Source: a bacterium (GTDB lineage: Bacteria; Armatimonadota; UBA5829). Taken from it: 64,000 nt of DNA. A model generated the notes under the pieces. That model made no database searches. It saw only the letters and a program-made list of their open reading frames with translations, and was not told the origin of the DNA. This document shows positions 1-64,000 of the stretch, in pieces. Position numbers and translations under genes: made by a program. The DNA is taken from contig JAJFVF010000005.1 of assembly GCA_021371935.1 (NCBI GenBank), positions 1-64,000 of the forward strand, read 5' to 3'. Each line of letters begins with the position of its first letter. Within the stretch, counting starts at the first letter, position 1.

Positions 1-62
1 TTGTAAAATGAGTGCCATTGGGGCGTGCATGAGAAAATTGCTGGCAATCGCATATGGAGTAC

Positions 63-93
63 TAAAAACCGGCACCTCGTTTGAAGTGCCAGC
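63..93 (-). terminator. Hairpin terminator, minus strand
   Basis: On the minus strand GGCAC pairs with GTGCC around a short loop and is followed by a run of five T residues (the A run at 64-68). This fits a Rho-independent terminator for leftward transcription. It lies about 190 bases past the pgi stop, so it is the first good terminator for the glmU-prs-pth-pgi operon. Its distance from pgi leaves room for doubt. Confidence 0.55.
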
Positions 94-179
94 GTAAAAA
101 ATTGACAGGCAAGACGGTATCTCGCATCCGCTCGGAATGACCGGAATCAATACGCCATCTCGTGAAGCACACAAAAATA

Positions 180-249
180 ATCAATACAAAATATCAATTA
201 CTAAATCAGTTGCCCCCTCACCCTAGCCCTCTCCCCCAGGAGAGGGAAA
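180..249. repeat. Composite interspersed repeat (AT-rich plus CCCTCACCC palindrome)
   Basis: An AT-rich stretch of the type AAATAC/ACTAAATCAG leads into CCCTCACCCTAGCCCTC and an imperfect CTCTCCC..GGAGAGGG palindrome. A near-copy with the same two-part structure lies at about 15890-15962. The AT-rich half alone recurs at about 6925-6957, 16040-16078 and 28670-28700, and in reverse near 36210 and 41570. It is non-coding, and bases 1-280 contain no gene that can be supported. Confidence 0.7.
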
Positions 250-280
250 ACCATAATGCAAATCGTCCACCGTGATTTAC

Positions 281-1600
281 TTAAAAGTGAATATACTCCG
301 GCGCAGACTTTCCTGACTCAGCAGATTCAAAACCGGGCTTGCCCAGCAGCTTGAACATCTCCTTCTTATACGCCTCGACTCCCGGCTGGTTGAACGGATT
401 TACACCCAACATCAGTCCGCTCACCGCGCATGCGATCTCAAAGAAGTATATGAGCGCGCCCAGGCTCTCTGCATCCAGCCTCTCAAGATGGATCGTCATA
501 TTCGGAACACCGCCGTCTCTATGTGCTTTGGCCGTCGCCTCATATGCCTTTGCGTTGACGAAGCTCAGTTCTTTGCCCATGAGATAGCCCAAGCCGTCCG
601 AATCGTCAGCCTCAGGAACCATCAGCGACGGCTCCGAGCCACCAACAATCAAGAAAGTCTCAGCAATCATCCTGTGACCCTCCTGGATATATTGACCCAG
701 GGAGTGCAGATCAGTGGTGAAGTCGACTGATGCCGGAAATAGCCCCTTATTCTCTTTTCCTTCGCTCTCGCCGTAGAGCTGTTTCCACCACTCGGCCATA
801 AAGTGCAGCCTCGGCTCGAAAGATGCAAGCAGTTCTATGGAAAATTCTTTGTTGTAGAGCACATTTCTGGCTGCCGCATAAAAATATGCCGGATTGCTCA
901 TCGGATCGGTGTTGGAACAAAGCTCCGCGCACTTCACTGCCCCAGCGACCAGAGCGTCTACATCGACACCAGCATAGGCAACAGGCAGCAGGCCGACTGC
1001 CGACAATACCGAATACCGTCCGCCGATGTTGTCCGGCACGACAAATGTCTCGTAGCCCTCGGTTTTGGCTAGCTGCAGCAGTGCGCCTTTCTTTGCATCA
1101 GTAGTGGCGACTATGTGCTTTGCCGAAGCTGCCAATTCGCGCATGATCCTGGATGCGATGGCGGGCTCGGTGGTGGTGCCCGACTTTGAGATGACATTGA
1201 CCGCTACTCTCTTGCCTGCAAGCTGCTTTCTGAGTCTGGTCATATAGTGAGCGGAAATATTCTGACCCGCATAGACTACTTTATCGGGGTCATCGGCCAG
1301 AGCCTCGATCACCGCTCTTGCTCCCAGATATGATCCACCTATGCCGATCACCAAAAGCACATCCGTCTCTTTGCGCAGTCGATCTGCAGTTGCTTTCACA
1401 CGAGACAGCTCGGCAGATGAGAGAATCTGAGCCGGGTTCAACCACCCGGTGAAGTCAGAGCCGGGATGATTGCCTGAGCGAAGCCGACCATCGATCAGCT
1501 TTAACTCATCTTTGCGACCGGCGATCATTTCGCTCGTTACGTTTGGTTTGAGATATTCTGCATTTATTGCTATTGGTAGTTTGTTGAATTGGTTCGACAT
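281..1600 (-). CDS. pgi: Glucose-6-phosphate isomerase
   Basis: Interconverts glucose 6-phosphate and fructose 6-phosphate in glycolysis and gluconeogenesis, in the cytoplasm. The 439 residues match the short bacterial form (about 440-450) rather than the 550-residue enterobacterial form. Visible family marks are the sugar-phosphate-binding run VIGIGGSYLGARA near residue 85, the SKSGTTTEP phosphate loop near 137, GGRYSVLSAVGLLP near 195 and the catalytic QLYGESEGK segment near 273. The ATG follows AGAGGAGTAAT, a strong ribosome site, and pth ends just two bases upstream. It is the last gene of the leftward glmU-prs-pth-pgi operon, an arrangement that links sugar phosphate and nucleotide-sugar supply. 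Confidence 0.97.
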   Translation of the reverse strand: MSNQFNKLPIAINAEYLKPNVTSEMIAGRKDELKLIDGRLRSGNHPGSDFTGWLNPAQILSSAELSRVKATADRLRKETDVLLVIGIGGSYLGARAVIEALADDPDKVVYAGQNISAHYMTRLRKQLAGKRVAVNVISKSGTTTEPAIASRIMRELAASAKHIVATTDAKKGALLQLAKTEGYETFVVPDNIGGRYSVLSAVGLLPVAYAGVDVDALVAGAVKCAELCSNTDPMSNPAYFYAAARNVLYNKEFSIELLASFEPRLHFMAEWWKQLYGESEGKENKGLFPASVDFTTDLHSLGQYIQEGHRMIAETFLIVGGSEPSLMVPEADDSDGLGYLMGKELSFVNAKAYEATAKAHRDGGVPNMTIHLERLDAESLGALIYFFEIACAVSGLMLGVNPFNQPGVEAYKKEMFKLLGKPGFESAESGKSAPEYIHF

Positions 1601-1601
1601 A

Positions 1602-2171
1602 TTACTCCTCTGGACTCTCTATCCGGTTATACTTATTCATGGCTGCCTCAATGCCTTCAGCCAGGATCATATCCAGCGCATCGGCTGCGTGTTCGAGAGT
1701 GACATCCATCTCCTGGCGGTCCTTACGGTTGAAACGTGAGAGCACATGGTTTATCGCTTCGCCATGGTGGCCTATTCCAATGCGCATGCGCGCAAATTCC
1801 TTGGAATGGATATGCGCAATGATCGACTTCATGCCGTTGTGTCCACCGGAGGAACCCTGAAGGCGTATTCTGATCTTGCCCAGCGGCAGGTCCATATCGT
1901 CATAGATCACAAATATATCCGAAGGTTCAAGGTGATATTTGCGCATTATCTGGCCGACGCACTGGCCGCTCTCGTTCATAAATGTCTGAGGCTTCACAAG
2001 CAGAATCTGCTCGCCGTAATGGTCGAAACTGCCTACCAGACCACGACACTGCCTGCTCAAAATTTTGACCTTACGGCGCTTCGCAAACGTATCGAGCACA
2101 TCGAAGCCGACATTGTGCCTGGTGTGGGCATACTGCCTGCCGGGATTGCCCAGACCGACGATCACTCTCAC
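1602..2171 (-). CDS. pth: Peptidyl-tRNA hydrolase
   Basis: Releases the peptide from peptidyl-tRNA that has dropped off ribosomes. The 189-residue product shows the family signature VGLGNPGRQYAHTRHNVGFD close to the N-terminus, including the catalytic His in TRHN, then VKPQTFMNESGQ and YDDMDLPLGKIRIR with GGHNGMKSI. I chose the GTG at 2171: its GTGA overlaps the TGA stop of prs by four bases and GGAAGGGA lies five bases upstream. An in-frame ATG at 2186 would add five residues inside prs without a good ribosome site. It is the third gene of the glmU operon; glmU-prs-pth is a common order in Gram-positive bacteria. Confidence 0.95.
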   Translation of the reverse strand: MRVIVGLGNPGRQYAHTRHNVGFDVLDTFAKRRKVKILSRQCRGLVGSFDHYGEQILLVKPQTFMNESGQCVGQIMRKYHLEPSDIFVIYDDMDLPLGKIRIRLQGSSGGHNGMKSIIAHIHSKEFARMRIGIGHHGEAINHVLSRFNRKDRQEMDVTLEHAADALDMILAEGIEAAMNKYNRIESPEE

Positions 2172-3130
2172 GACTGTCCCTTCCACGCTTTATCGAAAAT
2201 TTCACTGACGCTGCGGTCCGCATGGATTCGCATTATGGCATCGGCCAGCAGATCGGCCATTGAAACAATTACTATCTTGCCGTTTCGCCTGTCATCAGAA
2301 AGCGGAATGGTGTCGGTGATAATAACCTTCTTGATGGCAGAAGCAACCAACTTCTCGGGCGCATCGTCCGAAAGAACACCATGCGTGCATGCGGCGTAGA
2401 CCTCATTCGCGCCGCGTTCGAGAAGGGCATTCGCGCCGCTTACTATTGACCCGCCGGTGTCTATCATATCGTCGAGCATGATTGCCGTCTTGCCCGATAC
2501 ATCACCTATCACTTCCATCACCACAGTCTTGTTAGGCTCAGGCCTGCGCTTCACTATGATCGCAATGGGTGTCCCCAAAGCCTCAGCAAGCGCACGCGCA
2601 CGTGGAACGCCGCCCACATCCGGCGAGACCACTACCGTATTCTCGTCAACCTTAATATTTTTGCGTATATAGTCCGCTATGATCGGTCCCGCATAGAGAT
2701 TATCGACGGGCGTATCGAAGAAACCGACTATCTGGCCTGAGTGCAGATCGACAGTAAGCAGCCTGCTCGCACCAGCCGCCGTCAGCAGGTCGGCAACCAG
2801 CTTGGCCGTAACGGGTTCGCGCGGCTTGACTTTCCTGTCCTGCCGTGCATAACAGTAATACGGCACCACGACATTTACCCTGCGCGCTGATGCCCGCTTG
2901 AAGGCGTCTATCATTATCAGCAGTTCCATCAGGTGTTCGTTCACCGGGGTCGGAAACGACTGGACTATGAACACATCGTCGCCGCGCACGCTCTCGTTCA
3001 CCTGGACATGGACCTCGCCATCAGAAAACCGCTGGAGCGACATCTCACCGACATGTACCCCAAGCCGCTCGGCAATCTTTTTCGAGAGTTCGGGATTTCC
3101 AGCTCCTGAAAAGAGCATCAGTTCGTTCAT
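2168..3130 (-). CDS. prs: Ribose-phosphate pyrophosphokinase
   Basis: Makes phosphoribosyl pyrophosphate from ribose 5-phosphate and ATP, the precursor for purines, pyrimidines, histidine, tryptophan and NAD. The 320-residue length is standard. Motifs are SDGEVHVQVNESVRG near 36-50, PYYCYARQDRK (ATP site) near 95, the PRPP signature VVSPDVGGVPRARALAEA near 168, and the phosphoribosyl loop MLDDMIDTGGSI near 222. The ATG overlaps the glmU stop as ATGA, and its AGGAAAGG ribosome site forms part of the truncated 3-prime end of glmU. It is co-transcribed with glmU, pth and pgi. Confidence 0.97.
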   Translation of the reverse strand: MNELMLFSGAGNPELSKKIAERLGVHVGEMSLQRFSDGEVHVQVNESVRGDDVFIVQSFPTPVNEHLMELLIMIDAFKRASARRVNVVVPYYCYARQDRKVKPREPVTAKLVADLLTAAGASRLLTVDLHSGQIVGFFDTPVDNLYAGPIIADYIRKNIKVDENTVVVSPDVGGVPRARALAEALGTPIAIIVKRRPEPNKTVVMEVIGDVSGKTAIMLDDMIDTGGSIVSGANALLERGANEVYAACTHGVLSDDAPEKLVASAIKKVIITDTIPLSDDRRNGKIVIVSMADLLADAIMRIHADRSVSEIFDKAWKGQS

Positions 3131-4077
3131 TTTAGCTGCCTTTCCTGAGTTTTGAGACCGCTGATTGTGACATCGGTGAGCCGGGCGAACGGACCTACTT
3201 CGCAGTTGCTGCCTATGCGACTGCCACGCTCGATTATAGTGCAGGGATGGACTATCGTGTCGCCGCCGATCTCGACATCGCAGTCGATATATGTGGTCGC
3301 AGGGTCGACTATGGTCACGCCCGAAAGCATCAGTTTGTCCAGTATACGTTTACGCATAGTCGCGGCAGCTTCGGCAAGCTCGATCCGGTTATTGATTCCC
3401 AAAGTGTCCTTTACATTATCCGCAATAACCGCTCCCACCCGCTGGCCGGACTTATTCAAAAGCTCGATCACGTCAGTTAGATAATACTCTGCCTGGGCAT
3501 TGTCCGGCTTAATCATCGTCAGCTTCTCGGCAAGCTGTGGGACCTTGAAGCAGTAGATCGCTACATTGAACTCACCTATGGAAAGTGTCGCCTCGTCGGC
3601 ATCCTTGGCTTCGACAATCTTCACTACCGCGCCGCTATCATCCCGCACAATCCGGCCATAGTGACCCGCGTCGTTGAGCATGCCGGTGAGCAGTGTGGCT
3701 GCGTTGTCGGCTGACGAGTGAGTGTCTATAAGTCGGCAAATCGCCTCGGATGTAATCAGAGGCGTATCGCCTGGGAGCACGACCACATCGGTTATGTCGC
3801 TTGCAATACTGGGCATCGCCTGCATGGCCGCATGCCCCGTACCGAGCTGCTCGGTCTGGTAAGCATATGTAATATCCTCACCCAACGCCTGCCTGACCCT
3901 TTCGGCCTCGTGGCCGACCACTACTATCACCTGCTCGATCTCGGCGCCAAGGCATGCATCGACGACGTGGCGGGTCATAGACTTGCCGCATATCATATGC
4001 GCCCCCTTGGGAAGCGCTGATTTCATTCTTGTGCTCTTGCCGGCTGCCATCACAACCGCCGCGAATTTGCGTTTCAC
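3127..4077 (-). CDS. glmU: GlmU-type N-acetylglucosamine-1-phosphate uridylyltransferase, C-terminally short
   Basis: The N-terminal pyrophosphorylase domain (residues 1 to about 230) forms UDP-GlcNAc. It has VVMAAGKSTRMKS with LPKGAHMICGK, the QLGTGHA motif and PGDTPL. From about residue 250 the left-handed beta-helix begins (VTIVDPATTYIDCDVEIGGDT), but the protein stops at 316 after GPFARLTDVTISG and a short unrelated tail. Typical GlmU is about 450-460 residues, and the region carrying the acetyl-CoA site and catalytic His is missing. The tail encodes the ribosome site of prs, so this is a fixed end rather than an assembly break. The GTG start follows GGAGG. A separate acetyltransferase would be needed elsewhere. 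Confidence 0.9.
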   Translation of the reverse strand: MKRKFAAVVMAAGKSTRMKSALPKGAHMICGKSMTRHVVDACLGAEIEQVIVVVGHEAERVRQALGEDITYAYQTEQLGTGHAAMQAMPSIASDITDVVVLPGDTPLITSEAICRLIDTHSSADNAATLLTGMLNDAGHYGRIVRDDSGAVVKIVEAKDADEATLSIGEFNVAIYCFKVPQLAEKLTMIKPDNAQAEYYLTDVIELLNKSGQRVGAVIADNVKDTLGINNRIELAEAAATMRKRILDKLMLSGVTIVDPATTYIDCDVEIGGDTIVHPCTIIERGSRIGSNCEVGPFARLTDVTISGLKTQERQLK

Positions 4078-4097
4078 TGTGACATCCTCCGAGCACT

Positions 4098-4103
4098 ATT
4101 ATA
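4098..4103 (-). promoter_or_regulatory. Probable -10 box for the glmU operon
   Basis: TATAAT on the minus strand ends about 20 bases upstream of the glmU GTG, followed by a GGAGG ribosome site. No convincing -35 hexamer sits at the usual distance, so this is a partial promoter call. Confidence 0.4.
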
Positions 4104-4207
4104 GCAGAATTGAAGTAAATGAGGGGAGCCAACAGCTAAACTCGGCGTGTTGACGACCGTATACATCAGTAGTATATTGAAAAAAACGGCAATCGGGGTA
4201 ACTACAC

Positions 4208-5305
4208 GTGATTACGGGCTTTTGGGAATTTTTTGCGCCAAGCAGGCACAGCGACGGGCATGTGTGGGATTTGGACACATGGAAGCGGCATCTGGACGAT
4301 ATGGCGTCGCATGGCATCAATGTGCTAAATATCTACTTGCATGGATATGCCACCGGATACATGTCTTCAATATCGTTTCTGGATTCAACCAGCTCAGCTA
4401 ACAGAGACTCGTGCAACAGGCTGCTCAACGAGATAATAGACCATGCGCACCGCCGAAATATTAAGGTCTTTGCAGCAAATCACACATATATCTATGCGCG
4501 TAAGTGCGTAGACAAACTGGATGCCTGCTATATAGACGATTTGGGCGTAGATATGATTTACTGGCCCTACGATAAGCTGGTGACCCTGTCCGCCGACAGC
4601 GGTTATACACAGGAGCTTATCCTAAAAATGTTTGAGGAGCAGTATAACTTCTTCCCCGAACTCGACGGCTTTATCTATGAGGGAGAACGCAAATACTTCC
4701 CCGGTCCAGGCTCAAAACGCAGCTATGACAGGTGGGCGGCCTCTCACGGACGCAGGCCCTATACACAGGTCGGACCGGAGCAGTTCTTTCACTGGGCTAA
4801 CGAAAAGAATATAAACCAGGACTGGATCGATTATGTCAGTTTTCGCGAAGGCTCGCTGGTTCGTAACGTCTGGGAAACGCTGAAACAGCAGGGCTTCTCC
4901 GGCGAGATATTTTACTGCTATGGAACGATTGATCACTCAGTCGACCATCCGGTGAACGCGGATATTTTCATAGACACTTCGGGCGGCTGCTGCGGCTTTT
5001 GTCCGTATAACTACAGTTTCCCGACATCCTCCGATATCTATGACAATATCAAACTCATATCGGACAATCGCAGAGTTCCGGTAATGTATGTAGTAGACGC
5101 CCAGGTGGGCTGGCATGCGGCGCGAGACGAGAAATCGCCCGATTATATGAATGATGCATGGGCGCAGTATATTGAAGAGGCCAAGCAGCTTCAGCCGGAC
5201 TACTTTATCTTCTTCGGATACCAGTGGAACTCGTTGCGAAACGGAGTTGCGCCGGCAGATAATCGAAAGAAGATATATAACCTGATCGGCAGCATGATCC
5301 GATAA
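4208..5305 (+). CDS. Uncharacterised protein, likely TIM-barrel glycosidase-like
   Basis: I do not recognise a named family. The 365-residue protein has no signal peptide or membrane segment, so it should act in the cytoplasm. The pattern resembles a barrel hydrolase with strand-like segments each ending in charged or aromatic residues: GINVLNIYLHGY near 37, IKVFAANHTYIYA near 90, LDGFIYEGERKYFPGP near 156, EIFYCYGTIDHSVDHP near 233, VPVMYVVDAQVGWHA near 288 and YFIFFGYQWNS near the end. The glutamate in FIYEGER is a candidate acid. GTG start with GGGGTAA eight bases upstream. It stands alone between the divergent glmU operon and serS. Carbohydrate processing is a guess from fold pattern only. 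Confidence 0.6.
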   Translation: MITGFWEFFAPSRHSDGHVWDLDTWKRHLDDMASHGINVLNIYLHGYATGYMSSISFLDSTSSANRDSCNRLLNEIIDHAHRRNIKVFAANHTYIYARKCVDKLDACYIDDLGVDMIYWPYDKLVTLSADSGYTQELILKMFEEQYNFFPELDGFIYEGERKYFPGPGSKRSYDRWAASHGRRPYTQVGPEQFFHWANEKNINQDWIDYVSFREGSLVRNVWETLKQQGFSGEIFYCYGTIDHSVDHPVNADIFIDTSGGCCGFCPYNYSFPTSSDIYDNIKLISDNRRVPVMYVVDAQVGWHAARDEKSPDYMNDAWAQYIEEAKQLQPDYFIFFGYQWNSLRNGVAPADNRKKIYNLIGSMIR

Positions 5306-5346
5306 AATTTAGCGACCGGCAGAGCCAGAAAATCTGGATTCGAGAA

Positions 5347-5380
5347 AAAGGCTCGGCGGGAGCCTCGCCCTCCCTGCATG
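5347..5380. repeat. GC-rich interspersed palindrome
   Basis: GGCTC and GAGCC flank a five-base loop, followed by CTCGCCCTCCC, giving overlapping hairpins in the 216-base gap before serS. Translated on the minus strand it gives a GGRGSRRA-like peptide, so a reading frame there is an artefact of the repeat. There is no T run, so a terminator role is doubtful. Confidence 0.45.
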
Positions 5381-5457
5381 CTCATTAACGGTGCAAGTCC
5401 CCGATGAATCGGACATCGGCAAAAATACTCGAATGAATGAACTCTATCCCTTTGAGG

Positions 5458-5486
5458 TTGCCTGTTCGCGGCGAGTGCACTACAAT
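5458..5486 (+). promoter_or_regulatory. Housekeeping-type promoter for serS
   Basis: TTGCCT and TACAAT are separated by exactly 17 bases, about 35 bases before the serS ATG. The same pair of hexamers and spacing occurs upstream of ribF at 47185-47213. No T-box leader was found between this promoter and serS. Confidence 0.6.
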
Positions 5487-5515
5487 ATAGTAGATGCAAG
5501 ACCCAGGGGGTATAG

Positions 5516-6799
<1,284 letters not shown>

Positions 6800-6858
6800 T
6801 ATTTCATATTGATTATTGCTGGAAAAGCAGATTCTTTGCTAATCCGAATCGCAGTTTT

Positions 6859-6887
6859 TTCGGGCGCGATCAGATATCGCGCCCGAA
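6859..6887. repeat. 29-base palindrome, family with copy at 15850
   Basis: TTCGGGCGCGAT and ATCGCGCCCGAA form a perfect 12-base-pair stem around the loop CAGAT. A second copy with the same loop and inner stem but altered outer stem lies at 15850-15878. It follows serS. T residues lie on its 5-prime side only, so it is not a standard terminator for serS. Confidence 0.7.
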
Positions 6888-6966
6888 CGGTAGCAAACCG
6901 AAGCTGACTGCACGCCGACAGAAAAATATAAAATACCAAATCTCAAATACTAAATTGGAGTATGTT

Positions 6967-8151
6967 ATGGGTGATTTGATTTATCTCGATCATGCAGCCA
7001 CGACCCCGGTCGACCCGGAGGTCCTTGATACTATGCTGCCGTTTCTGAAAGACAAATATGGCAGCGCTTCCACTCTCTACTCGATTGGGCGTGAAGCCCG
7101 CGATGCGGTCGAGACCGCTCGTGAACGGGTCGCCGAGCTGATTAACGCTCAGCCCGAAGAAATTTACTTCACATCAGGCGGCAGTGAGTCCGATAACTGG
7201 GCAATCTTCGGTGTGGCTTCGGCCAAAGCCAAAAAGGGCAATCACATCATCACCAGCAAGATCGAACATCATGCAGTGCTGGAGTCATGCCATACCTTGG
7301 AAAAGCATGGCTGCACGGTTACATATCTGGATGTGGACGAGAATGGTTTTGTGAGTGTTGATGATCTCAAATCAGCAATCACTGACAAGACGATCCTCGT
7401 GACTATAATGCACGCCAATAACGAAATAGGCACTATAGAGCCTGTGGAAGAGATAGGTAAGATTTGCAGAGAAAAAGGTATTCACTTCCATTCGGATACC
7501 GTGCAGACGGTAGGGCATATACCCGTGGATGTGCAGGCTATCGGATGCGACTCACTCGCAATCTCAGCGCATAAGCTCTATGGTCCAAAGGGCATCGGCG
7601 CAATGTATATTCGCAAAGGCTCCCGCGTGGACAGGTTCATGCAAGGCGGCGGCCAGGAAAATAATCGACGAGCCGGAACTCACAACGTGCCTGGGATAGT
7701 TGGTCTGGGCAAAGCGTGTGAGCTTGCCAAGGTTAGAATGGCTGAGGAAGGCGAATATACGACCAGGCTGCGTGATGCATTGATCCACGGCGTGGAATCG
7801 AAGATAAAAGATATCAGGCTCAATGGAGACCGCATCAAACGAGTGCCGAACAATGTGAACTTCTCGTTTACCGGGGTCGAAGGCGAATCAATGATCCTAC
7901 TGCTTGATATGCAGGGTATATGTGTCTCATCAGGCTCGGCATGCACGTCAGGCTCTCTCGATCCCTCTCATGTCTTGATGGCTCTGGGGCTGAAACATGA
8001 ACAGGCTCATGGCTCATTACGAATGACTCTGGGCAATGACAACACAATGGAGCAGATAGACAAGGTAGTGAATGTGCTGCCGGGGGTAATCGACCGCCTC
8101 AGGCAGATGTCGCCTATATACGCCGTCGGAGAAAAGTGCGATCAGGAATAG
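6967..8151 (+). CDS. Cysteine desulfurase (NifS/IscS family)
   Basis: Pyridoxal-phosphate enzyme that takes sulfur from cysteine for iron-sulfur clusters and thio-cofactors. The 394-residue product begins MGDLIYLDHAATTPVDPEVL, the standard N-terminus. It shows YFTSGGSESDNWA near 63, HHAVLE near 103, the PLP lysine in SAHKLYGPKGIG near 200, and the catalytic cysteine loop SSGSACTSGSLDPSHVL near 320. The long loop with CTSG is of the group I (NifS/IscS) type. The ATG at 6967 has GGAG six bases upstream; a TTG twelve bases earlier overlaps that site and is rejected. No iscU or mnmA neighbour is visible, so the exact partner pathway is open. Confidence 0.95.
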   Translation: MGDLIYLDHAATTPVDPEVLDTMLPFLKDKYGSASTLYSIGREARDAVETARERVAELINAQPEEIYFTSGGSESDNWAIFGVASAKAKKGNHIITSKIEHHAVLESCHTLEKHGCTVTYLDVDENGFVSVDDLKSAITDKTILVTIMHANNEIGTIEPVEEIGKICREKGIHFHSDTVQTVGHIPVDVQAIGCDSLAISAHKLYGPKGIGAMYIRKGSRVDRFMQGGGQENNRRAGTHNVPGIVGLGKACELAKVRMAEEGEYTTRLRDALIHGVESKIKDIRLNGDRIKRVPNNVNFSFTGVEGESMILLLDMQGICVSSGSACTSGSLDPSHVLMALGLKHEQAHGSLRMTLGNDNTMEQIDKVVNVLPGVIDRLRQMSPIYAVGEKCDQE

Positions 8152-8177
8152 TCCGCATAGGGTTTGCATAAAGGCAA

Positions 8178-8205
8178 CCGGATCATATGACAATCCGGCT
8201 GCTTT
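8178..8205 (+). terminator. Possible terminator after the cysteine desulfurase gene
   Basis: CCGGAT (8178-8183) pairs with ATCCGG (8193-8198) around a nine-base loop, followed by CTGCTTTCT. The T run is weak, so the call is tentative. Confidence 0.35.
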
Positions 8206-8207
8206 CT

Positions 8208-8301
8208 AGCCCGAATTATGCGCTTAGTGAATAATGCGGGTGAAGCATTTGCGATGGTATTTGAGAAGCCTATCAAATTCTAATTGGCAAATGCTTCACC
8301 C
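8208..8301. repeat. Dispersed palindromes between convergent genes
   Basis: CTAGCCCGAATTATGC at the start recurs inverted at about 42089-42105, with a further shared CGCATTATTCAC block. It is followed by a perfect 15-base inverted repeat, GGGTGAAGCATTTGC (8238-8252) and its complement (8287-8301), around a 34-base spacer. The inverted repeat sits between the convergent desulfurase and propeller-protein genes and could end transcription from either side. Confidence 0.65.
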
Positions 8302-8317
8302 CTACATTTATGGAGCA

Positions 8318-11300
8318 CTAGAACTGACGATATGCGCAGGAAGGCTGCTGCATTATCTGGCCGTTGTCTATCGTCTGCTTCCATGTGCCGGTGCTGGCAG
8401 AGAATTCGATCTTCGGAGAACACCACTCGACCTTGCCGGATGTCGTTGTGGTCGGATTGTATTCAAATACCTCTCCGCTGAAGCGGCTGACGCCGTCAGT
8501 GCTCTCTCCCGAATACGAGTTGGTAATGAGCCAGTTGCCGCTTGGAAGGACATGTATGCAGGATGCTCTCAATGGAACGGACAGCGCTTGAACACCAGCT
8601 GTTTCATCATCACGATCTAGATTGCTCCTATAACTATCGTCAGTCAGAATTGCAGCCACTTTCGGCAGGATCGATGGATCCGAAGGAACTATGGCATCAT
8701 AGACGCCATAATTATCGCAAACATACAGATACCTATTGCCGGAAGAAGCATCATCTCTGACATAGAAATACCTTGGGCTCGCAAGGGGCGCCGAAGACAG
8801 ACCACCTACATTTGAAAAGTCCATTTTGTCGCATCCGTAGATTATCTGGCCGGAATCATCTTTCGCATAATCCCAACTATTTCCGTTAGCTACACGATAA
8901 CGTATCCCCACTACCGCGCCGCCCAAGCCCTGGGTTGTGGCCGTGGAGCCGGTTCCCGTTCGGTAATTGGAAATCGCCGCCCATATATCAGTCGTGGTGC
9001 TGCCGCCAGATGTGCCCGATATAAGCTGAAGGCAATCGAACACATAGTTCTGATTCGTCGTATCGGTTGTGGTGACCCAGTTCAAACGAGGCAGGCAGAA
9101 ACCACTGGCAGGATCGATGTCAGAATCATTTGATTCAAGAACATATTCGTTGCTGGCATATCTGAACTTATATACCAAGTCTACGATCCGGTGATTGCCC
9201 GAATCGGCGACCAGACAGTGAATCACTTGATAGGTGTCACCCGAACCATCGGTTTCCGTCTCCTGCCAGAGGATTGCATCAGTGGGACCATTGAGGCTCG
9301 TCGGCTGACCAGGACGCAGCAGGCGTTTTGGATCGGAGAAACGGTCATACATCCAACGAATATATACATAGTCATCTGTCACATTTGTTGCCTCGACGCG
9401 CATCGAACCGACCTGAGCCGACTTGTCAATACGGCACACCTGGTTGGCGCCCGAATTCGTGAGCAGCAGCTCGCCGGAACTGATATACCGCACACGACTT
9501 GGCTTGTTTATCGGACCGGAAGTGGTCGCGGGCTTGGTGTTGAGACTGGGTGGAATATGAGCAGGCCACGTGATCGAATCGGCAGCCCAGCTCAGCTCGC
9601 CCGCACCGTCGAGTTCCATTACTCTGTTCGTGTCCGCAACGAGAGTCGTTGTGTTTGAATATGCATACAGACCGTCTGATTTCGGAATCACGAGCACACC
9701 GTTGGAACCCGCTATCGAGAAATTCGTTTTGCTCGTGCTGGTTGAAGTTGATGGCTCCTTCCAGATGACCTGGTCGTCATCAATTGGTTTGCCGAGAGTC
9801 TCACCAGTCTCGGTATTGATGGCATATATCGTGCCCTTATCATCCATAAAATAGACAACATCTCCAATGACCACAGGCGATGAATGGATCGGTTCGTCTA
9901 CAGGATAGTACCACAGCAGATTGTTCCAACCGCTCAAGTCCACTGAGTCGCTCATCTTACCAGTTGGTGCCGTGCTCATATAGGCGCCCAAGGGACCCCA
10001 GGTGGAAAAGTCGACTGGAATCTCGACATTGTCTACCATCACCCAGACCGGCAGCGACGGTGATAAGGTGTTGGGAGTTACACTTGATGAACTCTTCAGT
10101 TTCAGTGTGCTGAAATTATCGATGGTTATGGTCCCTTTGTCATAATCTATCATGGAAGCAGGAACACCAACCTGACCAGACAAAAAGTCTAGAGGACTAT
10201 CATCCAACAGGTTCGGCTGCCAGATACTGACTACGCGCTTGCCGCCGGTGGTGGAATTGTAAAGGCTCTTTGCTTTTCTTATGGGGTTGCCTTCAGAATC
10301 ATAACCTGCATTCTCAGTGATCCTTATCACAAAATCAGGATTGGCCTTGAAGCATAGAAGCGCACCGCCGTTGTAATCACTGCTGCTGCCGCTGCCGAAA
10401 TAGCCCGAGACCGTGACGAATACTTTGTCACCCGAGCAGGCAGGATTGGAGAGCGGCTGCGGGTTTTGCAGTGGAAGCCACCCTGAGCCAGTCTTCTTCA
10501 TTACCACACCAGGAAGTACCAGACCTGAAATCGGACTCGTGATATTGGATGACTCGGACGTGCTGTAGCCCGATGCGTTCTCCAGTGTTGATCGCGCAAC
10601 GCCGGCATGCAGGAAATAGTTCCATCTGTTCGTCTGTGCAGAAGCATCAATCTGAAGGCCATAGACCGAACCGCCGGAATTTAGTGACTTAAGCTCCACC
10701 GGGTCTCTCTCACCATTAATATAGACCATTGCGTTACGTCCGAGAGCTGTTGTGGCAGTGGCCTCGGTCTTCGGAAGAGAACTGCTGCCGGTGGTGGATA
10801 CATCAGGTTCGAGAGGAAGCTTGATCTGCTGTGGTGCGCGGACAAATCCTCCGGTGCCGGCGGTGGCATAGTCGAGACTGTAATCGGCGCATATTATCAC
10901 GTCACCCGGCACTTCACCGCCATTTTGATTTATAGCAGACCCGCTCAGATTGCACAATATTCGGCCGTCTGCTGTGTCTTCAGATGGACTCGATATGGTT
11001 GCATTCTTTACCGGATTACCGCTTATCTGAAGATCGCTTGTGCCGTAGTTCTTGATCCATATGTTTGAGATATTTTTGATCTTAACCGACTTTATGTTTA
11101 TCTGGCAATCGACCTGAGAGCCTACGATTTTTTTAGTCTGAAGAGTGTCATTTTTTATTACCAGCGGCAGACCGAAAACAATGTCGTTCTGACTGGTCAC
11201 CGTACTCCCGCTGGTCGGCCTATTAGTTGACCAGTAGAGCATACCGGTGAGCGCTCCACTGCCATTTGAACTGGCATAGCCGAAACATAGACCGGACTTG

Positions 11301-12889
11301 AGAATGCCTCCTGTATATAAAATGCTGCTGGAGGAACTGGGAAACTCACGCAACCATTCACTTTTATATGTGTCACTGCCGCTGCGGTAGTAGTGCATGA
11401 CCGGATTAAAACCGTATATATGGACACTCTGGGTCGCATCAGTCGATTTGCCGGCAACATATATCCAGCCGTCTACGAAAACAGGCGGAAACGGTTTCTC
11501 ACACGTCGAACCGGTATCCCAGTCTATTTCGCTGTAAAGAAGTGACTTTCCAGCATTCGTCGGTGATGTATCCAACACGTAGACTGTGCCGTCAGTGGAT
11601 GCGACCATCACCGCATCTACACTGTCTCCGGGGCTATTGTATTTGCTGGGGTCCTGCATGGTCACCGCTACAGGAGAGGAGAGTGTGCCGCTGCAGGGCT
11701 TCTTCCATATGAGGTCACAGCCGGTGTCATTGGGCATATCATCTTCGCCGTCGTCAATATCGCCGTCCCCATCAAGATCCTCTTGCGGCTTCAAATCATA
11801 TGCGTAAAGAGTGTCCCCCCTGGAATAATAGACTATGTTCTTATATATCACAGGAGCAGACTCTACCTCATCCTCGGAAGAAAAAGGACAAGACCATATC
11901 TTGGCAAGCTCGGTGCCGCCGACAGTGTCGATCGAACTGCCGGAGTGACGCGGGCTCTTCCTTGCATTTGTCCATGAAGAAGACAGCGCTATGAGATTAT
12001 AGGCAAACTTGAGGCTGGGAAGACAGTATGGATAATTCATATAACAGCCCCTGCCGACGTAATCGGCAGTCGCTACAATATAGCCGCCGCCATACGCATT
12101 CGAGGCTATAACCGGCGGATTACCTATACCCGTGTTCCTGACCACTGGGAATAAATAATCAAAATCATCAGGGACGCCACTGCTGCTGTCATAACCCGGC
12201 CATACACAATATTGGCCTGCATTCGAGCCGAGTATGGATACATCCTGATCGGTGAGCCAGTATGGGATCGTCAAAAGTGGATGATGCCGCACGTCTATGT
12301 AGTCGGTGCCCAGCGCAGAGCTAAACTCGAAGTCCGAGATAATGAACCCGGCACTGGCACTGTCGTCAAAAGTCAGAACACTGCTCACGGCGGAATTGTC
12401 CACCCACAGCACACCTCCGCCGTCCACAAACCTGCGCAGCTTCTCTCTGTCATCGTCATCCATGATCACCACGCCATGGGCAGGTAAATACAAAATTTGC
12501 ATCCGAGACAGATCACGAGTAGATGCCAGGTCTACAAACCAGTAATCGACCTCGCTTTTGGTATATTTTCTGGCTGAACCGGACGATGCGGCGGTGGACC
12601 CGGCAAATGGATTTTCCAGTGTCCAACCTGCGGGCTTCATGCTCGTCAGGTTGTCGAGCAAATAGAACAGCTCACCAACTCCGTTGCCCAATAAATAACC
12701 ACTCGTACCGTATCCAGACCCGAGTTCGGTGGCCTGGTTAATCTTATAGCTTGAGAGCCTGACAATTCCACAGTTGATCTGCTTTCGATTGCTTGAATAC
12801 AGATATGCGCCGGCATCAGCAGGAAGCCCTGATGCAATGACACCGAATATGATTGCAAGAAATGGGATAGTTCGTGTGAAGCTTTTCAT
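8318..12889 (-). CDS. Large secreted propeller protein, positional PilY1 analogue
   Basis: A 1523-residue exported protein. The signal peptide (SFTRTIPFLAIIFGVIASGLPADAGA) begins just after Met-Lys. Residues about 30-320 resemble a DUF4159-type domain (LYLPAHGVVIMDDDDREKLRRF, then VDGGGVLWVDN). From about 345 come PQQ/beta-propeller-like repeats (APVIYKNIVYYSRGDTLYAYD; SSPVVIGDVVYFMDDKGTIYAIN near 1000) and NHL-like stretches (VADSGNHRIVDLVYKF). The acidic DLDGDGDIDDGED near residue 370 fits an EF-hand-like calcium loop inserted in the first propeller repeats. It is the last gene of the prepilin cluster, the place PilY1 holds in the Pseudomonas minor-pilin operon. A pilus-tip adhesin role is inferred. 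ATG at 12889 with GGGAG upstream. Confidence 0.75.
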   Translation of the reverse strand: MKSFTRTIPFLAIIFGVIASGLPADAGAYLYSSNRKQINCGIVRLSSYKINQATELGSGYGTSGYLLGNGVGELFYLLDNLTSMKPAGWTLENPFAGSTAASSGSARKYTKSEVDYWFVDLASTRDLSRMQILYLPAHGVVIMDDDDREKLRRFVDGGGVLWVDNSAVSSVLTFDDSASAGFIISDFEFSSALGTDYIDVRHHPLLTIPYWLTDQDVSILGSNAGQYCVWPGYDSSSGVPDDFDYLFPVVRNTGIGNPPVIASNAYGGGYIVATADYVGRGCYMNYPYCLPSLKFAYNLIALSSSWTNARKSPRHSGSSIDTVGGTELAKIWSCPFSSEDEVESAPVIYKNIVYYSRGDTLYAYDLKPQEDLDGDGDIDDGEDDMPNDTGCDLIWKKPCSGTLSSPVAVTMQDPSKYNSPGDSVDAVMVASTDGTVYVLDTSPTNAGKSLLYSEIDWDTGSTCEKPFPPVFVDGWIYVAGKSTDATQSVHIYGFNPVMHYYRSGSDTYKSEWLREFPSSSSSILYTGGILKSGLCFGYASSNGSGALTGMLYWSTNRPTSGSTVTSQNDIVFGLPLVIKNDTLQTKKIVGSQVDCQINIKSVKIKNISNIWIKNYGTSDLQISGNPVKNATISSPSEDTADGRILCNLSGSAINQNGGEVPGDVIICADYSLDYATAGTGGFVRAPQQIKLPLEPDVSTTGSSSLPKTEATATTALGRNAMVYINGERDPVELKSLNSGGSVYGLQIDASAQTNRWNYFLHAGVARSTLENASGYSTSESSNITSPISGLVLPGVVMKKTGSGWLPLQNPQPLSNPACSGDKVFVTVSGYFGSGSSSDYNGGALLCFKANPDFVIRITENAGYDSEGNPIRKAKSLYNSTTGGKRVVSIWQPNLLDDSPLDFLSGQVGVPASMIDYDKGTITIDNFSTLKLKSSSSVTPNTLSPSLPVWVMVDNVEIPVDFSTWGPLGAYMSTAPTGKMSDSVDLSGWNNLLWYYPVDEPIHSSPVVIGDVVYFMDDKGTIYAINTETGETLGKPIDDDQVIWKEPSTSTSTSKTNFSIAGSNGVLVIPKSDGLYAYSNTTTLVADTNRVMELDGAGELSWAADSITWPAHIPPSLNTKPATTSGPINKPSRVRYISSGELLLTNSGANQVCRIDKSAQVGSMRVEATNVTDDYVYIRWMYDRFSDPKRLLRPGQPTSLNGPTDAILWQETETDGSGDTYQVIHCLVADSGNHRIVDLVYKFRYASNEYVLESNDSDIDPASGFCLPRLNWVTTTDTTNQNYVFDCLQLISGTSGGSTTTDIWAAISNYRTGTGSTATTQGLGGAVVGIRYRVANGNSWDYAKDDSGQIIYGCDKMDFSNVGGLSSAPLASPRYFYVRDDASSGNRYLYVCDNYGVYDAIVPSDPSILPKVAAILTDDSYRSNLDRDDETAGVQALSVPLRASCIHVLPSGNWLITNSYSGESTDGVSRFSGEVFEYNPTTTTSGKVEWCSPKIEFSASTGTWKQTIDNGQIMQQPSCAYRQF

Positions 12890-12908
12890 AATGTCAATCT
12901 CCCTCACT

Positions 12909-12935
12909 CAGGTCCTCTCCCACAAAGGGAGAGGG
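12909..12935. repeat. CCTCTCCC palindrome
   Basis: CCTCTCCC and GGGAGAGG flank ACAAA in the short gap between two pilus-cluster genes. It belongs to the CCCTCACCC..CTCTCCC repeat type also seen at 215-247 and 15929-15960. Confidence 0.55.
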
Positions 12936-12942
12936 AGAGGCG

Positions 12943-15753
12943 CTACATAACATCGCCGAAATAGATTAGGCTGCCACAGACGGGAAGCCTCGGCGCAATA
13001 GGCAGAGTGCGCCCGTAACTATCTCGCCTGATCGGCGAAGTGCTGCTGGTTGTTGTCCATGGTCTCAGGCTCTTATATGGCCAGGCGGCATGATCGTCAT
13101 AGAGAATCGTCAGTCCCTCGCCAGGGTGAGCCGTGGCAAGACCAGTTGAACCGTATTCATCCGGTATTGTGCCCCACTTGGACATCCATTCGGTCACATC
13201 GCTTACCACTGCAGGCATGTTCTCACTGACCGCTCCATCTATGATGACGCGTATATCCAAGGGCTGGCCATAGAATGGAAACGCATCTCTTGCACCCTGC
13301 CTGCCTGTTGAAGAGCTGTAATCGGCCTCGGTGTCCGAAGGATTTTGATTGAACCACCTGCCGGGAATCACAAAGAATGAACCATCCTGGGCATAAATCA
13401 CGGCCTCAATACGGATATCCATCGGCTGAATCGCCAGACCGCCCAACAGGTAGTTTCTATACGTATAACTGGTCTGATCCAGCGCAAGCATTAAACTGTT
13501 GACTGCTCCCGGCTTGGTGTATAATTCAGCGTTCAAGCCACCCGAATCCGTGCCCGAAGTTAGGTGGAATGCCTCGCCGAAGTATGAACTGTCTATGCCC
13601 CAACCGGACGGATTAAAGTTGGGATCGCCGATGCCCCAGATATGCACGGGTAGAGTGCTTACCGGAGAGTGGGTGGAAGGACCCAGCGACCAGTCATTGT
13701 TGAGATAGAGAATGCCCCAATTCGTCAGTGACTGCCTGGCGTTGAGCCAGGCATTGATATACGAAGTGCCGAACTGGCCTGAATGGCGCAGCAGCAGCAT
13801 GTGATCATTCGGGTCGGAACCTTTGTCGGACTCGTATGGAGCAAACCCGAATGACATTCTCAAGCGGCTGCTCATATTACTAGACACAACAACGCTGTCA
13901 TCATCATCTATGTTATCACCAACACCACCTATGGGCGACATGAACTGAGTCGTGTTGACACAGACATTCTGGCGCGCAAGCAAAGCAATTCCGCAGGACT
14001 CGGTGTCAGTGCCTGTGCCGCGCCAAGGGTTGTCAGATGAGATTGTGGTGCTTGGATTTCGATACTTGAGGATGTTGCCCTCGATATATATATTCGAGTT
14101 GGAAACCACAGTGAGCTGCGTATCTGCGGGAAGCATACCCCTTATGCGGATGTTGCCCTCGGCATAGATCACGCCATTGCCGTCTATAGTCCGCTCATAT
14201 GAACTGTCGCCGCCCTCGCTCTTCCAATGCAACGTGCGGCCGTCGGCGGCATCAGGATAGGGCACGGTGACGGTTTTGCCCCAGTCCGGCCTGGCCTTGC
14301 CATCCGGGTCATGCCAGACGCTGCCGTCCGTACGGGTTATGGTCATATCAGCCTGGCGGTCGCCGTCGGTATCGTTCGGGTTCAGAACTATGACCACACC
14401 CGGCGGAATATAGAACGGACCCTTCCAGTATTTGGACATCTTGTTGCCCGGCTGCAGCCAGTCCGACCTGAGAGTGTAGCCGCCGAAGAGCGTGGCGCTA
14501 TCACTTTGGACATCATTGGAATTGTCGATATATATGCCGCGCCCCCAACCGTACTCGCCCAGGTTGACCCATGAACCATTTACGTATTTTCTGGCGCCTG
14601 AGTTAAGCGTGAGCAGACGATAGCGGGTCGTGGTGCCTGTGGTGTCGGAATTGTCCTCAAACGGTAGAGGCGGATCGAGATATTTGATACGTCTGGCAGG
14701 CTCAGTCGATGAACTGCTGCCGTCACGCCAGAAGCCGTCGATTGTCCAGTCCGTGGAAGAAGTATCCGAACTGGGTCGACCGGAATACTGTGTTACGGTT
14801 GATTCGTTCGGCTCTATAACATCTACGATCACACCGACCGAGCCGTCATCGTCTTTGTATTGTTTGATCTCTCCGGAGACTTCTACCCAGTCGAGAGGTA
14901 TGGTGCCGCTGGTCGAGCTTGTGGTACCTGAAGCCACAGACCGCAGAAAAATTTCGACACCCGAATCGCTGCCGGATTTACCGCAAAACATCAGGTTCCC
15001 ATTTACCCTGATCGGGCCTCCACGCGAACCATAATTGGAATCGGGCGATCTGCCAAAGATAGAATGATAACCCGGACAACCGAGAGTAAAATTGGTGGAA
15101 CGGTGGTCCTTGTTGGTGATAAACCTGAGATAATCGGTGACGCCTATCGGCTTATATGCCGTGATCTCACGGCGCATGCCGGTGTTGGCCTCGTTTGCCC
15201 AGGTCGTCGGGTCGTCCTCATCAAAGACGCCCCACCTGCCTATGGACTCGATCTTTATATACTTCGACAGCGGATCTCTGGGTGTCGGATTATATGACAC
15301 ACGCAGCAGAAACCGCCCGCCGCCAGACCTGAATGTCGTGTAGCCGCCGGTCGGACCCGCGCAGCCATTGCCGTATTCTGTCGGCCACCACGCCCTGGTC
15401 CATTTGAAATCGGGATACTGCTTCTGTATCGCCAGTTCATCTGCTGGAACGCTCACAGGCAGAACATCGGGGTATGTCGGCACGTTGGTGACACCGTTGT
15501 TGTCAGGCTTGGGACGCCAGTCCGCACCATCCTCGCTCGACGTGAGCATCTTGTCGGCATAGCGAACACCAGCCTCTGCTAACTGAGCAACGGCGTCCAC
15601 GTTTGAGAAACGCTCGGACCTAAACAGGTTCCGCGCGACCAATGCGATGAAGACAGCCGATATCACCGCGAGTATGAACATCACCATTATCGCGATGACC
15701 AGTGTCTGACCTCGCCTGCCGGATGTTATTCGATTGTTTGTGTGATTGAACAT
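12943..15753 (-). CDS. PilX-like minor-pilin-associated protein, very large
   Basis: A 936-residue protein with a charged start and a single N-terminal hydrophobic helix (SGRRGQTLVIAIMVMFILAVISAVFIALVARNLFRSERF, about residues 11-50), followed by QLAEAGVRYADKML. This is the PilX/DUF4900 type of pilus-cluster protein rather than a cleaved GFTLIE prepilin. The body is rich in Ser, Gly, Asp and Trp and includes GNGVIYAEGNIRIRGMLP, typical of beta-rich surface proteins. PilX proteins are usually about 200 residues, so this is greatly enlarged. The ATG at 15753 is chosen over a TTG four codons upstream, though neither has a strong ribosome site. It lies between the PilW-like and propeller genes. 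Confidence 0.65.
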   Translation of the reverse strand: MFNHTNNRITSGRRGQTLVIAIMVMFILAVISAVFIALVARNLFRSERFSNVDAVAQLAEAGVRYADKMLTSSEDGADWRPKPDNNGVTNVPTYPDVLPVSVPADELAIQKQYPDFKWTRAWWPTEYGNGCAGPTGGYTTFRSGGGRFLLRVSYNPTPRDPLSKYIKIESIGRWGVFDEDDPTTWANEANTGMRREITAYKPIGVTDYLRFITNKDHRSTNFTLGCPGYHSIFGRSPDSNYGSRGGPIRVNGNLMFCGKSGSDSGVEIFLRSVASGTTSSTSGTIPLDWVEVSGEIKQYKDDDGSVGVIVDVIEPNESTVTQYSGRPSSDTSSTDWTIDGFWRDGSSSSTEPARRIKYLDPPLPFEDNSDTTGTTTRYRLLTLNSGARKYVNGSWVNLGEYGWGRGIYIDNSNDVQSDSATLFGGYTLRSDWLQPGNKMSKYWKGPFYIPPGVVIVLNPNDTDGDRQADMTITRTDGSVWHDPDGKARPDWGKTVTVPYPDAADGRTLHWKSEGGDSSYERTIDGNGVIYAEGNIRIRGMLPADTQLTVVSNSNIYIEGNILKYRNPSTTISSDNPWRGTGTDTESCGIALLARQNVCVNTTQFMSPIGGVGDNIDDDDSVVVSSNMSSRLRMSFGFAPYESDKGSDPNDHMLLLRHSGQFGTSYINAWLNARQSLTNWGILYLNNDWSLGPSTHSPVSTLPVHIWGIGDPNFNPSGWGIDSSYFGEAFHLTSGTDSGGLNAELYTKPGAVNSLMLALDQTSYTYRNYLLGGLAIQPMDIRIEAVIYAQDGSFFVIPGRWFNQNPSDTEADYSSSTGRQGARDAFPFYGQPLDIRVIIDGAVSENMPAVVSDVTEWMSKWGTIPDEYGSTGLATAHPGEGLTILYDDHAAWPYKSLRPWTTTSSTSPIRRDSYGRTLPIAPRLPVCGSLIYFGDVM

Positions 15754-15765
15754 AGAACACAACAC

Positions 15766-16075
15766 TAATCTGCTTTTTACGGCGCCAGGTTCAAAGCAGA
15801 TTCCTCACATTCGTTCGGAATGACAAACTTGAAACGTCTGCAGTTCTGTTTCGGTCGCGATCAGATATCGCAACCGAACATAGAGCAAAATATTAAATAC
15901 GAAATACCAAATACTAAATCAGGCAGCGCCCTCACCCTAGCCCTCCCCCAGGAGAGGGAACCATGACATATCAGATTGGTTCAAAGCGGATCCCTCACAT
16001 TCGTTCGGAATGACTTGAGCGATTAGCCCGCAAATTTCCAATCCAAATAATCAATATAAAATTCTAAATATAAAA
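15766..16075. repeat. Repeat-rich intergenic region
   Basis: This 310-base gap in the pilin cluster holds no gene. It contains two near-identical 37-base copies (15787-15823 and 15978-16014, two differences) of a unit starting GGTTCAAAGC and ending CATTCGTTCGGAATGAC. Between them lie the 29-base palindrome at 15850-15878 and the composite AT-rich plus CCCTCACCC repeat at 15890-15962. Another AT-rich run lies at 16040-16078. It may separate the expression of the genes on either side. Confidence 0.75.
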
Positions 16076-17911
16076 TTATCTGAGCGCATTGCGCACCTTG
16101 ATAGTGTTGGTTAGATCGACTGAATGAGGCTTGGCGGACTCGGGATCATACATCTTCATCTGTAAGTGAACAACAACCGCAGCCCTTGTTCGATAGTTGC
16201 CGCGCACAACATCGCCGTCCCGGTTGAACCGGACTTTGTAATTTACGTATATTTTGCCGCGATCCTCCGGCAGAGCCTGCTCATAAACTGAACTGAAATA
16301 TATACGGCCATTGTCATAATCGACCTTATACTGATTGTAACCCGGCTCACCCAGAGCAAAAGGCACGCGCTGATATGTGACATAGCTGCTGCTGGAGTTG
16401 GGAGTCATATCTGGTCCGGTTACCCGCTCGCTGCCGGGCACAATCGTGGCGTATTCCAGATAATTGTCACTGCCGGATTTGAAAGTGCTCAGCAGCGCAC
16501 CCCGGCGGGCTGTGCCCCTGTCTTGTCTATATGCTTCTGTATAGTCGTAATTGATGGCGGCAGGATCGAGATCACTTATTGATCCATAGTCATCAGGCGT
16601 CGGCGGCGTTATAGCAAAATTGACCCTGCCGCGTGTCGTGTCTATGGTAAACGCCATTTCGCAGCCGGAGCCGATGGTGCCGGGAAGGACCTTGCCGTTG
16701 TTCGTCAGGTCTGTATTGTATTGAGTTATATCGAATGTGGTGACCGGTGAAGACCAAGTTTCGGTGGACGCGGTATAGACTCTCTTGTTGATAACTACAT
16801 GCGTGCTGCCGTCATCCAGATCCATTGCGTATTCGTTGATGACGCTCGGTGAGTTGTTTGAGTCATATGTGTAGCGATATACCGAAATATCATAATCGTC
16901 CGGCATCCAATAGCCATATTCAGCTTGATAGATGGCCGGAACGGCGTCAGGATATTCATAGCTCTGATCGGACGAATAGGTACCGGAGAAATCGTCATTG
17001 TCCATCTTCTTATAGTTGAACGTGACACATGGGGTCAGAGAATTCCAGTTGCCGTCGCCGTCAGAATCGACGCCCTCGACCAAGTCCTCGTATTTACCGA
17101 CCCCGACTACACGAGCCTTACGCGCCCATACATGCCAGAAAGGCTCTGCTGAACTGTCGGATTCATCACTGTAGAAAAATCTTGGGTCCTCCAAAATTTC
17201 CTTGAGCTTTGCAACAGCAATATCTTTGTCAGTGCCGAAAATGGTCTCGTCTGACGAGTCGAACTCGATCCTGTATAAGACCACCTGGTTACCCGCTCCC
17301 GCCTCAACATTCTTGGCCCAGGGAGAGAGCCAGCCGAAATCAGGAGCGTCAGGGTCTGCATACTTGCCGTCATGCGGGTCCGGATTGTTATACATCAGAC
17401 CAAGAAAATATCTGACAACCTTTGTATCCGGCTGCAGCGGCAACCCAGGACGAATCTCGACGTCTGTTGAATCGCACACCGGACAACTCGGCAGAGCTTC
17501 ATCACCTCGCTCGAAATCGCGCGGATATTTGGTCGGATCAGTCGCATCAACAGGATGATCAGGATTGTTGCAGTGGGCTATCATTTTTGGAAGCACAAAA
17601 TCTATCTTTGCATTCGGCACATCCAAAAATTCTACGGTGATGCCATCAGACTGAAGCACAGGAATCTGTAGAGGCTGGGCATTTTCGTACTCGACGATAT
17701 CCATTGCCTCGCCGAGGTCGCGGCTGATCTGCTCCATGGCAAAACGCGCCGCATCCTGCGACTCTACCATTGCCTGGGCGCTGCGCGTCATCTTGAATGA
17801 CTGCGTGACCGGATACAGCACCAGACCCATCAAAACCATGGATATGGCGAGCACCACGAGCAGCTCTATGAGCGTAAAACCCCGATTATAGCGTTGACCC
17901 TTTTTCATCAT
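16076..17911 (-). CDS. PilW-like minor prepilin, very large
   Basis: A 611-residue type IV prepilin. The leader MMKKGQRYNRG is cut before FTLIELLVVLAISMVLMGLVLYPV, giving the standard Phe+1 and Glu+5. The helix continues with AMVESQDAARFAMEQISRDLGEAMDIVEY, typical of PilW/PulJ minor pilins. The extracytoplasmic part is unusually long and includes Cys pairs (HCNNPDHP, CPVCDS near 155) that could bind zinc or form disulfides. The stop of the PilV-like gene lies just upstream (7-base gap), and ATG ATG gives two possible starts. Its substrate would be the prepilin peptidase encoded at 20902. Confidence 0.85.
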   Translation of the reverse strand: MMKKGQRYNRGFTLIELLVVLAISMVLMGLVLYPVTQSFKMTRSAQAMVESQDAARFAMEQISRDLGEAMDIVEYENAQPLQIPVLQSDGITVEFLDVPNAKIDFVLPKMIAHCNNPDHPVDATDPTKYPRDFERGDEALPSCPVCDSTDVEIRPGLPLQPDTKVVRYFLGLMYNNPDPHDGKYADPDAPDFGWLSPWAKNVEAGAGNQVVLYRIEFDSSDETIFGTDKDIAVAKLKEILEDPRFFYSDESDSSAEPFWHVWARKARVVGVGKYEDLVEGVDSDGDGNWNSLTPCVTFNYKKMDNDDFSGTYSSDQSYEYPDAVPAIYQAEYGYWMPDDYDISVYRYTYDSNNSPSVINEYAMDLDDGSTHVVINKRVYTASTETWSSPVTTFDITQYNTDLTNNGKVLPGTIGSGCEMAFTIDTTRGRVNFAITPPTPDDYGSISDLDPAAINYDYTEAYRQDRGTARRGALLSTFKSGSDNYLEYATIVPGSERVTGPDMTPNSSSSYVTYQRVPFALGEPGYNQYKVDYDNGRIYFSSVYEQALPEDRGKIYVNYKVRFNRDGDVVRGNYRTRAAVVVHLQMKMYDPESAKPHSVDLTNTIKVRNALR

Positions 17912-17918
17912 TGAAGCC

Positions 17919-19829
17919 CTATTCGCCTCTTACGAGGTTCGTATCCAAGTCCACATGACGCCAGTGTTTGCCGTCACGCCAGATTACTCTGGCTATAAAC
18001 GATGTGCCGATCACGGATACACGTGTGATTGTGTAATTGGTTGCTGGCACTTTTATGTCCACATAATAACAACCGTTCTGATCCGATACGTCCGAAGCGG
18101 TATCGGAAATCTGGCAAGCTCTGCCGACAACACGATGTTCTACATTGTCGGACGTGGTGACATACGTATAGTCCACAGAGACAGTCTTTCCGGCATCACA
18201 CGGAGCAAAGAGCAGGCGGTTGCTATCCACAAGACAATATTTGTCGTACTCTACACTCGACGGCTCATAGACCCGCGAATAGTTGGCGTAGGCCTTATTG
18301 CACTGGACGGACCAGTCACCGTCTGCCCTATACAAAAACCTGAGATTGCGCCCGCGAAGGTCCACATTCTTGACTATAATGTTGTTGGAATAGTCTATCA
18401 GGCAGGCTCTATCGTCACTCGCCGCCGCAGGACCAGGGAGATTGACTACACCCGTCTTGTAATCGACAAAATCACTCGTATAAAGGGGGACCCCGGTGCC
18501 TGATCCTGAGCTTTCCGGCACGCCAACCCTCAGACCGGTCTTCAGGTCGACTATGAGCATAGAGTATTTTATAGTCAAATCATCCGAGATGGTTATCTTG
18601 CGACCCAGCTGAGGTCTGCCGTTATACTGGCGCATGAGACCCTCGAAAGTAGGCTCGTCGGGGTTGTCGGTTGGGTCGCCGTCCGTTATATCGCTCGGGG
18701 CGCCTGCATTGAGAATAAACCTAAGAGCCAGTTTGATCGGAATTCTCTCGGCGTTGTCACTCACATCAGGAATGACTTTGTCTTCACGTATTATGCGAGG
18801 GTCGTATATACGATAATCAATGCTCGCCTCAATTGGACGTTTTCCGTAAGCAGTATACTCATACCGGTCCTGCGCATTGGGATTGAATGAAATAATGCCC
18901 AGGATGGAATCGGAGAGTTTGTAGGTGTACGGGTCGGATGTCCATGGATCACTCTCTCCCAACAGCGAAAAACCACGCGCGCATGTATCCGAACTCTCCT
19001 GGATGCCTACAACGTCATAGCCTGATGGAGGCGTTATGGTCACTGTCTGAAAGCTTACATCATCGCCGCTGATTGTGCCGGAATCAGGGACGCGCTGGTC
19101 CAAAACGCTTATCAACGTAGGATCACTATCGGTCGTGCCCGTCGGCACGGCCCAATATGAATAGCTTATGTAATAGAATCTATCTATGCTCGAACTTTCC
19201 CTGGGAAACGACACATAGAACTCGGATGAGCCGGATGTATAAACAATCGAATACTGACCGCGCTTGATAGAGGGAAGATATGTAACCGAACCGACAGCGC
19301 GCTGCAGGGGACCGCTCTTTATGCTCAGACCGTTCAAACCGTTATCGTCAGTGTAGACGTCTATCGGGCTGAATGCAAGAGTGTATTTGGAACCGAACTC
19401 CGTCCCGCTGCCGGTCTGAAAATACCCTGGAGCCGGTATTGAGGTGGTCTCACCAATTACCTGGCGAATATTGAGCACATTCCCTCGCTCCAAAACATCG
19501 TCAACAGTCATAAACTCGCCAAAGGGCGGACCAGCCAGCACGCACTTATTACGAATTTCAGCGCTGTATGCGGTGTTGTCGGCAAAGAATGTACCATCTT
19601 CCTTGATTGGGATGATGCCGGTGGGTAGGTTCGCAGACATCGCTTTCCAGCGCTCAAGCTCCTGTTGGGCAAGACGTGTGGCAATTGTGCGGCTCTCGGC
19701 GGCCTTGACTATGCCAAAGCCGGTCGGGAACATCTGGATCACCGTCATGATCCCGACAAGCAGCACCACCATTACCACCAGCACTTCGACCAGCGATGTG
19801 CCCCTCTTGTTTTGCAGGACTTTATTCAT
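17919..19829 (-). CDS. PilV-like minor prepilin, very large
   Basis: A 636-residue prepilin. The leader MNKVLQNKRG precedes TSLVEVLVVMVVLLVGIMTVIQMFPTGF, which keeps Glu+5 and the hydrophobic helix, and is followed by ESRTIATRLAQQELERWKAM, characteristic of PilV/PulI minor pilins. PilV is normally 150-200 residues, so about 450 residues of extra surface domain are present, rich in Tyr, Ser and Asp. The ATG has GGTGGAG five bases upstream. It lies between the small prepilin at 20058 and the PilW-like gene. Confidence 0.85.
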   Translation of the reverse strand: MNKVLQNKRGTSLVEVLVVMVVLLVGIMTVIQMFPTGFGIVKAAESRTIATRLAQQELERWKAMSANLPTGIIPIKEDGTFFADNTAYSAEIRNKCVLAGPPFGEFMTVDDVLERGNVLNIRQVIGETTSIPAPGYFQTGSGTEFGSKYTLAFSPIDVYTDDNGLNGLSIKSGPLQRAVGSVTYLPSIKRGQYSIVYTSGSSEFYVSFPRESSSIDRFYYISYSYWAVPTGTTDSDPTLISVLDQRVPDSGTISGDDVSFQTVTITPPSGYDVVGIQESSDTCARGFSLLGESDPWTSDPYTYKLSDSILGIISFNPNAQDRYEYTAYGKRPIEASIDYRIYDPRIIREDKVIPDVSDNAERIPIKLALRFILNAGAPSDITDGDPTDNPDEPTFEGLMRQYNGRPQLGRKITISDDLTIKYSMLIVDLKTGLRVGVPESSGSGTGVPLYTSDFVDYKTGVVNLPGPAAASDDRACLIDYSNNIIVKNVDLRGRNLRFLYRADGDWSVQCNKAYANYSRVYEPSSVEYDKYCLVDSNRLLFAPCDAGKTVSVDYTYVTTSDNVEHRVVGRACQISDTASDVSDQNGCYYVDIKVPATNYTITRVSVIGTSFIARVIWRDGKHWRHVDLDTNLVRGE

Positions 19830-19930
19830 TTGTCTCCACCGATGGTACGACTATCGTGCGCCCCCTAATGTTCCGCATAGGGACTAAGCATTCAATAACT
19901 ATACTCAATATAAATTTGCCATAACGCGCA

Positions 19931-19960
19931 CGTTGGGACAGGATGATTCCCGTCCCAACG
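19931..19960. repeat. Hairpin in prepilin intergenic region
   Basis: CGTTGGGAC (19931-19939) and GTCCCAACG (19952-19960) form a nine-base-pair stem. A T run precedes it on the minus strand rather than following it, so it is not a standard terminator. It could dampen read-through between the small prepilin and the large minor pilins. Confidence 0.5.
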
Positions 19961-20057
19961 CGAAAAAACACATTATTCGACCAGGCTCAGGACGCTTAAT
20001 ATCCCCTCACCCCAACCATCTCTCGCCAAGGAAAGAGGAAGAAGCGAAGGCTAATCA

Positions 20058-20819
20058 TTAGCCCTTGGTAGGTCGAACTCGCCACTTGCAGGCTTCAACT
20101 TTACTCGCCGGTACACGCTCCGTGCTGCCATCGAGAAACAGCACAATCGCATTGCCGGTCGGGGCAGTGGCTGTGCCGCCCTGATGATATGAACACCAGG
20201 TTATGACAGTATCAGCAGGCGGGTTTCTGAACTTGAGCTGGCGCTCATAGTCCGTCTGCTGCTTCGTTGTGTCATCCGTTCCCTCGTCTGGTTTTAGTCT
20301 GCTCACACCAGTCGTAGAATTGTCGGTTTCGCTTGCCCAGTCAGTAAAATAATGCCGATAAACAGTGCCGCCGCTGTCTACATAGCCGTCGTAACTGCTG
20401 TAGACGTAGATAGAGATTGTCGGACTATTGGCATAGGCAACCTGAGGCACCGAAAATATCGATTTCGTATCCGTTATATTCGACGACGGACAGTGAAATG
20501 TCTTGAATGAAGGAACGTATTCCATAAACAAATAATCGTCGCTCTTTGCAACTGTAAAGTCTACTGCACTCTTTTGTTCTTCAGTGGGTTCGCCGTTGGA
20601 ATCGACAGCGCCGACCAGAGCAAGGGGATATTTGCGGTTGTCTGTCTTGAACATGGCAACCGCTGAGCCTATCTGATGGAGACTGGTCATGCAGTTGTTC
20701 TGACGCGCCTTCTCCTTCACTACACCCATCACAGGGAAAATAACTGCAGCCAATATTGCTATGATCGCGATAACTGTTAGAAGCTCTACCAGAGAGAAAC
20801 CTCTATTTGATGTCCTCAT
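20058..20819 (-). CDS. Type IV prepilin (H..DG type)
   Basis: A 253-residue prepilin: a short leader ending NRG, then FSLVELLTVIAIIAILAAVIFPVMGVVKEKARQNNCMTSLHQIG. This is the usual Armatimonadota/Planctomycete-style N-terminus. Near the C-terminus VLFLDGSTERVP matches the DG ending of DUF1559-like pseudopilins. ATG at 20819 follows GGAGGT by seven bases; an upstream in-frame GTG overlaps that site. It lies directly after the prepilin peptidase gene and could be the main pilin or the FimU/FimT-like first minor pilin; the sequence does not decide. Confidence 0.85.
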   Translation of the reverse strand: MRTSNRGFSLVELLTVIAIIAILAAVIFPVMGVVKEKARQNNCMTSLHQIGSAVAMFKTDNRKYPLALVGAVDSNGEPTEEQKSAVDFTVAKSDDYLFMEYVPSFKTFHCPSSNITDTKSIFSVPQVAYANSPTISIYVYSSYDGYVDSGGTVYRHYFTDWASETDNSTTGVSRLKPDEGTDDTTKQQTDYERQLKFRNPPADTVITWCSYHQGGTATAPTGNAIVLFLDGSTERVPASKVEACKWRVRPTKG

Positions 20820-20901
20820 GTTATGCACCTCCGCACGGAAGTCGTTAGTTAATTATACACTTTTGGCGATAAAACTCGCCAGTATGTTCCATCACCTGCT
20901 A

Positions 20902-21804
20902 TTACGGCGTGATTATGCCGACCCACCATGCCCAAATCGAACTAAGTTGAGGCGCGGCTAGAATTACTGCCAGAGCACCGATCACCATATGCGGTCCGAA
21001 GGGTATCTCCGTGCGCCAAGACACGCCCTTCTTTTCGGCGCGGCTCTTCAAGATCATATATGTGACGCCTACCACTGAGCCAACTATCACCGCAATAAAG
21101 AAAGAGACCAGCGCACCCATCACTCCGAGCACAGCGCCAACTGCAGCGGCCAGGTTTATATCTCCGCCGCCAAGCGCACCTTCATACTCCTGGTCATCAG
21201 CGTCATCTTCAGGCTCGGACCTGCCTCTGGGACGAAATACAAAATAGCCGATATACGCAATCAGGTAGAAGACCCCTGCGCATACCACCATACCCGCTAT
21301 GCTCGGCAGCATCGGAAGCATATTGCCCGAAGCTGTCGGTATATGCAGCAGATTGATGTCACCGGCTATGATATGAGCGACGTCCTTTAACACCCCAAGG
21401 ATCAGACCGAATATCACTACCTGGTCGGGTATGATGAAATGATCCAGATCGACAAAGAACGCTATGAGCAGTGCACATATGAAAAACACATACACAAATA
21501 CATCTATGCTGATGCCATATCTCAAATACGTGCCCACAAAGAGCAGGCCGGTTATAAGCTCCACACTGAAATATCGCCAACTTATCGGCTCACCGCAATA
21601 ACGGCACTTTCTGCCCAGCATCAAAAAGCTCAGCAATGGCACCAAGTCCATTCCCCTGAGCCTTTTGCCGCACTTTGGGCAATGCGATGGAGGCGTCACG
21701 ATTGACTGCTCCTCGGGTATCCTGTATATGCATACGTTCAGGAAACTTCCTATCGCCGCACCGTATATAAATGCTATCGCGCTTCCAAGCCAGATAGGCA
21801 GCAT
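20902..21804 (-). CDS. pilD: Prepilin peptidase / N-methyltransferase
   Basis: Membrane aspartic protease that removes prepilin leaders and methylates the new N-terminus. The 300-residue protein has the N-terminal GSFLNVCIYRIPEEQS, then the zinc-binding cysteines HCPKCGKRL and CRYCGEPISWRY, which mark the methyltransferase-competent form. The catalytic Asp is in AFFVDLDHFIIPDQVVIFG, and the second Asp region lies in LGGGDINLAAAVGAVLG. About eight membrane helices are visible. It follows pilC with a five-base gap and should process all prepilins of this cluster and the one at 46273. Confidence 0.95.
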   Translation of the reverse strand: MLPIWLGSAIAFIYGAAIGSFLNVCIYRIPEEQSIVTPPSHCPKCGKRLRGMDLVPLLSFLMLGRKCRYCGEPISWRYFSVELITGLLFVGTYLRYGISIDVFVYVFFICALLIAFFVDLDHFIIPDQVVIFGLILGVLKDVAHIIAGDINLLHIPTASGNMLPMLPSIAGMVVCAGVFYLIAYIGYFVFRPRGRSEPEDDADDQEYEGALGGGDINLAAAVGAVLGVMGALVSFFIAVIVGSVVGVTYMILKSRAEKKGVSWRTEIPFGPHMVIGALAVILAAPQLSSIWAWWVGIITP

Positions 21805-21809
21805 AGACG

Positions 21810-23024
21810 CTAACCGCCTCCGGAAAGGTTCTGAATAACAGCAATCAACGGCATGAACATTCCGATAACGATACAGCCTACAACCGCACCCAGGGTAACA
21901 ATCAACACCGGCTCGATGGCAGAGGTCAAACTCGAAACGGCCGCATCGACTTCATCTTCATAGAAGTCAGCGACCTTGCTGAGCATTGGGTCAAGTGAAC
22001 CGGACTCCTCACCAATAGAGATCATCTGCACTACCATCGGTGGGAAGAGCTTGCTCTTACCCAGTGGTTCGGCTATACGGTCTCCCTCTCTGATTCTTGC
22101 CCTTGCTTCAAGCAATGCATCGGATATGATATCGTTTGACACTGTCCCTGACACCGTCTCCATAGCCTGCAAAATTGCAACACCGCTGGCAAGCAGAGTG
22201 GCAAGCGTTCGGGCGAACCTTGCAAGCGCAACTTTATGATTCAGGCTTCCAAATACAGGCAGCTTGAGCTTTACCGTATCTAATGTACGCCTGCCGATTT
22301 TTGTTCTGCCGAAGAGCCTGGTGGCAACAACAAAACCTACGACAATCAAGATCATAAAATACCACTTGCTGAGCATGAAATCACTGCAGCCCTTTATTGC
22401 GGCTGTAAGCGGAGGAAGGTCTTTGATGCCCAGATCAACGAACATGGTCATAAATTTCGGCAAAATAAACGTCATCAAACCAATAACTACCAGACCTGCA
22501 AAACAAAGGATCATGACCGGATAGGTCAGAGCAGACTTGATCTTGCGCCGCAGTTCGACATCACTTTCAAGGAACTGCGAAAGCCTCTGAAGACTCTCTT
22601 CAAGCGCTCCACCGACCTCACCCGCATTCACAAGACCGATAAACAACCTGTCGAAAACAGTCGGGTATTTCTCCAATGCCCTGGTCAGAGTCTGACCGCT
22701 CTCGACCTCGTTGGTAACATCGGTCAAAATTGCCTTTAGCTTGGGATTGGTCGCCTGCTCAGAAAGCACATTCAGACAGCGCACGAGGTTTACACCGGCA
22801 TCGATCATGGTTGAAAACTGGCGGCACATGATCGAAAGCTCGGACTTCTTGACACCGCCCATTCCGCCGATCTTTTTCTGAGTGCTCTTGGTCTGTTTGA
22901 TCTCGACAACCGTGAACCCCTGCTCGGTCAGCCTTTTGCGCAGAATATCTTCGTTCTCGGCCTCTGAGGTCCCAGGAATTACAGTCCCCACTGCGTCTCT
23001 TATCGTGTATGCATAATTCGGCAT
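21810..23024 (-). CDS. pilC: Type IV pilus inner-membrane platform protein PilC
   Basis: GspF-family membrane protein that couples the PilB and PilT motors to pilin insertion. The 404 residues hold two repeated GspF domains (about 70-190 and 270-395), with FSTMIDAGVNLVRCLNVLSEQ in the first and FARTLATLLASGVAILQAMETVS in the second, and three membrane helices. The ATG at 23024 has AAGGGGTG six bases upstream; an in-frame GTG at 23033 lies inside that site. The leader between pilT and pilC contains unusual G-rich repeats described separately. Confidence 0.96.
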   Translation of the reverse strand: MPNYAYTIRDAVGTVIPGTSEAENEDILRKRLTEQGFTVVEIKQTKSTQKKIGGMGGVKKSELSIMCRQFSTMIDAGVNLVRCLNVLSEQATNPKLKAILTDVTNEVESGQTLTRALEKYPTVFDRLFIGLVNAGEVGGALEESLQRLSQFLESDVELRRKIKSALTYPVMILCFAGLVVIGLMTFILPKFMTMFVDLGIKDLPPLTAAIKGCSDFMLSKWYFMILIVVGFVVATRLFGRTKIGRRTLDTVKLKLPVFGSLNHKVALARFARTLATLLASGVAILQAMETVSGTVSNDIISDALLEARARIREGDRIAEPLGKSKLFPPMVVQMISIGEESGSLDPMLSKVADFYEDEVDAAVSSLTSAIEPVLIVTLGAVVGCIVIGMFMPLIAVIQNLSGGG

Positions 23025-23041
23025 CTTAATCACCCCTTGTT

Positions 23042-23118
23042 GGGGGTTAGGGGTTGGAGATCAGGGGTTTGGGCAAAAGCCCTATCCCCTATCCCCTATC
23101 CCCTATTTTCTATCCCCT
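23042..23118. repeat. Paired G-rich and C-rich heptad repeats between pilT and pilC
   Basis: On the plus strand four G runs (23042-23073) are followed by GGGCAAAAGCCC and then four CCCCTAT-like heptads (23080-23118). On the transcribed minus strand this reads as repeats of AGGGGAT, then a small hairpin, then C runs, then the AAGGGGTG ribosome site of pilC. Either a G-quadruplex or a long hairpin could form, and the repeat covers the pilT stop codon. Confidence 0.7.
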
Positions 23119-24246
23119 GAAATTTAATGTGCTGGAGCCATTGCTTGCAGCATTCATATTTACCATGCTCTTCAGTTCTTCCGGGTTCGCAGCTACCTTT
23201 ATGGCTTCATCCAATGTAATATGACCACTTTTATATAATTCGCACAGATGCTGGTCCATGGTCATCATCCCAGCACTCGCACTGGTCTGAATAATAGACC
23301 CGATCTGATGAGTCTTGGCCTCTCGTATCAAATTTCTTATCGCCGGTGAGGCTATCATAACCTCCATAGCGCATATGCGCCCAGGCTGACCCGAACGGGG
23401 CAGGAGCTGTTGACATAAAACAGCCTCAATGCTGTTTGAAAGCATCAGACGTATCTGCTCCTGGCCGGACGGAGGAAATGAATCCACGATGCGGTCGACT
23501 GTCTGCGCCGCGCTGCTGGTATGCAGCGTCGCGAGCACCAAATGACCCGTCTCAGCAGCCTGGATCGCGTTGGTCATTGTGTCCAGATCGCGCATCTCGC
23601 CGACCAGGATCACATCCGGGTCCTCCCTTAATGCCGACCGCAGCGCATGAGAAAACTCCTTAGTGTCCTGACCCAACTCCCGCTGGTTAATTATGCTGTA
23701 TTTGTGCGTATGCAAATACTCGATCGGGTCCTCAATGCTGATAATGTGTGTGCTGCGCTCGTTGTTGATCTGATTTATCATCGCAGCAAGAGTGGTCGAC
23801 TTGCCTGAGCCCGTCGGACCCGTGACCAATATCAACCCCCTCGGCTTTCTCGTAAGGCCTTCCAACACCAGCGGCAACTTCAGTTCACGTATGGTCGGTA
23901 TCCTGGCAGGGATCAGTCTGAACGCGGCCGCAACAGCTCCCTTGTCCTTGAAAATGTTGACCCTGAACCGAGCCATGCCATGCACTGTGTATGAAAAGTC
24001 GAGTTCCCAGTTTTCCTCAAAACGCCGGATCTGTTCGTCGGAGAGTATATCATACATCATACGCTGGGTATCGGTGGATACCAGCTTCGGATAATTAAGC
24101 GGCAATAACTTACCGTCAACACGAATAACCGGAGGCACATCGATGCATATGTGCAGATCGGATGCGTTCCGCTCCATCATGTCGCGCAGCAAGTCATCGA
24201 TGTGTAACGCATCAATCGAGACTTCTTGTTCAGCCCTTTTGGTCAA
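23110..24246 (-). CDS. pilT: Pilus retraction ATPase PilT
   Basis: Hexameric ATPase that drives pilus retraction and twitching. The 378-residue product has a PAS-like N-terminal domain with NASDLHICIDVPPVIRVDG, Walker A GPTGSGKSTT near 137, the Asp box LREDPDVILVGEMRD, the His box HLVLATLHTSSA and the PilT hallmark IRNLIREAKTHQIGSIIQT near 290. I chose the TTG at 24246, eight bases after a GGGAGAAA ribosome site. An upstream ATG at 24327 would add 27 residues coded by a purine-rich repeat. It lies between pilB and pilC as in many pilus operons. Confidence 0.95.
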   Translation of the reverse strand: MTKRAEQEVSIDALHIDDLLRDMMERNASDLHICIDVPPVIRVDGKLLPLNYPKLVSTDTQRMMYDILSDEQIRRFEENWELDFSYTVHGMARFRVNIFKDKGAVAAAFRLIPARIPTIRELKLPLVLEGLTRKPRGLILVTGPTGSGKSTTLAAMINQINNERSTHIISIEDPIEYLHTHKYSIINQRELGQDTKEFSHALRSALREDPDVILVGEMRDLDTMTNAIQAAETGHLVLATLHTSSAAQTVDRIVDSFPPSGQEQIRLMLSNSIEAVLCQQLLPRSGQPGRICAMEVMIASPAIRNLIREAKTHQIGSIIQTSASAGMMTMDQHLCELYKSGHITLDEAIKVAANPEELKSMVNMNAASNGSSTLNFRG

Positions 24247-24299
24247 TTGCTTTCTCCCGAAAGATGAATGCGAAAAATGGAAAGCCCGGAATCGGCTGC

Positions 24300-24330
24300 T
24301 CTCCACTATCCACTTTCTACTTTCCACTCT
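24300..24330. repeat. Purine heptad repeats between pilB and pilT
   Basis: On the transcribed strand the spacer reads as about four degenerate heptads of AGTGGAA/AGTAGAA/AGTGGAT/AGTGGAG. They have the same period as the AGGGGAT heptads in the next intergenic space at 23080-23118. Non-coding in my reading because the pilT start lies downstream. Confidence 0.6.
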
Positions 24331-24355
24331 TCAAAAAGCAGATTTCTCAACAACA

Positions 24356-26149
24356 CTATTGCCCGGCTGTGAAGACGACCCTCATAACCTCGTCGGGTGT
24401 AGTGACACCTTGGAGAACCTTGTCCAGACCGTCCTCCCTGAGTTCATGCATGCCGTTGGCCTTTGCGGCCTCTCTAAGATCGGCTAGAGGAGAACGGCGG
24501 ACCATTAGCTCTCGAATCTCGTCGTTGATCCTCATCAGCTCATAGATGCCGATTCGTCCCTTATAACCGGTATGCTTGCATACCTCGCAGCCCTCACCCT
24601 TATAGAGAGTGACCTGTTGATTGGGGTCCGATGCCTTGAACCCGAACCGCCGCAGTTCGCTAGCGGGAACCTGGTAGGGAACCTTGCATTTTTGACAGAC
24701 CTTTCGAGCCAGTCTCTGAGCAAGAGTGGCAACTACCGTAGCGGAAATAAGATATGGCTCAACACCCATATCCACAAGTCGGATAACTGCGCTCGGCGCA
24801 TCGTTGGTGTGCAGAGTCGAAAGAACGAAGTGACCGGTAAGCGATGCCTCGACACCGATCTCGGCGGTCTCAAGGTCTCTCATTTCACCGACCATGATGA
24901 TGTCAGGGTCCTGGCGGAGGAATGATCTCATAGCTGATGCAAACGTCAAACCTGCCTTTTTGTGGACCTGAACCTGCGAAATACCGCTTAACTGGTATTC
25001 GACAGGGTCTTCGATGGTGATGATGTTCTTTTCGACTGAGTTGAGCTTGTGGAGAACTGAATAGAGCGTGGTGGTTTTGCCTGAACCGGTAGGCCCGGTG
25101 GTCAGAAACATACCGTTCGGCTGAACGACGATCTCCTCGAGTTGGGACTGCACTTCGGGACTGAAACCCAGTCTATTCAGACCGATGAGAACGTTGCTCT
25201 TGTCGAGGATTCTCATAACGATCTTCTCGCCATGGACAGTCGGCAGACATGATACACGAAGATCATAGTCTTTGTTATCCCAGCGGATCGGAATACGCCC
25301 ATCCTGAGGAATACGACGCTCAGCAATGTTCATATCGGACATGATCTTAAATCTTGATATCAAAGGCTTGTCGATATACTTCGGCAGAGGCATGACCTCG
25401 TGCAAAACACCGTCAATTCGATAACGCACCCGCACACCGCGTCTGTCCGGCTCGACATGGATGTCACTGGCGCTGTCCGCAATTGCACGCTGGATGATCG
25501 TGTAGGCAATTCGGATAATAGGCGCTTCTTCTGAGACCTTGGCGATGCTCTCAGTGTCCTCATCGGCAATTTCCTCGCGCGCTCCAAAGCCTGCAATTGC
25601 CTGCCTGATGTCAGCCGACAGATTGAGGCTCGCTCCTCCTCCGCCGCCATTCGATCCACCAGGTATCGGTGCCGCTCCAGGATCGGTAGTAGGCACAACT
25701 TCATTGCCTGCGCTGCCGCCGCTATTATAAACGCGGTCTATCGCATCAAGCAGGTCGTCCTCTGTTGCCAAAGCCGGAACAATCTGCTGGGCACCACTGG
25801 CGAGCCTTATGTCTTGAAGTGCAACAGGATCGTTGGGGTTTACCACCGCAAGGATCAATTTGTTGCCGTTTTTGCCTATGGGCAGGACCTTATGCCGTTT
25901 GGCAACATGCTCAGGAACAGCATTTACTGCACTCTGGTCTATCTTCTGCGTTACTAAATCCACAAAAGCTATGCCCAGAATCTCCGCCTGGACCTCCGTG
26001 ACAGCTTTTGCATCCGCAAACCCAAGGTCTATGATTATGCGGCCAATGTCGCCGGGGGCGCTGCGCTGAACATCCCTTGCCTCCGCAAGCTGCTCAGCGG
26101 TAATCACTCCCTTGGCGACAAGCGCCTCACCTAAATCTTTTCTAGCCAT
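24356..26149 (-). CDS. pilB: Pilus extension ATPase PilB
   Basis: Hexameric ATPase that powers pilus assembly. The 597-residue protein has an N-terminal MshEN domain (about 1-150, LGEALVAKGVITAEQLAEA), a Gly-rich linker near 175, then the motor domain. This has SASDIHVEPDRRGVRVRYRIDG near 235, Walker A GPTGSGKTTT near 350, the Asp box RQDPDIIMVGEMRD, the His box GHFVLSTLHTNDA and a zinc tetracysteine, CQKC then CEVC, near 490-530. The ATG at 26149 follows GAGGTG. It is the first pil gene after aroE, 45 bases away, and could share that operon's transcript. Confidence 0.96.
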   Translation of the reverse strand: MARKDLGEALVAKGVITAEQLAEARDVQRSAPGDIGRIIIDLGFADAKAVTEVQAEILGIAFVDLVTQKIDQSAVNAVPEHVAKRHKVLPIGKNGNKLILAVVNPNDPVALQDIRLASGAQQIVPALATEDDLLDAIDRVYNSGGSAGNEVVPTTDPGAAPIPGGSNGGGGGASLNLSADIRQAIAGFGAREEIADEDTESIAKVSEEAPIIRIAYTIIQRAIADSASDIHVEPDRRGVRVRYRIDGVLHEVMPLPKYIDKPLISRFKIMSDMNIAERRIPQDGRIPIRWDNKDYDLRVSCLPTVHGEKIVMRILDKSNVLIGLNRLGFSPEVQSQLEEIVVQPNGMFLTTGPTGSGKTTTLYSVLHKLNSVEKNIITIEDPVEYQLSGISQVQVHKKAGLTFASAMRSFLRQDPDIIMVGEMRDLETAEIGVEASLTGHFVLSTLHTNDAPSAVIRLVDMGVEPYLISATVVATLAQRLARKVCQKCKVPYQVPASELRRFGFKASDPNQQVTLYKGEGCEVCKHTGYKGRIGIYELMRINDEIRELMVRRSPLADLREAAKANGMHELREDGLDKVLQGVTTPDEVMRVVFTAGQ

Positions 26150-26194
26150 TTCCAGCACCTCAACGAAGCCGCGCAAATCCGCGACACAAAAAAA

Positions 26195-27046
26195 TTATAA
26201 CACAACAGCAGCCGCTTCTTCCATCACATTAATCGGCACCTGTCGCCCGGTCCACATTTCAAGCGATAATGCACCCTGGTGAACCAACATCCCCAAGCCA
26301 TTGACCGCTCTCGCTCCGACCTCACGAGCCCGGCTGACCAGCCGGGTGACCGGAGGGTTATATACGAGATCGTACACCATCAGATTTGGATGCAGCAACT
26401 CGGCCGGTATTGGAACAGATTCTATATCCGGGGTCATGCCCACCGATGTGGTGTTTACCAGCAGGTCTGCCCTCTTCACCTCATCCGCAAGAGTCTGTCT
26501 GTCCATCTCTACAGCCCTCGCAATTCCTCTCCCGAAGACTGAACTCAAACCCTCGGCAAGCTGCGTCGCCCTCTCAGGCGTCCGATTCGCTATCGCTATA
26601 TCGCATCCGATCTCGGCAAGCGCAAAGCTTACTGCCTTTGCCGAACCGCCTGCCCCAAGTATCAATACTCTGCGTCCGTCCAGCTTTCCCCACTCAGACT
26701 CCGCCGATTTGAGAAAACCGGGACCGTCGGTCGTATCCCCAACTAGATATCCGTCTCGATTTATGATCGTGTTTACGGAATGAATCCTCATCGACCGCTC
26801 GCTCACTTCATCGAGATATGCGATGACGCTCTCTTTATGGGGAATCGTGACGTTTATCCCCGCAATGTTCATCGCCCTGATTCCGGCAACCGCTCTCTCA
26901 AGATCCTCGGGCAGTACATGAAACGGCACATACACGTAATCTATTCCCATTGCCTCAATCGCCGCATTATGGATCGCAGGCGACAGACTGTGAGATATTG
27001 GGTGCCCGAATACGCCCAAAACACGTGTTTTGCCGAGTATGTTCAC
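26195..27046 (-). CDS. aroE: Shikimate dehydrogenase
   Basis: NADPH-dependent reduction of 3-dehydroshikimate in the chorismate pathway. The 283-residue product has VFGHPISHSLSPAIHNAA (substrate Ser residues), INVTIPHKESV with the catalytic Lys, the nucleotide-binding GAGGSAKAVSFAL, NTTSVGM and NGLGMLVHQGALSLEMWTG. The GTG at 27046 overlaps the yqeG stop as GTGA with AGGA upstream, so translation is coupled. An ATG 27 codons upstream lies within yqeG and gives an unlikely extension. Confidence 0.95.
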   Translation of the reverse strand: MNILGKTRVLGVFGHPISHSLSPAIHNAAIEAMGIDYVYVPFHVLPEDLERAVAGIRAMNIAGINVTIPHKESVIAYLDEVSERSMRIHSVNTIINRDGYLVGDTTDGPGFLKSAESEWGKLDGRRVLILGAGGSAKAVSFALAEIGCDIAIANRTPERATQLAEGLSSVFGRGIARAVEMDRQTLADEVKRADLLVNTTSVGMTPDIESVPIPAELLHPNLMVYDLVYNPPVTRLVSRAREVGARAVNGLGMLVHQGALSLEMWTGRQVPINVMEEAAAVVL

Positions 27047-27603
27047 TTGGTATCCTGTTTTTCTGACTTGCACAGACAGCCGTTTGTTCCAGCAGCAGGC
27101 ACTTTGCGCAGGCGATGCATGATCCATCGTTCAAGCAAGCGGCTGAGCTTTGTGCCGATAAACTCTTTTGGATGCATAGGCTCGACCAGAATCGTATGCA
27201 TACACGCCCAGTTGCCGCCGAGTATGTCCGTGAGCAGTTGATCGCCCACTACGACGCAATTTTCGGCTTTGCAACCCAACATCTTTAATGCATTGTTAAA
27301 GCCATGCGGACGCGGCTTCAATGCCCTGAATACACAGGAGATTCCAAGCTCGCGAGCAACGGCATCCAATCGCTTCGGATTGTGCGTGTTGGAAATAATG
27401 CACATCTTCATGCCCATGGCTTTGGCCGATTCGACCCAACACCTGCTGGACTCGGGAACCTGTGAACTCGCCCACGGCAGAATCGTATTATCCAAATCAA
27501 GCATCAGAGCCTCATAACCGCTCTGCCTGAGCACGACCAGGTCGATCTCGCTTATATTGCGCACGTATTGATCGGGTCGAAACAGTTCAAGCATCTCACC
27601 CAT
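27043..27603 (-). CDS. yqeG: YqeG-family HAD phosphatase
   Basis: HAD-superfamily hydrolase, class IIIA, of the YqeG type. Motif I is MLDLDNTILPW, motif II IISNTHN and motif III VVGDQLLTDILGG. The enzyme is related to mitochondrial phosphatidylglycerophosphate phosphatase; in bacteria its substrate is not certain. At 186 residues the length is normal. The start is uncertain: ATG at 27603 has GGTGG upstream, while an ATG at 27618 inside mltG or one at 27594 are possible. The yqeG-aroE pair is a common Gram-positive neighbourhood. Confidence 0.88.
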   Translation of the reverse strand: MGEMLELFRPDQYVRNISEIDLVVLRQSGYEALMLDLDNTILPWASSQVPESSRCWVESAKAMGMKMCIISNTHNPKRLDAVARELGISCVFRALKPRPHGFNNALKMLGCKAENCVVVGDQLLTDILGGNWACMHTILVEPMHPKEFIGTKLSRLLERWIMHRLRKVPAAGTNGCLCKSEKQDTK

Positions 27604-27604
27604 A

Positions 27605-28660
27605 TCAGCGGCCACCATTCTTTATCGAGTTCTTGGCTGCAATGTGCTCCTGAAACGTCCTGCTGAAATGATGACTCCCATCAGGTCGAGCAACATAATA
27701 CAAATAGTCCACATCTGCCGGATGCATAGCCGCCTTGATAGATGCCAGACCAGGATTGCATATCGGACCTGCCGGCAGACCTGCATGAGTATATGTGTTA
27801 TACGGAGAATCCTTATGCAGATCGCCGTAATATATCTTGTCCTTATTGTCAGTGCTCTCGCCGGGCATATATGTCACAGTGGCATCCACCTCCAACCTCA
27901 TACCCTTTGACAGGCGGTTCCACAGCACGGCTGATATGAGCGGCCTGTCACCAGGGACCTTCGCTTCACGCTCTATCATGGACGCCAATATCAAGAGCTT
28001 GTTCAAACCCTTGGCAAACGACTGCTTGCCAAGACCAAATCTATCACTTATAGTCTGCTCTATCTCAGCACGATTGGGCTCAATAACCTTCCGACCAAAA
28101 GCATCAAGCATCTTTCGAGCTATGCCCTGAGCATCCGTGCCCCTTGCTATCAGATATGTGTCTGGAAAGAGATAGCCCTCAAGCGAACTGCCATAGATGA
28201 ACGAATATTCCGGGAACTCGCTGCCGGCGGTGAAGGCAAGCCCTAAAAATGCGTCCCCGGCAGTCAGCTGTTTGCTCTGAAGCAAATCGGCAATCTGGCG
28301 TGTTGTAAAACCCTCGGGAATTGTGACCCAGCTCTCGAGCGTCCTGCCGTTGACCAGGTGATCTATCATCTGTGGCATACTCATTGCGCGGCTCAGTTCG
28401 TAGACACCGGGTTTGAGTTTCTCAGTCGCACCACCCGCTTTGCACGCAAGCACAAATACAAAAGGGCTTCTGATCAGACCCTGTTCATCCAGAGATTTGC
28501 CGATATCCCTGGCAGTGTATCCTTTCAACACAACCACACGGACGGAAGAAGCATCACCGGAAATCGGACGCAGACAGATAAACAGCCATAGGCCGGTTAT
28601 AACCAACACGGCAGCCAGAACGATAACATAAGGTTTTGCTTTAACAAAAATTTCTTTCAT
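27605..28660 (-). CDS. mltG: Endolytic murein transglycosylase MltG
   Basis: Cuts nascent peptidoglycan strands at the outer face of the membrane. The 351-residue protein has one N-terminal membrane helix (YVIVLAAVLVITGLWLFICL), a LysM-like subdomain (VVVLKGYTARDIGKSLDEQGLI) and the YceG domain with the catalytic Glu in ILASMIEREAKVPGDRPLISAVLWNRL. The closing YNTYTHAGLPAGPICNPG is also typical. ATG at 28660 lacks a clear ribosome site. It follows ruvX as in many Gram-positive genomes. Confidence 0.94.
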   Translation of the reverse strand: MKEIFVKAKPYVIVLAAVLVITGLWLFICLRPISGDASSVRVVVLKGYTARDIGKSLDEQGLIRSPFVFVLACKAGGATEKLKPGVYELSRAMSMPQMIDHLVNGRTLESWVTIPEGFTTRQIADLLQSKQLTAGDAFLGLAFTAGSEFPEYSFIYGSSLEGYLFPDTYLIARGTDAQGIARKMLDAFGRKVIEPNRAEIEQTISDRFGLGKQSFAKGLNKLLILASMIEREAKVPGDRPLISAVLWNRLSKGMRLEVDATVTYMPGESTDNKDKIYYGDLHKDSPYNTYTHAGLPAGPICNPGLASIKAAMHPADVDYLYYVARPDGSHHFSRTFQEHIAAKNSIKNGGR

Positions 28661-28703
28661 AAGCACATAAATCAATACTCAATATAAAATATAAAATACT
28701 AAA

Positions 28704-29126
28704 TCAGAGGCGTTCTTCGCTGGCAAGATAGCTCTGTAATATGACGGCTGCGGCCATCTGGTCGATCACTTTCCTGCGCTTTTTGCGCGAAATGTCCATC
28801 TCAATGAGAGATTCCTGCGCCTCGACAGTGCTCAAGGACTCGTCCCATAAAACTACAGGAATACGCAGGCGCTTTGTGAGCCTGTCCGTAAAGTCTTTTA
28901 CTTTTGCAGCTTGAATCCCTTCCTCACCACTCAAATCCAACGGCAGCCCAACCACAACCATGGATGCATCCAGTTCCTTGATAAGCTCCACCACGGCCCG
29001 CAGGTCAGCCTTTATACTCTTACTACGCCTGATAGTGGTCACAGGGTTCGCCGTAATGCAAAGCTCATCACTTACGGCAACCCCGACTGTGGCATCGCCG
29101 ACATCCAGAGCCGCTATCCTAGGCAC
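28704..29126 (-). CDS. ruvX: RuvX/YqgF-type Holliday junction resolvase homologue
   Basis: RNase H-fold protein linked in other bacteria to 16S rRNA 5-prime end processing and to Holliday junction resolution. The 140 residues show RIAALDVGDATVGVAVSD at the N-terminus with the first catalytic Asp, VVVGLPLDLSGEEG, and DESLSTVEA with the second acid. The GTG start overlaps the end of the upstream membrane-protein gene by eight bases. The order alaS, (membrane protein), ruvX, mltG matches the common alaS-ruvX-mltG neighbourhood with one gene inserted. Confidence 0.93.
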   Translation of the reverse strand: MPRIAALDVGDATVGVAVSDELCITANPVTTIRRSKSIKADLRAVVELIKELDASMVVVGLPLDLSGEEGIQAAKVKDFTDRLTKRLRIPVVLWDESLSTVEAQESLIEMDISRKKRRKVIDQMAAAVILQSYLASEERL

Positions 29127-31323
29127 TGTTTGCCTCCTCAGATTTGCCGGCGGCGGTCTCCATCATAAAATAAAGAACGAGAGAAGAGAACATTCCAAAC
29201 ATTATCAACGCCATCACCATGCCCGAATCGTTGAATATGAGCGCCACCAGCATTCCGATCAACAAACCCTTAAGACTCGCAGTGGTCGGTTTGTCGCTCA
29301 TGAACGCTTCCTTGAACCTGCTCGGCACTCGGTATACCCAGAGCAAATATGTGGGAATAAGCACGGCATATGCAATCATCGCTTCGGGTCGAACGATGAT
29401 CCTAAGATTGAGCATGACCTTTCGTACTATAAGCGAGAATACATAATCTCCGCCGATCCTCTGGACCAGGTTTGCCATTCGACCCGCATGTGCGGCTGTG
29501 GAACCAGCAACATGATAGTCGACGACGGCCAATATCGCTAGAATTGCAACCCCGCCGGTAAATGCCGACACCACATGGCGCAGCCCAAACCGGCCCTTCA
29601 TAACGGCAGTGCAAATCAGGCCAAATACGACGGATGCAGTGATCGTGGCGCCATAGTTTGCGCCAGCCCTGCCCATACCCATCACAAATATCACCAATAT
29701 CCCGACTATCGGAGCAAGATATCTGCGCAGTCTTTGCCCGCTGAATATGACGACAAGAGCAGACATGGAGATCAGCAGACCGGCATATTCATTTCCGATG
29801 CCATAGTATCTGAACCCGCTGAGCTGATATTGACTCGGCAGCGCATATCTGCACAGACCGCCGCCGGTGACGGCATCGACTATAATCCCTACCGAGCCGA
29901 GTGTGAACATCGCAAGCATGGGTGCGGCACGCAGTCCGAAAGCTCTTCTTAAAGCATGACCAACACCAAAACTCGCCGCAACAATCAGACACCAGAATAT
30001 GCATATGGCAGTCAGTTGAGAAGCGATATCCGCCGGGGCAAACACGGCCAGCAGCATAGCCAGGGAAGACGCACAGCCCGTAACCAGCCCTATACGAACG
30101 AGAGTGTATACTCTCCTGCGCGCTCGGATAGAAAAAGCAAGCAGCAATATCGCGGATATGTATGTGAGGGCGCCGATCGTCATAATCACATAGATGACAG
30201 GAGCGACAATGATCTGATGAGTATGGACCCGCATGTCTAGATCCCGCACCAAATCGAGCTTGTTCGCGCATGGAATGGCACTTGCCGCTCTGCCCAGCAT
30301 CTCGGGCGGAGCAGTCAATGAAAACATGTTCAGAATCGTCGGAGCAAAGTCGCTTGCCGCGATGAGTCCGATGGTGCGGGTCGTAGGAGAAGTCAAAGCG
30401 CCTTTATATTGAGGGGCATAGATCACAATTGGAGTAAGCCTATCCCAAGGTTTTCCGGTCGGCAGGCTGAATGATACGAGCACGAGATTGACATCATCAG
30501 CCATCAATCTGTCGACCAACTTGTCCAGATCTTGCATAACCCGGCTCTTTTGCAGTGCGAAAGCCTTGTCGGTCATGCGGTCCTTGAGATCGTCAAGGCG
30601 CGTAGTGGAACCGAAGTCGATGACAGTAAAATCAGCATCGCAAGACGAAGAATGACTCAACCGGCCAAAATCTATCTGACCGCGTGAGTCCATTGCCAGA
30701 GCCGCTGCTGATCGATCAATCTGGCCAGGATGTATGTCCGAGTTTCCACTGACACACGTCTTCCTGCCGGACACGTGAAGCGCATCACCAAGAATCCCCA
30801 ACCTGGCTGGTTTTGCAAGCTCGATATTCGTGCGCAGCGCAGGACCCAATCCCAAAAAAACAGCCGAACCCGGACCGGCTTTGCAGCCTGTTTGACTGGC
30901 GTATGCGTCACATGCCGGGACGCCGTATTTGGTCATTTCACGAGAATCATAAAAGTCACGCAGAAAACCCCCACCCCGGCAGCTTGCACCCGCACCGGCT
31001 GTGAGCATGCATGAAAGCTCACTCTTTGACCCAGTGCAGTTTGGACTTATCAGCCCTATCGCGCCATTATGAACCAGTTTGGTGATTGCATGCAGTGAAG
31101 GATCGGTCAGGTCGTCGAGTGTGAGACGGTTGGTCACTACTACAACAACCTTTGTCTGCCTGCTTGCATCTCGTGCTTCTGCAGTTGTAGCAAGCAGCAT
31201 TACAAGCAAAATCAGCAATATGCTATAGGCAAAACGCAGCTTACCAACCCCCGCCCCCCTCCGAGGCAGAGGGGGAATTGCTGGTACATTTGGGGAGAGG
31301 TTATTTGATGTGTTAAAAATCAA
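29119..31323 (-). CDS. Membrane protein with extracytoplasmic phosphatase-like domain
   Basis: Up to 734 residues. After a hydrophobic segment (LRFAYSILLILLVMLLATTAEA) there is a domain of about 300 residues resembling the alkaline-phosphatase superfamily: VVVVVTNRLTLDDL, GSKSELSCMLTAGAG and IAASDFAPTILNMF. Then about ten membrane helices follow to the C-terminus. The metal-site residues are not obvious, so catalytic activity is unproven. The TTG at 31323 overlaps the alaS stop. However, the first ~28 codons are a CCCTC..GAGGGGG repeat, so a later non-ATG start near the membrane helix is possible. Substrate unknown; the position between alaS and ruvX suggests envelope-related housekeeping. 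Confidence 0.65.
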   Translation of the reverse strand: MIFNTSNNLSPNVPAIPPLPRRGAGVGKLRFAYSILLILLVMLLATTAEARDASRQTKVVVVVTNRLTLDDLTDPSLHAITKLVHNGAIGLISPNCTGSKSELSCMLTAGAGASCRGGGFLRDFYDSREMTKYGVPACDAYASQTGCKAGPGSAVFLGLGPALRTNIELAKPARLGILGDALHVSGRKTCVSGNSDIHPGQIDRSAAALAMDSRGQIDFGRLSHSSSCDADFTVIDFGSTTRLDDLKDRMTDKAFALQKSRVMQDLDKLVDRLMADDVNLVLVSFSLPTGKPWDRLTPIVIYAPQYKGALTSPTTRTIGLIAASDFAPTILNMFSLTAPPEMLGRAASAIPCANKLDLVRDLDMRVHTHQIIVAPVIYVIMTIGALTYISAILLLAFSIRARRRVYTLVRIGLVTGCASSLAMLLAVFAPADIASQLTAICIFWCLIVAASFGVGHALRRAFGLRAAPMLAMFTLGSVGIIVDAVTGGGLCRYALPSQYQLSGFRYYGIGNEYAGLLISMSALVVIFSGQRLRRYLAPIVGILVIFVMGMGRAGANYGATITASVVFGLICTAVMKGRFGLRHVVSAFTGGVAILAILAVVDYHVAGSTAAHAGRMANLVQRIGGDYVFSLIVRKVMLNLRIIVRPEAMIAYAVLIPTYLLWVYRVPSRFKEAFMSDKPTTASLKGLLIGMLVALIFNDSGMVMALIMFGMFSSLVLYFMMETAAGKSEEANSA

Positions 31324-33968
31324 CTTGCCTGTGCCTTGATAATATCTACGGCTTTTGCGAGAGCTTGGTCGACCTTACTCGCGTCTTTACCGCCTGCCTG
31401 GGCAAACTCGGGTCTGCCGCCGCCGCCGCCGCCCGCCACTTTCGCAACCTCGCGCAGAGTGTTGCCTGCATGAAAACCTTTGGAGACAAGATCGGACGTG
31501 ACTTTGCCGATAAACAAAACCTTGCCGTCGGACACTCCTGCAAGCACCACCACACCGGACTTGAGCTTATCGGCAACGCCATCGGCGAGCTTTTGCAGGG
31601 TCGGCACATCGACTGTCGAGACAGAAGCAGTGACGAACTTGACTCCGCCGACTTCCTGCGCAGAATCGGCGAGTTCGCCTGCCTGCTCGGCGGCTCCACG
31701 GCTTTTGAGCACATCTGCCTCATGCTGGGCATCTTTGGCTGCCTGCACGGCACGCTCGGCTGCCGAAACAGTATCAGATATGGATGAACCAAGAGCATCG
31801 GCTGTCTTTTGAAGCTGATCCTCAATCTCGTTGACATAATGGACAGCCGCCTCACCGGTCACCGCTTCTATGCGCCTCAGACCCGCGCCTACGCTCGACT
31901 CGCTCATCAACTTAAACAAACCGACCTGGCCGGTGTGCTGGAGGTGAGTGCCGCCGCAGAGCTCTATCGAGACATCACCCATCTTGACTACGCGGACCTG
32001 GTTGCCGTATTTCTCACCAAACAGGGCTGTTGCCCCCATCTTTCGCGCTTCATCTATATTGGAGATGGTGACGTTGGCCTGAACATCCTCAAGAATAAAC
32101 TCATTTACACGGTTTTCGATGCGGCGCAGTTCGTCATGAGTGACCGCCTGGAAATGCGAGAAGTCGAACCGGAGCCTATCTGGTTCCACAAGAGAACCCT
32201 TCTGCAAGGCATGCTCACCCAGGACTTCATGCAAAGCAGTGTGCAAAAGGTGAGTTGCCGTATGGTTTCTGGCTATAGACATGCGGCGCTTTTTGTCCAC
32301 CTTGCACTGAACCGCATCGCCAACCGAGATAGTCCCAGACTGCATCTTGCCCTTGTGGAAGAAAAAGTGTGAAGCCTTGATCGTATCCAGGACTTCCAGG
32401 GCTGCGCCATTGTTGACTATCGACCCGGTATCGCCTACCTGGCCGCCCATTTCCGCATAAAACGGCGTCTCGTCCAGCACGAGTTCGACCTCGTCACCCT
32501 CATTTGCAGAGGTTACAAGCTCGCCGTCCTTGGTTATCGCCAGGATGTTTGCATCGCAGGCGGTCTCTTCGTAGCCAATAAATTTGGTAGCCTCAACTGT
32601 CTTTTCAAGCTCGATTATGATCGTCCCGCCGCCGCCGAAGAGCTGGGTCGCAAAATCACTGGACTCTTTGGCGCGTCTGCGCTGCTCCTCCATCGCGGCA
32701 TCGAAACCGTCTGTATCCACCGAGACACCCTTTGCGGCTGCAATCTCTATGGTAAGTTCAAGCGGGAAGCCATAGGTATCGTATAGAGTAAATGCCGACT
32801 CACCGTCCAGAGTCTTCTGATTGGAAGACACGGCCAGTTCGATCTGATCCTCGAGGCGCTGCATGCCGCTGTCGAGTGTATGGCGGAACTTCTCTTCCTC
32901 GCTGCCGATCACTTTTTCGATATAGCCCTGCCTGTCAGCAATCTCGTGATAGACATCGCCCATTATCTCGACCACTATCGGCACGATAGGCTCCAGAAAG
33001 CTCTTCTTCAAGCCAAGGGCTCGACCCTTAACCACCGCATTGCGGATCAGCCTGCGCAGGACATAGCCCCGGCCGACATTGGACGGCATGACACCATCGG
33101 CTATTGTAAACACGGCGGACCGGATGTGATCGGCAATCACCCGGATCGACTTGTCCGTATCCTCGTCCGAGCCGTACTTGGCGCCGGAGATCGATTCGAT
33201 TCGCTGAACGATCGGCAGGAAGAGATCGGTCTCATAATCGCTGGGCATCCCACTGAGCACAGTAATAGTACGCTCGAACCCCATCCCGGTATCAATATTC
33301 TTCGTAGGAAGCGGCTTCATCGTGCCGTCCTCCTGGCGGTCGAACTGCTGGAAAACCAGGTTCCAAATCTCGACAAATCGGCTGGAGTCGTGCGCTATTG
33401 ACCATGCCGGATCCTCTGGCGGGCCGAGTTCGGGCTTGGTATCAAAAAATATCTCATTGCATGGGCCGCATGGGCCGTTCGGCCCCTTGCTGGGAGCATC
33501 AGCGGGCCAATAGTTCTTATCCTCGCCAAGCCTCACGACCCTATTCGCCGAAAAGCCGATCTCTTTGATCCACACATCAGCAGCTTCATCATCATCGATA
33601 TAAATGCTGGTCCAAAGGCGCTCTGGATTTATCTTCAACGTCTCGGTCAGAAACTCCCATGCCCAGTGGATGGCGTCACGCTTGAAATAATCTCCGAAGC
33701 TGAAGTTGCCGAGCATCTCGAAGAAAGTATGATGAAAAGCGTCGCCGACCTCGTCTATATCGTCCGTGCGCATACATTTCTGCGATGTCACGATCCTGCC
33801 AGCAGGCGGCACCCTTTCGCCCACAAAATAGGGCTTGAACTGCACCATCCCGGCGGATGTGTAGAGCAGGCTTGGATCATCAGGCACAAGGGAATCGCTT
33901 GCATGGATCAAGTGACCCTTGCTCTCGAAAAATTTCAGGTATTTGGTTCTGAGTTCACTACTAAGCAT
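31320..33968 (-). CDS. alaS: Alanyl-tRNA synthetase
   Basis: Charges tRNA-Ala. The 882-residue protein contains the full set of domains. The class II core (1-240) has LLYTSAGMVQFKPYF, KCMRTDDIDEVGDAFHHTFFEMLGNFSFGDYF and GMGFERT. The editing domain (about 550-720) has the zinc residues NHTATHLLH and ELCGGTHLQHTG. The C-Ala domain ends with GGGGGGRPEFAQAGGKD. ATG at 33968 has no strong ribosome site, and no T-box is visible in the leader. Confidence 0.98.
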   Translation of the reverse strand: MLSSELRTKYLKFFESKGHLIHASDSLVPDDPSLLYTSAGMVQFKPYFVGERVPPAGRIVTSQKCMRTDDIDEVGDAFHHTFFEMLGNFSFGDYFKRDAIHWAWEFLTETLKINPERLWTSIYIDDDEAADVWIKEIGFSANRVVRLGEDKNYWPADAPSKGPNGPCGPCNEIFFDTKPELGPPEDPAWSIAHDSSRFVEIWNLVFQQFDRQEDGTMKPLPTKNIDTGMGFERTITVLSGMPSDYETDLFLPIVQRIESISGAKYGSDEDTDKSIRVIADHIRSAVFTIADGVMPSNVGRGYVLRRLIRNAVVKGRALGLKKSFLEPIVPIVVEIMGDVYHEIADRQGYIEKVIGSEEEKFRHTLDSGMQRLEDQIELAVSSNQKTLDGESAFTLYDTYGFPLELTIEIAAAKGVSVDTDGFDAAMEEQRRRAKESSDFATQLFGGGGTIIIELEKTVEATKFIGYEETACDANILAITKDGELVTSANEGDEVELVLDETPFYAEMGGQVGDTGSIVNNGAALEVLDTIKASHFFFHKGKMQSGTISVGDAVQCKVDKKRRMSIARNHTATHLLHTALHEVLGEHALQKGSLVEPDRLRFDFSHFQAVTHDELRRIENRVNEFILEDVQANVTISNIDEARKMGATALFGEKYGNQVRVVKMGDVSIELCGGTHLQHTGQVGLFKLMSESSVGAGLRRIEAVTGEAAVHYVNEIEDQLQKTADALGSSISDTVSAAERAVQAAKDAQHEADVLKSRGAAEQAGELADSAQEVGGVKFVTASVSTVDVPTLQKLADGVADKLKSGVVVLAGVSDGKVLFIGKVTSDLVSKGFHAGNTLREVAKVAGGGGGGRPEFAQAGGKDASKVDQALAKAVDIIKAQAS

Positions 33969-33990
33969 GAGTTGTTTTCCAGTTTTTTAG

Positions 33991-34030
33991 TTATGGGTTC
34001 GTGAGTTGTGGATTATGGGTTGCGAGTTCT
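33991..34030. repeat. Short direct repeat in alaS leader
   Basis: Two copies of TTATGGGTT followed by a GAGTT ending occur about 22 bases apart just upstream of alaS. They resemble simple mutated tandem repeats. Function unknown. Confidence 0.4.
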
Positions 34031-34123
34031 TTCCAGGGTGACAGAATATAAACACCACTCTTATAGCTTGTCAGCTTTGATTGGAATCCTTGGTAGGCCC
34101 ATTTTTCCTTTTCAGATATAGGC

Positions 34124-34339
34124 TTATGCCGCCACGCTCACATGACCTGTCTCTGAACTCGGCTCGGGCACTGGCATTCCACTTGCTTTCAATCCTTCAA
34201 TGTGAAACTCAAGCGCTTCCCTGAAGTTGTTCTCCACTTCGTAGCGTGTTTTGCCTGTGGCCATGCACCCAGGTACATCCGGTGAATAAGCCGACCAGTT
34301 ATTTTCCGTGTGCTCATAGACAACAATATACTCTTTCAT
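34124..34339 (-). CDS. hicB: HicB-like antitoxin
   Basis: A 71-residue partial RNase H-fold antitoxin that neutralises HicA. It reads YIVVYEHTENNWSAYSPDVPGCMATGKTRYEVENNFREALEFHIEGL, the typical HicB core with PDVPGC. It stops after VPEPSS without the C-terminal DNA-binding domain that many HicB proteins carry, so autorepression would need another route. The start overlaps the hicA stop as ATGA, so the two are coupled. Confidence 0.93.
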   Translation of the reverse strand: MKEYIVVYEHTENNWSAYSPDVPGCMATGKTRYEVENNFREALEFHIEGLKASGMPVPEPSSETGHVSVAA

Positions 34340-34530
34340 CGTTTGTTCCCTATCTGTGCCTGCTTGAAAATATTGTTAAGTGTGCCTATAGGCACATCAT
34401 CTGATGGATGGCCGTGTACGGTAACCAATCCAGGTTTAGCTGGGTGTTTGAATTGTCTGTGGCTCCCACGGGTTCGGTCAATATACCAGCCATTCTGCTC
34501 AAGTTGCTTAATCAGATCGCGTACTTTCAT
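34336..34530 (-). CDS. hicA: HicA-like mRNA interferase toxin
   Basis: A 64-residue double-stranded RNA-binding-fold toxin. It has KVRDLIKQLEQNGWYIDRTRGSHRQFKHP, with the conserved catalytic His in GSHRQF, and the closing VTVHGHPSDDVPIGTLNNIFKQA. HicA proteins cleave mRNA and stall growth. It lies upstream of hicB in the usual toxin-first order, between a GNAT gene and alaS. Confidence 0.94.
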   Translation of the reverse strand: MKVRDLIKQLEQNGWYIDRTRGSHRQFKHPAKPGLVTVHGHPSDDVPIGTLNNIFKQAQIGNKR

Positions 34531-34540
34531 AATCTCTGGC

Positions 34541-34996
34541 TCAGGTAGACTTCTTATTCAAATCCAGCCTTGCAATAAACTCGCCCTGGAGCATCTGACC
34601 TGTCCGCTTGAAGCCTGCGCTCATATACAGCGCATGCGCCACGAAGTTCTCAGGGCGGTAACCGACAAAAATCTCATCGCAGTCAGGCAACTCACCCATA
34701 ATTTCGATCAGCTTTATCAAAGCCGCTTTGCCGAAGCCGCACCTCTGGTGATCGACGTCTATCATCAATCTGTATATCCAATACTTGCCGTCATCCGGGT
34801 CCAGGCCATACATCGCAAAGCCGACTATCTCATCACCATGAAAAACAGCAAGCTGAACAAATGTAGGCTCAGCCTTAAACTCACGGACTTTATAGAAGTT
34901 GGGAGCTACAAGCCCACCCTGCTCCAACTTGAATGCAAGGTTCATAACCTCAGGCCATGAATCCTTGGTGACCTCTTTAAGCTCCACATCAACCAT
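34541..34996 (-). CDS. GNAT-family N-acetyltransferase
   Basis: Acetyl-CoA-dependent acetyltransferase of 151 residues. The acetyl-CoA motif A is YRLMIDVDHQRCGFGKAALIKLIEIM, preceded by DEIVGFAMYGLDPDDGKYWIY. The overall pattern is like the spermine/spermidine acetyltransferase (PaiA/BltD-like) branch, but the substrate cannot be read from sequence. Start at 34996 follows AGGA by nine bases. An ATG at 35020 overlapping the tautomerase stop as ATGA is an alternative that would add eight residues. Confidence 0.85.
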   Translation of the reverse strand: MVDVELKEVTKDSWPEVMNLAFKLEQGGLVAPNFYKVREFKAEPTFVQLAVFHGDEIVGFAMYGLDPDDGKYWIYRLMIDVDHQRCGFGKAALIKLIEIMGELPDCDEIFVGYRPENFVAHALYMSAGFKRTGQMLQGEFIARLDLNKKST

Positions 34997-35016
34997 TACA
35001 CGCGATCCTGCTGCGC

Positions 35017-35250
35017 TCATTTGTCTTTGACTTCTCCAACTCCCTGCATACCACATCCTTCCCCAAAGATGTCTGCATGTAACTTGCCGCCGCTGGCCCA
35101 GCTCTGCCGGTCCAACTCTTCTATGAACACGGTTACCCACTCCTGCTTTACATCGAGTGTCGATACGACCGCATCCGTAACTGCACGAACCAGTTTGCGC
35201 TTGGTCTCGATATTACGACCTTTTGCGATATTGATCGTGACAACCGGCAT
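35017..35250 (-). CDS. 4-oxalocrotonate tautomerase-family protein
   Basis: A 77-residue small tautomerase. After removal of Met the catalytic Pro1 is present (M-PVVTINIAKGRNIETKRKLVRAVTDAV), followed by the conserved VTVFIEEL with the usual Trp/Ser pattern. These proteins assemble as hexamers. The substrate is unknown. It lies three bases after the PfkB gene stop and just before the GNAT gene, so the three likely share a transcript. Confidence 0.88.
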   Translation of the reverse strand: MPVVTINIAKGRNIETKRKLVRAVTDAVVSTLDVKQEWVTVFIEELDRQSWASGGKLHADIFGEGCGMQGVGEVKDK

Positions 35251-35253
35251 TGC

Positions 35254-36189
35254 TTAGGCTTCCCGTTCGGCAATAAACTTTTCGATTGCGGCCTGATCCT
35301 TTATTCCATCTGTTGCGCCGAGAGCCGTCACACAAAATGCACCCGTCGCATTGGCAAACCTGCCCGTGCGCTCCATGTCCCAACCATTCGCCAGACCGGC
35401 AAGGAAACCTGCCGCGAATGCATCGCCCGCACCCGTGGCATCAACCGCATCTACACGGTATATAGGGATTCGCACTTCCCCATCCGCACTCTTTATATAA
35501 CAGCCGTCGCTGCCCATCTTGAGCGCGACCGTACCGACACCCCTATCCACCAATGCCTTAGCTACATCCGAGGGGTCATGTTTGCCGGTGACCATACGCG
35601 CCTCTTCTATGCTCGGCACCGCATAATCGACATACTCCAGGCAAGGTTCCAGCAATTTCATCCACTGACCCTTGGAGTCCCAAGCAGTGTCCAGCGCAGT
35701 TGTAACTCCAAGCCCCTTGGCCTTCTTGAGCACATTGGCCGTCGGCTGACCGTCGAACCCGGGCATCAAAAATGAACCGGCAATGTGCAGTATTTTCGAG
35801 TCTTTCACCACATCCCAGTTCACATCATCTTCGGAAAGGGTTGCGTTGGCACCCAGATAATGAATAAAACTGCGCTCGCCATCGCCGTGGACCATGACCA
35901 TGGTCGCAGAGGTGGCAACAGACTTATCTCGGGCAACTCCGCTTGTGTTGACCCCACTTTTTTCTAGCAGGTTCACCATGAAATCGCCGAAACCATCCAT
36001 CCCGACCTTGCCGATCACCGCAGTCTTGACGCCTATCTTTGCCAGGCCGATACCGGTATTGTTCGCGCAGCCGCCGCCATGAAGCTCCATCCTATCAACC
36101 AGGCTCAGCTTCCCTCTCTCGGGCAGACTCTCCACCGGCTTGCCTATTACATCAGCCACTAATATGCCTAAACACGTCACATCAAACAT
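35254..36189 (-). CDS. PfkB-family carbohydrate kinase
   Basis: Ribokinase-fold sugar kinase of 311 residues. It has the N-terminal motif ELHGGGCANNTGIGLAKIG, the substrate-lid strand region, and the C-terminal signature VDAVDATGAGDAFAAGFLAGL with the catalytic Asp in GAGDAF. Substrate could be a fructose, ribose, nucleoside or ketodeoxygluconate type; the sequence alone does not decide. ATG at 36189 has a GGGG run eight bases upstream; an in-frame start five codons earlier is less likely. Confidence 0.9.
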   Translation of the reverse strand: MFDVTCLGILVADVIGKPVESLPERGKLSLVDRMELHGGGCANNTGIGLAKIGVKTAVIGKVGMDGFGDFMVNLLEKSGVNTSGVARDKSVATSATMVMVHGDGERSFIHYLGANATLSEDDVNWDVVKDSKILHIAGSFLMPGFDGQPTANVLKKAKGLGVTTALDTAWDSKGQWMKLLEPCLEYVDYAVPSIEEARMVTGKHDPSDVAKALVDRGVGTVALKMGSDGCYIKSADGEVRIPIYRVDAVDATGAGDAFAAGFLAGLANGWDMERTGRFANATGAFCVTALGATDGIKDQAAIEKFIAEREA

Positions 36190-36266
36190 TAGCACAGCCC
36201 CCAATTCGGGATTTAGTATTTAAGATTTTTATTTGATATTCGCCTACAGGTAGGAGGACGCCGTAA

Positions 36267-37049
36267 TTATTTGTTTGGCCAATTATCCTCCACAACTTCC
36301 GGCTCCTGCTCAACGATGCCATACTTGACGAAGAGTTCGCGCAAAGCATGGGTGACAAGGAACGCGGAGGCCCCTAAAAACAGGAACGCGATCCCAATAA
36401 ACATGGGGACTACGCAGAGCACTGCAAACGCGATTATAACAAGAAAGAGCCCTACTGTAAAGCCGGGATTGTCCGCCAAAAGCAGGAATGACTTGCGTAA
36501 AATCACCCTCACACTCGGATTCGATTCCAACAAAAATTGACTGGCAAGCAGCGGCAGATGATAGACCAACATTAACAGCCACGTGAAAGTGGCATATCCG
36601 ATCAAAATGGCTGGCACCGCGAAGATAAAAGTATGCCTGCTGCCGATCATCACAAAAAAGAAAATGAAATCCGCCACAAGGACAACAGTGATAATCGTGT
36701 CGATTATAAACATCTTCAGTGCGGGCTTGATGAGCTTGCGTATGCCGTCTAGTGTGTCCAGCAATATGGGATGCTGCCGATATGCAGACATACCGGCAAA
36801 ATAATTAACACCTACAGCGCATAAGTAGGCGATAAAAACAGCAGGCAGCATTGATAATATTTTCACCACATTTGGTGTGCCTATAGACCGCCAGACAAAT
36901 GACATAAGACCCGCAATCAGGGTCGTCAATACAAATGTGGTAAACGTCATGAATACAACATAGCCCAGGTGGTCATACGCGTCAATGAAACCCTTGCGTA
37001 TAGCTCTGAATAGGCTCGGACGCATGGGAGTGATGTTATCATTATTCAT
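36267..37049 (-). CDS. DUF4013-like polytopic membrane protein
   Basis: A 260-residue membrane protein with about six helices, in pairs: VVFMTFTTFVLTTLIAGLMSF, LSMLPAVFIAYLCAVGVNYFAG, MFIIDTIITVVLVADFIFFF, FAVPAILIGYATFTWLLMLVYH and, near the end, VGLFLVIIAFAVLCVVPMFIGIAFLFLG. The pattern is that of DUF4013/YciC-like proteins of unknown function. It is transcribed away from the sigma-polymerase operon, and its -10 box lies so close to the ATG that the mRNA should be leaderless. No anti-sigma domain is visible. Confidence 0.7.
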   Translation of the reverse strand: MNNDNITPMRPSLFRAIRKGFIDAYDHLGYVVFMTFTTFVLTTLIAGLMSFVWRSIGTPNVVKILSMLPAVFIAYLCAVGVNYFAGMSAYRQHPILLDTLDGIRKLIKPALKMFIIDTIITVVLVADFIFFFVMIGSRHTFIFAVPAILIGYATFTWLLMLVYHLPLLASQFLLESNPSVRVILRKSFLLLADNPGFTVGLFLVIIAFAVLCVVPMFIGIAFLFLGASAFLVTHALRELFVKYGIVEQEPEVVEDNWPNK

Positions 37050-37055
37050 ACAAGT

Positions 37056-37061
37056 ATTATA
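37056..37061 (-). promoter_or_regulatory. -10 box giving a leaderless mRNA
   Basis: TATAAT on the minus strand ends six bases before the ATG at 37049. This places the expected transcription start on or next to the A of the start codon. No ribosome site precedes this ATG, which agrees with leaderless translation. Confidence 0.55.
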
Positions 37062-37096
37062 CAGTATGAGGACAGACTCGGAAATGCGATTTCTGA

Positions 37097-37124
37097 TGAA
37101 CCTTTGCCTGGTGTGCGGTGTCTT
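37097..37124 (+). promoter_or_regulatory. Candidate ECF-type promoter of the sigma-polymerase operon
   Basis: TGAACC (37097-37102) and a GTC core (37120-37122) are spaced by 17 bases, as in many ECF sigma promoters that use GGAACC and CGTC elements. The inferred start would lie about 15 bases before the sigma ATG, leaving just room for the GGAGGG ribosome site. Autoregulation by the encoded sigma is an inference. Confidence 0.3.
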
Positions 37125-37144
37125 GAGTTATGGAGGGCGTTTTG

Positions 37145-37741
37145 ATGCGGTCCGATATGGATCTTCTGCAGGCGATACAACAGCAAGACACTGACGCGTT
37201 CGAGGTATTTTTCGAGCGCCATCGCGAGCGTGTCCGGCTTCATATCAGCAAAATCCTTCGCAATCCGGATGCGACAGAGGATGTTTTGCAGGAGACGTTC
37301 CTGAGAGTATGGCAGCACGCCGACCAATGGGACCACAGCGGCGCATGCATATCCTGGCTGCTTAAAATAGCCACAAATCTCGCGCTCAACAGCCTGCGAT
37401 CATGGCGGCGAAAAAGGGAAGTGCCGCTGGAAGGACACAGCTCTACCGGTGAGCAGGAAAACTCTTCAGTCCCCGAGTGGATGGTGGATGAAGCGACTAT
37501 TGGACCCGAAGAAGCTCTGGAGATATCGGAGCGGTTGGCAATGGCCAGGCGGTTGGTAGACGATCTGCCGGAAGAAAAACGTGAAGTGATCCGGCTTGTG
37601 CACGAGTCGGATATGGGAATCGGCGAAGCTGCGCAGACTCTGGGAATACCGGAAGGGACAATCAAATCGCGCCTTCATAATGCACGCAAACATCTTGCCC
37701 GGCAATGGGACAAGATATGCTCCGAATGGGAGGAACTCTGA
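37145..37741 (+). CDS. ECF-type RNA polymerase sigma factor
   Basis: A 198-residue two-domain sigma factor. Region 2 spans about 5-85 (LLQAIQQQDTDAFEVFFERH, then DATEDVLQETFLRVWQHADQW and SWLLKIATNLALNSLRSWRRKRE). Region 4 spans about 135-190 (LVDDLPEEKREVIRLVHESDMGIGEAAQTLGIPEGTIKSRLHNARKHL), a clear helix-turn-helix. Region 1.1 and region 3 are absent. The ATG at 37145 has GGAGGG seven bases upstream; the ATG at 37130 contains that site and is rejected. The stop overlaps the start of the polymerase gene as TGATG, so the two proteins are made together. No anti-sigma gene is adjacent. Confidence 0.93.
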   Translation: MRSDMDLLQAIQQQDTDAFEVFFERHRERVRLHISKILRNPDATEDVLQETFLRVWQHADQWDHSGACISWLLKIATNLALNSLRSWRRKREVPLEGHSSTGEQENSSVPEWMVDEATIGPEEALEISERLAMARRLVDDLPEEKREVIRLVHESDMGIGEAAQTLGIPEGTIKSRLHNARKHLARQWDKICSEWEEL

Positions 37742-40700
37742 TGCAAGGCTCATACACAGCACCATGGCATAAAGCATCTTTCGATCACTTTGTGAATCAA
37801 AAACTACCGGAACTGCTCGCTGCAAAGCTTCCTCTTGCCGGATATAATGCCGAACAAGTGGATGATTACACATGTCGTGTGACAATTTCAATAGATGCAA
37901 ACGATAACGAATTCAATGTGATATATGACATACTCAGCCCAGACAATGAGGGGATTTTTCGAGTTGACGACAGGCCGCGAGTGGTGGTGCCGATTGCATC
38001 ATCCGCTCACCTGGATAAAGCCGAGATCAAATGCGTCGGTGAGCAGCTATATGACTATATTGAGGAGCGTATTGGAGAAACCGGACACGATACGCCCCCA
38101 CCGGATGAGGATTTTATACGCACAATACTGCCTCTGGATATGTGGGTCCGCAGCCTTATAACATCCGCGGATGGTGACTACGACCACTGGGCGACTGGGC
38201 AAGCTCAGGATACAACCAACTGGCTGGCTGCAATAGCCCATCTAAGGCGAATTTTGATCGAAGACATAGAGGATGTCGTGACTCCGAGCCAGTTTGGCCG
38301 GGTATGCCCGTTCCAAACACCGGAAGGCCCCAACATCGGCCATATCTTCAGTATGGCTCTGGGAGCACGGATTGAAAACGGCAAAATCGAGATATTCGAC
38401 AACTGCCCAAGCGCGAAGCTGGGACTCTCGGCATCCACAGTCCCTCTGCTTGAACATAACAATCCTGTCCACCAGTTGATGGGGGTCAACATGATGCGGC
38501 AGTGGATTCCGCCGATCAACCCGGAACAGGCAATGGTGCAAACAAGTAATGAGCCGGACGTGCCCGATTTCTGGTGCGGATACAACCTGCTTACTGCGTT
38601 CATCTTCTGGGGACCAGAGACATACGAAGACGGCATTATAATCAGCGAATCAGCAGCCAAGCGAATGCATTATGATATACCCGTAGAGGTCGGAGATAAA
38701 TTCAGTAACCGGCATGGCGCAAAGGGTGTGATCGGAAACATATTGCCGGATGACGAGATGCCGCATATGACGGACGGCACGCCTGTCGAACTGGTCTTCA
38801 GTTTTTGCGGAATCGATAAACGCCTTAACTTCGGTCAGATCCGTGAAGCCCTCCTCGGCAGGATCGCGTATGCTGAAGGCAAGCCCATTATTGCGCCGCC
38901 GTTTGAAGGACCGTCCGAATCAGAGCTTAAAGAGCGCCTGGCAAAATCCGGGCTGCCCGATGATGGTATGGAGACCTTAACCAACGGCAAGGATGGTGAG
39001 CAACTTGCGCGCCGGAGCACTGTGGGATGGGTCTACTGGGGCCGGACCGTTCATATCGCATCCTATAAGATTCATTATGCCGTCAGCCCAGACGAACGGC
39101 TCAATCTGCAGGGCGAGTATGAATATCACGCTATGCGAGATATCGGAGCATATGCTAATATCGCTGAGACATACAACTTGCGATCTGTGGAGCGTGAAGA
39201 CAGCCACACACTAGCAAAACGGGCAGCCGAGCACACCGTCGAATTGCCCGGACCGACAACACCTATGTTCGACAGGCTCAAAAAACACTTGAATGCGACA
39301 GGCATAAGCGCCGATTTCACCGGAAACAGTGTTGAGTTTAAAAAAACAGGCATTGAGGGTGACAGGCTCAACCTGGCATGCGCAGTCAGAGACCCATGGT
39401 CGGCTGGGCATGAGGTAACTGAAGTCGGTGTAATCGAAAACATTCCAGAATATCAATCACTGGTAGATATCAATGATAAGATGAGGCGTCTGCTGGCAAC
39501 CAAAGCACCTGATAGTCTCAAGAGTAAGCTGAAAGCTGATTTGGAAACAGCAATAGAAGATTACTTCGATGCGCTCATATCTCACAAACAGATGTGCTTT
39601 TTTAATCAGGTGCTATTTAGTGGCAGAACAGTCCTATCGCCCGCTTCAGACCTGCATGCAGACCAGGTCGGTATACCGGATGAAATGGCTCGGGCGCTCT
39701 TTGGACCATTTGTGGAAAAGAAGACCTGCAAGCCTCTGAAGGATATGAAGGATGATGAGGCGTCACAAACCATAGACGAGATCATGGCGGACTCATGGCT
39801 AATTATAAATCGAGCGCCAACGTTTATGCCTACCTGTCTGCTGGCTTTTCATCCCATCCGAGTGCCGGGTAGATCGATCCGCCTGCACCAGATCGCATGT
39901 ATGCTCCTAAACAGCGACAATGACGGCGACCAGGCTGCCGTCTTCCTTCCGCTTACAGATGAAGCTCAGCGCGAAGCAGGTGAACTGATGTCGATAGCAG
40001 GTCACTTGAGGCGTGATCACTCGCTGATAAGATGGATCAGCCCGACAAATGAAGCCATGTGGGGACTTGCCCAGCTAAGCCGAAGCACAGCGGGTCTGGA
40101 CAAGATCGAAACAATAATCGGAGCCGAAATCGGCACTACCGGGTGCTTAATAACCAGAGACAAGGTTATAAGTGCGCTCAGCAAGTTACTCGGACGAGAT
40201 GGAGTTGATGCTGCTATATCGGCCTGCGAGCAGCTTATGCGATTGGGATTTGAAGTATGCAAATCATCGGGCGCATCACTGAGCCCGTTTGCCGGATCGA
40301 GTCTGAAAAATGGGACTGAAGTCGACAAGGTCACTGAACTGATAGAGTCCGACACCGATTTCGACTCTGATGACATAGGTCCCCAACTTATCTCTGCAAA
40401 GAGCGGGGCTCGCAGTTCGGTGGAAAGTATCCGAAAACTCATTGGACCCTATGGACAGGCAACAGATGCATCAAACAGCAGTGTTTATATTTCAGGCGGG
40501 TTCAGAGATGGTATGAAGCTGGATCAAATATGGACGTTAGTCGGCGATACACGCAAGAAACTATCACAAGTTGCGCAGACGCTTCAGATCCACTATGTCT
40601 ACGGTGCACAGGAGCTTAAACTCGCGCAAGGTTATGGCGTGCTGGCAAGGGCGATGCGGTCCGAAAAACCTGGAGTGGTTTTTGCAAATGCAGCCGTCCG

Positions 40701-40764
40701 CAATGAAACAGACCCGCTGGCAGATATAGACAGCAGGCTGTTTGTAGGGCTGCAAACCCCATAG
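37741..40764 (+). CDS. Single-chain miniature RNA polymerase (fused beta-beta prime core)
   Basis: A 1007-residue chain aligning to the core of RpoB, then RpoC. Beta part: D157..H167-LRRI (rifampicin-pocket helix), 181-200 (VTPSQFGRVC and QTPEGPNIG), YEDGIIISE 295-303, GDKFSNRHGAKG 318-329 with lysines 320 and 328 matching E. coli K1065 and K1073, and the C-terminal clamp near 461-530. Beta prime part: clamp-helix region 571-612, SGRTV 627-631, NRAPT 690-694, catalytic NSDNDGD 724-730 with all three Asp, SGAR 888-891, bridge helix about 918-947. The beta N-terminal lobes, flap, zinc ribbon, jaw and trigger loop are missing. The ATG at 37741 (GGGAGGA upstream, TGATG overlap) is preferred to 37705. 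E. coli beta plus beta prime exceed 2700 residues. Confidence 0.92.
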   Translation: MQGSYTAPWHKASFDHFVNQKLPELLAAKLPLAGYNAEQVDDYTCRVTISIDANDNEFNVIYDILSPDNEGIFRVDDRPRVVVPIASSAHLDKAEIKCVGEQLYDYIEERIGETGHDTPPPDEDFIRTILPLDMWVRSLITSADGDYDHWATGQAQDTTNWLAAIAHLRRILIEDIEDVVTPSQFGRVCPFQTPEGPNIGHIFSMALGARIENGKIEIFDNCPSAKLGLSASTVPLLEHNNPVHQLMGVNMMRQWIPPINPEQAMVQTSNEPDVPDFWCGYNLLTAFIFWGPETYEDGIIISESAAKRMHYDIPVEVGDKFSNRHGAKGVIGNILPDDEMPHMTDGTPVELVFSFCGIDKRLNFGQIREALLGRIAYAEGKPIIAPPFEGPSESELKERLAKSGLPDDGMETLTNGKDGEQLARRSTVGWVYWGRTVHIASYKIHYAVSPDERLNLQGEYEYHAMRDIGAYANIAETYNLRSVEREDSHTLAKRAAEHTVELPGPTTPMFDRLKKHLNATGISADFTGNSVEFKKTGIEGDRLNLACAVRDPWSAGHEVTEVGVIENIPEYQSLVDINDKMRRLLATKAPDSLKSKLKADLETAIEDYFDALISHKQMCFFNQVLFSGRTVLSPASDLHADQVGIPDEMARALFGPFVEKKTCKPLKDMKDDEASQTIDEIMADSWLIINRAPTFMPTCLLAFHPIRVPGRSIRLHQIACMLLNSDNDGDQAAVFLPLTDEAQREAGELMSIAGHLRRDHSLIRWISPTNEAMWGLAQLSRSTAGLDKIETIIGAEIGTTGCLITRDKVISALSKLLGRDGVDAAISACEQLMRLGFEVCKSSGASLSPFAGSSLKNGTEVDKVTELIESDTDFDSDDIGPQLISAKSGARSSVESIRKLIGPYGQATDASNSSVYISGGFRDGMKLDQIWTLVGDTRKKLSQVAQTLQIHYVYGAQELKLAQGYGVLARAMRSEKPGVVFANAAVRNETDPLADIDSRLFVGLQTP

Positions 40765-40773
40765 TAATTTCAC

Positions 40774-40801
40774 GCCCCACGCAACTTCCTCGGCGTGGGG
40801 C
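40774..40801. terminator. Strong hairpin after the polymerase gene
   Basis: GCCCCACGC (40774-40782) and GCGTGGGGC (40793-40801) form a perfect nine-base-pair stem ten bases after the stop. A T run does not follow, so it may act as a weak terminator or an mRNA 3-prime stabiliser that ends the sigma-polymerase unit. Confidence 0.5.
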
Positions 40802-40856
40802 AAACATCTATCACACATCTCATTTGATCATCCCACATAGATTTTCAAAGTATGTA

Positions 40857-40885
40857 TTGACGACACTGCTGCCTTGCAATATAAT
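40857..40885 (+). promoter_or_regulatory. Near-consensus sigma-70-type promoter
   Basis: TTGACG, 17 bases and TATAAT match the housekeeping consensus almost perfectly. It would start transcription near 40892 and drive the CxxC protein gene at 40949, and perhaps mraZ. The downstream gene is therefore likely read by the normal polymerase. Confidence 0.75.
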
Positions 40886-40890
40886 TTTGG

Positions 40891-40926
40891 GGTATAAAGT
40901 GGTAAATTGTGGTATATAGGGATACC
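40891..40926 (+). promoter_or_regulatory. Phased GGTA repeats, candidate operator
   Basis: GGTATAAAGT, GGTAAATTGT and GGTATATAGG are three decamers in perfect 10-base phase starting at 40891, 40901 and 40911. The last forms TGGTAT..ATACCA with the following bases. They lie at and just after the expected transcription start, a place for a repressor. Confidence 0.45.
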
Positions 40927-40948
40927 ATTGCACCAAAGGAGCTCCGAA

Positions 40949-41572
40949 ATGCCCGCCAAATCAGAGAAAATGGATACAGTTCGGGAAATTTGCGTTGATC
41001 CCAAACCAAATGGCCTTAGAGCAGTTTATCTGGTCGAAACACGCTCAGAAAATGAAGAGCGAGAAATTGCCAGACTCTTTTCCGAACTGGAACCCGAACT
41101 TATGATCAGGCAGCTATCAAAAGGAAGACTCGTCAGCTATGTCGTACAGGCACATGAATCAAATGCAAGTATGCTCAATGAAATCGAAGATGTTCTGAAA
41201 AACAACTATGCATTTGTCGTTACCCAGAGATCGTTTGATGAACTAAGCTGCCGCATCATAAAAGAACTTGCAAGGCATACGGGAAGTAGACTCCTGCCGA
41301 TTCCGAAATGCAATATCTGTGGCAATGTGGACCCATTTCCAACTACCACCGTCAACCTCTCTGATAATGATGGGGGTGTGCTGGCAACCAGGAGTTATTG
41401 CGCAAGATGCACGGCAGAAGCAGCCGCAGCCGGCAACAAGGTAAACAACATAGAATTTATTAAGTCCCTGCTGGCGGCAGATGAGCATAATTTCGATGGG
41501 ATCAAACACGCCAGACTTGTTCGACATCCATCACGCAAACGACCTATACGATATCGCGTATTTGATATTTAG
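40949..41572 (+). CDS. Uncharacterised protein with a CxxC..CxxC zinc knuckle
   Basis: I do not recognise this 207-residue protein. Residues 1-115 look alpha/beta, with LRAVYLVETRSENEEREIARLFSELE and LVSYVVQAHESNASMLNEIEDVLKN. Then CNICGN near 129 and CARC near 160 could form a zinc ribbon or treble clef. The last 25 residues are basic (ARLVRHPSRKRPIRYRV). That mix suits a nucleic-acid-binding accessory factor, but this is inference. ATG at 40949 has AAAGGAG seven bases upstream. It follows the miniature polymerase gene but has its own consensus promoter; mraZ follows 29 bases later. Confidence 0.75.
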   Translation: MPAKSEKMDTVREICVDPKPNGLRAVYLVETRSENEEREIARLFSELEPELMIRQLSKGRLVSYVVQAHESNASMLNEIEDVLKNNYAFVVTQRSFDELSCRIIKELARHTGSRLLPIPKCNICGNVDPFPTTTVNLSDNDGGVLATRSYCARCTAEAAAAGNKVNNIEFIKSLLAADEHNFDGIKHARLVRHPSRKRPIRYRVFDI

Positions 41573-41601
41573 AATTTTATATTTTAGATTTGGGAATTAG
41601 A

Positions 41602-42027
41602 TTGTTTTCAGGCGCATACGAACATACAGTAGATGATAAAGGACGAACCGTCATTCCTGCGCGCTTCCGGCAAAAGCTGGGTGAGCGATTCGTAATGACA
41701 AAAGGTCTGCACGGCTGTTTGTGGGTGTTTCCTGAAAATACTTGGACGCAAATTCAACAAAAACTCACACCTAAAACGCTCCTGGACGAACGAGGAGTCA
41801 AGCTCGAACGATATTTCCTGGGCGCAGCATGTGAGTGTACGCCCGACAGGCAGGGCCGCGTGCCGATGTCTTCGATCTTAATGAACCACGCCGGCATAAA
41901 GACCGGCGATGCGATTTCAATAATCGGATTGAGCGATAAAGTCGAAATATGGAGCACGTCCAGATGGGATGAGTTTAATGCAGGATTGACCGACGATGTT
42001 ATCGCGGAACTGGGCAGGGATGCCTAG
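41602..42027 (+). CDS. mraZ: MraZ-family transcriptional regulator
   Basis: A 141-residue ring-forming DNA-binding protein with two AbrB-like repeats: EYEHTVDDKGRTVIPARFR-like near 5-25 (here SGAYEHTVDD) and CECTPDRQGRVPMSSIL near 77. In most bacteria it opens the division and cell-wall cluster and represses it. Here rsmH, ftsL and the mur genes are absent and a terminator follows, so it is an orphan. The TTG at 41602 gives the family N-terminus; a TTG four codons earlier is also open. It may be co-transcribed with the CxxC protein gene. Confidence 0.92.
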   Translation: MFSGAYEHTVDDKGRTVIPARFRQKLGERFVMTKGLHGCLWVFPENTWTQIQQKLTPKTLLDERGVKLERYFLGAACECTPDRQGRVPMSSILMNHAGIKTGDAISIIGLSDKVEIWSTSRWDEFNAGLTDDVIAELGRDA

Positions 42028-42105
42028 CGCGCATTATTCACGAGAAACGTGAATGATGCGCGGCCCGGACCCGAAATAGCTCGACGAGCATAATTCGGGC
42101 TAGAA
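42028..42105. repeat. Tandem palindromes after mraZ
   Basis: Directly after the mraZ stop, 15-base arms (42028-42042 and 42048-42062, one mismatch) flank AGAAA. A second hairpin, CCCGAA..TTCGGG, and GCATAATTCGGGCTAG follow. The outer parts match the repeat at 8208-8240 in inverse orientation, with extra internal sequence here. Confidence 0.65.
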
Positions 42106-42130
42106 CCCGTGATACTCGCACCAAGGCAAG

Positions 42131-42167
42131 AAAAACAGCCGGAGGCAGGGATGCCCCGGCTGTTTTT
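42131..42167. terminator. Bidirectional terminator between mraZ and the DedA gene
   Basis: AAAAACAGCCGG and CCGGCTGTTTTT form a stem with A and T runs on both sides, so it can stop transcription from mraZ and from the convergent DedA gene. The loop region AGGCAGGGATG resembles the loop motif of the hairpins at 53476-53600. Confidence 0.85.
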
Positions 42168-42176
42168 CCTTAAAAC

Positions 42177-42821
42177 TTATGATTGCGTCTTTTTCCGATA
42201 TTCCTTTTCGCTCTTGATATGGTGATAAACATACAGCACTATAAGGATCACTATTACAGCCAGAATTGCAGTGTCTGCTTTATGAAAATAGGGTTTTAGC
42301 GTGGTATCCCACTGTGGTCCCAAGGCTTTGCCAACCCATGCGAGAGCAATACACCAAGGCAGCGAACCAAGGAAAGTATATAGGATGAACCGCCAGAATT
42401 TCATTCCTGATATCCCGGCGGGAAATGAAATGAACGTCCGAACTACCGGCATCAGACGGCTGAAAAATATAGCAGCATCGCCATATCTTGCAAACCACGC
42501 ATCCGCTTTATCCAGGTCTTTGTGGCGGATGAGTATATAGCGGCCGTACTTCTCGATAAACGGCCTGCCGCCGTATTTACCTGCCCAATACGCCACCATC
42601 GACCCCCATACACACCCGAGCGCACCTGCCACACCCATACCCCAGATGCTGAACTGCGACGGGTCCTTAAAGACCAGATATCCACCATAGGGCATAATAA
42701 TCTCACTTGGCAAAGGTATGCAGGCACTCTCGATACCCATCATTATCATAATGCCGTAGTAACCGAGTGCCTCGATATTCGTTGTGGTCCATTGTGTTAT
42801 TGCGTGGAGTATTGACTGCAA
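42177..42821 (-). CDS. DedA-family membrane protein
   Basis: A 214-residue DedA/VTT-fold protein; members act in lipid-carrier recycling or small-molecule transport. Marks are ESACIPLPSEIIMPYGGYLV near 33 and SRLMPVVRTFISFPAGISGM near 125, where the conserved Arg and Pro lie, with three or four membrane helices and a C-terminal helix (AILAVIVILIVLYVYHH) with a basic tail. I chose the TTG at 42821, which has AGGGGAA five bases upstream, over a start at 42896. Confidence 0.9.
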   Translation of the reverse strand: MQSILHAITQWTTTNIEALGYYGIMIMMGIESACIPLPSEIIMPYGGYLVFKDPSQFSIWGMGVAGALGCVWGSMVAYWAGKYGGRPFIEKYGRYILIRHKDLDKADAWFARYGDAAIFFSRLMPVVRTFISFPAGISGMKFWRFILYTFLGSLPWCIALAWVGKALGPQWDTTLKPYFHKADTAILAVIVILIVLYVYHHIKSEKEYRKKTQS

Positions 42822-43046
42822 TTGATTCCCCTGTTTGAAGTAGATTGATAAATTATACCATTTATCCTTGTGCATATCGATGCGAGGGTATAACATGATG
42901 ACGGCTCTCTATGCTCTACACCGCGGAGACAGTCCGCGTACAGATGATTCGGGTGCTCGCTCGGGTCATTTCAGTCTGGTTTCCTTCGCAGTGCACATGG
43001 GGTAAGTTTTGGCGAGTGTTAAATCTCGCGAAAGGAGACCGTCGAG

Positions 43047-44579
43047 TTGTCTAGAATAAGAAAAGTCACGTTTGTTGAACCTAAACCGCCGGGCTATCAT
43101 GTCTACTCGGGCATAGCGCTGCCCAGGCTCGGCCTGCCTCTGATGGGCGCTATGCTTAAAAATAAAGGCATAGACGTGTCCATATACTGCCAGGATATTC
43201 AGGATGTGGACTACACTGATCTGCTCTCGTCAGATATGATAGGCATATCCACCACAACTTCCACCGCACCTGAAGGCTACAAAATTGCCCAGTTGGCTAA
43301 AGAAGCCGGGATACCGGTCGTAGTCGGAGGATCGCATGTGACTTTTCTCGCTGAAGAAGCACTTCAGCACGCAGACTATTGCGTAAGGGGCGAAGGCGAA
43401 TATGCGATGGTTGAGCTGGTGGAGGCTTTGGACAACGGCTCAGGACTGGCTAATGTTGCGGGTCTGTCATACAAGGTAGGCAATGAGATCAGGCATAACC
43501 CTGCAAGACCGCTGGTTTGTGACCTGGATGCGCTGCCGTTCCCGGACCTCTCGCTCATCAAAGGGCATGAAAAGATCAAAATTACACCAATTGCAACCTC
43601 GCGAGGATGTCCATTCGACTGCAGCTTCTGCTCGGTCACCAAAATGTTCGGCAGGAAATACCGCGAACGCAGCATCGCAAACGTAGTAGAAGAAATAGAG
43701 CAGCTTGAACCCAAAAGTATTTTTTACTATGACGACAACTTCACGGCGGACCGTGAACGCACGAAAGTGCTGCTCGACACCCTTCTTTCAAAAGGGATCA
43801 CGCCAAAATGGACGGCTCAGGCGCGGGTGGATGTGGTAAAAGACAAAGATCTGCTCAAGCTGATGAAACGCTCGAACTGCAGTATGCTCTATATAGGTTT
43901 CGAGTCGGTGAACCCGGCCACACTCAAAGAATATAACAAGCGGCAATCTGTGGAAGAGATAGCTGAATCAATACGGATACTGCATCATTATGGGATCATG
44001 ACGCACGGAATGTTCGTCTTCGGGGCTGAGAATGATGACGCTCAGAGTCTGCGGACAACACTCAACTTCGCCCTCAAAAACAACATAGACACAACTCAGT
44101 TCATGATCCTCACCCCTCTGCCGGGCACGCCGTATTATGACAAGATGGTCAGTGAAGATCGGCTGCTCACAAGGGACTGGCAGCTCTACGACGGACAGCA
44201 CGTCGTCTATCAGCCAGTAAAGATGAGCCCTTATGAACTCCAGAAAGAGACATTCAAGGTCATGAAGCGCTTTTACAGTCTGCGAGAGTGTGTTAAAATG
44301 CTCTGTGGACTGGAAACGCTCAAGTTTACGTTCAAAATCAACTTGAGCATACTCAGCGGAAAATGGGACTGGGCAAAAAAGCAGATATATAACCGCGCAT
44401 GGAAATGTTTCTATCGCGCGTACGGACATAAGCTGATCCGCCGCTGGGAAGAAGCCAACAAAGACTTCGGAGAAAGGGTTAAGGCGCTGGCTGAAAGGGC
44501 GCGCGCACTGCGTGCGGCGAAGATGACCTCGCCAAAAAAGTTGATTGATGTCTACCAGGTTAAACAAGATAAAAGCTGA
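43047..44579 (+). CDS. B12-binding radical SAM protein
   Basis: A 510-residue enzyme. Residues 1-150 form a cobalamin-binding-type domain (LPLMGAMLKNKGIDVSIYCQD, VVVGGSHVTFLAEEALQHADYCVRGEGE). From about 185 the radical SAM domain has ATSRGCPFDCSFCSVTKMFG with the CxxxCxxC cluster site. Then come IFYYDDNFTADRERT, MLYIGFESVNPATLKEYNK and a C-terminal DUF4070-like helical part. This HpnJ/BchE-like class catalyses methylations or ring formations; the substrate is unknown. TTG start, eight bases after AAAGGAGA. It overlaps galK by 32 bases. Confidence 0.88.
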   Translation: MSRIRKVTFVEPKPPGYHVYSGIALPRLGLPLMGAMLKNKGIDVSIYCQDIQDVDYTDLLSSDMIGISTTTSTAPEGYKIAQLAKEAGIPVVVGGSHVTFLAEEALQHADYCVRGEGEYAMVELVEALDNGSGLANVAGLSYKVGNEIRHNPARPLVCDLDALPFPDLSLIKGHEKIKITPIATSRGCPFDCSFCSVTKMFGRKYRERSIANVVEEIEQLEPKSIFYYDDNFTADRERTKVLLDTLLSKGITPKWTAQARVDVVKDKDLLKLMKRSNCSMLYIGFESVNPATLKEYNKRQSVEEIAESIRILHHYGIMTHGMFVFGAENDDAQSLRTTLNFALKNNIDTTQFMILTPLPGTPYYDKMVSEDRLLTRDWQLYDGQHVVYQPVKMSPYELQKETFKVMKRFYSLRECVKMLCGLETLKFTFKINLSILSGKWDWAKKQIYNRAWKCFYRAYGHKLIRRWEEANKDFGERVKALAERARALRAAKMTSPKKLIDVYQVKQDKS

Positions 44580-45711
44580 TTTCGAGCGGCTGTACGGCTC
44601 TTCACCAACAATAATTGTAAAGGCTCCCGGCAGAGTCGATCTGATGGGTAATCATACTGACTATAATGGCGGGTTCGTGCTGCCGGTGGCTGTGAACCTC
44701 GATGTGATTGCAGCAGGGCGGCTTCGAGATGATGGGACGGTTTCGGTATACTCACAAAATTTTGAAGCAGAGTCAAAATTTTCGCTCAACGATATCGTCC
44801 ATGATGATGTAAACACATGGAGCAACTATGTGCGTGGGGTGGTGCTTTTTCTGCAGGAAGCGGGTATCGAACTGCGCGGCGCAGATATCGTGATGCACGG
44901 AAATGTGCCGATAGGCTCGGGAATGTCCAGCTCGGCAGCTATCGAGATGGCGACCGGCTTCCTGTTCCAGAGCCTGCTTGGGTTCGACCTTGGCGGACCG
45001 GAAATGGCATTGATCGGCCAGAAGGCTGAGAACAAGTTCGTAGGAGTCAACACCGGCATCATGGACCAGTTTATCTCGCGGCTGGGTAAAAAAGACCATG
45101 CGCTCTTTATCGACTGCCGCACCCTGGAATATGATCAGTTTCCACTCGACACATCCAGGGTAAAGATAGTCGTCTGCGACACCATGAAGCGCCGCGGATT
45201 GGTTGACAGTGAGTATGATCTGCGGCGGAGTCAATGTGAGGAAGCATCGAGACTCTTTGCAAAGTGGATTCCAAATGTAACTCAGCTCAGAGATGTCTCG
45301 CCCGCCGATTTCGAGAAGTATAAGGACAAACTACCGGATGTGGTGCGAAAACGCGCTGAGCATGTGATCTACGAAAACGAGCGTGTGTTGCAGAGCCGGG
45401 CTGTGCTCGAAAAGGGTGACTTCGAGGGCTTCGGAAAGCTGATGAATGCCTCTCACGACTCTGCACGCGATCTGTATGAAGTGAGCTGCGCTGAACTTAA
45501 CGCGATGGCAGAGGTGTGCCGCAATGCGCCAGGCTCGCTGTGTAATAGAATGGCCGGAGCAGGATTCGGCGGATGCTCTGTCAGCCTGGTAAAAGATAAA
45601 TTCGTGGAACAATTTACATCGGTGGTAGCCGTAGAATATGAAAAGAAGACGGGGCTTGCTCCAAACCTATATATCTGCACTGCAGAAGATGGAGCATGCG
45701 TAATAGAGTAA
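44548..45711 (+). CDS. galK: Galactokinase
   Basis: GHMP-family kinase that phosphorylates galactose in the Leloir pathway. The 387 residues show the signature KAPGRVDLMGNHTDYNGGFVLP (Arg and the catalytic Asp region) near 24, the ATP loop PIGSGMSSSAAIEMATG near 130, GIMDQFISRLGK near 170 with the catalytic Asp, and MAGAGFGGCSVSLV near 345. The ATG lies inside the end of the radical SAM gene with only a weak ribosome site, so coupling is likely. galE and galT are not in this window. Confidence 0.95.
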   Translation: MSTRLNKIKADFERLYGSSPTIIVKAPGRVDLMGNHTDYNGGFVLPVAVNLDVIAAGRLRDDGTVSVYSQNFEAESKFSLNDIVHDDVNTWSNYVRGVVLFLQEAGIELRGADIVMHGNVPIGSGMSSSAAIEMATGFLFQSLLGFDLGGPEMALIGQKAENKFVGVNTGIMDQFISRLGKKDHALFIDCRTLEYDQFPLDTSRVKIVVCDTMKRRGLVDSEYDLRRSQCEEASRLFAKWIPNVTQLRDVSPADFEKYKDKLPDVVRKRAEHVIYENERVLQSRAVLEKGDFEGFGKLMNASHDSARDLYEVSCAELNAMAEVCRNAPGSLCNRMAGAGFGGCSVSLVKDKFVEQFTSVVAVEYEKKTGLAPNLYICTAEDGACVIE

Positions 45712-45744
45712 ATAGGCATTTTCTGATAGAGAAGGTGACAAGAC

Positions 45745-46263
45745 GTGAAATGCAAAAAATGCGGTGCTGAGCTTCATGAAGACCAGAAAGTGTGCATAGC
45801 ATGCGGAACACGCACGATCCGCGGCGATAATTATGAATATGACAGCCAGGTTGCATGGCGACCGTCAAGAAATATGTGGATCGCGGCAGCAGGCGTAGTG
45901 GTGCTTGTAGTCATCGCGATAATCCTCAACTCCATGCGCACGGTTCCGCCGAAAGATGTCGCAAATGAATGGTTTAGCGCAATGACCCAGAGAAAAGTCA
46001 GGGATGCACGCGAGTTGTCGACGCCCCGCTTGGAGGAAGACCTTCAATCACGTGGGATGGATTTGATCGCGATTTCTGAAGAATATTATGGCGACATTAC
46101 GTCCAGCGGCGGCTCATTTGAAATCAGCAACCCCAAACCCGCCGGAAAAAATGCGCTCAGTTTCGATGTCTCCATAAACTATAATGATGGTGAACCGACT
46201 CGCGGCTATTGCCTTGAAATGGTTAAAGTGGGACGGCAGTGGCGTGTCGATAAGATAATGTAG
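45745..46263 (+). CDS. Zinc-ribbon single-pass membrane protein
   Basis: A 172-residue protein with an N-terminal zinc ribbon (KCKKCGAELHEDQKVCIACGTR), one membrane helix near 45-66 (MWIAAAGVVVLVVIAIILNSM) and an outer domain of about 100 residues (VANEWFSAMTQRKVRDARELSTPRLEEDL, ending VGRQWRVDKIM). The last part resembles DUF4878/lumazine-type small folds that follow such anchors. Function unknown. GTG start with AGAAGGTGA upstream. It follows galK by 33 bases. Confidence 0.8.
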   Translation: MKCKKCGAELHEDQKVCIACGTRTIRGDNYEYDSQVAWRPSRNMWIAAAGVVVLVVIAIILNSMRTVPPKDVANEWFSAMTQRKVRDARELSTPRLEEDLQSRGMDLIAISEEYYGDITSSGGSFEISNPKPAGKNALSFDVSINYNDGEPTRGYCLEMVKVGRQWRVDKIM

Positions 46264-46272
46264 TGTCGCTGC

Positions 46273-47013
46273 TTAATGGCTTCTATTATCGACATACCAG
46301 TAATGGCCGTTTGTTTGCCAATTATAAATATAGGTCTTGTTAAACCACTTTGCGTGACCATCACAAAAAATGAAGATCGCTCCACCATTGTGCCTGAAAT
46401 CCGGAGGAACATAAAAGCTGCCGGAAGTAAGTGCTTTGATGACATCATTAAAGGCGTTCCTTCCAGTGTAGCCGGGGAATAGGTAAGCAATATCGGAATC
46501 ATCGCTGGACTTGCTGTCACCAAATGCAATGTGCCTGCTCGCTGATACCAGATCAGATATATTGTAAGGGTCGGGTGTATACATATTGCTGTTTTTGCCG
46601 CGGCCGACACCATTAGCCTTGCCGCCTCCACCGTCACTTGTGTTGTAGCCCCATCCGCCGGTCTTCCTATCGGCATCCGCGCTGTAACCAGCCGTTGTGT
46701 CTGCAGTGAAACGCCTGCTTGGAACAGACGGGCAGGTATATACATCCAGGCTCTTTGTGTATTTGTACAAACCATGCGCCCATGTCAGTGTGCTGTCACC
46801 AGGTCTAAACATCCAGCAGAGCGGGAACTTACCGTTGTGGTCATCCAAATACAAATTTAAGGCCATTCCAAGCTGCCCACCGTGTTTGAGACAGACAGTC
46901 TGCCTGGCTTTTTCCTTCGCACCGGCAAACACAGGAAACAGTATTGCCGCCAGTATCGCTATGATTGCAATTACTACCAGCAGCTCGATTAACGTAAACC
47001 CTCTTTTTCTCAT
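46273..47013 (-). CDS. DUF1559-type prepilin-like protein
   Basis: A 246-residue pseudopilin. The leader MRKRG is cut before FTLIELLVVIAIIAILAAILFPVFAGAKEKARQTVCLKHGGQLG. The C-terminal part has FRHNGGAIFIFCDGHAKWF, the H-X9-DG ending of this family. Such proteins occur in many copies in Planctomycetes, Verrucomicrobia and Armatimonadota. The ATG at 47013 follows GGGAGAGG. It is encoded alone, away from the main pilus cluster, and should be processed by the peptidase encoded at 20902. Confidence 0.92.
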   Translation of the reverse strand: MRKRGFTLIELLVVIAIIAILAAILFPVFAGAKEKARQTVCLKHGGQLGMALNLYLDDHNGKFPLCWMFRPGDSTLTWAHGLYKYTKSLDVYTCPSVPSRRFTADTTAGYSADADRKTGGWGYNTSDGGGGKANGVGRGKNSNMYTPDPYNISDLVSASRHIAFGDSKSSDDSDIAYLFPGYTGRNAFNDVIKALTSGSFYVPPDFRHNGGAIFIFCDGHAKWFNKTYIYNWQTNGHYWYVDNRSH

Positions 47014-47184
47014 CGCAGCAAACACCTCTCCCAAGATGACCTAATCAGCATTTCAATCTAAAAAATACCATATGCTATTTTTTAAGCTACATAATGCATG
47101 GTATTTGTATTATGCATCCGCCATGGCAGTTTGTCAATAAGTATATTGACGTAATTGCAATATATAGAATTATTGCCTCTTTAC

Positions 47185-47213
47185 TTGCCTGTTTGCGCAC
47201 TATTATCTACAAT
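47185..47213 (+). promoter_or_regulatory. Promoter for ribF
   Basis: TTGCCT, 17 bases and TACAAT, with a start expected near 47220, about 50 bases before the ribF ATG. Hexamers and spacing are identical to those upstream of serS (5458-5486). Confidence 0.6.
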
Positions 47214-47270
47214 AATGTGTGTTATGGTGGAGCCATCGGTCTGTCAGCTCTGGAGTTTTATGAGGAGTAA

Positions 47271-48194
47271 ATGAGCGTTATATACGGCTTTGACAATGTT
47301 GGACGAGAGTCAAATGGACGTGCGGTTGCAATAGGTGTGTTCGACGGCGTGCACTGGGGACACAGGGCGATCCTGGAAAAGCTGGTGCATACCGCTGGCG
47401 AACATGGGATCAAAAGCGCTGCACTTACATTTGACAAACATCCTGCCGAAATTCTCGCTCCAACTCGTGCTCCGCAGTATATAAACAGCCTCGACCAAAG
47501 GATAGAACTCATCGAAGAGATGGGTGTCGATGAAGTGATTGTGGCTGAGTTCGACCACACACTCGCAAACCTGACACGCGAAGACTTTGTTGACAAAATT
47601 CTCCTGAAAACTCTGCAGACCAGACAGATTGTGATCGGCTCGAATTTCAGGTTCGGCAAAGACCGTGCCGGAGATATTCGATATCTCAACGAAATATCTT
47701 CAGACACAGGCATTGGCATTACCGCAGTGTCGGCAGTCATTGTCGACGGCGGACCGGCAAGCAGCACTCGTATTCGTGCGCTTATATCTCGCGGCGATAT
47801 GCCCGGTGCCACAAAACTTCTCGGCAGACCGTTCGCACTGCGTGGAGAAGTAGTCACAGGAGAACAGATTGGCCGCACACTCGGCTTTCCGACAGCAAAT
47901 ATACGAACGGCTCCACGTCAAATCATACCCGCACGCGGCGTATATGCTGTCGAATCCACTATTTCCAATACCACATATGCCGGAGTATGCAATATCGGCA
48001 GCAGGCCCACATTCGGTGGGGACAACACCACCGTTGAAGTACACTTCTCTGACTTCGTCGGAGACCTATATGGCAAAAAACTTGATATAACGTTCCTCCG
48101 ACGCATGCGCGATGAGATAACTTTCGACAGTCCTGAAAAACTCGTTGAACAGATCAGAATGGATATAGAAAAAGCACGCGAAAACAGCATCTAA
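47271..48194 (+). CDS. ribF: Bifunctional riboflavin kinase / FAD synthetase
   Basis: Makes FMN and then FAD from riboflavin. The 307 residues contain the N-terminal nucleotidyltransferase with AIGVFDGVHWGHRAILEKL (HxGH) and GSNFRFGKDRAGD, then STRIRALISRGDMPGATKLLGRPF, and the C-terminal flavokinase with GRTLGFPTANI, GVYAVES and VEVHFSDFVGDLYGK. ATG at 47271 follows GAGGAGTA. Its TAA stop is part of a dispersed element (48191-48323) that also ends the LCP gene. Confidence 0.96.
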   Translation: MSVIYGFDNVGRESNGRAVAIGVFDGVHWGHRAILEKLVHTAGEHGIKSAALTFDKHPAEILAPTRAPQYINSLDQRIELIEEMGVDEVIVAEFDHTLANLTREDFVDKILLKTLQTRQIVIGSNFRFGKDRAGDIRYLNEISSDTGIGITAVSAVIVDGGPASSTRIRALISRGDMPGATKLLGRPFALRGEVVTGEQIGRTLGFPTANIRTAPRQIIPARGVYAVESTISNTTYAGVCNIGSRPTFGGDNTTVEVHFSDFVGDLYGKKLDITFLRRMRDEITFDSPEKLVEQIRMDIEKARENSI

Positions 48195-48323
48195 GTAAAT
48201 CACTGTTGGTCGCTTGTATACCACTATAGTTTTTCACACCAGTAAAACCACATACAAACGTGCAATTTACTAAGTCAGATTTCCACAGGAAATGTGACTC
48301 TTTACTGACCGTAAATTGCTTAG
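48191..48323. repeat. Palindromic element, copy 1
   Basis: The element begins CTAAGTAAAT, with the TAA serving as the ribF stop, and ends GTAAATTGCTTAG. The inner arm GCAATTTAC (48262-48270) pairs with GTAAATTGC (48311-48319). Between them a nested hairpin, AGTCAGATTTCC and GGAAATGTGACT, is inserted. Copy 2 is at 52980-53077. Shared blocks include CTTGTAT, GTATACC and ACGTGCAATTTAC in the same order. No coding potential. Confidence 0.7.
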
Positions 48324-48677
48324 CTTAATCTATCACCACACCCCAAAGAATTAAGCCCAACGTTGACAATTAACCTGCATATTTCAGAATGATTGACAAA
48401 ATACCAGACACAGTCACACACGTGCATAATCTTCCACGATACGATGAATGAAATATATTATATTCATCATTGATTCTCTAATGGACGCTTGTTATCATAT
48501 GCTCATTGATGGGTTAGTCAGGTTCATATCGAACGGAGGTGAACAGATAATATAGAACAATTACGATTGACATCGTGTTGAATGGATGCATAAATTGCAA
48601 AAAATGCAATCTCAATGCCAATAAGACCTATCGACCACCCGTCTGGTTTCCTCATTAACTTGAACAGGAGGCAATTG
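48324..48677 (+). promoter_or_regulatory. Long AT-rich leader before the beta-helix gene
   Basis: This 354-base stretch has no supported gene. It holds an AT-rich palindrome (GATGAAT..ATTCATC near 48442-48470), a free-standing GGAGGTGA at about 48535 with no credible reading frame, and a possible promoter TTGACA (48567-48572), 18 bases, TAAATT (48591-48596). A TTGCA..TGCAA hairpin lies at the -10 edge (48594-48610). Confidence 0.4.
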
Positions 48678-49682
48678 ATGAAGAACAGATTTAGCTTTTT
48701 TGTGTTGGCAGTATGTTTGCTCATTATTGCGGCAGTGTCGGCTCAGGCATCAGTAATCTATGTAAAGACTGACGGCAGTGACGGAAATGACGGCTCGACA
48801 TGGGCATTGGCCAAGGCCACCATAGGAGGAGCCTTGAGCGTGGCCTCAAGCGGTGATGAGGTGTGGGTCAAAACAGGCACATACTCGCTTTCCACCGCAA
48901 TACCTACCGGTGTAAAGCTCTTTGGAGGCTTTGACGGCACGGAAACTTTACTTGACAGCAGAAACTGGGGCAGCAACACTACGACCATCAATAGTGGTTA
49001 CATTACTGCAACAGTCACCAGCGGTTCGTCCGCTATCGACGGTTTTATACTGACAGATCTGTCGGGAATCGACCTTACCGGAGATGTCACATTCTCACAT
49101 AATGAGGTGGTTGACTGCGATAATATCGACCCTGTGATCTCTTGTACGGGTGTTGTCAAGCTGGTCAACAACCTTATCTATAACAACAATGGTTATGAGA
49201 CACGCCACGAGTCAACATGCACGATCACTTGTGCCTCCAGCAACGGCGATGCGATTATTGTTAACAACACAATATCGGACAACGGCTTCTCGGATGGTGG
49301 TGGAGCTGCCATTTATTGCACGGGCACACCAGACATTGCGAACAACATCATAGTATTCCAAGCAGGTAATGGAATCTATGATGCGTCAGCAGGAACACCG
49401 ACTGTTTCCCATAATTGTGTGTATGGAAACGCAATCGCTAATTATCAGGGTTTCCCAATCAATTGGCAGCCGGATAATGACATCAATGTAGACCCGGAAT
49501 TTTGGGACCGGCCTAATGACGATTATAGACTCGATAGAGACTCAGTGTGTGAAGAAATGGGCAGCAACAGCTACATTGATTCCTCTAGCGGTCTCCCTGA
49601 CTATGCGAGAACAAAGGATTTTTGGCATCATCAGCGCATCGCTACGATTGTCGACATAGGCGCCTTTGAGTCATGGGATTAA
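48678..49682 (+). CDS. Secreted right-handed beta-helix protein
   Basis: A 334-residue exported protein. The signal peptide is KNRFSFFVLAVCLLIIAAVSAQA. It is followed at once by SVIYVKTDGSDGNDGSTWALAKATIGGAL, the usual start of parallel beta-helix (Pectate-lyase-like, DUF1565/NosD-type) proteins. Repeating coils follow (VVDCDNIDPVISCTGVVKLVNNLIYNNNG; IIVNNTISDNG; PDIANNIIVFQAGNGIYD). Catalytic residues are not evident, so polysaccharide binding or lyase activity is open. ATG at 48678 with AGGAGG seven bases upstream. Confidence 0.88.
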   Translation: MKNRFSFFVLAVCLLIIAAVSAQASVIYVKTDGSDGNDGSTWALAKATIGGALSVASSGDEVWVKTGTYSLSTAIPTGVKLFGGFDGTETLLDSRNWGSNTTTINSGYITATVTSGSSAIDGFILTDLSGIDLTGDVTFSHNEVVDCDNIDPVISCTGVVKLVNNLIYNNNGYETRHESTCTITCASSNGDAIIVNNTISDNGFSDGGGAAIYCTGTPDIANNIIVFQAGNGIYDASAGTPTVSHNCVYGNAIANYQGFPINWQPDNDINVDPEFWDRPNDDYRLDRDSVCEEMGSNSYIDSSSGLPDYARTKDFWHHQRIATIVDIGAFESWD

Positions 49683-49712
49683 CGACTTACCCCTAGAATT
49701 TTAGTCACTATT

Positions 49713-49754
49713 AGGCTGGCATTGACATTCTTATGAGTGTCTGCCAGCCTTTAC
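49713..49754 (+). terminator. Terminator after the beta-helix gene
   Basis: AGGCTGGCA (49713-49721) pairs with TGCCAGCCT (49742-49750) and is followed by TTTA. The stem is perfect though the loop is 20 bases long. Confidence 0.65.
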
Positions 49755-49785
49755 TGATTCTATCCCAAAACTATAAGCATAAACC

Positions 49786-49815
49786 TTGTATCCAAAATGC
49801 CAGGCACTGTATAAT
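49786..49815 (+). promoter_or_regulatory. Promoter for the proA group
   Basis: TTGTAT, 18 bases and TATAAT precede proA by about 50 bases. A start near 49822 is expected. It probably drives proA, nadD and the LCP gene. Confidence 0.6.
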
Positions 49816-49863
49816 GATATATAATCTGGTAAACATATGACCCGATTTCAAGGAGCAAGGTAG

Positions 49864-51111
49864 ATGTCTGAAGTCGAACTAATCTGCAAAAAGGCTAAAG
49901 CCGCTGCGCCATTGCTGGCTTCAACTGGAACCGCCATAAAAGACAAGGCTCTGATGGCAATGGCCGATGCATTCGAGACCAACAAAGCCGCCATATTTGA
50001 GGCGAACAAAAAAGACCTCGCATCTGCCGAAAAGGCCGGCATCGGCCAGGCAATGCTCAAACGCCTCGAACTGACCGACAAGAAAATCGTTCAGATGGCT
50101 GACGGTGTTCGCCAGATAGCTGCACTCCGCGACCCGGTGGGCGAGACAATCGACGGATATCTGCGGCCCAACGGTATGGAAGTACGCCGGGTGCGCGTGC
50201 CGATAGGCGTAATTGGGATCATATATGAGTCAAGACCGAATGTCACTGCCGACGCCGCGGCGATCTGCCTGAAATCCGGCAATGCCGTCATACTTCGAGG
50301 CGGCTCTGAAGCGATCAATTCCAATATGGCTATCGCCAAACTCATTAGCGATGCGATCACCTCAGTCGGCATGCCAGACGGAGCAGTCCAGATAATTACG
50401 ACTACCGACCGTGCTGCAGCGCGTGAACTGATGACCATGAAGCCATATGTGGACTGTCTGATACCACGCGGCGGCAAAGGTCTGATAAAGACAGTGATAG
50501 AGAATTCGACTATTCCCGTGATCGAACACGGAGACGGCAACTGTCATGTATATGTGGACGGCGCCGCGGATATCAAGATGGCCGATGAGATCGTCTTTAA
50601 CGCAAAGGTTCAGAACCCCAGTGTGTGCAATGCAATGGAGACTCTGCTGGTGAGCGAACAAATCGCCCCCAAGTTTCTTCCTATTATATGTAAGCGTCTG
50701 GCTGATGCAGACGTCGAGGTCCGCGCAGATGAAAAATCTCGCGCAATCGTGCCGGGACTAATAGAGGCGACCGATGATGACTGGGCTACCGAATATCTCG
50801 ACCTCATCCTTGCCGTAAAAATTGTATCGGGGGTTGACGAAGCGATCGAGCATATAGACAAATATGGCAGCAGGCATACCGAAGCGATTGTGACAGAAGA
50901 CTATAGTGCGGCGCGCAAATTTACAAACCGGATCGACGCGGCGGCGGTGTTCGTCAATGTCTCCACGCGCTTTACGGATGGATATGAATTCGGCAAGGGA
51001 GCCGAGATGGGTATCAGTACTCAAAAGCTACATGCTCGCGGACCAATGGGTATCGAGGAGATGACGACGTATAAGTATATAGTGACGGGCAATGGACAAC
51101 TCAGAGGATAA
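49864..51111 (+). CDS. proA: Gamma-glutamyl phosphate reductase
   Basis: NADPH-dependent second step of proline synthesis. The 415-residue length is standard. Motifs are RRVRVPIGVIGIIYESRPNVTADAAAICLKSGNAVILRGGSEA near 105-150, the catalytic Cys in VQNPSVCNAMETLLV near 255, and VNVSTRFTDGYEFGKGAEMGISTQKLHARGPMG near the end. ATG follows AAGGAG. The proB partner is not in the window. nadD starts inside the end of this gene, as in the Gram-positive proA-nadD-rsfS neighbourhood. Confidence 0.97.
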   Translation: MSEVELICKKAKAAAPLLASTGTAIKDKALMAMADAFETNKAAIFEANKKDLASAEKAGIGQAMLKRLELTDKKIVQMADGVRQIAALRDPVGETIDGYLRPNGMEVRRVRVPIGVIGIIYESRPNVTADAAAICLKSGNAVILRGGSEAINSNMAIAKLISDAITSVGMPDGAVQIITTTDRAAARELMTMKPYVDCLIPRGGKGLIKTVIENSTIPVIEHGDGNCHVYVDGAADIKMADEIVFNAKVQNPSVCNAMETLLVSEQIAPKFLPIICKRLADADVEVRADEKSRAIVPGLIEATDDDWATEYLDLILAVKIVSGVDEAIEHIDKYGSRHTEAIVTEDYSAARKFTNRIDAAAVFVNVSTRFTDGYEFGKGAEMGISTQKLHARGPMGIEEMTTYKYIVTGNGQLRG

Positions 51112-51739
51112 AGCCATCTTCCATCACCCATCACCCGGCATCCGACACCTGGGAGTAATGGGAGGCACGTTCGACCCGATCCATTACGGTCACCTGATAC
51201 TTGCGGAACAGGCAAGAGAGAGGTTCGACCTGGATAAAGTGCTGTTTATCACGGCGTCAGACCCGCCCAATAAGTCGGGGAATGATATAGCTCCGGCTCT
51301 TGCGAGGCACAAAATGGCGTATCTTGCCGTAAAAGATAATGCGAGCTTCGAGTGCTCGACGATAGAAATCGAGCGCGGCGGAACGTCTTATACGATAGAT
51401 ACGTTATTACAACTGAAACAGCTCTATGGCGAAAATGTCGACATCCATCTGCTGCTTGGAGCCGATGAAGCGGCAATGCTTATGAGCTGGCGCGACCCAT
51501 ACGGCATTCAAGAACTGGCCAAGATTGTGGTGGCGAATAGACCCGGTCAGGAAGTCGAAGACGTGCTCAGACTCCTGCCTGAAAACTTCGCGATCAATAT
51601 CGAGCCGCTGAAGATGCCCGGTGTGGACATATCGTCCACCGATCTGCGCGAGAGAGTGCGATCAGGTAAGTCGATCAAATATCTGGTGCCTGAGTCGGTG
51701 GAAAACTACATCATGAATAATGGTTTGTACAGGGGGTAA
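51092..51739 (+). CDS. nadD: Nicotinate-nucleotide adenylyltransferase
   Basis: Forms NaAD in NAD synthesis. The 215-residue protein has GVMGGTFDPIHYGHLILAEQARE (HxGH), LFITASDPPNKSGNDIAPALARHKMAYLAV near 50, GADEAAMLMSWRDPYGI near 130 and the ISSTDLRERVRSGKSIKYLVPESVENYI end with ISST(x)xR. The ATG at 51092 overlaps proA by 20 bases but lacks a ribosome site; the ATG at 51158 would begin at MGGTFDP and looks too short. The exact start is thus uncertain. Confidence 0.94.
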   Translation: MDNSEDKAIFHHPSPGIRHLGVMGGTFDPIHYGHLILAEQARERFDLDKVLFITASDPPNKSGNDIAPALARHKMAYLAVKDNASFECSTIEIERGGTSYTIDTLLQLKQLYGENVDIHLLLGADEAAMLMSWRDPYGIQELAKIVVANRPGQEVEDVLRLLPENFAINIEPLKMPGVDISSTDLRERVRSGKSIKYLVPESVENYIMNNGLYRG

Positions 51740-51741
51740 GG

Positions 51742-52983
51742 ATGCGAGGCACATCCTTTTGGATTATTGCCCTGGTTGTTGTTGTTGGAGCCGCGTTGGG
51801 TATTGCCGGAGGGAGTTTCCTGGCCGTCATGCTTCCGTCCATGCGAGCGACAGGAACCGGCTGGGAGTCACTGCTGAACGGTCCTTTCGGCAATAAACGT
51901 CAGGTCAGAATATTGATGATCGGTGAGGACGACACCTCAAAGCGCAACTCGAACGGCTATGGATTGTCGGACACGCTGGTGGTGATGGCTATCGACACAA
52001 AGACCAAGGAAGTGCGGGCGATATCTATTCCTCGCGATACAATGGTCGACATCCCCGGACATGGCACATGCAAGATCAACTCGGCCAATGTTCACGGCGG
52101 TCCTACACTGGCTATGCAGACCGTCCAGAACCTTTTGGGCGTTCCCATCGACTATTACGTTATGACCAATACCTCCGGCCTGCGGGGACTTGTGGAACTG
52201 GTGGGTGGTGTGTATATAGTCATCGATAAGGATATGCATTACACTGACCGCCATGGCGGACTGTATATCAACCTGCATGCCAGCCCGAATAAGCAGCTTT
52301 TGAATGGTAAGCAAGCTGAAGGCTATGTGCGGTTCAGGCATGACGCAACCGGCGACAGCGGCTATAAGATGAAAGACGGCAAGATGGTCCCGGCTGGTCG
52401 GATCGTGCGACAACAGTACTTTATGCGTGCGCTTGCAAACCGAGTCCTGAGCATCCCGACCAAGCGCGGCCGAGCCGACGTTTTGCGTAAGGCTTACGAA
52501 AAGAAATACATAATGAGCAACCTCAACTTGACCGACTGGGACGGCCTGGCCGACTTCTTGAAAGACTTCAAGCCCGAAGAGATGGTCATGAACGTGCTGC
52601 CGGGGCATCCACAAAACATTAACGGCGCGAGCTATTGGGTTGCCGACATGAACGAGGCTCAAGAAGTAATATCTTATAATCTGCTCTTCCTTGGCAGCAA
52701 AAAAGGAGACGAGCCGAAGGTCGAAGTCCTCAACGGCTCCGGCATAACGGGAGCCGCCCGCAAGGCTGCAGAAAAGCTGCAGAACGCGGGATTTGATGTG
52801 ACCAGGACGGATAATGCGCCCAGTTCCGATTATCCCGAAAGCTGCGTTATCGCCCATAAAGGCAAGACCGAACCGGTCCAACGAATCGCTAAACTGATGA
52901 ACTGCACCGACATTCGAGAAGAGGCAAAAACCGATGGCGAGGCGGATGTGACCGTCATTGTCGGAAGAAATTACAGCGACTAA
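51742..52983 (+). CDS. LytR-CpsA-Psr family protein with LytR_C domain
   Basis: Extracytoplasmic phosphotransferase that attaches glycopolymers to the cell wall in other bacteria. The 413-residue protein has an N-terminal membrane helix (FWIIALVVVVGAALGIAGGSFLAVML) and the LCP domain with ILMIGEDDT, LSDTLVVMAIDTKTKEVRAISIPRDTMVDIPGHG (catalytic Arg/Asp) and GYVRFRHDATGDSGYK. The LytR_C domain lies near 325-413 (VEVLNGSGITGAARKAAEKLQNAGFDVTRTDN). ATG follows AGGGGGTAAGG right after the nadD stop. Its TAA is part of the element at 52980-53077. Confidence 0.94.
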   Translation: MRGTSFWIIALVVVVGAALGIAGGSFLAVMLPSMRATGTGWESLLNGPFGNKRQVRILMIGEDDTSKRNSNGYGLSDTLVVMAIDTKTKEVRAISIPRDTMVDIPGHGTCKINSANVHGGPTLAMQTVQNLLGVPIDYYVMTNTSGLRGLVELVGGVYIVIDKDMHYTDRHGGLYINLHASPNKQLLNGKQAEGYVRFRHDATGDSGYKMKDGKMVPAGRIVRQQYFMRALANRVLSIPTKRGRADVLRKAYEKKYIMSNLNLTDWDGLADFLKDFKPEEMVMNVLPGHPQNINGASYWVADMNEAQEVISYNLLFLGSKKGDEPKVEVLNGSGITGAARKAAEKLQNAGFDVTRTDNAPSSDYPESCVIAHKGKTEPVQRIAKLMNCTDIREEAKTDGEADVTVIVGRNYSD

Positions 52984-53077
52984 GTAAATACGGCCTTGAA
53001 CTTGTATCAAAGAATATGCTTCTAGTATACCGAAATCTAGGCCAAGACGTGCAATTTACCTGGCGTAAATTGCTTAG
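52980..53077. repeat. Palindromic element, copy 2
   Basis: It begins CTAAGTAAAT, supplying the LCP stop codon, and ends GCTTAG. GCAATTTAC (53051-53059) and GTAAATTGC (53065-53073) make a perfect hairpin with loop CTGGC. It has the same ends and inner blocks as copy 1 at 48191-48323 but lacks the nested hairpin found there. It lies just before the rsfS ribosome site. Confidence 0.7.
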
Positions 53078-53092
53078 CAAGGAGTCATAACT

Positions 53093-53443
53093 ATCGAGAC
53101 ACAAGAAAAGCTGGACATAGTCCTTAGAATTCTCTCAGAAAAGAAAGCCGAAAATATTGAGGTCATGGAGGTCGGCAAGAGAACACTGCTGGCCGACTAT
53201 TTCGTGGTCTGCAGCGGCACATCCAACACCCATATCAAGGCTATCGCGGACGGACTTCTGGTCGACGGCAAACAGGCCGGTCTGCGCAAGGACCATGCCG
53301 AGGGTTATGCTCAGGCGAAGTGGGTGCTGGTTGACTATGGAGATGTCATCGTGCATATATTCGCAGCCGAAGAGCGCGAGTATTATGACATAGAATCACT
53401 CTGGAAAGAAGCCGCGGTCAAGCTGGAGCGAGAGACTCAGTAG
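53093..53443 (+). CDS. rsfS: Ribosomal silencing factor RsfS
   Basis: Binds L14 and blocks subunit joining in starved cells. The reading frame from 53093 gives about 116 residues: ETQEKLDIVLRILSEKKAENIEVMEV, then LLADYFVVCSGTSNTHIKAIADGL, EGYAQAKWVLVDYGDVIVHIF and EEREYYDIESLW, the full RsfS family. No ATG, GTG or TTG exists between the upstream in-frame stop at 53075 and the conserved N-terminus. The only good placement is ATC at 53093, eight bases after AAGGAG (ATA at 53087 is an alternative). A start at the ATG 53165 would remove conserved residues and leave 92 codons. Confidence 0.88.
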   Translation: METQEKLDIVLRILSEKKAENIEVMEVGKRTLLADYFVVCSGTSNTHIKAIADGLLVDGKQAGLRKDHAEGYAQAKWVLVDYGDVIVHIFAAEEREYYDIESLWKEAAVKLERETQ

Positions 53444-53475
53444 GCCATAAATATGAAAAAAAGCAGCAGTGGATC

Positions 53476-53600
53476 GTCCGGGGTATTCTTGCCCCGGACA
53501 CACTTGTTCAGGGCATTCCTGCCCTGATTCTTTGCAATGCGCAAATGCAGCAGGCAAGAATGCCCGTGAAGACAGGTCGGAGGCAGGAATACCTCCGACC
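53476..53600. repeat. Cluster of five hairpins with shared loop motif
   Basis: Five palindromes stand in a row: 53476-53499, 53509-53526, 53531-53545, 53553-53564 and 53575-53600. In four of them the loop region is YATTCYTG (read on one or the other strand: TATTCTTG, CATTCCTG, CATTCTTG, TATTCCTG) while the stems differ completely yet stay paired. They fill the gap between rsfS and the TPR protein gene. Confidence 0.75.
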
Positions 53601-53614
53601 ATCGGGAAAGAGAC

Positions 53615-54286
53615 ATGGAAATCAAACAGCAGGCAGAATTTGATCGGTTGATGACAGCCGCGCATGTCCACCGGCGCAGAGGCGACTATGATGAGGCCGA
53701 GCGCACTATAAAGCAGGCTCTGGAAATATCACCCGATGACCTGGATGCACGGGAGTTTGCCGCCGATATGCTGTTTGCTCGGGGCAAGCTGGAAGAGGCT
53801 GTCGAGGCGTATAAGGCCATTATGTCTGCTGATAAGTCGCGGGCATCGGCCGAGGAAAAATACGCGAAAACAATACTGCAGATAGCCGAAGGCAAACGTC
53901 AGCAAGACCTGCTGAAAGATATGCTGGAAAACCCCAAGAAATATCGCAGCAGACAACCGGCGCGCAGTCCGGCTGTGGCCGCCATACTTTCGATCGCTCC
54001 AGGGTTCGGACAGATATATAACGGCCAGTTCGTCAGGGGTGTCGTGATCTTTGTTGTCACCATGGTTTTCTGGCTGTTTTTCTATCTGCTCACACCCGAT
54101 GTGAGCACGTTTCCCACTGATAAACGACTCACTGCATTTATTCAAAACCTCCCACCACTCGCTGTTGTCTTTGCGCTTGTGGCCGTCTTCTTGCAGGTGT
54201 ATGCATTCGTAGACGCCCCTGTTTGCGCCAGCAAACAGAAAGAAGAACAAAACGCCCAGAACCAGAATCGGTCGGAACCCGATTAA
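53615..54286 (+). CDS. TPR-containing membrane protein
   Basis: A 223-residue protein. The N-terminal half has two to three TPR-like helix pairs (LMTAAHVHRRRGDYDEAERTIKQALEISPDDLDAREFAADML, then GKLEEAVEAYKAIMSADK). The C-terminal half has a TM2-like start, PAVAAILSIAPGFGQIYNGQFVRG, followed by two membrane helices (VVIFVVTMVFWLFFYLL; PLAVVFALVAVFLQVYAFVDAP). The tail is Gln/Asn-rich. Function unknown; the TPRs face the cytoplasm if the helices form a hairpin. It precedes the GH15-like gene by three bases. Confidence 0.82.
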   Translation: MEIKQQAEFDRLMTAAHVHRRRGDYDEAERTIKQALEISPDDLDAREFAADMLFARGKLEEAVEAYKAIMSADKSRASAEEKYAKTILQIAEGKRQQDLLKDMLENPKKYRSRQPARSPAVAAILSIAPGFGQIYNGQFVRGVVIFVVTMVFWLFFYLLTPDVSTFPTDKRLTAFIQNLPPLAVVFALVAVFLQVYAFVDAPVCASKQKEEQNAQNQNRSEPD

Positions 54287-54289
54287 ATC

Positions 54290-56503
54290 ATGCCATTACG
54301 CCGCTGGATCAAATATTTATCCGCAGTCATATTCCTTTTCGGCATTGCTGCGCTTTTGTATGTGAAGCTCAATATATCGCCCAGGCAGTCACTGTTTGCA
54401 GACTTCGTCCCATCAGCAGATGGCAAGATATGGAGTGTGATAGGCAGCACAGATTCGCCAAAAGAAGCATATGTCGGCATGGACGGCTCTCTCCAGAGCG
54501 GCCGGACCGACTATGCCATATATTGGTATCTCTATGACAGAAACTCGCACAGCCTGCTCAAGCCCAAACATATACGCAGGTCTCTGCTGGACGGCCACTT
54601 GCCCTGCCCTATCGTTGAATGGACTGAAAAAGGCATCAATACAAAGATCACGTCGTTTGTGGACGCGGAGGATATCTGCTTCTCGGCCATAACTATCAAG
54701 AACACCACCCGGCAGGATCGCTCGCTCAATGTATTCATGGCGGCGCTGCCATATGGCGTGACGGGCAGGATGCAGAGCGCAAAGAGCATCGAATACAACA
54801 GCCGTGAAAACGCTCTTGAGATCGATTCGCAAAGAATATATTGTGATAGTCGGCCGAAGGGCTTCGGAGCCGTCATATCATCGCAACAAGACAACAGACT
54901 GATAGATATAACCGGCTATATAGCAAACGGCGCTCTGCCCAGATACGGCTCTCATAAAACACACAGAAAATCTCAGGTGATATCAGGGGCGATAGGGTAT
55001 GAGATAACCCTCAAACCCGGCAGTGCACGCACGTTTACATTCAAAACACCTGTATCGAACAGATTTGGCTCGGCAGGAGAAACGTCCTCCCATTGGGATA
55101 AAGCAATGCAGTCGTTCAGAAAAGAATGGGGGAAACAGCTATATCATGTGAAGCTGTCTCTGCCCGACAAACGATATGCCGACTGTTTCTATGCAAGCCT
55201 GGCATATCTGATGATCCTGAGTGATGACGGCGCGCCGAGGCCGGGTTCGGCTATATACGGACCGTTCTGGGTGCGCGACAACGCATATATTGTCGACGCA
55301 TATTACTTCGCCGGTCGGCAGGATCTGGCTGCACAAAGCCTGGAACAGCTATACAAAATGCAGCTTCCAAATGGCGGATTTCGACCGCATACCGGCACCG
55401 GAGGCGACAGCGAATATGACGCCCCGGGTCAGGCTATTTACACGCTCGTTGGGCACTATCGCCGCACAGGTGATATTGATAGCCTGCGCAGAGCATGGCC
55501 TGCAATCAAGTCTGCAGCACGGTATATCAACGGACTACGCATGGATCGAGATGGGATACTGCCGCCGTCCATGTCAGCGGAAGACCTTGGTTCGGAAAAG
55601 CAGCAGCACTATTGGGACGATTTCTGGGCTGTGCGCGGCCTGCTGGATGCCTCATATGCAGCCGAAACCCTGGGTTATTATGATGATGCAAAACAGATCG
55701 GCAAGGCTGCCCAATCACTGATGGATGCGACCTGGACCAGCATTCGCAAGTCGGCTAAGCAGCACTCGCTTGACTATATCCCAAACGGACCCCAGGACCT
55801 GACAAGCTCGGCTATGGCTAGGGGGACATCGTGCGGAATATGGCCGACTGGAGTGTTGGAGCCGTCAGACCCGTTCGTTCGCTCTTCATTCGATATATAC
55901 TGGAAAAAGTGGATCGGACCGCACAACGGAGGCTTCGAGCACAAAGGTGAGTTCTGGCCATACGCGGGCATGGATATGGCGATGGATTACCTGATTCTGG
56001 GTGAATATGGACGCTCGGCATCCATTCTGCGGTGGAGTATCAATCATGATCCGACCAAAGGGTTCTATTCCTGGCCGGAGGGCATGAATATGAAGAATCT
56101 GACCCTAGCTGCAGGAGATATGCCCCATGGCTGGATGTGTGCTTCATATATTAGCCTGATACGCAATATGCTGGTGCGTGAATCGGTAGATGGAATATTG
56201 ATCGCATCGGGCGTGCCGCAAGAATGGCTCGAACCCGGTCGACAAATAAAGATAGCCGACTTTCCAGTATCAGACGGAAGAGTGACGTATTCGCTGAGCG
56301 CATCTAAAAATGCTATCGACATAGACCTGGACTGCACTACGAAAGTAAAAACATGCCGGATGATCCTGCCTAAATCAATAAAAGTAACCGCCCTGGTTGT
56401 CGATGGACACCGCATCAGTTCGTTTTCGGCCAATGAATGCGCTTTTTTAGCCTCTGCACACCGCATCACAATCAAAATCAACAACAAATCGCAAAATTTA
56501 TGA
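54290..56503 (+). CDS. GH15-like six-hairpin glycosidase, membrane-anchored
   Basis: A 737-residue protein with an N-terminal anchor helix (YLSAVIFLFGIAALLYVKL). Residues about 45-290 form a beta-sandwich, then an alpha/alpha-toroid: GPFWVRDNAYIVDAYYFAGRQDLAAQSLEQL near 323, MQLPNGGFRPHTGTGGDSEYDAPGQAIY near 360, KQQHYWDDFWAVRGLLDAS near 440, and GFEHKGEFWPYAGMDMAMDYL near 555. The Asp in WVRDN and the Glu in DSEYD are candidate catalytic acids by position. Likely acts on an alpha-glucan or related polymer outside the membrane; substrate unproven. Confidence 0.8.
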   Translation: MPLRRWIKYLSAVIFLFGIAALLYVKLNISPRQSLFADFVPSADGKIWSVIGSTDSPKEAYVGMDGSLQSGRTDYAIYWYLYDRNSHSLLKPKHIRRSLLDGHLPCPIVEWTEKGINTKITSFVDAEDICFSAITIKNTTRQDRSLNVFMAALPYGVTGRMQSAKSIEYNSRENALEIDSQRIYCDSRPKGFGAVISSQQDNRLIDITGYIANGALPRYGSHKTHRKSQVISGAIGYEITLKPGSARTFTFKTPVSNRFGSAGETSSHWDKAMQSFRKEWGKQLYHVKLSLPDKRYADCFYASLAYLMILSDDGAPRPGSAIYGPFWVRDNAYIVDAYYFAGRQDLAAQSLEQLYKMQLPNGGFRPHTGTGGDSEYDAPGQAIYTLVGHYRRTGDIDSLRRAWPAIKSAARYINGLRMDRDGILPPSMSAEDLGSEKQQHYWDDFWAVRGLLDASYAAETLGYYDDAKQIGKAAQSLMDATWTSIRKSAKQHSLDYIPNGPQDLTSSAMARGTSCGIWPTGVLEPSDPFVRSSFDIYWKKWIGPHNGGFEHKGEFWPYAGMDMAMDYLILGEYGRSASILRWSINHDPTKGFYSWPEGMNMKNLTLAAGDMPHGWMCASYISLIRNMLVRESVDGILIASGVPQEWLEPGRQIKIADFPVSDGRVTYSLSASKNAIDIDLDCTTKVKTCRMILPKSIKVTALVVDGHRISSFSANECAFLASAHRITIKINNKSQNL

Positions 56504-56562
56504 AATCAAGGCTCTTGTATTGCGTCTAATAAATTGTATACGCAATGAGGAGGGCAATCGAA

Positions 56563-57576
56563 ATGTCTACACGAAGTTTCATTCATCCGACTCGCTTTAT
56601 GCAGGCAATATTAATCCTGTCACTCTGTTTCATACTGACTGGAAGCACATTTGCCGCCCGCTCAAATAACCAGGATCGCGGCAAAAATGACAAGCCAAGC
56701 GTCTCAAAGCGCGTAACCGACAACAAAGACAGCGCAAAGCCGGATAAGGCCAGTGACAACAAACGCACACAAGACAACAATCGCGACAAAGGTGATGCAC
56801 GCGACACAAAGTCTGATCGCCCCTCCAAACCGGCGACGGACAATAAAAAACCAAATCAACCCGACAAACGAGTGAATGATCGAGATAAGAACGCATCTCG
56901 TGACCGCGATAGAGACCGTGATCGAGACCGATATATCAGCAGACCGCAAAATTCTAAAACACTGGTCCGCCGTGAGATCGCGGTTCAATGCCGGTACCCG
57001 TCAAAGCCTAATTATAGACCTGCTCACTATACACATTGGGTATTTGATATCAGAAGCACGCCAAGCTGCAGAAAGTCGGTCTATTTCTACTTCGGATACC
57101 TGCCGTATGTGAGCACGGCGCGTGTATATGTCGACCCGTACATATATGTTGAATATCGCTCTGCGCCGGTCATCATCAGCAATGGTTACTACCTATACAG
57201 GCAGCACACGACGCAGTTGGATGATGCTCTTGCCGATATCCGCAGTGCATGGCTTGATGGTAGAGTGGACCTTATAAAGAGGCATATCTCCTCGTCTATG
57301 AGGATTGCAGTCCTGCTGGACGGCAAATATGACTACTCGGTCGACTCTGACGATTATGCAGATATGACAAATGATGCAATCGACCAAATGAATACGGTCG
57401 GGTTTGTGTGGGAGTCGGTGAGGCAGCGCACAGACGGCAATTACACCGCATCCGCCAAGCATACATATATAGATGACTCCGGTCAGCAAAAGTCAGTCTA
57501 CGTAAGCTATACTCTCGACAGGTATTACGATATAGTTGAGGTAGGCTCTTCCGAAACATCCCTGAACTATTATTGA
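56563..57576 (+). CDS. Secreted protein with charged low-complexity region
   Basis: A 337-residue exported protein. After the signal peptide (FMQAILILSLCFILTGSTFA) a disordered stretch of about 95 residues, rich in Asp, Lys, Arg and Asn, ends in RDRDRDRDRD repeats. The C-terminal 220 residues are structured: SVYFYFGYLPYVSTARVYVDP, TTQLDDALADIRSAWLDGRVDLIKRHI, and a final FVWESVRQRTDGNYTASAKHTYIDDSGQQKSVYVSYTLDRY. I do not recognise the domain. ATG at 56563 with GGAGGG upstream; an ATG six codons earlier overlaps that site. Confidence 0.8.
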   Translation: MSTRSFIHPTRFMQAILILSLCFILTGSTFAARSNNQDRGKNDKPSVSKRVTDNKDSAKPDKASDNKRTQDNNRDKGDARDTKSDRPSKPATDNKKPNQPDKRVNDRDKNASRDRDRDRDRDRYISRPQNSKTLVRREIAVQCRYPSKPNYRPAHYTHWVFDIRSTPSCRKSVYFYFGYLPYVSTARVYVDPYIYVEYRSAPVIISNGYYLYRQHTTQLDDALADIRSAWLDGRVDLIKRHISSSMRIAVLLDGKYDYSVDSDDYADMTNDAIDQMNTVGFVWESVRQRTDGNYTASAKHTYIDDSGQQKSVYVSYTLDRYYDIVEVGSSETSLNYY

Positions 57577-57593
57577 CCTCAATTGTAGACTTT

Positions 57594-57624
57594 GGGCCGG
57601 GATCGAAAGACCCCGGCCTTTGTT
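57594..57624 (+). terminator. Terminator after the low-complexity secreted protein
   Basis: GGCCGGG (57595-57601) pairs with CCCGGCC (57612-57618), followed by TTTGTT. It ends the rsfS-to-secreted-protein unit and lies 44 bases from the convergent mannosidase stop. Confidence 0.8.
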
Positions 57625-57667
57625 ATCTGTACTCTCGATTGTGGATTTGCCCGGCTGTTTCCATTCT

Positions 57668-60600
57668 CTACTTCTTGACGTAGAGCTTGATAGTCTTTAT
57701 CTCGCTCTTGCCAAAGTCCAGAGATATGGAGTTGCCGTTGGCTTGCAGAGCCTTGCCCTGCTCTTCCAGCATGTTCGTCTCCTCAGCCTTTATGATGGAC
57801 CATTTGGTGGAGAGAACTGCCTTGGCGGGTTCGTCTTTACTCTCGAACAGCCTTACGATGACTGCTGCGCCGTCACTTGGCTGATCTTCTGCAAATTTCA
57901 CAGCCGAGATTATCACACTATCCGAATCCAGGTTAAGCATCGGTTCACCCGGTTTCAGTGCGCCTGCATGCGCAGGCTCCACTACGCTCACCAGAGGCTG
58001 GTTCAACTGCGATGCGCCGCATATTGCGCCGGAGTCTTTCCAACTGCCCGCATGCGGGAAGATCGAGTATGTGAAGTGATGCAGCCATTCGTCCGGGTTG
58101 TTGTCCGGCTCATATGAAGCTCTGACAAGCGTGAGAGCCAAAGTATTGCCCTGGGCGCTGTGGCCATATTTGCAATTATTGGCAAGTGTGATGCCTGCTT
58201 TGGAATCGGACAAGTCCGCCCAGCGCAGTGCCGGCACTTCCTGTCCATTTGCCGTGCGCTCGATGGCTCCAAACGGAATTTCATATGCCGCCTTGCTGTC
58301 GCCTAGGTATGGAGTAAAGGTGGTCTTGAGCATGGGTGCGTCGTGCGTTGCACCACCCTTTTCATGCCAGTCGACTTCGGTAACAAAATCGACCCGATCC
58401 ATACCCATATACACCCTTATCTGCTGGGTCAGGCTGGAACTGAGGAACTTATGCTTCACCTCGATGGCTGCTGCGACCGGTCCGCTCTCCACCACTTTGA
58501 CCTCGGCGCCGGATATCAGACTGTCCACCCTGGTGATGTCGCCGATATTCCATGCGGACATTGGGTGCGGCTGCTCAAAGTATATCATGAATCTGTTGAG
58601 CATACCGGCATTGACTTTACCCTCAGGTCCCCAGCCCTGCTTGGGCTGAGCAAACTCGATATTATCCTTCTTGAGCAGCAGTGAACTGACTGCCCCTGAG
58701 TTCGGATTGATACTGACTTTGATGAGATCGTTCTCAACATTCAGTTCGGCCTCATCGGCCTTAATATCGGTGTCGGCCTTTTCATCAACAATTGAATAGA
58801 CCTTGCAGCCAAGCGACGGCACGTCCTTTGCGACGAACACAAGTTTGCCATCGAGGATTTGAGCCGGGAATAGTTTGCCGGATTCGTCCTTGACCGAGAC
58901 ATTCGTCAGGTCTTTGCCTATCGACTTAATATCTACCTCCACCAGATCCGTGCGATCCCAGGCAAGCTGGTTGATGACCACAACCTTAGGCTCACCAGAT
59001 CCAGTATCGACCCTGCTTGCAAACTTGGAGGCGGAATCGGATATTATCGACATCAAGGAATCATGCGAGGGCTTGAGAGTCTCGGCGGCCTCTCTATAGG
59101 TCGAGCCTATGGCGCACCCGCAGAGTATGTCATGGAACTGATGGAAACACTGGTTCTTCCATGCATCGGCCAGTGTCTTGATCGGATAATCAAGACCAGC
59201 ATCAATTGAAGCCAAGGCAGCAAGAGTCTCAGCAGTAAGCAGACTCGTCTCACCATATCTGTTGAGCCACTTGATATCGCCATGACTGCTGTAGCAGCCC
59301 TCAAAGATCGTATTAAGCTCATCTTCGACTACAGGCAGTTTCGCGCCGGAAGCCTTTATTTTCTCTGAGAAGTTGACAAAGCTGTTCATCTTTGTCTTCG
59401 GAAAAAATGGAGTCTTGCCGAGTTCTATGCCCCGCTCGATATCCTTTGCGGTAGCCGACCCGCCGTGATCGCCAGTGCCGTAGACTTTGAGACCAGACTT
59501 AACGCCGATCTGATCATTCACCCGCTTTATCGACTCAAGGAAAATCCAGGGCGAAAGATCCCCGCCATAGCCATAGTCATTATATGCCTGCACCTGCGAG
59601 CCGTCGGGAGACTGCCACAGAAACGCCGAGTAGCCCTTGCCTGCACGGCAGAAGTAGTAATAATCTATGCCGCTCTTTTTGAGAATCTGAGGATATGTGG
59701 CCGGATGACCGAACGTGTCCGGCTCCCAGCATACTCTCGGCTCTATATTAAAATTCTCGCGCAGGTAGCGCTTGGAGTGGAGTATCTGCCTGATAAGAGT
59801 CTCGCCCATAGCAGTGTTGAGATCACCCTCGACCCAAGTGCTGGCCGTCACTTCCCACTTGCCCTGAGCAATGCGTTCCTTGATGCGCTCGAAGACGTCA
59901 GGGTGATAGTCCTGCATAGCTTTATAGACAGCCACCTGGCTCTGCGAAAACACAAAGTCATCATAGCGGCTCATCAAAGAATCCATAGCTGAAAAATCTC
60001 GCTTGCAGAGATCGACAGTTTCGTTCCACGGCCAGAGCCAGTTCATATCAATGTGCGAATGTGCGATGAGATCGATCTCAAATTTCTTTGCATCGGCGTC
60101 AAAAGGCATCAGGATGTCTACTGCACTCTTCACGCATTCACTCCAGCGCGACCAGTCGTTGTTTTCAAGGGCATCAAGGTCTATCGCATCCACCGCTTTT
60201 TGAAGCAGAGACTCTTTTTCGGTAGTAGGAGCAGACTGAGTATAGTATTTGCACAGCTCGAGCTGCCCGACAAACATATCCATCTCACAGCCGACTTTGT
60301 CCAGCGATTCAATTCTTAAGAACGTATCCAGGAAAGCCCCGAAACCATCACCGCTCTTGGCCTTGACGGCGAAGAGCAGCTTTTCGCCGGGCTTGCAACT
60401 ATCCAGCACCTTAAGCTCTATTGCTCTTGTGTCCGACCAGAACGGCTCATGATAGATACGCTTACCATTGAGGAATATAGTGGAGCCAATTGGAAATATG
60501 AAGATGAAATCCGCAGACGAACCTGCAAGACCGATACCGCAGACTTCCTCCGGCAAAATGACCTCTTTCCAGAACCACGCATCACCGCGCGCAGATGACC

Positions 60601-60772
60601 ATGTGTACCCGCTATTGGCAATCTCATGTTCACCCGCAAAGAGAGCCTCGCATGGCTCATCGAAACCATCAACAATCTTGTGGGACCACCCTCTCAAGGC
60701 CTCGACCTGTACAAGAGCCTCTTTTTTGTCTTTAATCGATTGAATTGTTCGATCTAAACTGCTATAGTCCAT
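57668..60772 (-). CDS. GH38 alpha-mannosidase
   Basis: A 1034-residue cytoplasmic retaining alpha-mannosidase. Zinc ligands and active site are visible in IDLIAHSHIDMNWLWPWNETVDLC near 240 and in the nucleophile region RVCWEPDTFGHPATYPQILKKSGID near 345. More family segments are GDHGGSATAKDIERG near 430 and the C-terminal beta-domain with TEVDWHEKGGATHDAPMLKTTFTP near 800. There is no signal peptide. ATG at 60772 follows GAGG by six bases; an in-frame start 11 codons earlier is less likely. It is divergent from the isomerase-kinase genes and probably feeds freed sugars into central metabolism. Confidence 0.95.
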   Translation of the reverse strand: MDYSSLDRTIQSIKDKKEALVQVEALRGWSHKIVDGFDEPCEALFAGEHEIANSGYTWSSARGDAWFWKEVILPEEVCGIGLAGSSADFIFIFPIGSTIFLNGKRIYHEPFWSDTRAIELKVLDSCKPGEKLLFAVKAKSGDGFGAFLDTFLRIESLDKVGCEMDMFVGQLELCKYYTQSAPTTEKESLLQKAVDAIDLDALENNDWSRWSECVKSAVDILMPFDADAKKFEIDLIAHSHIDMNWLWPWNETVDLCKRDFSAMDSLMSRYDDFVFSQSQVAVYKAMQDYHPDVFERIKERIAQGKWEVTASTWVEGDLNTAMGETLIRQILHSKRYLRENFNIEPRVCWEPDTFGHPATYPQILKKSGIDYYYFCRAGKGYSAFLWQSPDGSQVQAYNDYGYGGDLSPWIFLESIKRVNDQIGVKSGLKVYGTGDHGGSATAKDIERGIELGKTPFFPKTKMNSFVNFSEKIKASGAKLPVVEDELNTIFEGCYSSHGDIKWLNRYGETSLLTAETLAALASIDAGLDYPIKTLADAWKNQCFHQFHDILCGCAIGSTYREAAETLKPSHDSLMSIISDSASKFASRVDTGSGEPKVVVINQLAWDRTDLVEVDIKSIGKDLTNVSVKDESGKLFPAQILDGKLVFVAKDVPSLGCKVYSIVDEKADTDIKADEAELNVENDLIKVSINPNSGAVSSLLLKKDNIEFAQPKQGWGPEGKVNAGMLNRFMIYFEQPHPMSAWNIGDITRVDSLISGAEVKVVESGPVAAAIEVKHKFLSSSLTQQIRVYMGMDRVDFVTEVDWHEKGGATHDAPMLKTTFTPYLGDSKAAYEIPFGAIERTANGQEVPALRWADLSDSKAGITLANNCKYGHSAQGNTLALTLVRASYEPDNNPDEWLHHFTYSIFPHAGSWKDSGAICGASQLNQPLVSVVEPAHAGALKPGEPMLNLDSDSVIISAVKFAEDQPSDGAAVIVRLFESKDEPAKAVLSTKWSIIKAEETNMLEEQGKALQANGNSISLDFGKSEIKTIKLYVKK

Positions 60773-60912
60773 CCGTTTCCTCTCTTGGAAATAGCTGAGA
60801 ACCATGAAAAGCGCTCAGTCATATAATTGTTCAATGGTGTCCTAAAACGCACCGTATCGACGCGATCAAACTTGTCCACTTTAGCATTTTGAAAGGCACC
60901 GGTCAAGCCAAT

Positions 60913-60941
60913 TTGACACTCTTTGCAGCATTATCTACTAT
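60913..60941 (+). promoter_or_regulatory. Promoter for the isomerase-ribulokinase operon
   Basis: TTGACA, 17 bases and TACTAT lie 30-60 bases before the isomerase ATG, giving a short leader with a GAGGAG ribosome site. It sits in the 200-base divergent region shared with the mannosidase gene. No clear sugar-regulator operator was recognised. Confidence 0.7.
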
Positions 60942-60972
60942 ATATTTATAACATTGGCAGAGGAGCAATCAA

Positions 60973-62469
60973 ATGAGAAGCACGCCTATCGGGTTGGTTA
61001 TGCTCAATGATGAGCGCGAGCACGTTTGGACACAGAACGTCAATGAAAATATGGCCGTGGTCGACAAGTGGGCGGCTATTATCCGAAAGGGCATGAGAAA
61101 TCAGGACGGCAGCGCGCCGGAAGTGATTACGGCGTCAAAGACTATCACATCGGTCAGAGTGGCTCAGGAAGTCGGAGAAGAACTGGCTCGGGCTAATGTA
61201 AAACAGCTTATTATGTGCTATAACGTCTGGAACTTCCCCTTCCTCGCCTGGCCTCTGGTAAACAGCCTGGGATCCGATATTCCAATACTCTCGCTGTCTA
61301 ACAACAACGGCAAATATCCCGGCAATGTGGGTCTGCTGGCAAGCGACGGTGCTTTGAGGCAGGCAGGCAGGCGTACCCATCGCATAGTCGGTGAGATTGA
61401 TGACCCGGAAGTCCAGAAAAACGTTTTCGCCTGGCTGAGAGCATCACAGGCAGCCACGACCATGAAAAATGAGGTCTATGGTCTCTACGGCGGCCACTCC
61501 ATGGGTATGGAGACCGGCTATTTCCATTTAACCCCCACCCTGAAAGCATTCGGCACGACTTGCTGTCAGATAGACCAATTGCAGCTTGTCGAGACAATGA
61601 AAACTATACCTCAAAAAGAGATCGAGGCCGGGCTAAAGTGGTTTGAGGAAATGCTCGGCGACCGGCTGCTCTATGACGGCAAGATGCTCACCCCGGAAAC
61701 CCTGAAGACCCAGATCGGGATATACCTGGCGATGGAGGCTGTCAACAAGGAAAAGGGGTTTGACTTCTGCGGTCTGAAGGGCCAGCGGGAGCTTACGGAA
61801 TATATATGCTTGGGCGATGTGCCTGAGATGATAATGAACGACCCATATGATTGGCGTGGACCCAAAGAGCCTACAGTCTGCGCCACTGAAGCTGATTCGT
61901 ACGCTGCGATAACGATGCAGTCGCTCAAATATATCAGCGGCGGTCTGCCGACCCTGTTTATGGATGTCCGGCTCTATCACCCAGAACTCGATATCTGGGA
62001 CTGGTGCAACTCCGGCAATCACTCATCATGGTATGCTTCCCGCAGCTATGACCCGAATGAAAACTTCAAGAAAATCACATTCCATCCGGCGCTGGAATTC
62101 TATTTCAAGGCTGGGGGCGCATCCGTTGAGTTCGATGCAGCGCCAGGCAAGATGACCTTCGCCAGGCTGGGACTGTGGGACGAGAAGCCGTTTATGGCGA
62201 TAGTGCCCGGCGAAGTTGTGGACCTGCCAGCCGAAGAGCGAAAGAGACTCAATGCGCAGACAGACCCGACATGGCCGCATGTGCATGCAAGGCTCGACTG
62301 CAGCTTCGACGAATTCCTGTCTGCTTTCCCGGCTAATCATGCTCATGGTGTCTATGGCGATGTGGTCAAAGAGCTTAACTACTACTGCGAGATAACAGGA
62401 ATCAGCCCGATAATCCTTGGTCCGAGACAGTCAGAGAGAATACTGCCCATTTGGGAAAGGGTCAAGTGA
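60973..62469 (+). CDS. L-fucose/L-arabinose isomerase-family enzyme
   Basis: Metal-dependent ketol isomerase of 498 residues. Visible family segments are LYGGHSMGMETGYFHLTPT near 172, the metal-site Glu in CGLKGQRELTEYICLGD near 265, CATEADSYAAITMQSLKYISGG near 300 with the second acid, and LFMDVRLYHPELDIWDWCNSGNHSSWYA near 328 with the His ligand. It is more like FucI-type isomerases than classic AraA. The next gene is a ribulokinase, so L-arabinose to L-ribulose is the favoured reaction; another aldose remains possible. ATG follows GAGGAG. Confidence 0.87.
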   Translation: MRSTPIGLVMLNDEREHVWTQNVNENMAVVDKWAAIIRKGMRNQDGSAPEVITASKTITSVRVAQEVGEELARANVKQLIMCYNVWNFPFLAWPLVNSLGSDIPILSLSNNNGKYPGNVGLLASDGALRQAGRRTHRIVGEIDDPEVQKNVFAWLRASQAATTMKNEVYGLYGGHSMGMETGYFHLTPTLKAFGTTCCQIDQLQLVETMKTIPQKEIEAGLKWFEEMLGDRLLYDGKMLTPETLKTQIGIYLAMEAVNKEKGFDFCGLKGQRELTEYICLGDVPEMIMNDPYDWRGPKEPTVCATEADSYAAITMQSLKYISGGLPTLFMDVRLYHPELDIWDWCNSGNHSSWYASRSYDPNENFKKITFHPALEFYFKAGGASVEFDAAPGKMTFARLGLWDEKPFMAIVPGEVVDLPAEERKRLNAQTDPTWPHVHARLDCSFDEFLSAFPANHAHGVYGDVVKELNYYCEITGISPIILGPRQSERILPIWERVK

Positions 62470-64000
62470 TGAAATACGCCCTGGGAATCGACTTTGGGAC
62501 ACTCTCTGCTCGCGCTCTGCTGGTGGATGTGGAAACGGGCAATGAGATTGCGACTAGCGTCTGTGACTATCCGAGCGGCGTGATTGACGACGTGTTGCCC
62601 ACATCAGGCGCAAAGCTGCCGCCGGACTGGGCACTTCAGGACCCTCGTGATTACCTGACATGCCTTGAAAAAGTCGTACGGAGTGTGATGGCAGATGCAA
62701 GCGCAAAGCCTGAGGATGTAGTCGGGATAGGTCTGGACTTCACAGCGTGCACGATATTGCCCATAGACAAAAATGGCGAGCCGCTGTGCTTCGACCCCAA
62801 GTGGGAAAAGAACCCGCATGCATGGGTCAAGCTCTGGAAGCACCATGCCGCTCAGCCGGAGGCGAACAAGGTAACTGAAGTTGCCCTGGCACGGGGTGAG
62901 ACTTTTCTAGACAGATATGGCGGCAAGGTTAGTTCCGAGTGGTTCTTCCCGAAACTCCTCCAGATACTTGATGAGGCCCCAGAAGTATATGCCGCAGCGG
63001 ATAAATTCATTGAAGCAGGCGATTGGATCGCCATGAAACTTACCGGCGTGGAGGCCAGAAGCGCATGCGCGGCGGGATATAAGTCTATGTGGGACAAACA
63101 GGAATGCTTTCCATCAAATGACTTCCTGCGCGCGCTGAACCCGCGGATCGAACGCATAATAGATGAGAAAATGAGCCGCAACATCCTGCCTGTCGGAACA
63201 AAGGCCGGCGAGCTGACCCCCATGATGGCGCAAACTTTGGGGATTGAACCGGGAACGGCTGTGGCGGTATCCGTAATAGATGCCCATGCCGCAATTCCAG
63301 CCGCCACTGTCACTAAAGACGGCACGATGGTGATAATAATGGGCACCAGCAGCTGCCATATCATTCTCGGCAGTCAGCCTAAGTGTGTCGAAGGCATCTC
63401 GGGGTATGTCGAGGACGGGGTCATACCTGGCTACTACGGTTTTGAAGCCGGGCAGTGCTGCGTGGGTGACCACTTCGCATGGTTTGTCGATAATTGCGTC
63501 CCGGCATCATATACCAACGAGGCCAGTTCACGTGGAATGGGCATACACGATCTGCTCATAGAAAAAGCCTCAAGGCTAAAACCCGGCGAAAATGGCTTGA
63601 TCGCACTGGACTGGTGGAACGGCAACAGAAGCGTTTTGGTCGACGCAGACCTCACCGGCATGATTGTCGGTATGAAGTTGGACACTAAACCTGAACACAT
63701 TTATCGAGCGCTGATTGAGGCGACTGCTTTCGGCACTAAGGTAATCATCGACGCCTTCGAGCGCGACGGCATAGCGGTAGATGAGATCGTCGCCTGTGGA
63801 GGTCTGGCGGAGAAAAACCATCTGCTGATGCAGATATATGCGGATGTCGCGAACAGAGAGTTCAAGGTGGCGGCATCGGCTCAGACATGCGCGCTAGGCT
63901 CGGCCATGTGGGGAGCAGTGGCAGCAGGCAGAGCAAAAGGCGGTTATGACAATATAACTCAGGCTGCGGAGAAGATGGCGGCTGTAAAGGATATCAGCTA
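62469..64000 (+). CDS. araB: L-ribulokinase, 3-prime end beyond the window
   Basis: FGGY-family kinase that phosphorylates L-ribulose. At least 510 residues are present and the frame is open at the window end; AraB proteins are about 550. Family marks are LGIDFGTLSARALLVDVETG at the N-terminus, GIGLDFTACTILPIDKNGEPLC near 85, KWEKNPHAWVKLWKHH near 115, VSVIDAHAAIPAATV and IIMGTSSCHIIL near 265-300, and IVACGGLAEKNHLLMQIYADV near 438. The ATG overlaps the isomerase stop as TGATG. The upstream isomerase supplies its substrate. Confidence 0.94.
   Translation, partial: MKYALGIDFGTLSARALLVDVETGNEIATSVCDYPSGVIDDVLPTSGAKLPPDWALQDPRDYLTCLEKVVRSVMADASAKPEDVVGIGLDFTACTILPIDKNGEPLCFDPKWEKNPHAWVKLWKHHAAQPEANKVTEVALARGETFLDRYGGKVSSEWFFPKLLQILDEAPEVYAAADKFIEAGDWIAMKLTGVEARSACAAGYKSMWDKQECFPSNDFLRALNPRIERIIDEKMSRNILPVGTKAGELTPMMAQTLGIEPGTAVAVSVIDAHAAIPAATVTKDGTMVIIMGTSSCHIILGSQPKCVEGISGYVEDGVIPGYYGFEAGQCCVGDHFAWFVDNCVPASYTNEASSRGMGIHDLLIEKASRLKPGENGLIALDWWNGNRSVLVDADLTGMIVGMKLDTKPEHIYRALIEATAFGTKVIIDAFERDGIAVDEIVACGGLAEKNHLLMQIYADVANREFKVAASAQTCALGSAMWGAVAAGRAKGGYDNITQAAEKMAAVKDIS

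Follow-up and report, generated by a model that had tools for sequence, protein, structure and literature searches.

A two-gene cassette, in which a sigma factor gene is followed by the gene of a single-chain miniature RNA polymerase (mini-RNAP) and which has its own conserved promoter in front, is present in the window, by which we mean the whole stretch of 64,000 nucleotides of Armatimonadota DNA that was analysed. The most likely interpretation of this arrangement is that the two proteins form a self-regulated, dedicated pair. All data on the cassette come from genome assemblies, and all coordinates given below refer to the forward strand of the window. A renewed check of open reading frames and motifs reproduced the coordinates, the TGATG gene overlap and the motifs reported in an earlier note on this DNA.

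The sigma gene (37145-37741) encodes 198 amino acids with the Pfam domains Sigma70_r2 and Sigma70_r4_2, and scores 92.4 bits against the NCBIfam model TIGR02937 (cut-off 42.9). It is thus a normal two-domain ECF factor, with regions 2 and 4 and without regions 1 and 3. As is characteristic of ECF (group 4) factors, a promoter of the GAAC...GTC type lies upstream of its own gene (37097-37122), with the -35 element TGAACC at 37097-37102, a spacer of 13 nucleotides, and the -10 element CGGTGTC at 37116-37122. This motif is conserved across loci in three phyla: it is spaced similarly from the start of the sigma gene, with few exceptions, in those Armatimonadota and Latescibacterota loci that have enough upstream DNA, and in nearly all copies from the third phylum. 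The exact site occurs only once in the genome of the window; we detected no targets beyond the cassette's own promoter, and the exact motif is present in carriers without a clear excess over other genomes. A degenerate regulon, extending beyond the exact motif, is possible. An adjacent anti-sigma gene is usual, if not universal, for ECF factors; none is found here, and the polymerase is the sole recurrent neighbour of the sigma gene.

The stop codon of the sigma gene (TGA, 37739-37741) overlaps the ATG of the polymerase gene at 37741, and a ribosome binding site, GGGAGG, is located inside the 3' end of the sigma gene. The polymerase gene (37741-40764) encodes 1007 residues, a beta part followed by a beta' part, and directly 3' of its stop codon a stable hairpin without a U tract (40774-40801, -19.8 kcal/mol, z -5.65), which is also present in a near relative, closes the operon.

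The earlier note had described this protein as a compact one-chain beta-beta' polymerase with the catalytic residues kept and the peripheral domains stripped, and both parts of the description are borne out by Pfam (Rpb2_3, Rpb2_6 and Rpb1_2) and by profile-profile comparison. Searched against the RpoB and RpoC families, the protein gives collinear matches to both, with residues 85-529 corresponding to beta 442-1342 (E 1e-60) and residues 571-945 to beta' 269-787 (E 8e-40). About 810 residues align collinearly in this way, and with a remnant of the beta N-terminus in front (37774-37989; residues 12-83, matching E. coli beta 33-146, E 8e-7) the chain follows the order of nearly all of beta and then nearly all of beta'. 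The beta core (37993-38676, E. coli beta 442-832) includes the fork/Rif-pocket region and the motifs TPEGPN, LMGxNMMRQ and YEDGIIISE, and ends at a junction between residues 312 and 313 (38674-38679), where the beta flap and SI2 are missing: no counterpart of E. coli beta about 833-1057, and hence no dock for sigma region 4, is found in the profile-profile alignment. Downstream, GDKFSNRHGAKG (38692-38727) carries the catalytic lysines K320 and K328, equivalent to E. coli beta K1065 and K1073. In the beta' part, the alignment places the clamp helices, the dock of sigma region 2, at 39445-39576, full length and without indels, NRAPT (the region of E. coli beta' R425) at 39808-39822, and NSDNDGD, with the catalytic triad D726, D728 and D730, at 39910-39930. 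The equivalent of the bridge helix is a single 33-residue helix (residues 927-959, 40519-40617), and a conserved C-terminal module (40639-40749) aligns with the terminal residues of beta' (about 1330-1358 in E. coli), weakly by sequence and with a structural match spanning beta' 16-1358. Both the sequence and the AlphaFold2 model leave only a few residues between these two elements, and the trigger loop is absent. The beta' zinc ribbon and most of the lobes have been deleted as well. The loss of the trigger loop and of the sigma-4-docking flap, and likewise the promoter upstream of the sigma gene, had been missed in the earlier note.

The fold is predicted confidently (pLDDT 89.8, pTM 0.88), with each half superposing on its cellular counterpart, the beta half on beta with Z 31.7 over 481 residues and the beta' half on E. 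coli beta' with Z 26.8 over 470 of 483 residues. The model thus has the beta and beta' core fold of the two-barrel RNA polymerase superfamily, carrying the DxDxD triad in the beta'-type barrel and the two lysines in the beta-type one. Among 34 aligned full-length copies, the three positions of the triad are Asp in 33, 34 and 34 cases, so that the triad is retained in homologues, and the lysines are kept in 29 (Arg in the other 5) and 33 (Arg in one). In one member, L079, an Asp of the triad is missing, and NRAPT and the Asn preceding the triad vary in some members. The clamp helices are full length though other peripheral modules have been lost; of the contacts to sigma reported for these helices (PMC10216364 and PMC8321222), those of E. 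coli R275 and E295 are replaced, Ala standing at the equivalent positions of most members.

About 51 genomes carry the mini-RNAP, and the pair with the sigma gene was counted in 17 of 291 Armatimonadota, in about 23 of 64 Latescibacterota and in 11 of 85 genomes of the third phylum. A homologous sigma gene lies upstream of the polymerase in every intact locus with enough flanking sequence, mostly with an overlap of 1 or 4 nucleotides; the adjacency thus extends to related genomes nearly always, the exceptions being a few Latescibacterota in which other genes sit between the two. No further gene is common to the loci, alpha included. The trees of the two proteins are congruent (Mantel r 0.85, p 2e-4), and the polymerase has a dN/dS of 0.11 against its nearest relative and of 0.14-0.19 in the other pairs tested. 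These values and the number of carriers rule out a pseudogene or an assembly artefact.

Taken together, the promoter, the ECF sigma, the translationally coupled mini-RNAP and the hairpin make up a self-contained cassette, in which a whole bacterial-type RNA polymerase is reduced to one chain, dispensing with alpha and omega, flap, lobes, zinc ribbon and trigger loop, and keeping both double-psi barrels with the Asp triad and the lysines, as well as a bridge helix and the sigma-2 dock. The mini-RNAP would catalyse DNA-dependent RNA synthesis and would hold the ECF sigma, its putative initiation factor, chiefly by the contact of sigma region 2 with the clamp helices; the sigma would in turn switch on its own operon, forming a positive loop that the host polymerase may start. 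On balance, we lean towards this proposal, namely that the mini-RNAP is active in DNA-dependent RNA synthesis with the sigma made alongside it, while the sigma drives its own operon. Since it has no trigger loop, the enzyme may be expected to be error-prone and non-proofreading, as reported for YonO, which is error-prone and unable to proofread (PMC5467207). The altered Rif pocket and the missing trigger loop would further predict resistance of the enzyme to rifampicin and streptolydigin.

Several observations speak against the proposal. The sigma-4 dock is missing, yet the promoter has a strict -35 box and a fixed spacing; the R275 and E295 equivalents, which are relevant to sigma binding, are mostly Ala; and the lack of detected targets beyond the cassette's own promoter, the intervening genes in a few Latescibacterota and the triad loss in L079 fit it poorly. 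Because the flap has been lost from the mini-RNAP and the -35 element is conserved, it is possible that the host core reads the cassette promoter. Alternatively, the sigma may serve the host core only, as an amplifier switch on its own operon, leaving the mini-RNAP as an effector polymerase without sigma that acts, for instance, on nucleic acid with nicks, primers or single-stranded stretches, or that makes short RNAs. The canonical appearance of sigma regions 2 and 4 and the altered sigma-contact residues on the clamp agree with this, as do the -35 box and rigid spacing, which suit a flap-bearing core. We nevertheless find it less likely, given that the clamp helices have stayed full length despite the loss of most other peripheral modules, and that the two genes show invariant pairing and congruent trees: with its own operon as sole detected target, such a sigma would not need strict co-inheritance with a polymerase chain. 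The retained clamp helices would also suit a decoy, an anti-sigma made from a polymerase that restrains its sigma without being a polymerase itself, and the absence of a recurrent anti-sigma gene, the variation in NRAPT and the pre-triad Asn and the lost Asp in L079 could be read in the same way. In a decoy, however, there would be little reason for the catalytic triad to persist along with both lysines and the beta ED pair, and the near-complete conservation of triad and lysines makes this explanation highly improbable. Returning to the active, sigma-using polymerase, the suggestion in the earlier note of a dedicated second machine with its own sigma stands in part: the sigma is linked, and canonical rpoB and rpoC genes are present elsewhere in the host genome, separate and intact, whereas the lost flap and the conserved -35 element fit the host core. 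That the cassette, spread among several phyla, is an orthogonal chromosomal machine, a one-chain polymerase without flap or trigger loop that relies on a dedicated ECF sigma to transcribe its own operon independently of the host polymerase, we regard as plausible while stopping short of calling it probable.

As to origin, and compatibly with the favoured proposal, the cassette could be what remains of a transcription system that belonged to a phage or plasmid and became domesticated in chromosomes, a selfish, self-transcribing unit. Presence is patchy, the site is cleanly empty in two congeners of the window's genome, the congener G241 has a copy of only about 49% identity at another site with one stop, and the copies in L011, L228 and L221 are decayed. 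Against this, no mini-RNAP was found in IMG/VR (using both the protein and the alignment as query) or in the phage and plasmid records searched, no integrase or other mobile gene is common to the loci, and the window and the near relative G244 share the locus under strong purifying selection. In an unrooted tree with long branches and without archaeal sequences, the mini-RNAPs group together with support 100, separate from the canonical polymerases and from the viral ones sampled. We therefore think domestication improbable, and the mobile origin considered in the earlier note is weakly supported, by patchiness and empty sites, with no integrase, phage or plasmid association found. A phage origin via close relatives was rejected, as IMG/VR and tblastn against phage and plasmid records returned only ordinary split polymerases or fused ones of 1800-2000 residues. 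The polymerase matched none of the PADLOC anti-phage defence models, which cover known and candidate systems only.

To our knowledge, described bacteria transcribe with one core polymerase, and we know of extra two-barrel polymerases mainly from phages and plasmids. The cassette resembles a second, possibly self-sustaining transcription machine, apparently undescribed, in some uncultured bacteria. A 1007-residue enzyme alignable along its whole length with beta and beta' is a natural experiment on which parts (flap, trigger loop, zinc ribbon, lobes, alpha) may be dispensable; it makes initiation on sigma region 2 docking alone and catalysis without a trigger loop testable, and could serve as a minimal one-gene multisubunit-type polymerase (msRNAP) or, with sigma and promoter, as an orthogonal set for synthetic biology.

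We found no description of a sigma-linked mini-RNAP in the open-access PMC literature, in agreement with the earlier note, which knew of no matching named system, and within the single-chain two-barrel polymerases the mini-RNAP constitutes a new family. With RpoB and RpoC it shares collinear conserved blocks, the triad, the two lysines, the clamp helices, the bridge-helix region and the superposing halves; it differs in being one chain of 1007 residues rather than more than 2700, in lacking flap, SI2, most lobes, zinc ribbon and trigger loop, and in having no alpha or omega gene nearby and host rpoB and rpoC besides. It therefore departs from the canonical enzyme, which has flap and trigger loop and separate full-length rpoB and rpoC with RpoA and RpoZ. 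YonO is likewise a single chain (about 100-110 kDa) with two barrels and no recognisable trigger loop, but it is a prophage late-gene polymerase with few residues in common with msRNAPs, whereas the mini-RNAP has extensive msRNAP homology, well beyond a few catalytic residues, is chromosomal, outside recognised phages, and comes with a sigma; main genomes of bacteria have been reported to carry YonO-like genes too, so that phage location is no absolute criterion (PMC5467207). The polymerases of crAss-like phage (gp66) and Thermus phage P23-45 are single-polypeptide two-barrel enzymes too, but viral and of low sequence similarity to cellular polymerase, and the parts of the source consulted mention no linked ECF sigma (PMC10770324). 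The ORF6/ORF7 polymerase of yeast virus-like elements is also compact, with fused beta-like and beta'-like regions, but belongs to cytoplasmic linear plasmids, has two subunits and an annotated trigger loop, and uses other initiation factors (PMC6211774). The non-virion polymerases of the jumbo phages phiKZ and AR9 are second machines without alpha and omega, and AR9 encodes a sigma-like factor of its own, gp226; they are, however, viral and of several subunits with split beta and beta', and the sequence of gp226 shows no similarity to sigma (PMC7598289). Finally, the fused rpoBC of Helicobacter and Wolbachia unites beta and beta' in one chain but is full length (2839-2890 residues) and the sole polymerase of the cell, and against the corresponding models (NF007172 and NF011417) the mini-RNAP reaches 160-164 bits, far below the cut-offs of 4632-5372.

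The reading frames of the ECF sigma gene (37145-37741, +) and of the 1007-residue protein that follows it (37741-40764, +), together with their TGATG overlap, lie exactly where the earlier note had placed them. Since an ordinary rpoB (an open frame of 1520 codons) and an ordinary rpoC (1473) are present on another contig of the same genome (3.54 Mb, 98% complete), the single-chain miniature RNA polymerase, hereafter mini-RNAP, is an additional polymerase. Pfam recognises three RNAP domains in the protein, and its scores against the bacterial rpoB and rpoC models fall far short of their cut-offs. According to a profile-profile alignment of 34 relatives against the RpoB/RpoC pair of E. coli and three others, it is a collinear miniature of beta followed by beta', in which residues 12-83 correspond to beta 33-146, residues 85-529 to beta 442-1342, and residues 571-945 to beta' 269-787; the last module is conserved, its match to the end of beta' being weak by sequence but clear by structure. 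Deleted are beta 147-441, the flap and SI2 (beta about 833-1057; residues 312 and 313 adjoin at this point), the zinc ribbon with most of the beta' N-terminus, and nearly all sequence between the bridge helix and the beta' C-terminus, so that the trigger loop and jaw are gone. An AlphaFold2 model of the whole chain, built on the family alignment (pLDDT 89.8, pTM 0.88), contains a bridge helix of 33 residues (927-959), and its residues 1-486 superpose on Rpb2/beta chains with a Z of about 31 (481 aligned, 3.0 A; VIA-align). The beta' half, folded separately (pTM 0.69), aligns with E. coli beta' (16..1358) over 470 of 483 residues, with a Z of 26.8.

The Asp triad is kept in 33/34, 34/34 and 34/34 of the aligned proteins, K320 is Lys in 29 and Arg in five, K328 is Lys in 33 and Arg in one, the beta ED pair is retained, and 31 of the 34 have the equivalent of His H1237. 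The Arg of NRAPT differs in about a third of relatives and the Asn preceding the triad in about a quarter; the window's copy keeps both. With the active site conserved in this way, the simplest reading of the sequences is that the mini-RNAP would be a catalytically competent RNAP. Activity without a trigger loop is compatible with what is known of YonO, which has no recognisable trigger-loop homology and is processive and error-prone, with no detectable proofreading (PMC5467207). One copy (L079, G344:C92) carries D726Y at a triad Asp as well as K320R, K328R, R691S and N724E (window numbering), substitutions that probably render it inactive or of altered chemistry; its frame and sigma are intact, and its genome also encodes an alpha-beta-beta' fusion. 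Separately, the Rif-pocket region (residues 152-175) is unlike that of E. coli, the equivalent of beta S531 being Leu in the window's protein and hydrophobic in most relatives, and rifampicin insensitivity is therefore predicted.

Relatives occur in 17 of 291 Armatimonadota, about 23 of 64 Latescibacterota, and 11 of 85 genomes of a third phylum, to which we were led by the single match in a sample of some 420 genomes from other phyla, taken as distant relatives. Every intact locus whose flank is long enough has a homologue of the window's sigma upstream, usually with an overlap of 1 or 4 nt; in some Latescibacterota (L007, L008, L009) the two are separated by an ABC transporter (597 aa) or by an unknown protein of 396 aa, and in the third phylum spacers reach a few hundred bases. 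Some copies are decayed (L011, L221, L228). No other recurrent neighbour was found at these loci. The sigma tree and the RNAP tree are congruent (Mantel r 0.85, p 2e-4, 22 non-redundant pairs), and both genes are under purifying selection, with dN/dS between the window and its near relative G244 of 0.11 for the RNAP and 0.10 for sigma, and of 0.14-0.19 for the RNAP in the other pairs tested. Among congeners the pair is cleanly gained or lost as one unit: the genomes G242 and G243, each with a completeness of at least 98%, lack the cassette, and their two flanking genes adjoin with the divergent promoters intact, and in G241 a copy about 49% identical, with one internal stop (L005), sits elsewhere in the genome. 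Searches of phages, plasmids and IMG/VR returned no mini-RNAP.

Upstream of sigma, all the initially scanned loci of Armatimonadota and Latescibacterota that had enough DNA carry GAAC-N18-GTC, against a chance expectation from shuffles of about 4% per locus. It nearly always takes the form TGAACC-N13-CGGTGTC, with a spacer one base shorter in two loci, and its end lies about 12-35 nt upstream of the start codon; in the window it occupies 37097-37122. It was not seen in the stretch scanned of L222, a copy added later. Ten copies in the third phylum have a sigma upstream, and nine of these carry GAACTTT-N11-GCGGTGTC or close forms, the motif not being seen in L210. TGAACC-N14-[CG]GTGTC has a single match in the window's genome, as it does in each of G244, G241, G022 and G205, without a clear excess in carriers over other genomes; with at most one mismatch there are just two sites among those listed for the window's genome. 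In most Latescibacterota carriers there is one match, which is their own promoter; most non-carriers have no match. A stable hairpin lies 3' of the RNAP stop in both the window and G244, and the operon of promoter, sigma, RNAP and hairpin therefore looks closed. Elsewhere in the window, 40907-41572 (+), directly before mraZ, encodes a conserved unknown protein of 221 aa that is preceded by a strongly conserved, AT-rich promoter region and occurs in 8 of 15 genomes of the family, and 46273-47034 (-) encodes a pilin-like protein with a type IV N-terminus (GFTLIELLVVIAIIAILAAILFPVF).

As to which polymerase uses the sigma, we consider most likely, with moderate confidence, that sigma and mini-RNAP would form a dedicated holoenzyme, in which sigma region 2 would dock on the clamp helices. 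Sigma binding is favoured because these helices are kept whole, 42 residues with zero indels, despite the loss of nearly all other periphery, which argues against the main rival, namely that the host core reads the promoter and the mini-RNAP acts independently of sigma. That rival, possible if rather doubtful, is favoured by the Ala found in most mini-RNAPs at the equivalents of the sigma-contacting R275 and E295 (E. coli numbering; PMC10216364, PMC8321222), and by the absence of the flap, which positions sigma region 4, yet with a strict -35 box kept in the promoter.

Other fused polymerase chains were also encountered. A Latescibacterota contig (L098, G344:C268, 419-6415) encodes a single-chain alpha-beta-beta' polymerase of 1999 residues, in which RpoA domains (RNA_pol_A_bac, RNA_pol_L) precede compact beta and beta' parts, Rpb1_5 included; its genome encodes a mini-RNAP besides a normal rpoB, and in the tree this fusion clusters with L097 (G348; support 100). 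Another fused compact beta-beta' polymerase (L096, G301:C540, 2-5087, Latescibacterota), whose frame is interrupted close to the end, is distinct from the mini family, and IMG/VR viral contigs (L113, L115, L121) carry fused beta-beta' chains of about 1800-2000 aa as well as split beta/beta' pairs.

No description of the mini-RNAP family was found in the open-access literature searched. An unrooted tree shows it as one monophyletic group (support 100), apart from canonical and sampled viral RNAPs, with branches too long to allow a firm statement on its origin. It is one of the single-chain two-barrel RNAPs in the broad sense and, when defining features are tested, fits none of the named families. 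From YonO-like enzymes it differs by its extensive homology, its chromosomal site outside recognised phages and its sigma; from the crAss and P23-45 enzymes it differs in that these are viral and keep the trigger-loop part; jumbo-phage nvRNAPs have split subunits whereas the mini-RNAP is one chain; and full-length fused RpoBC is likewise distinct from it.
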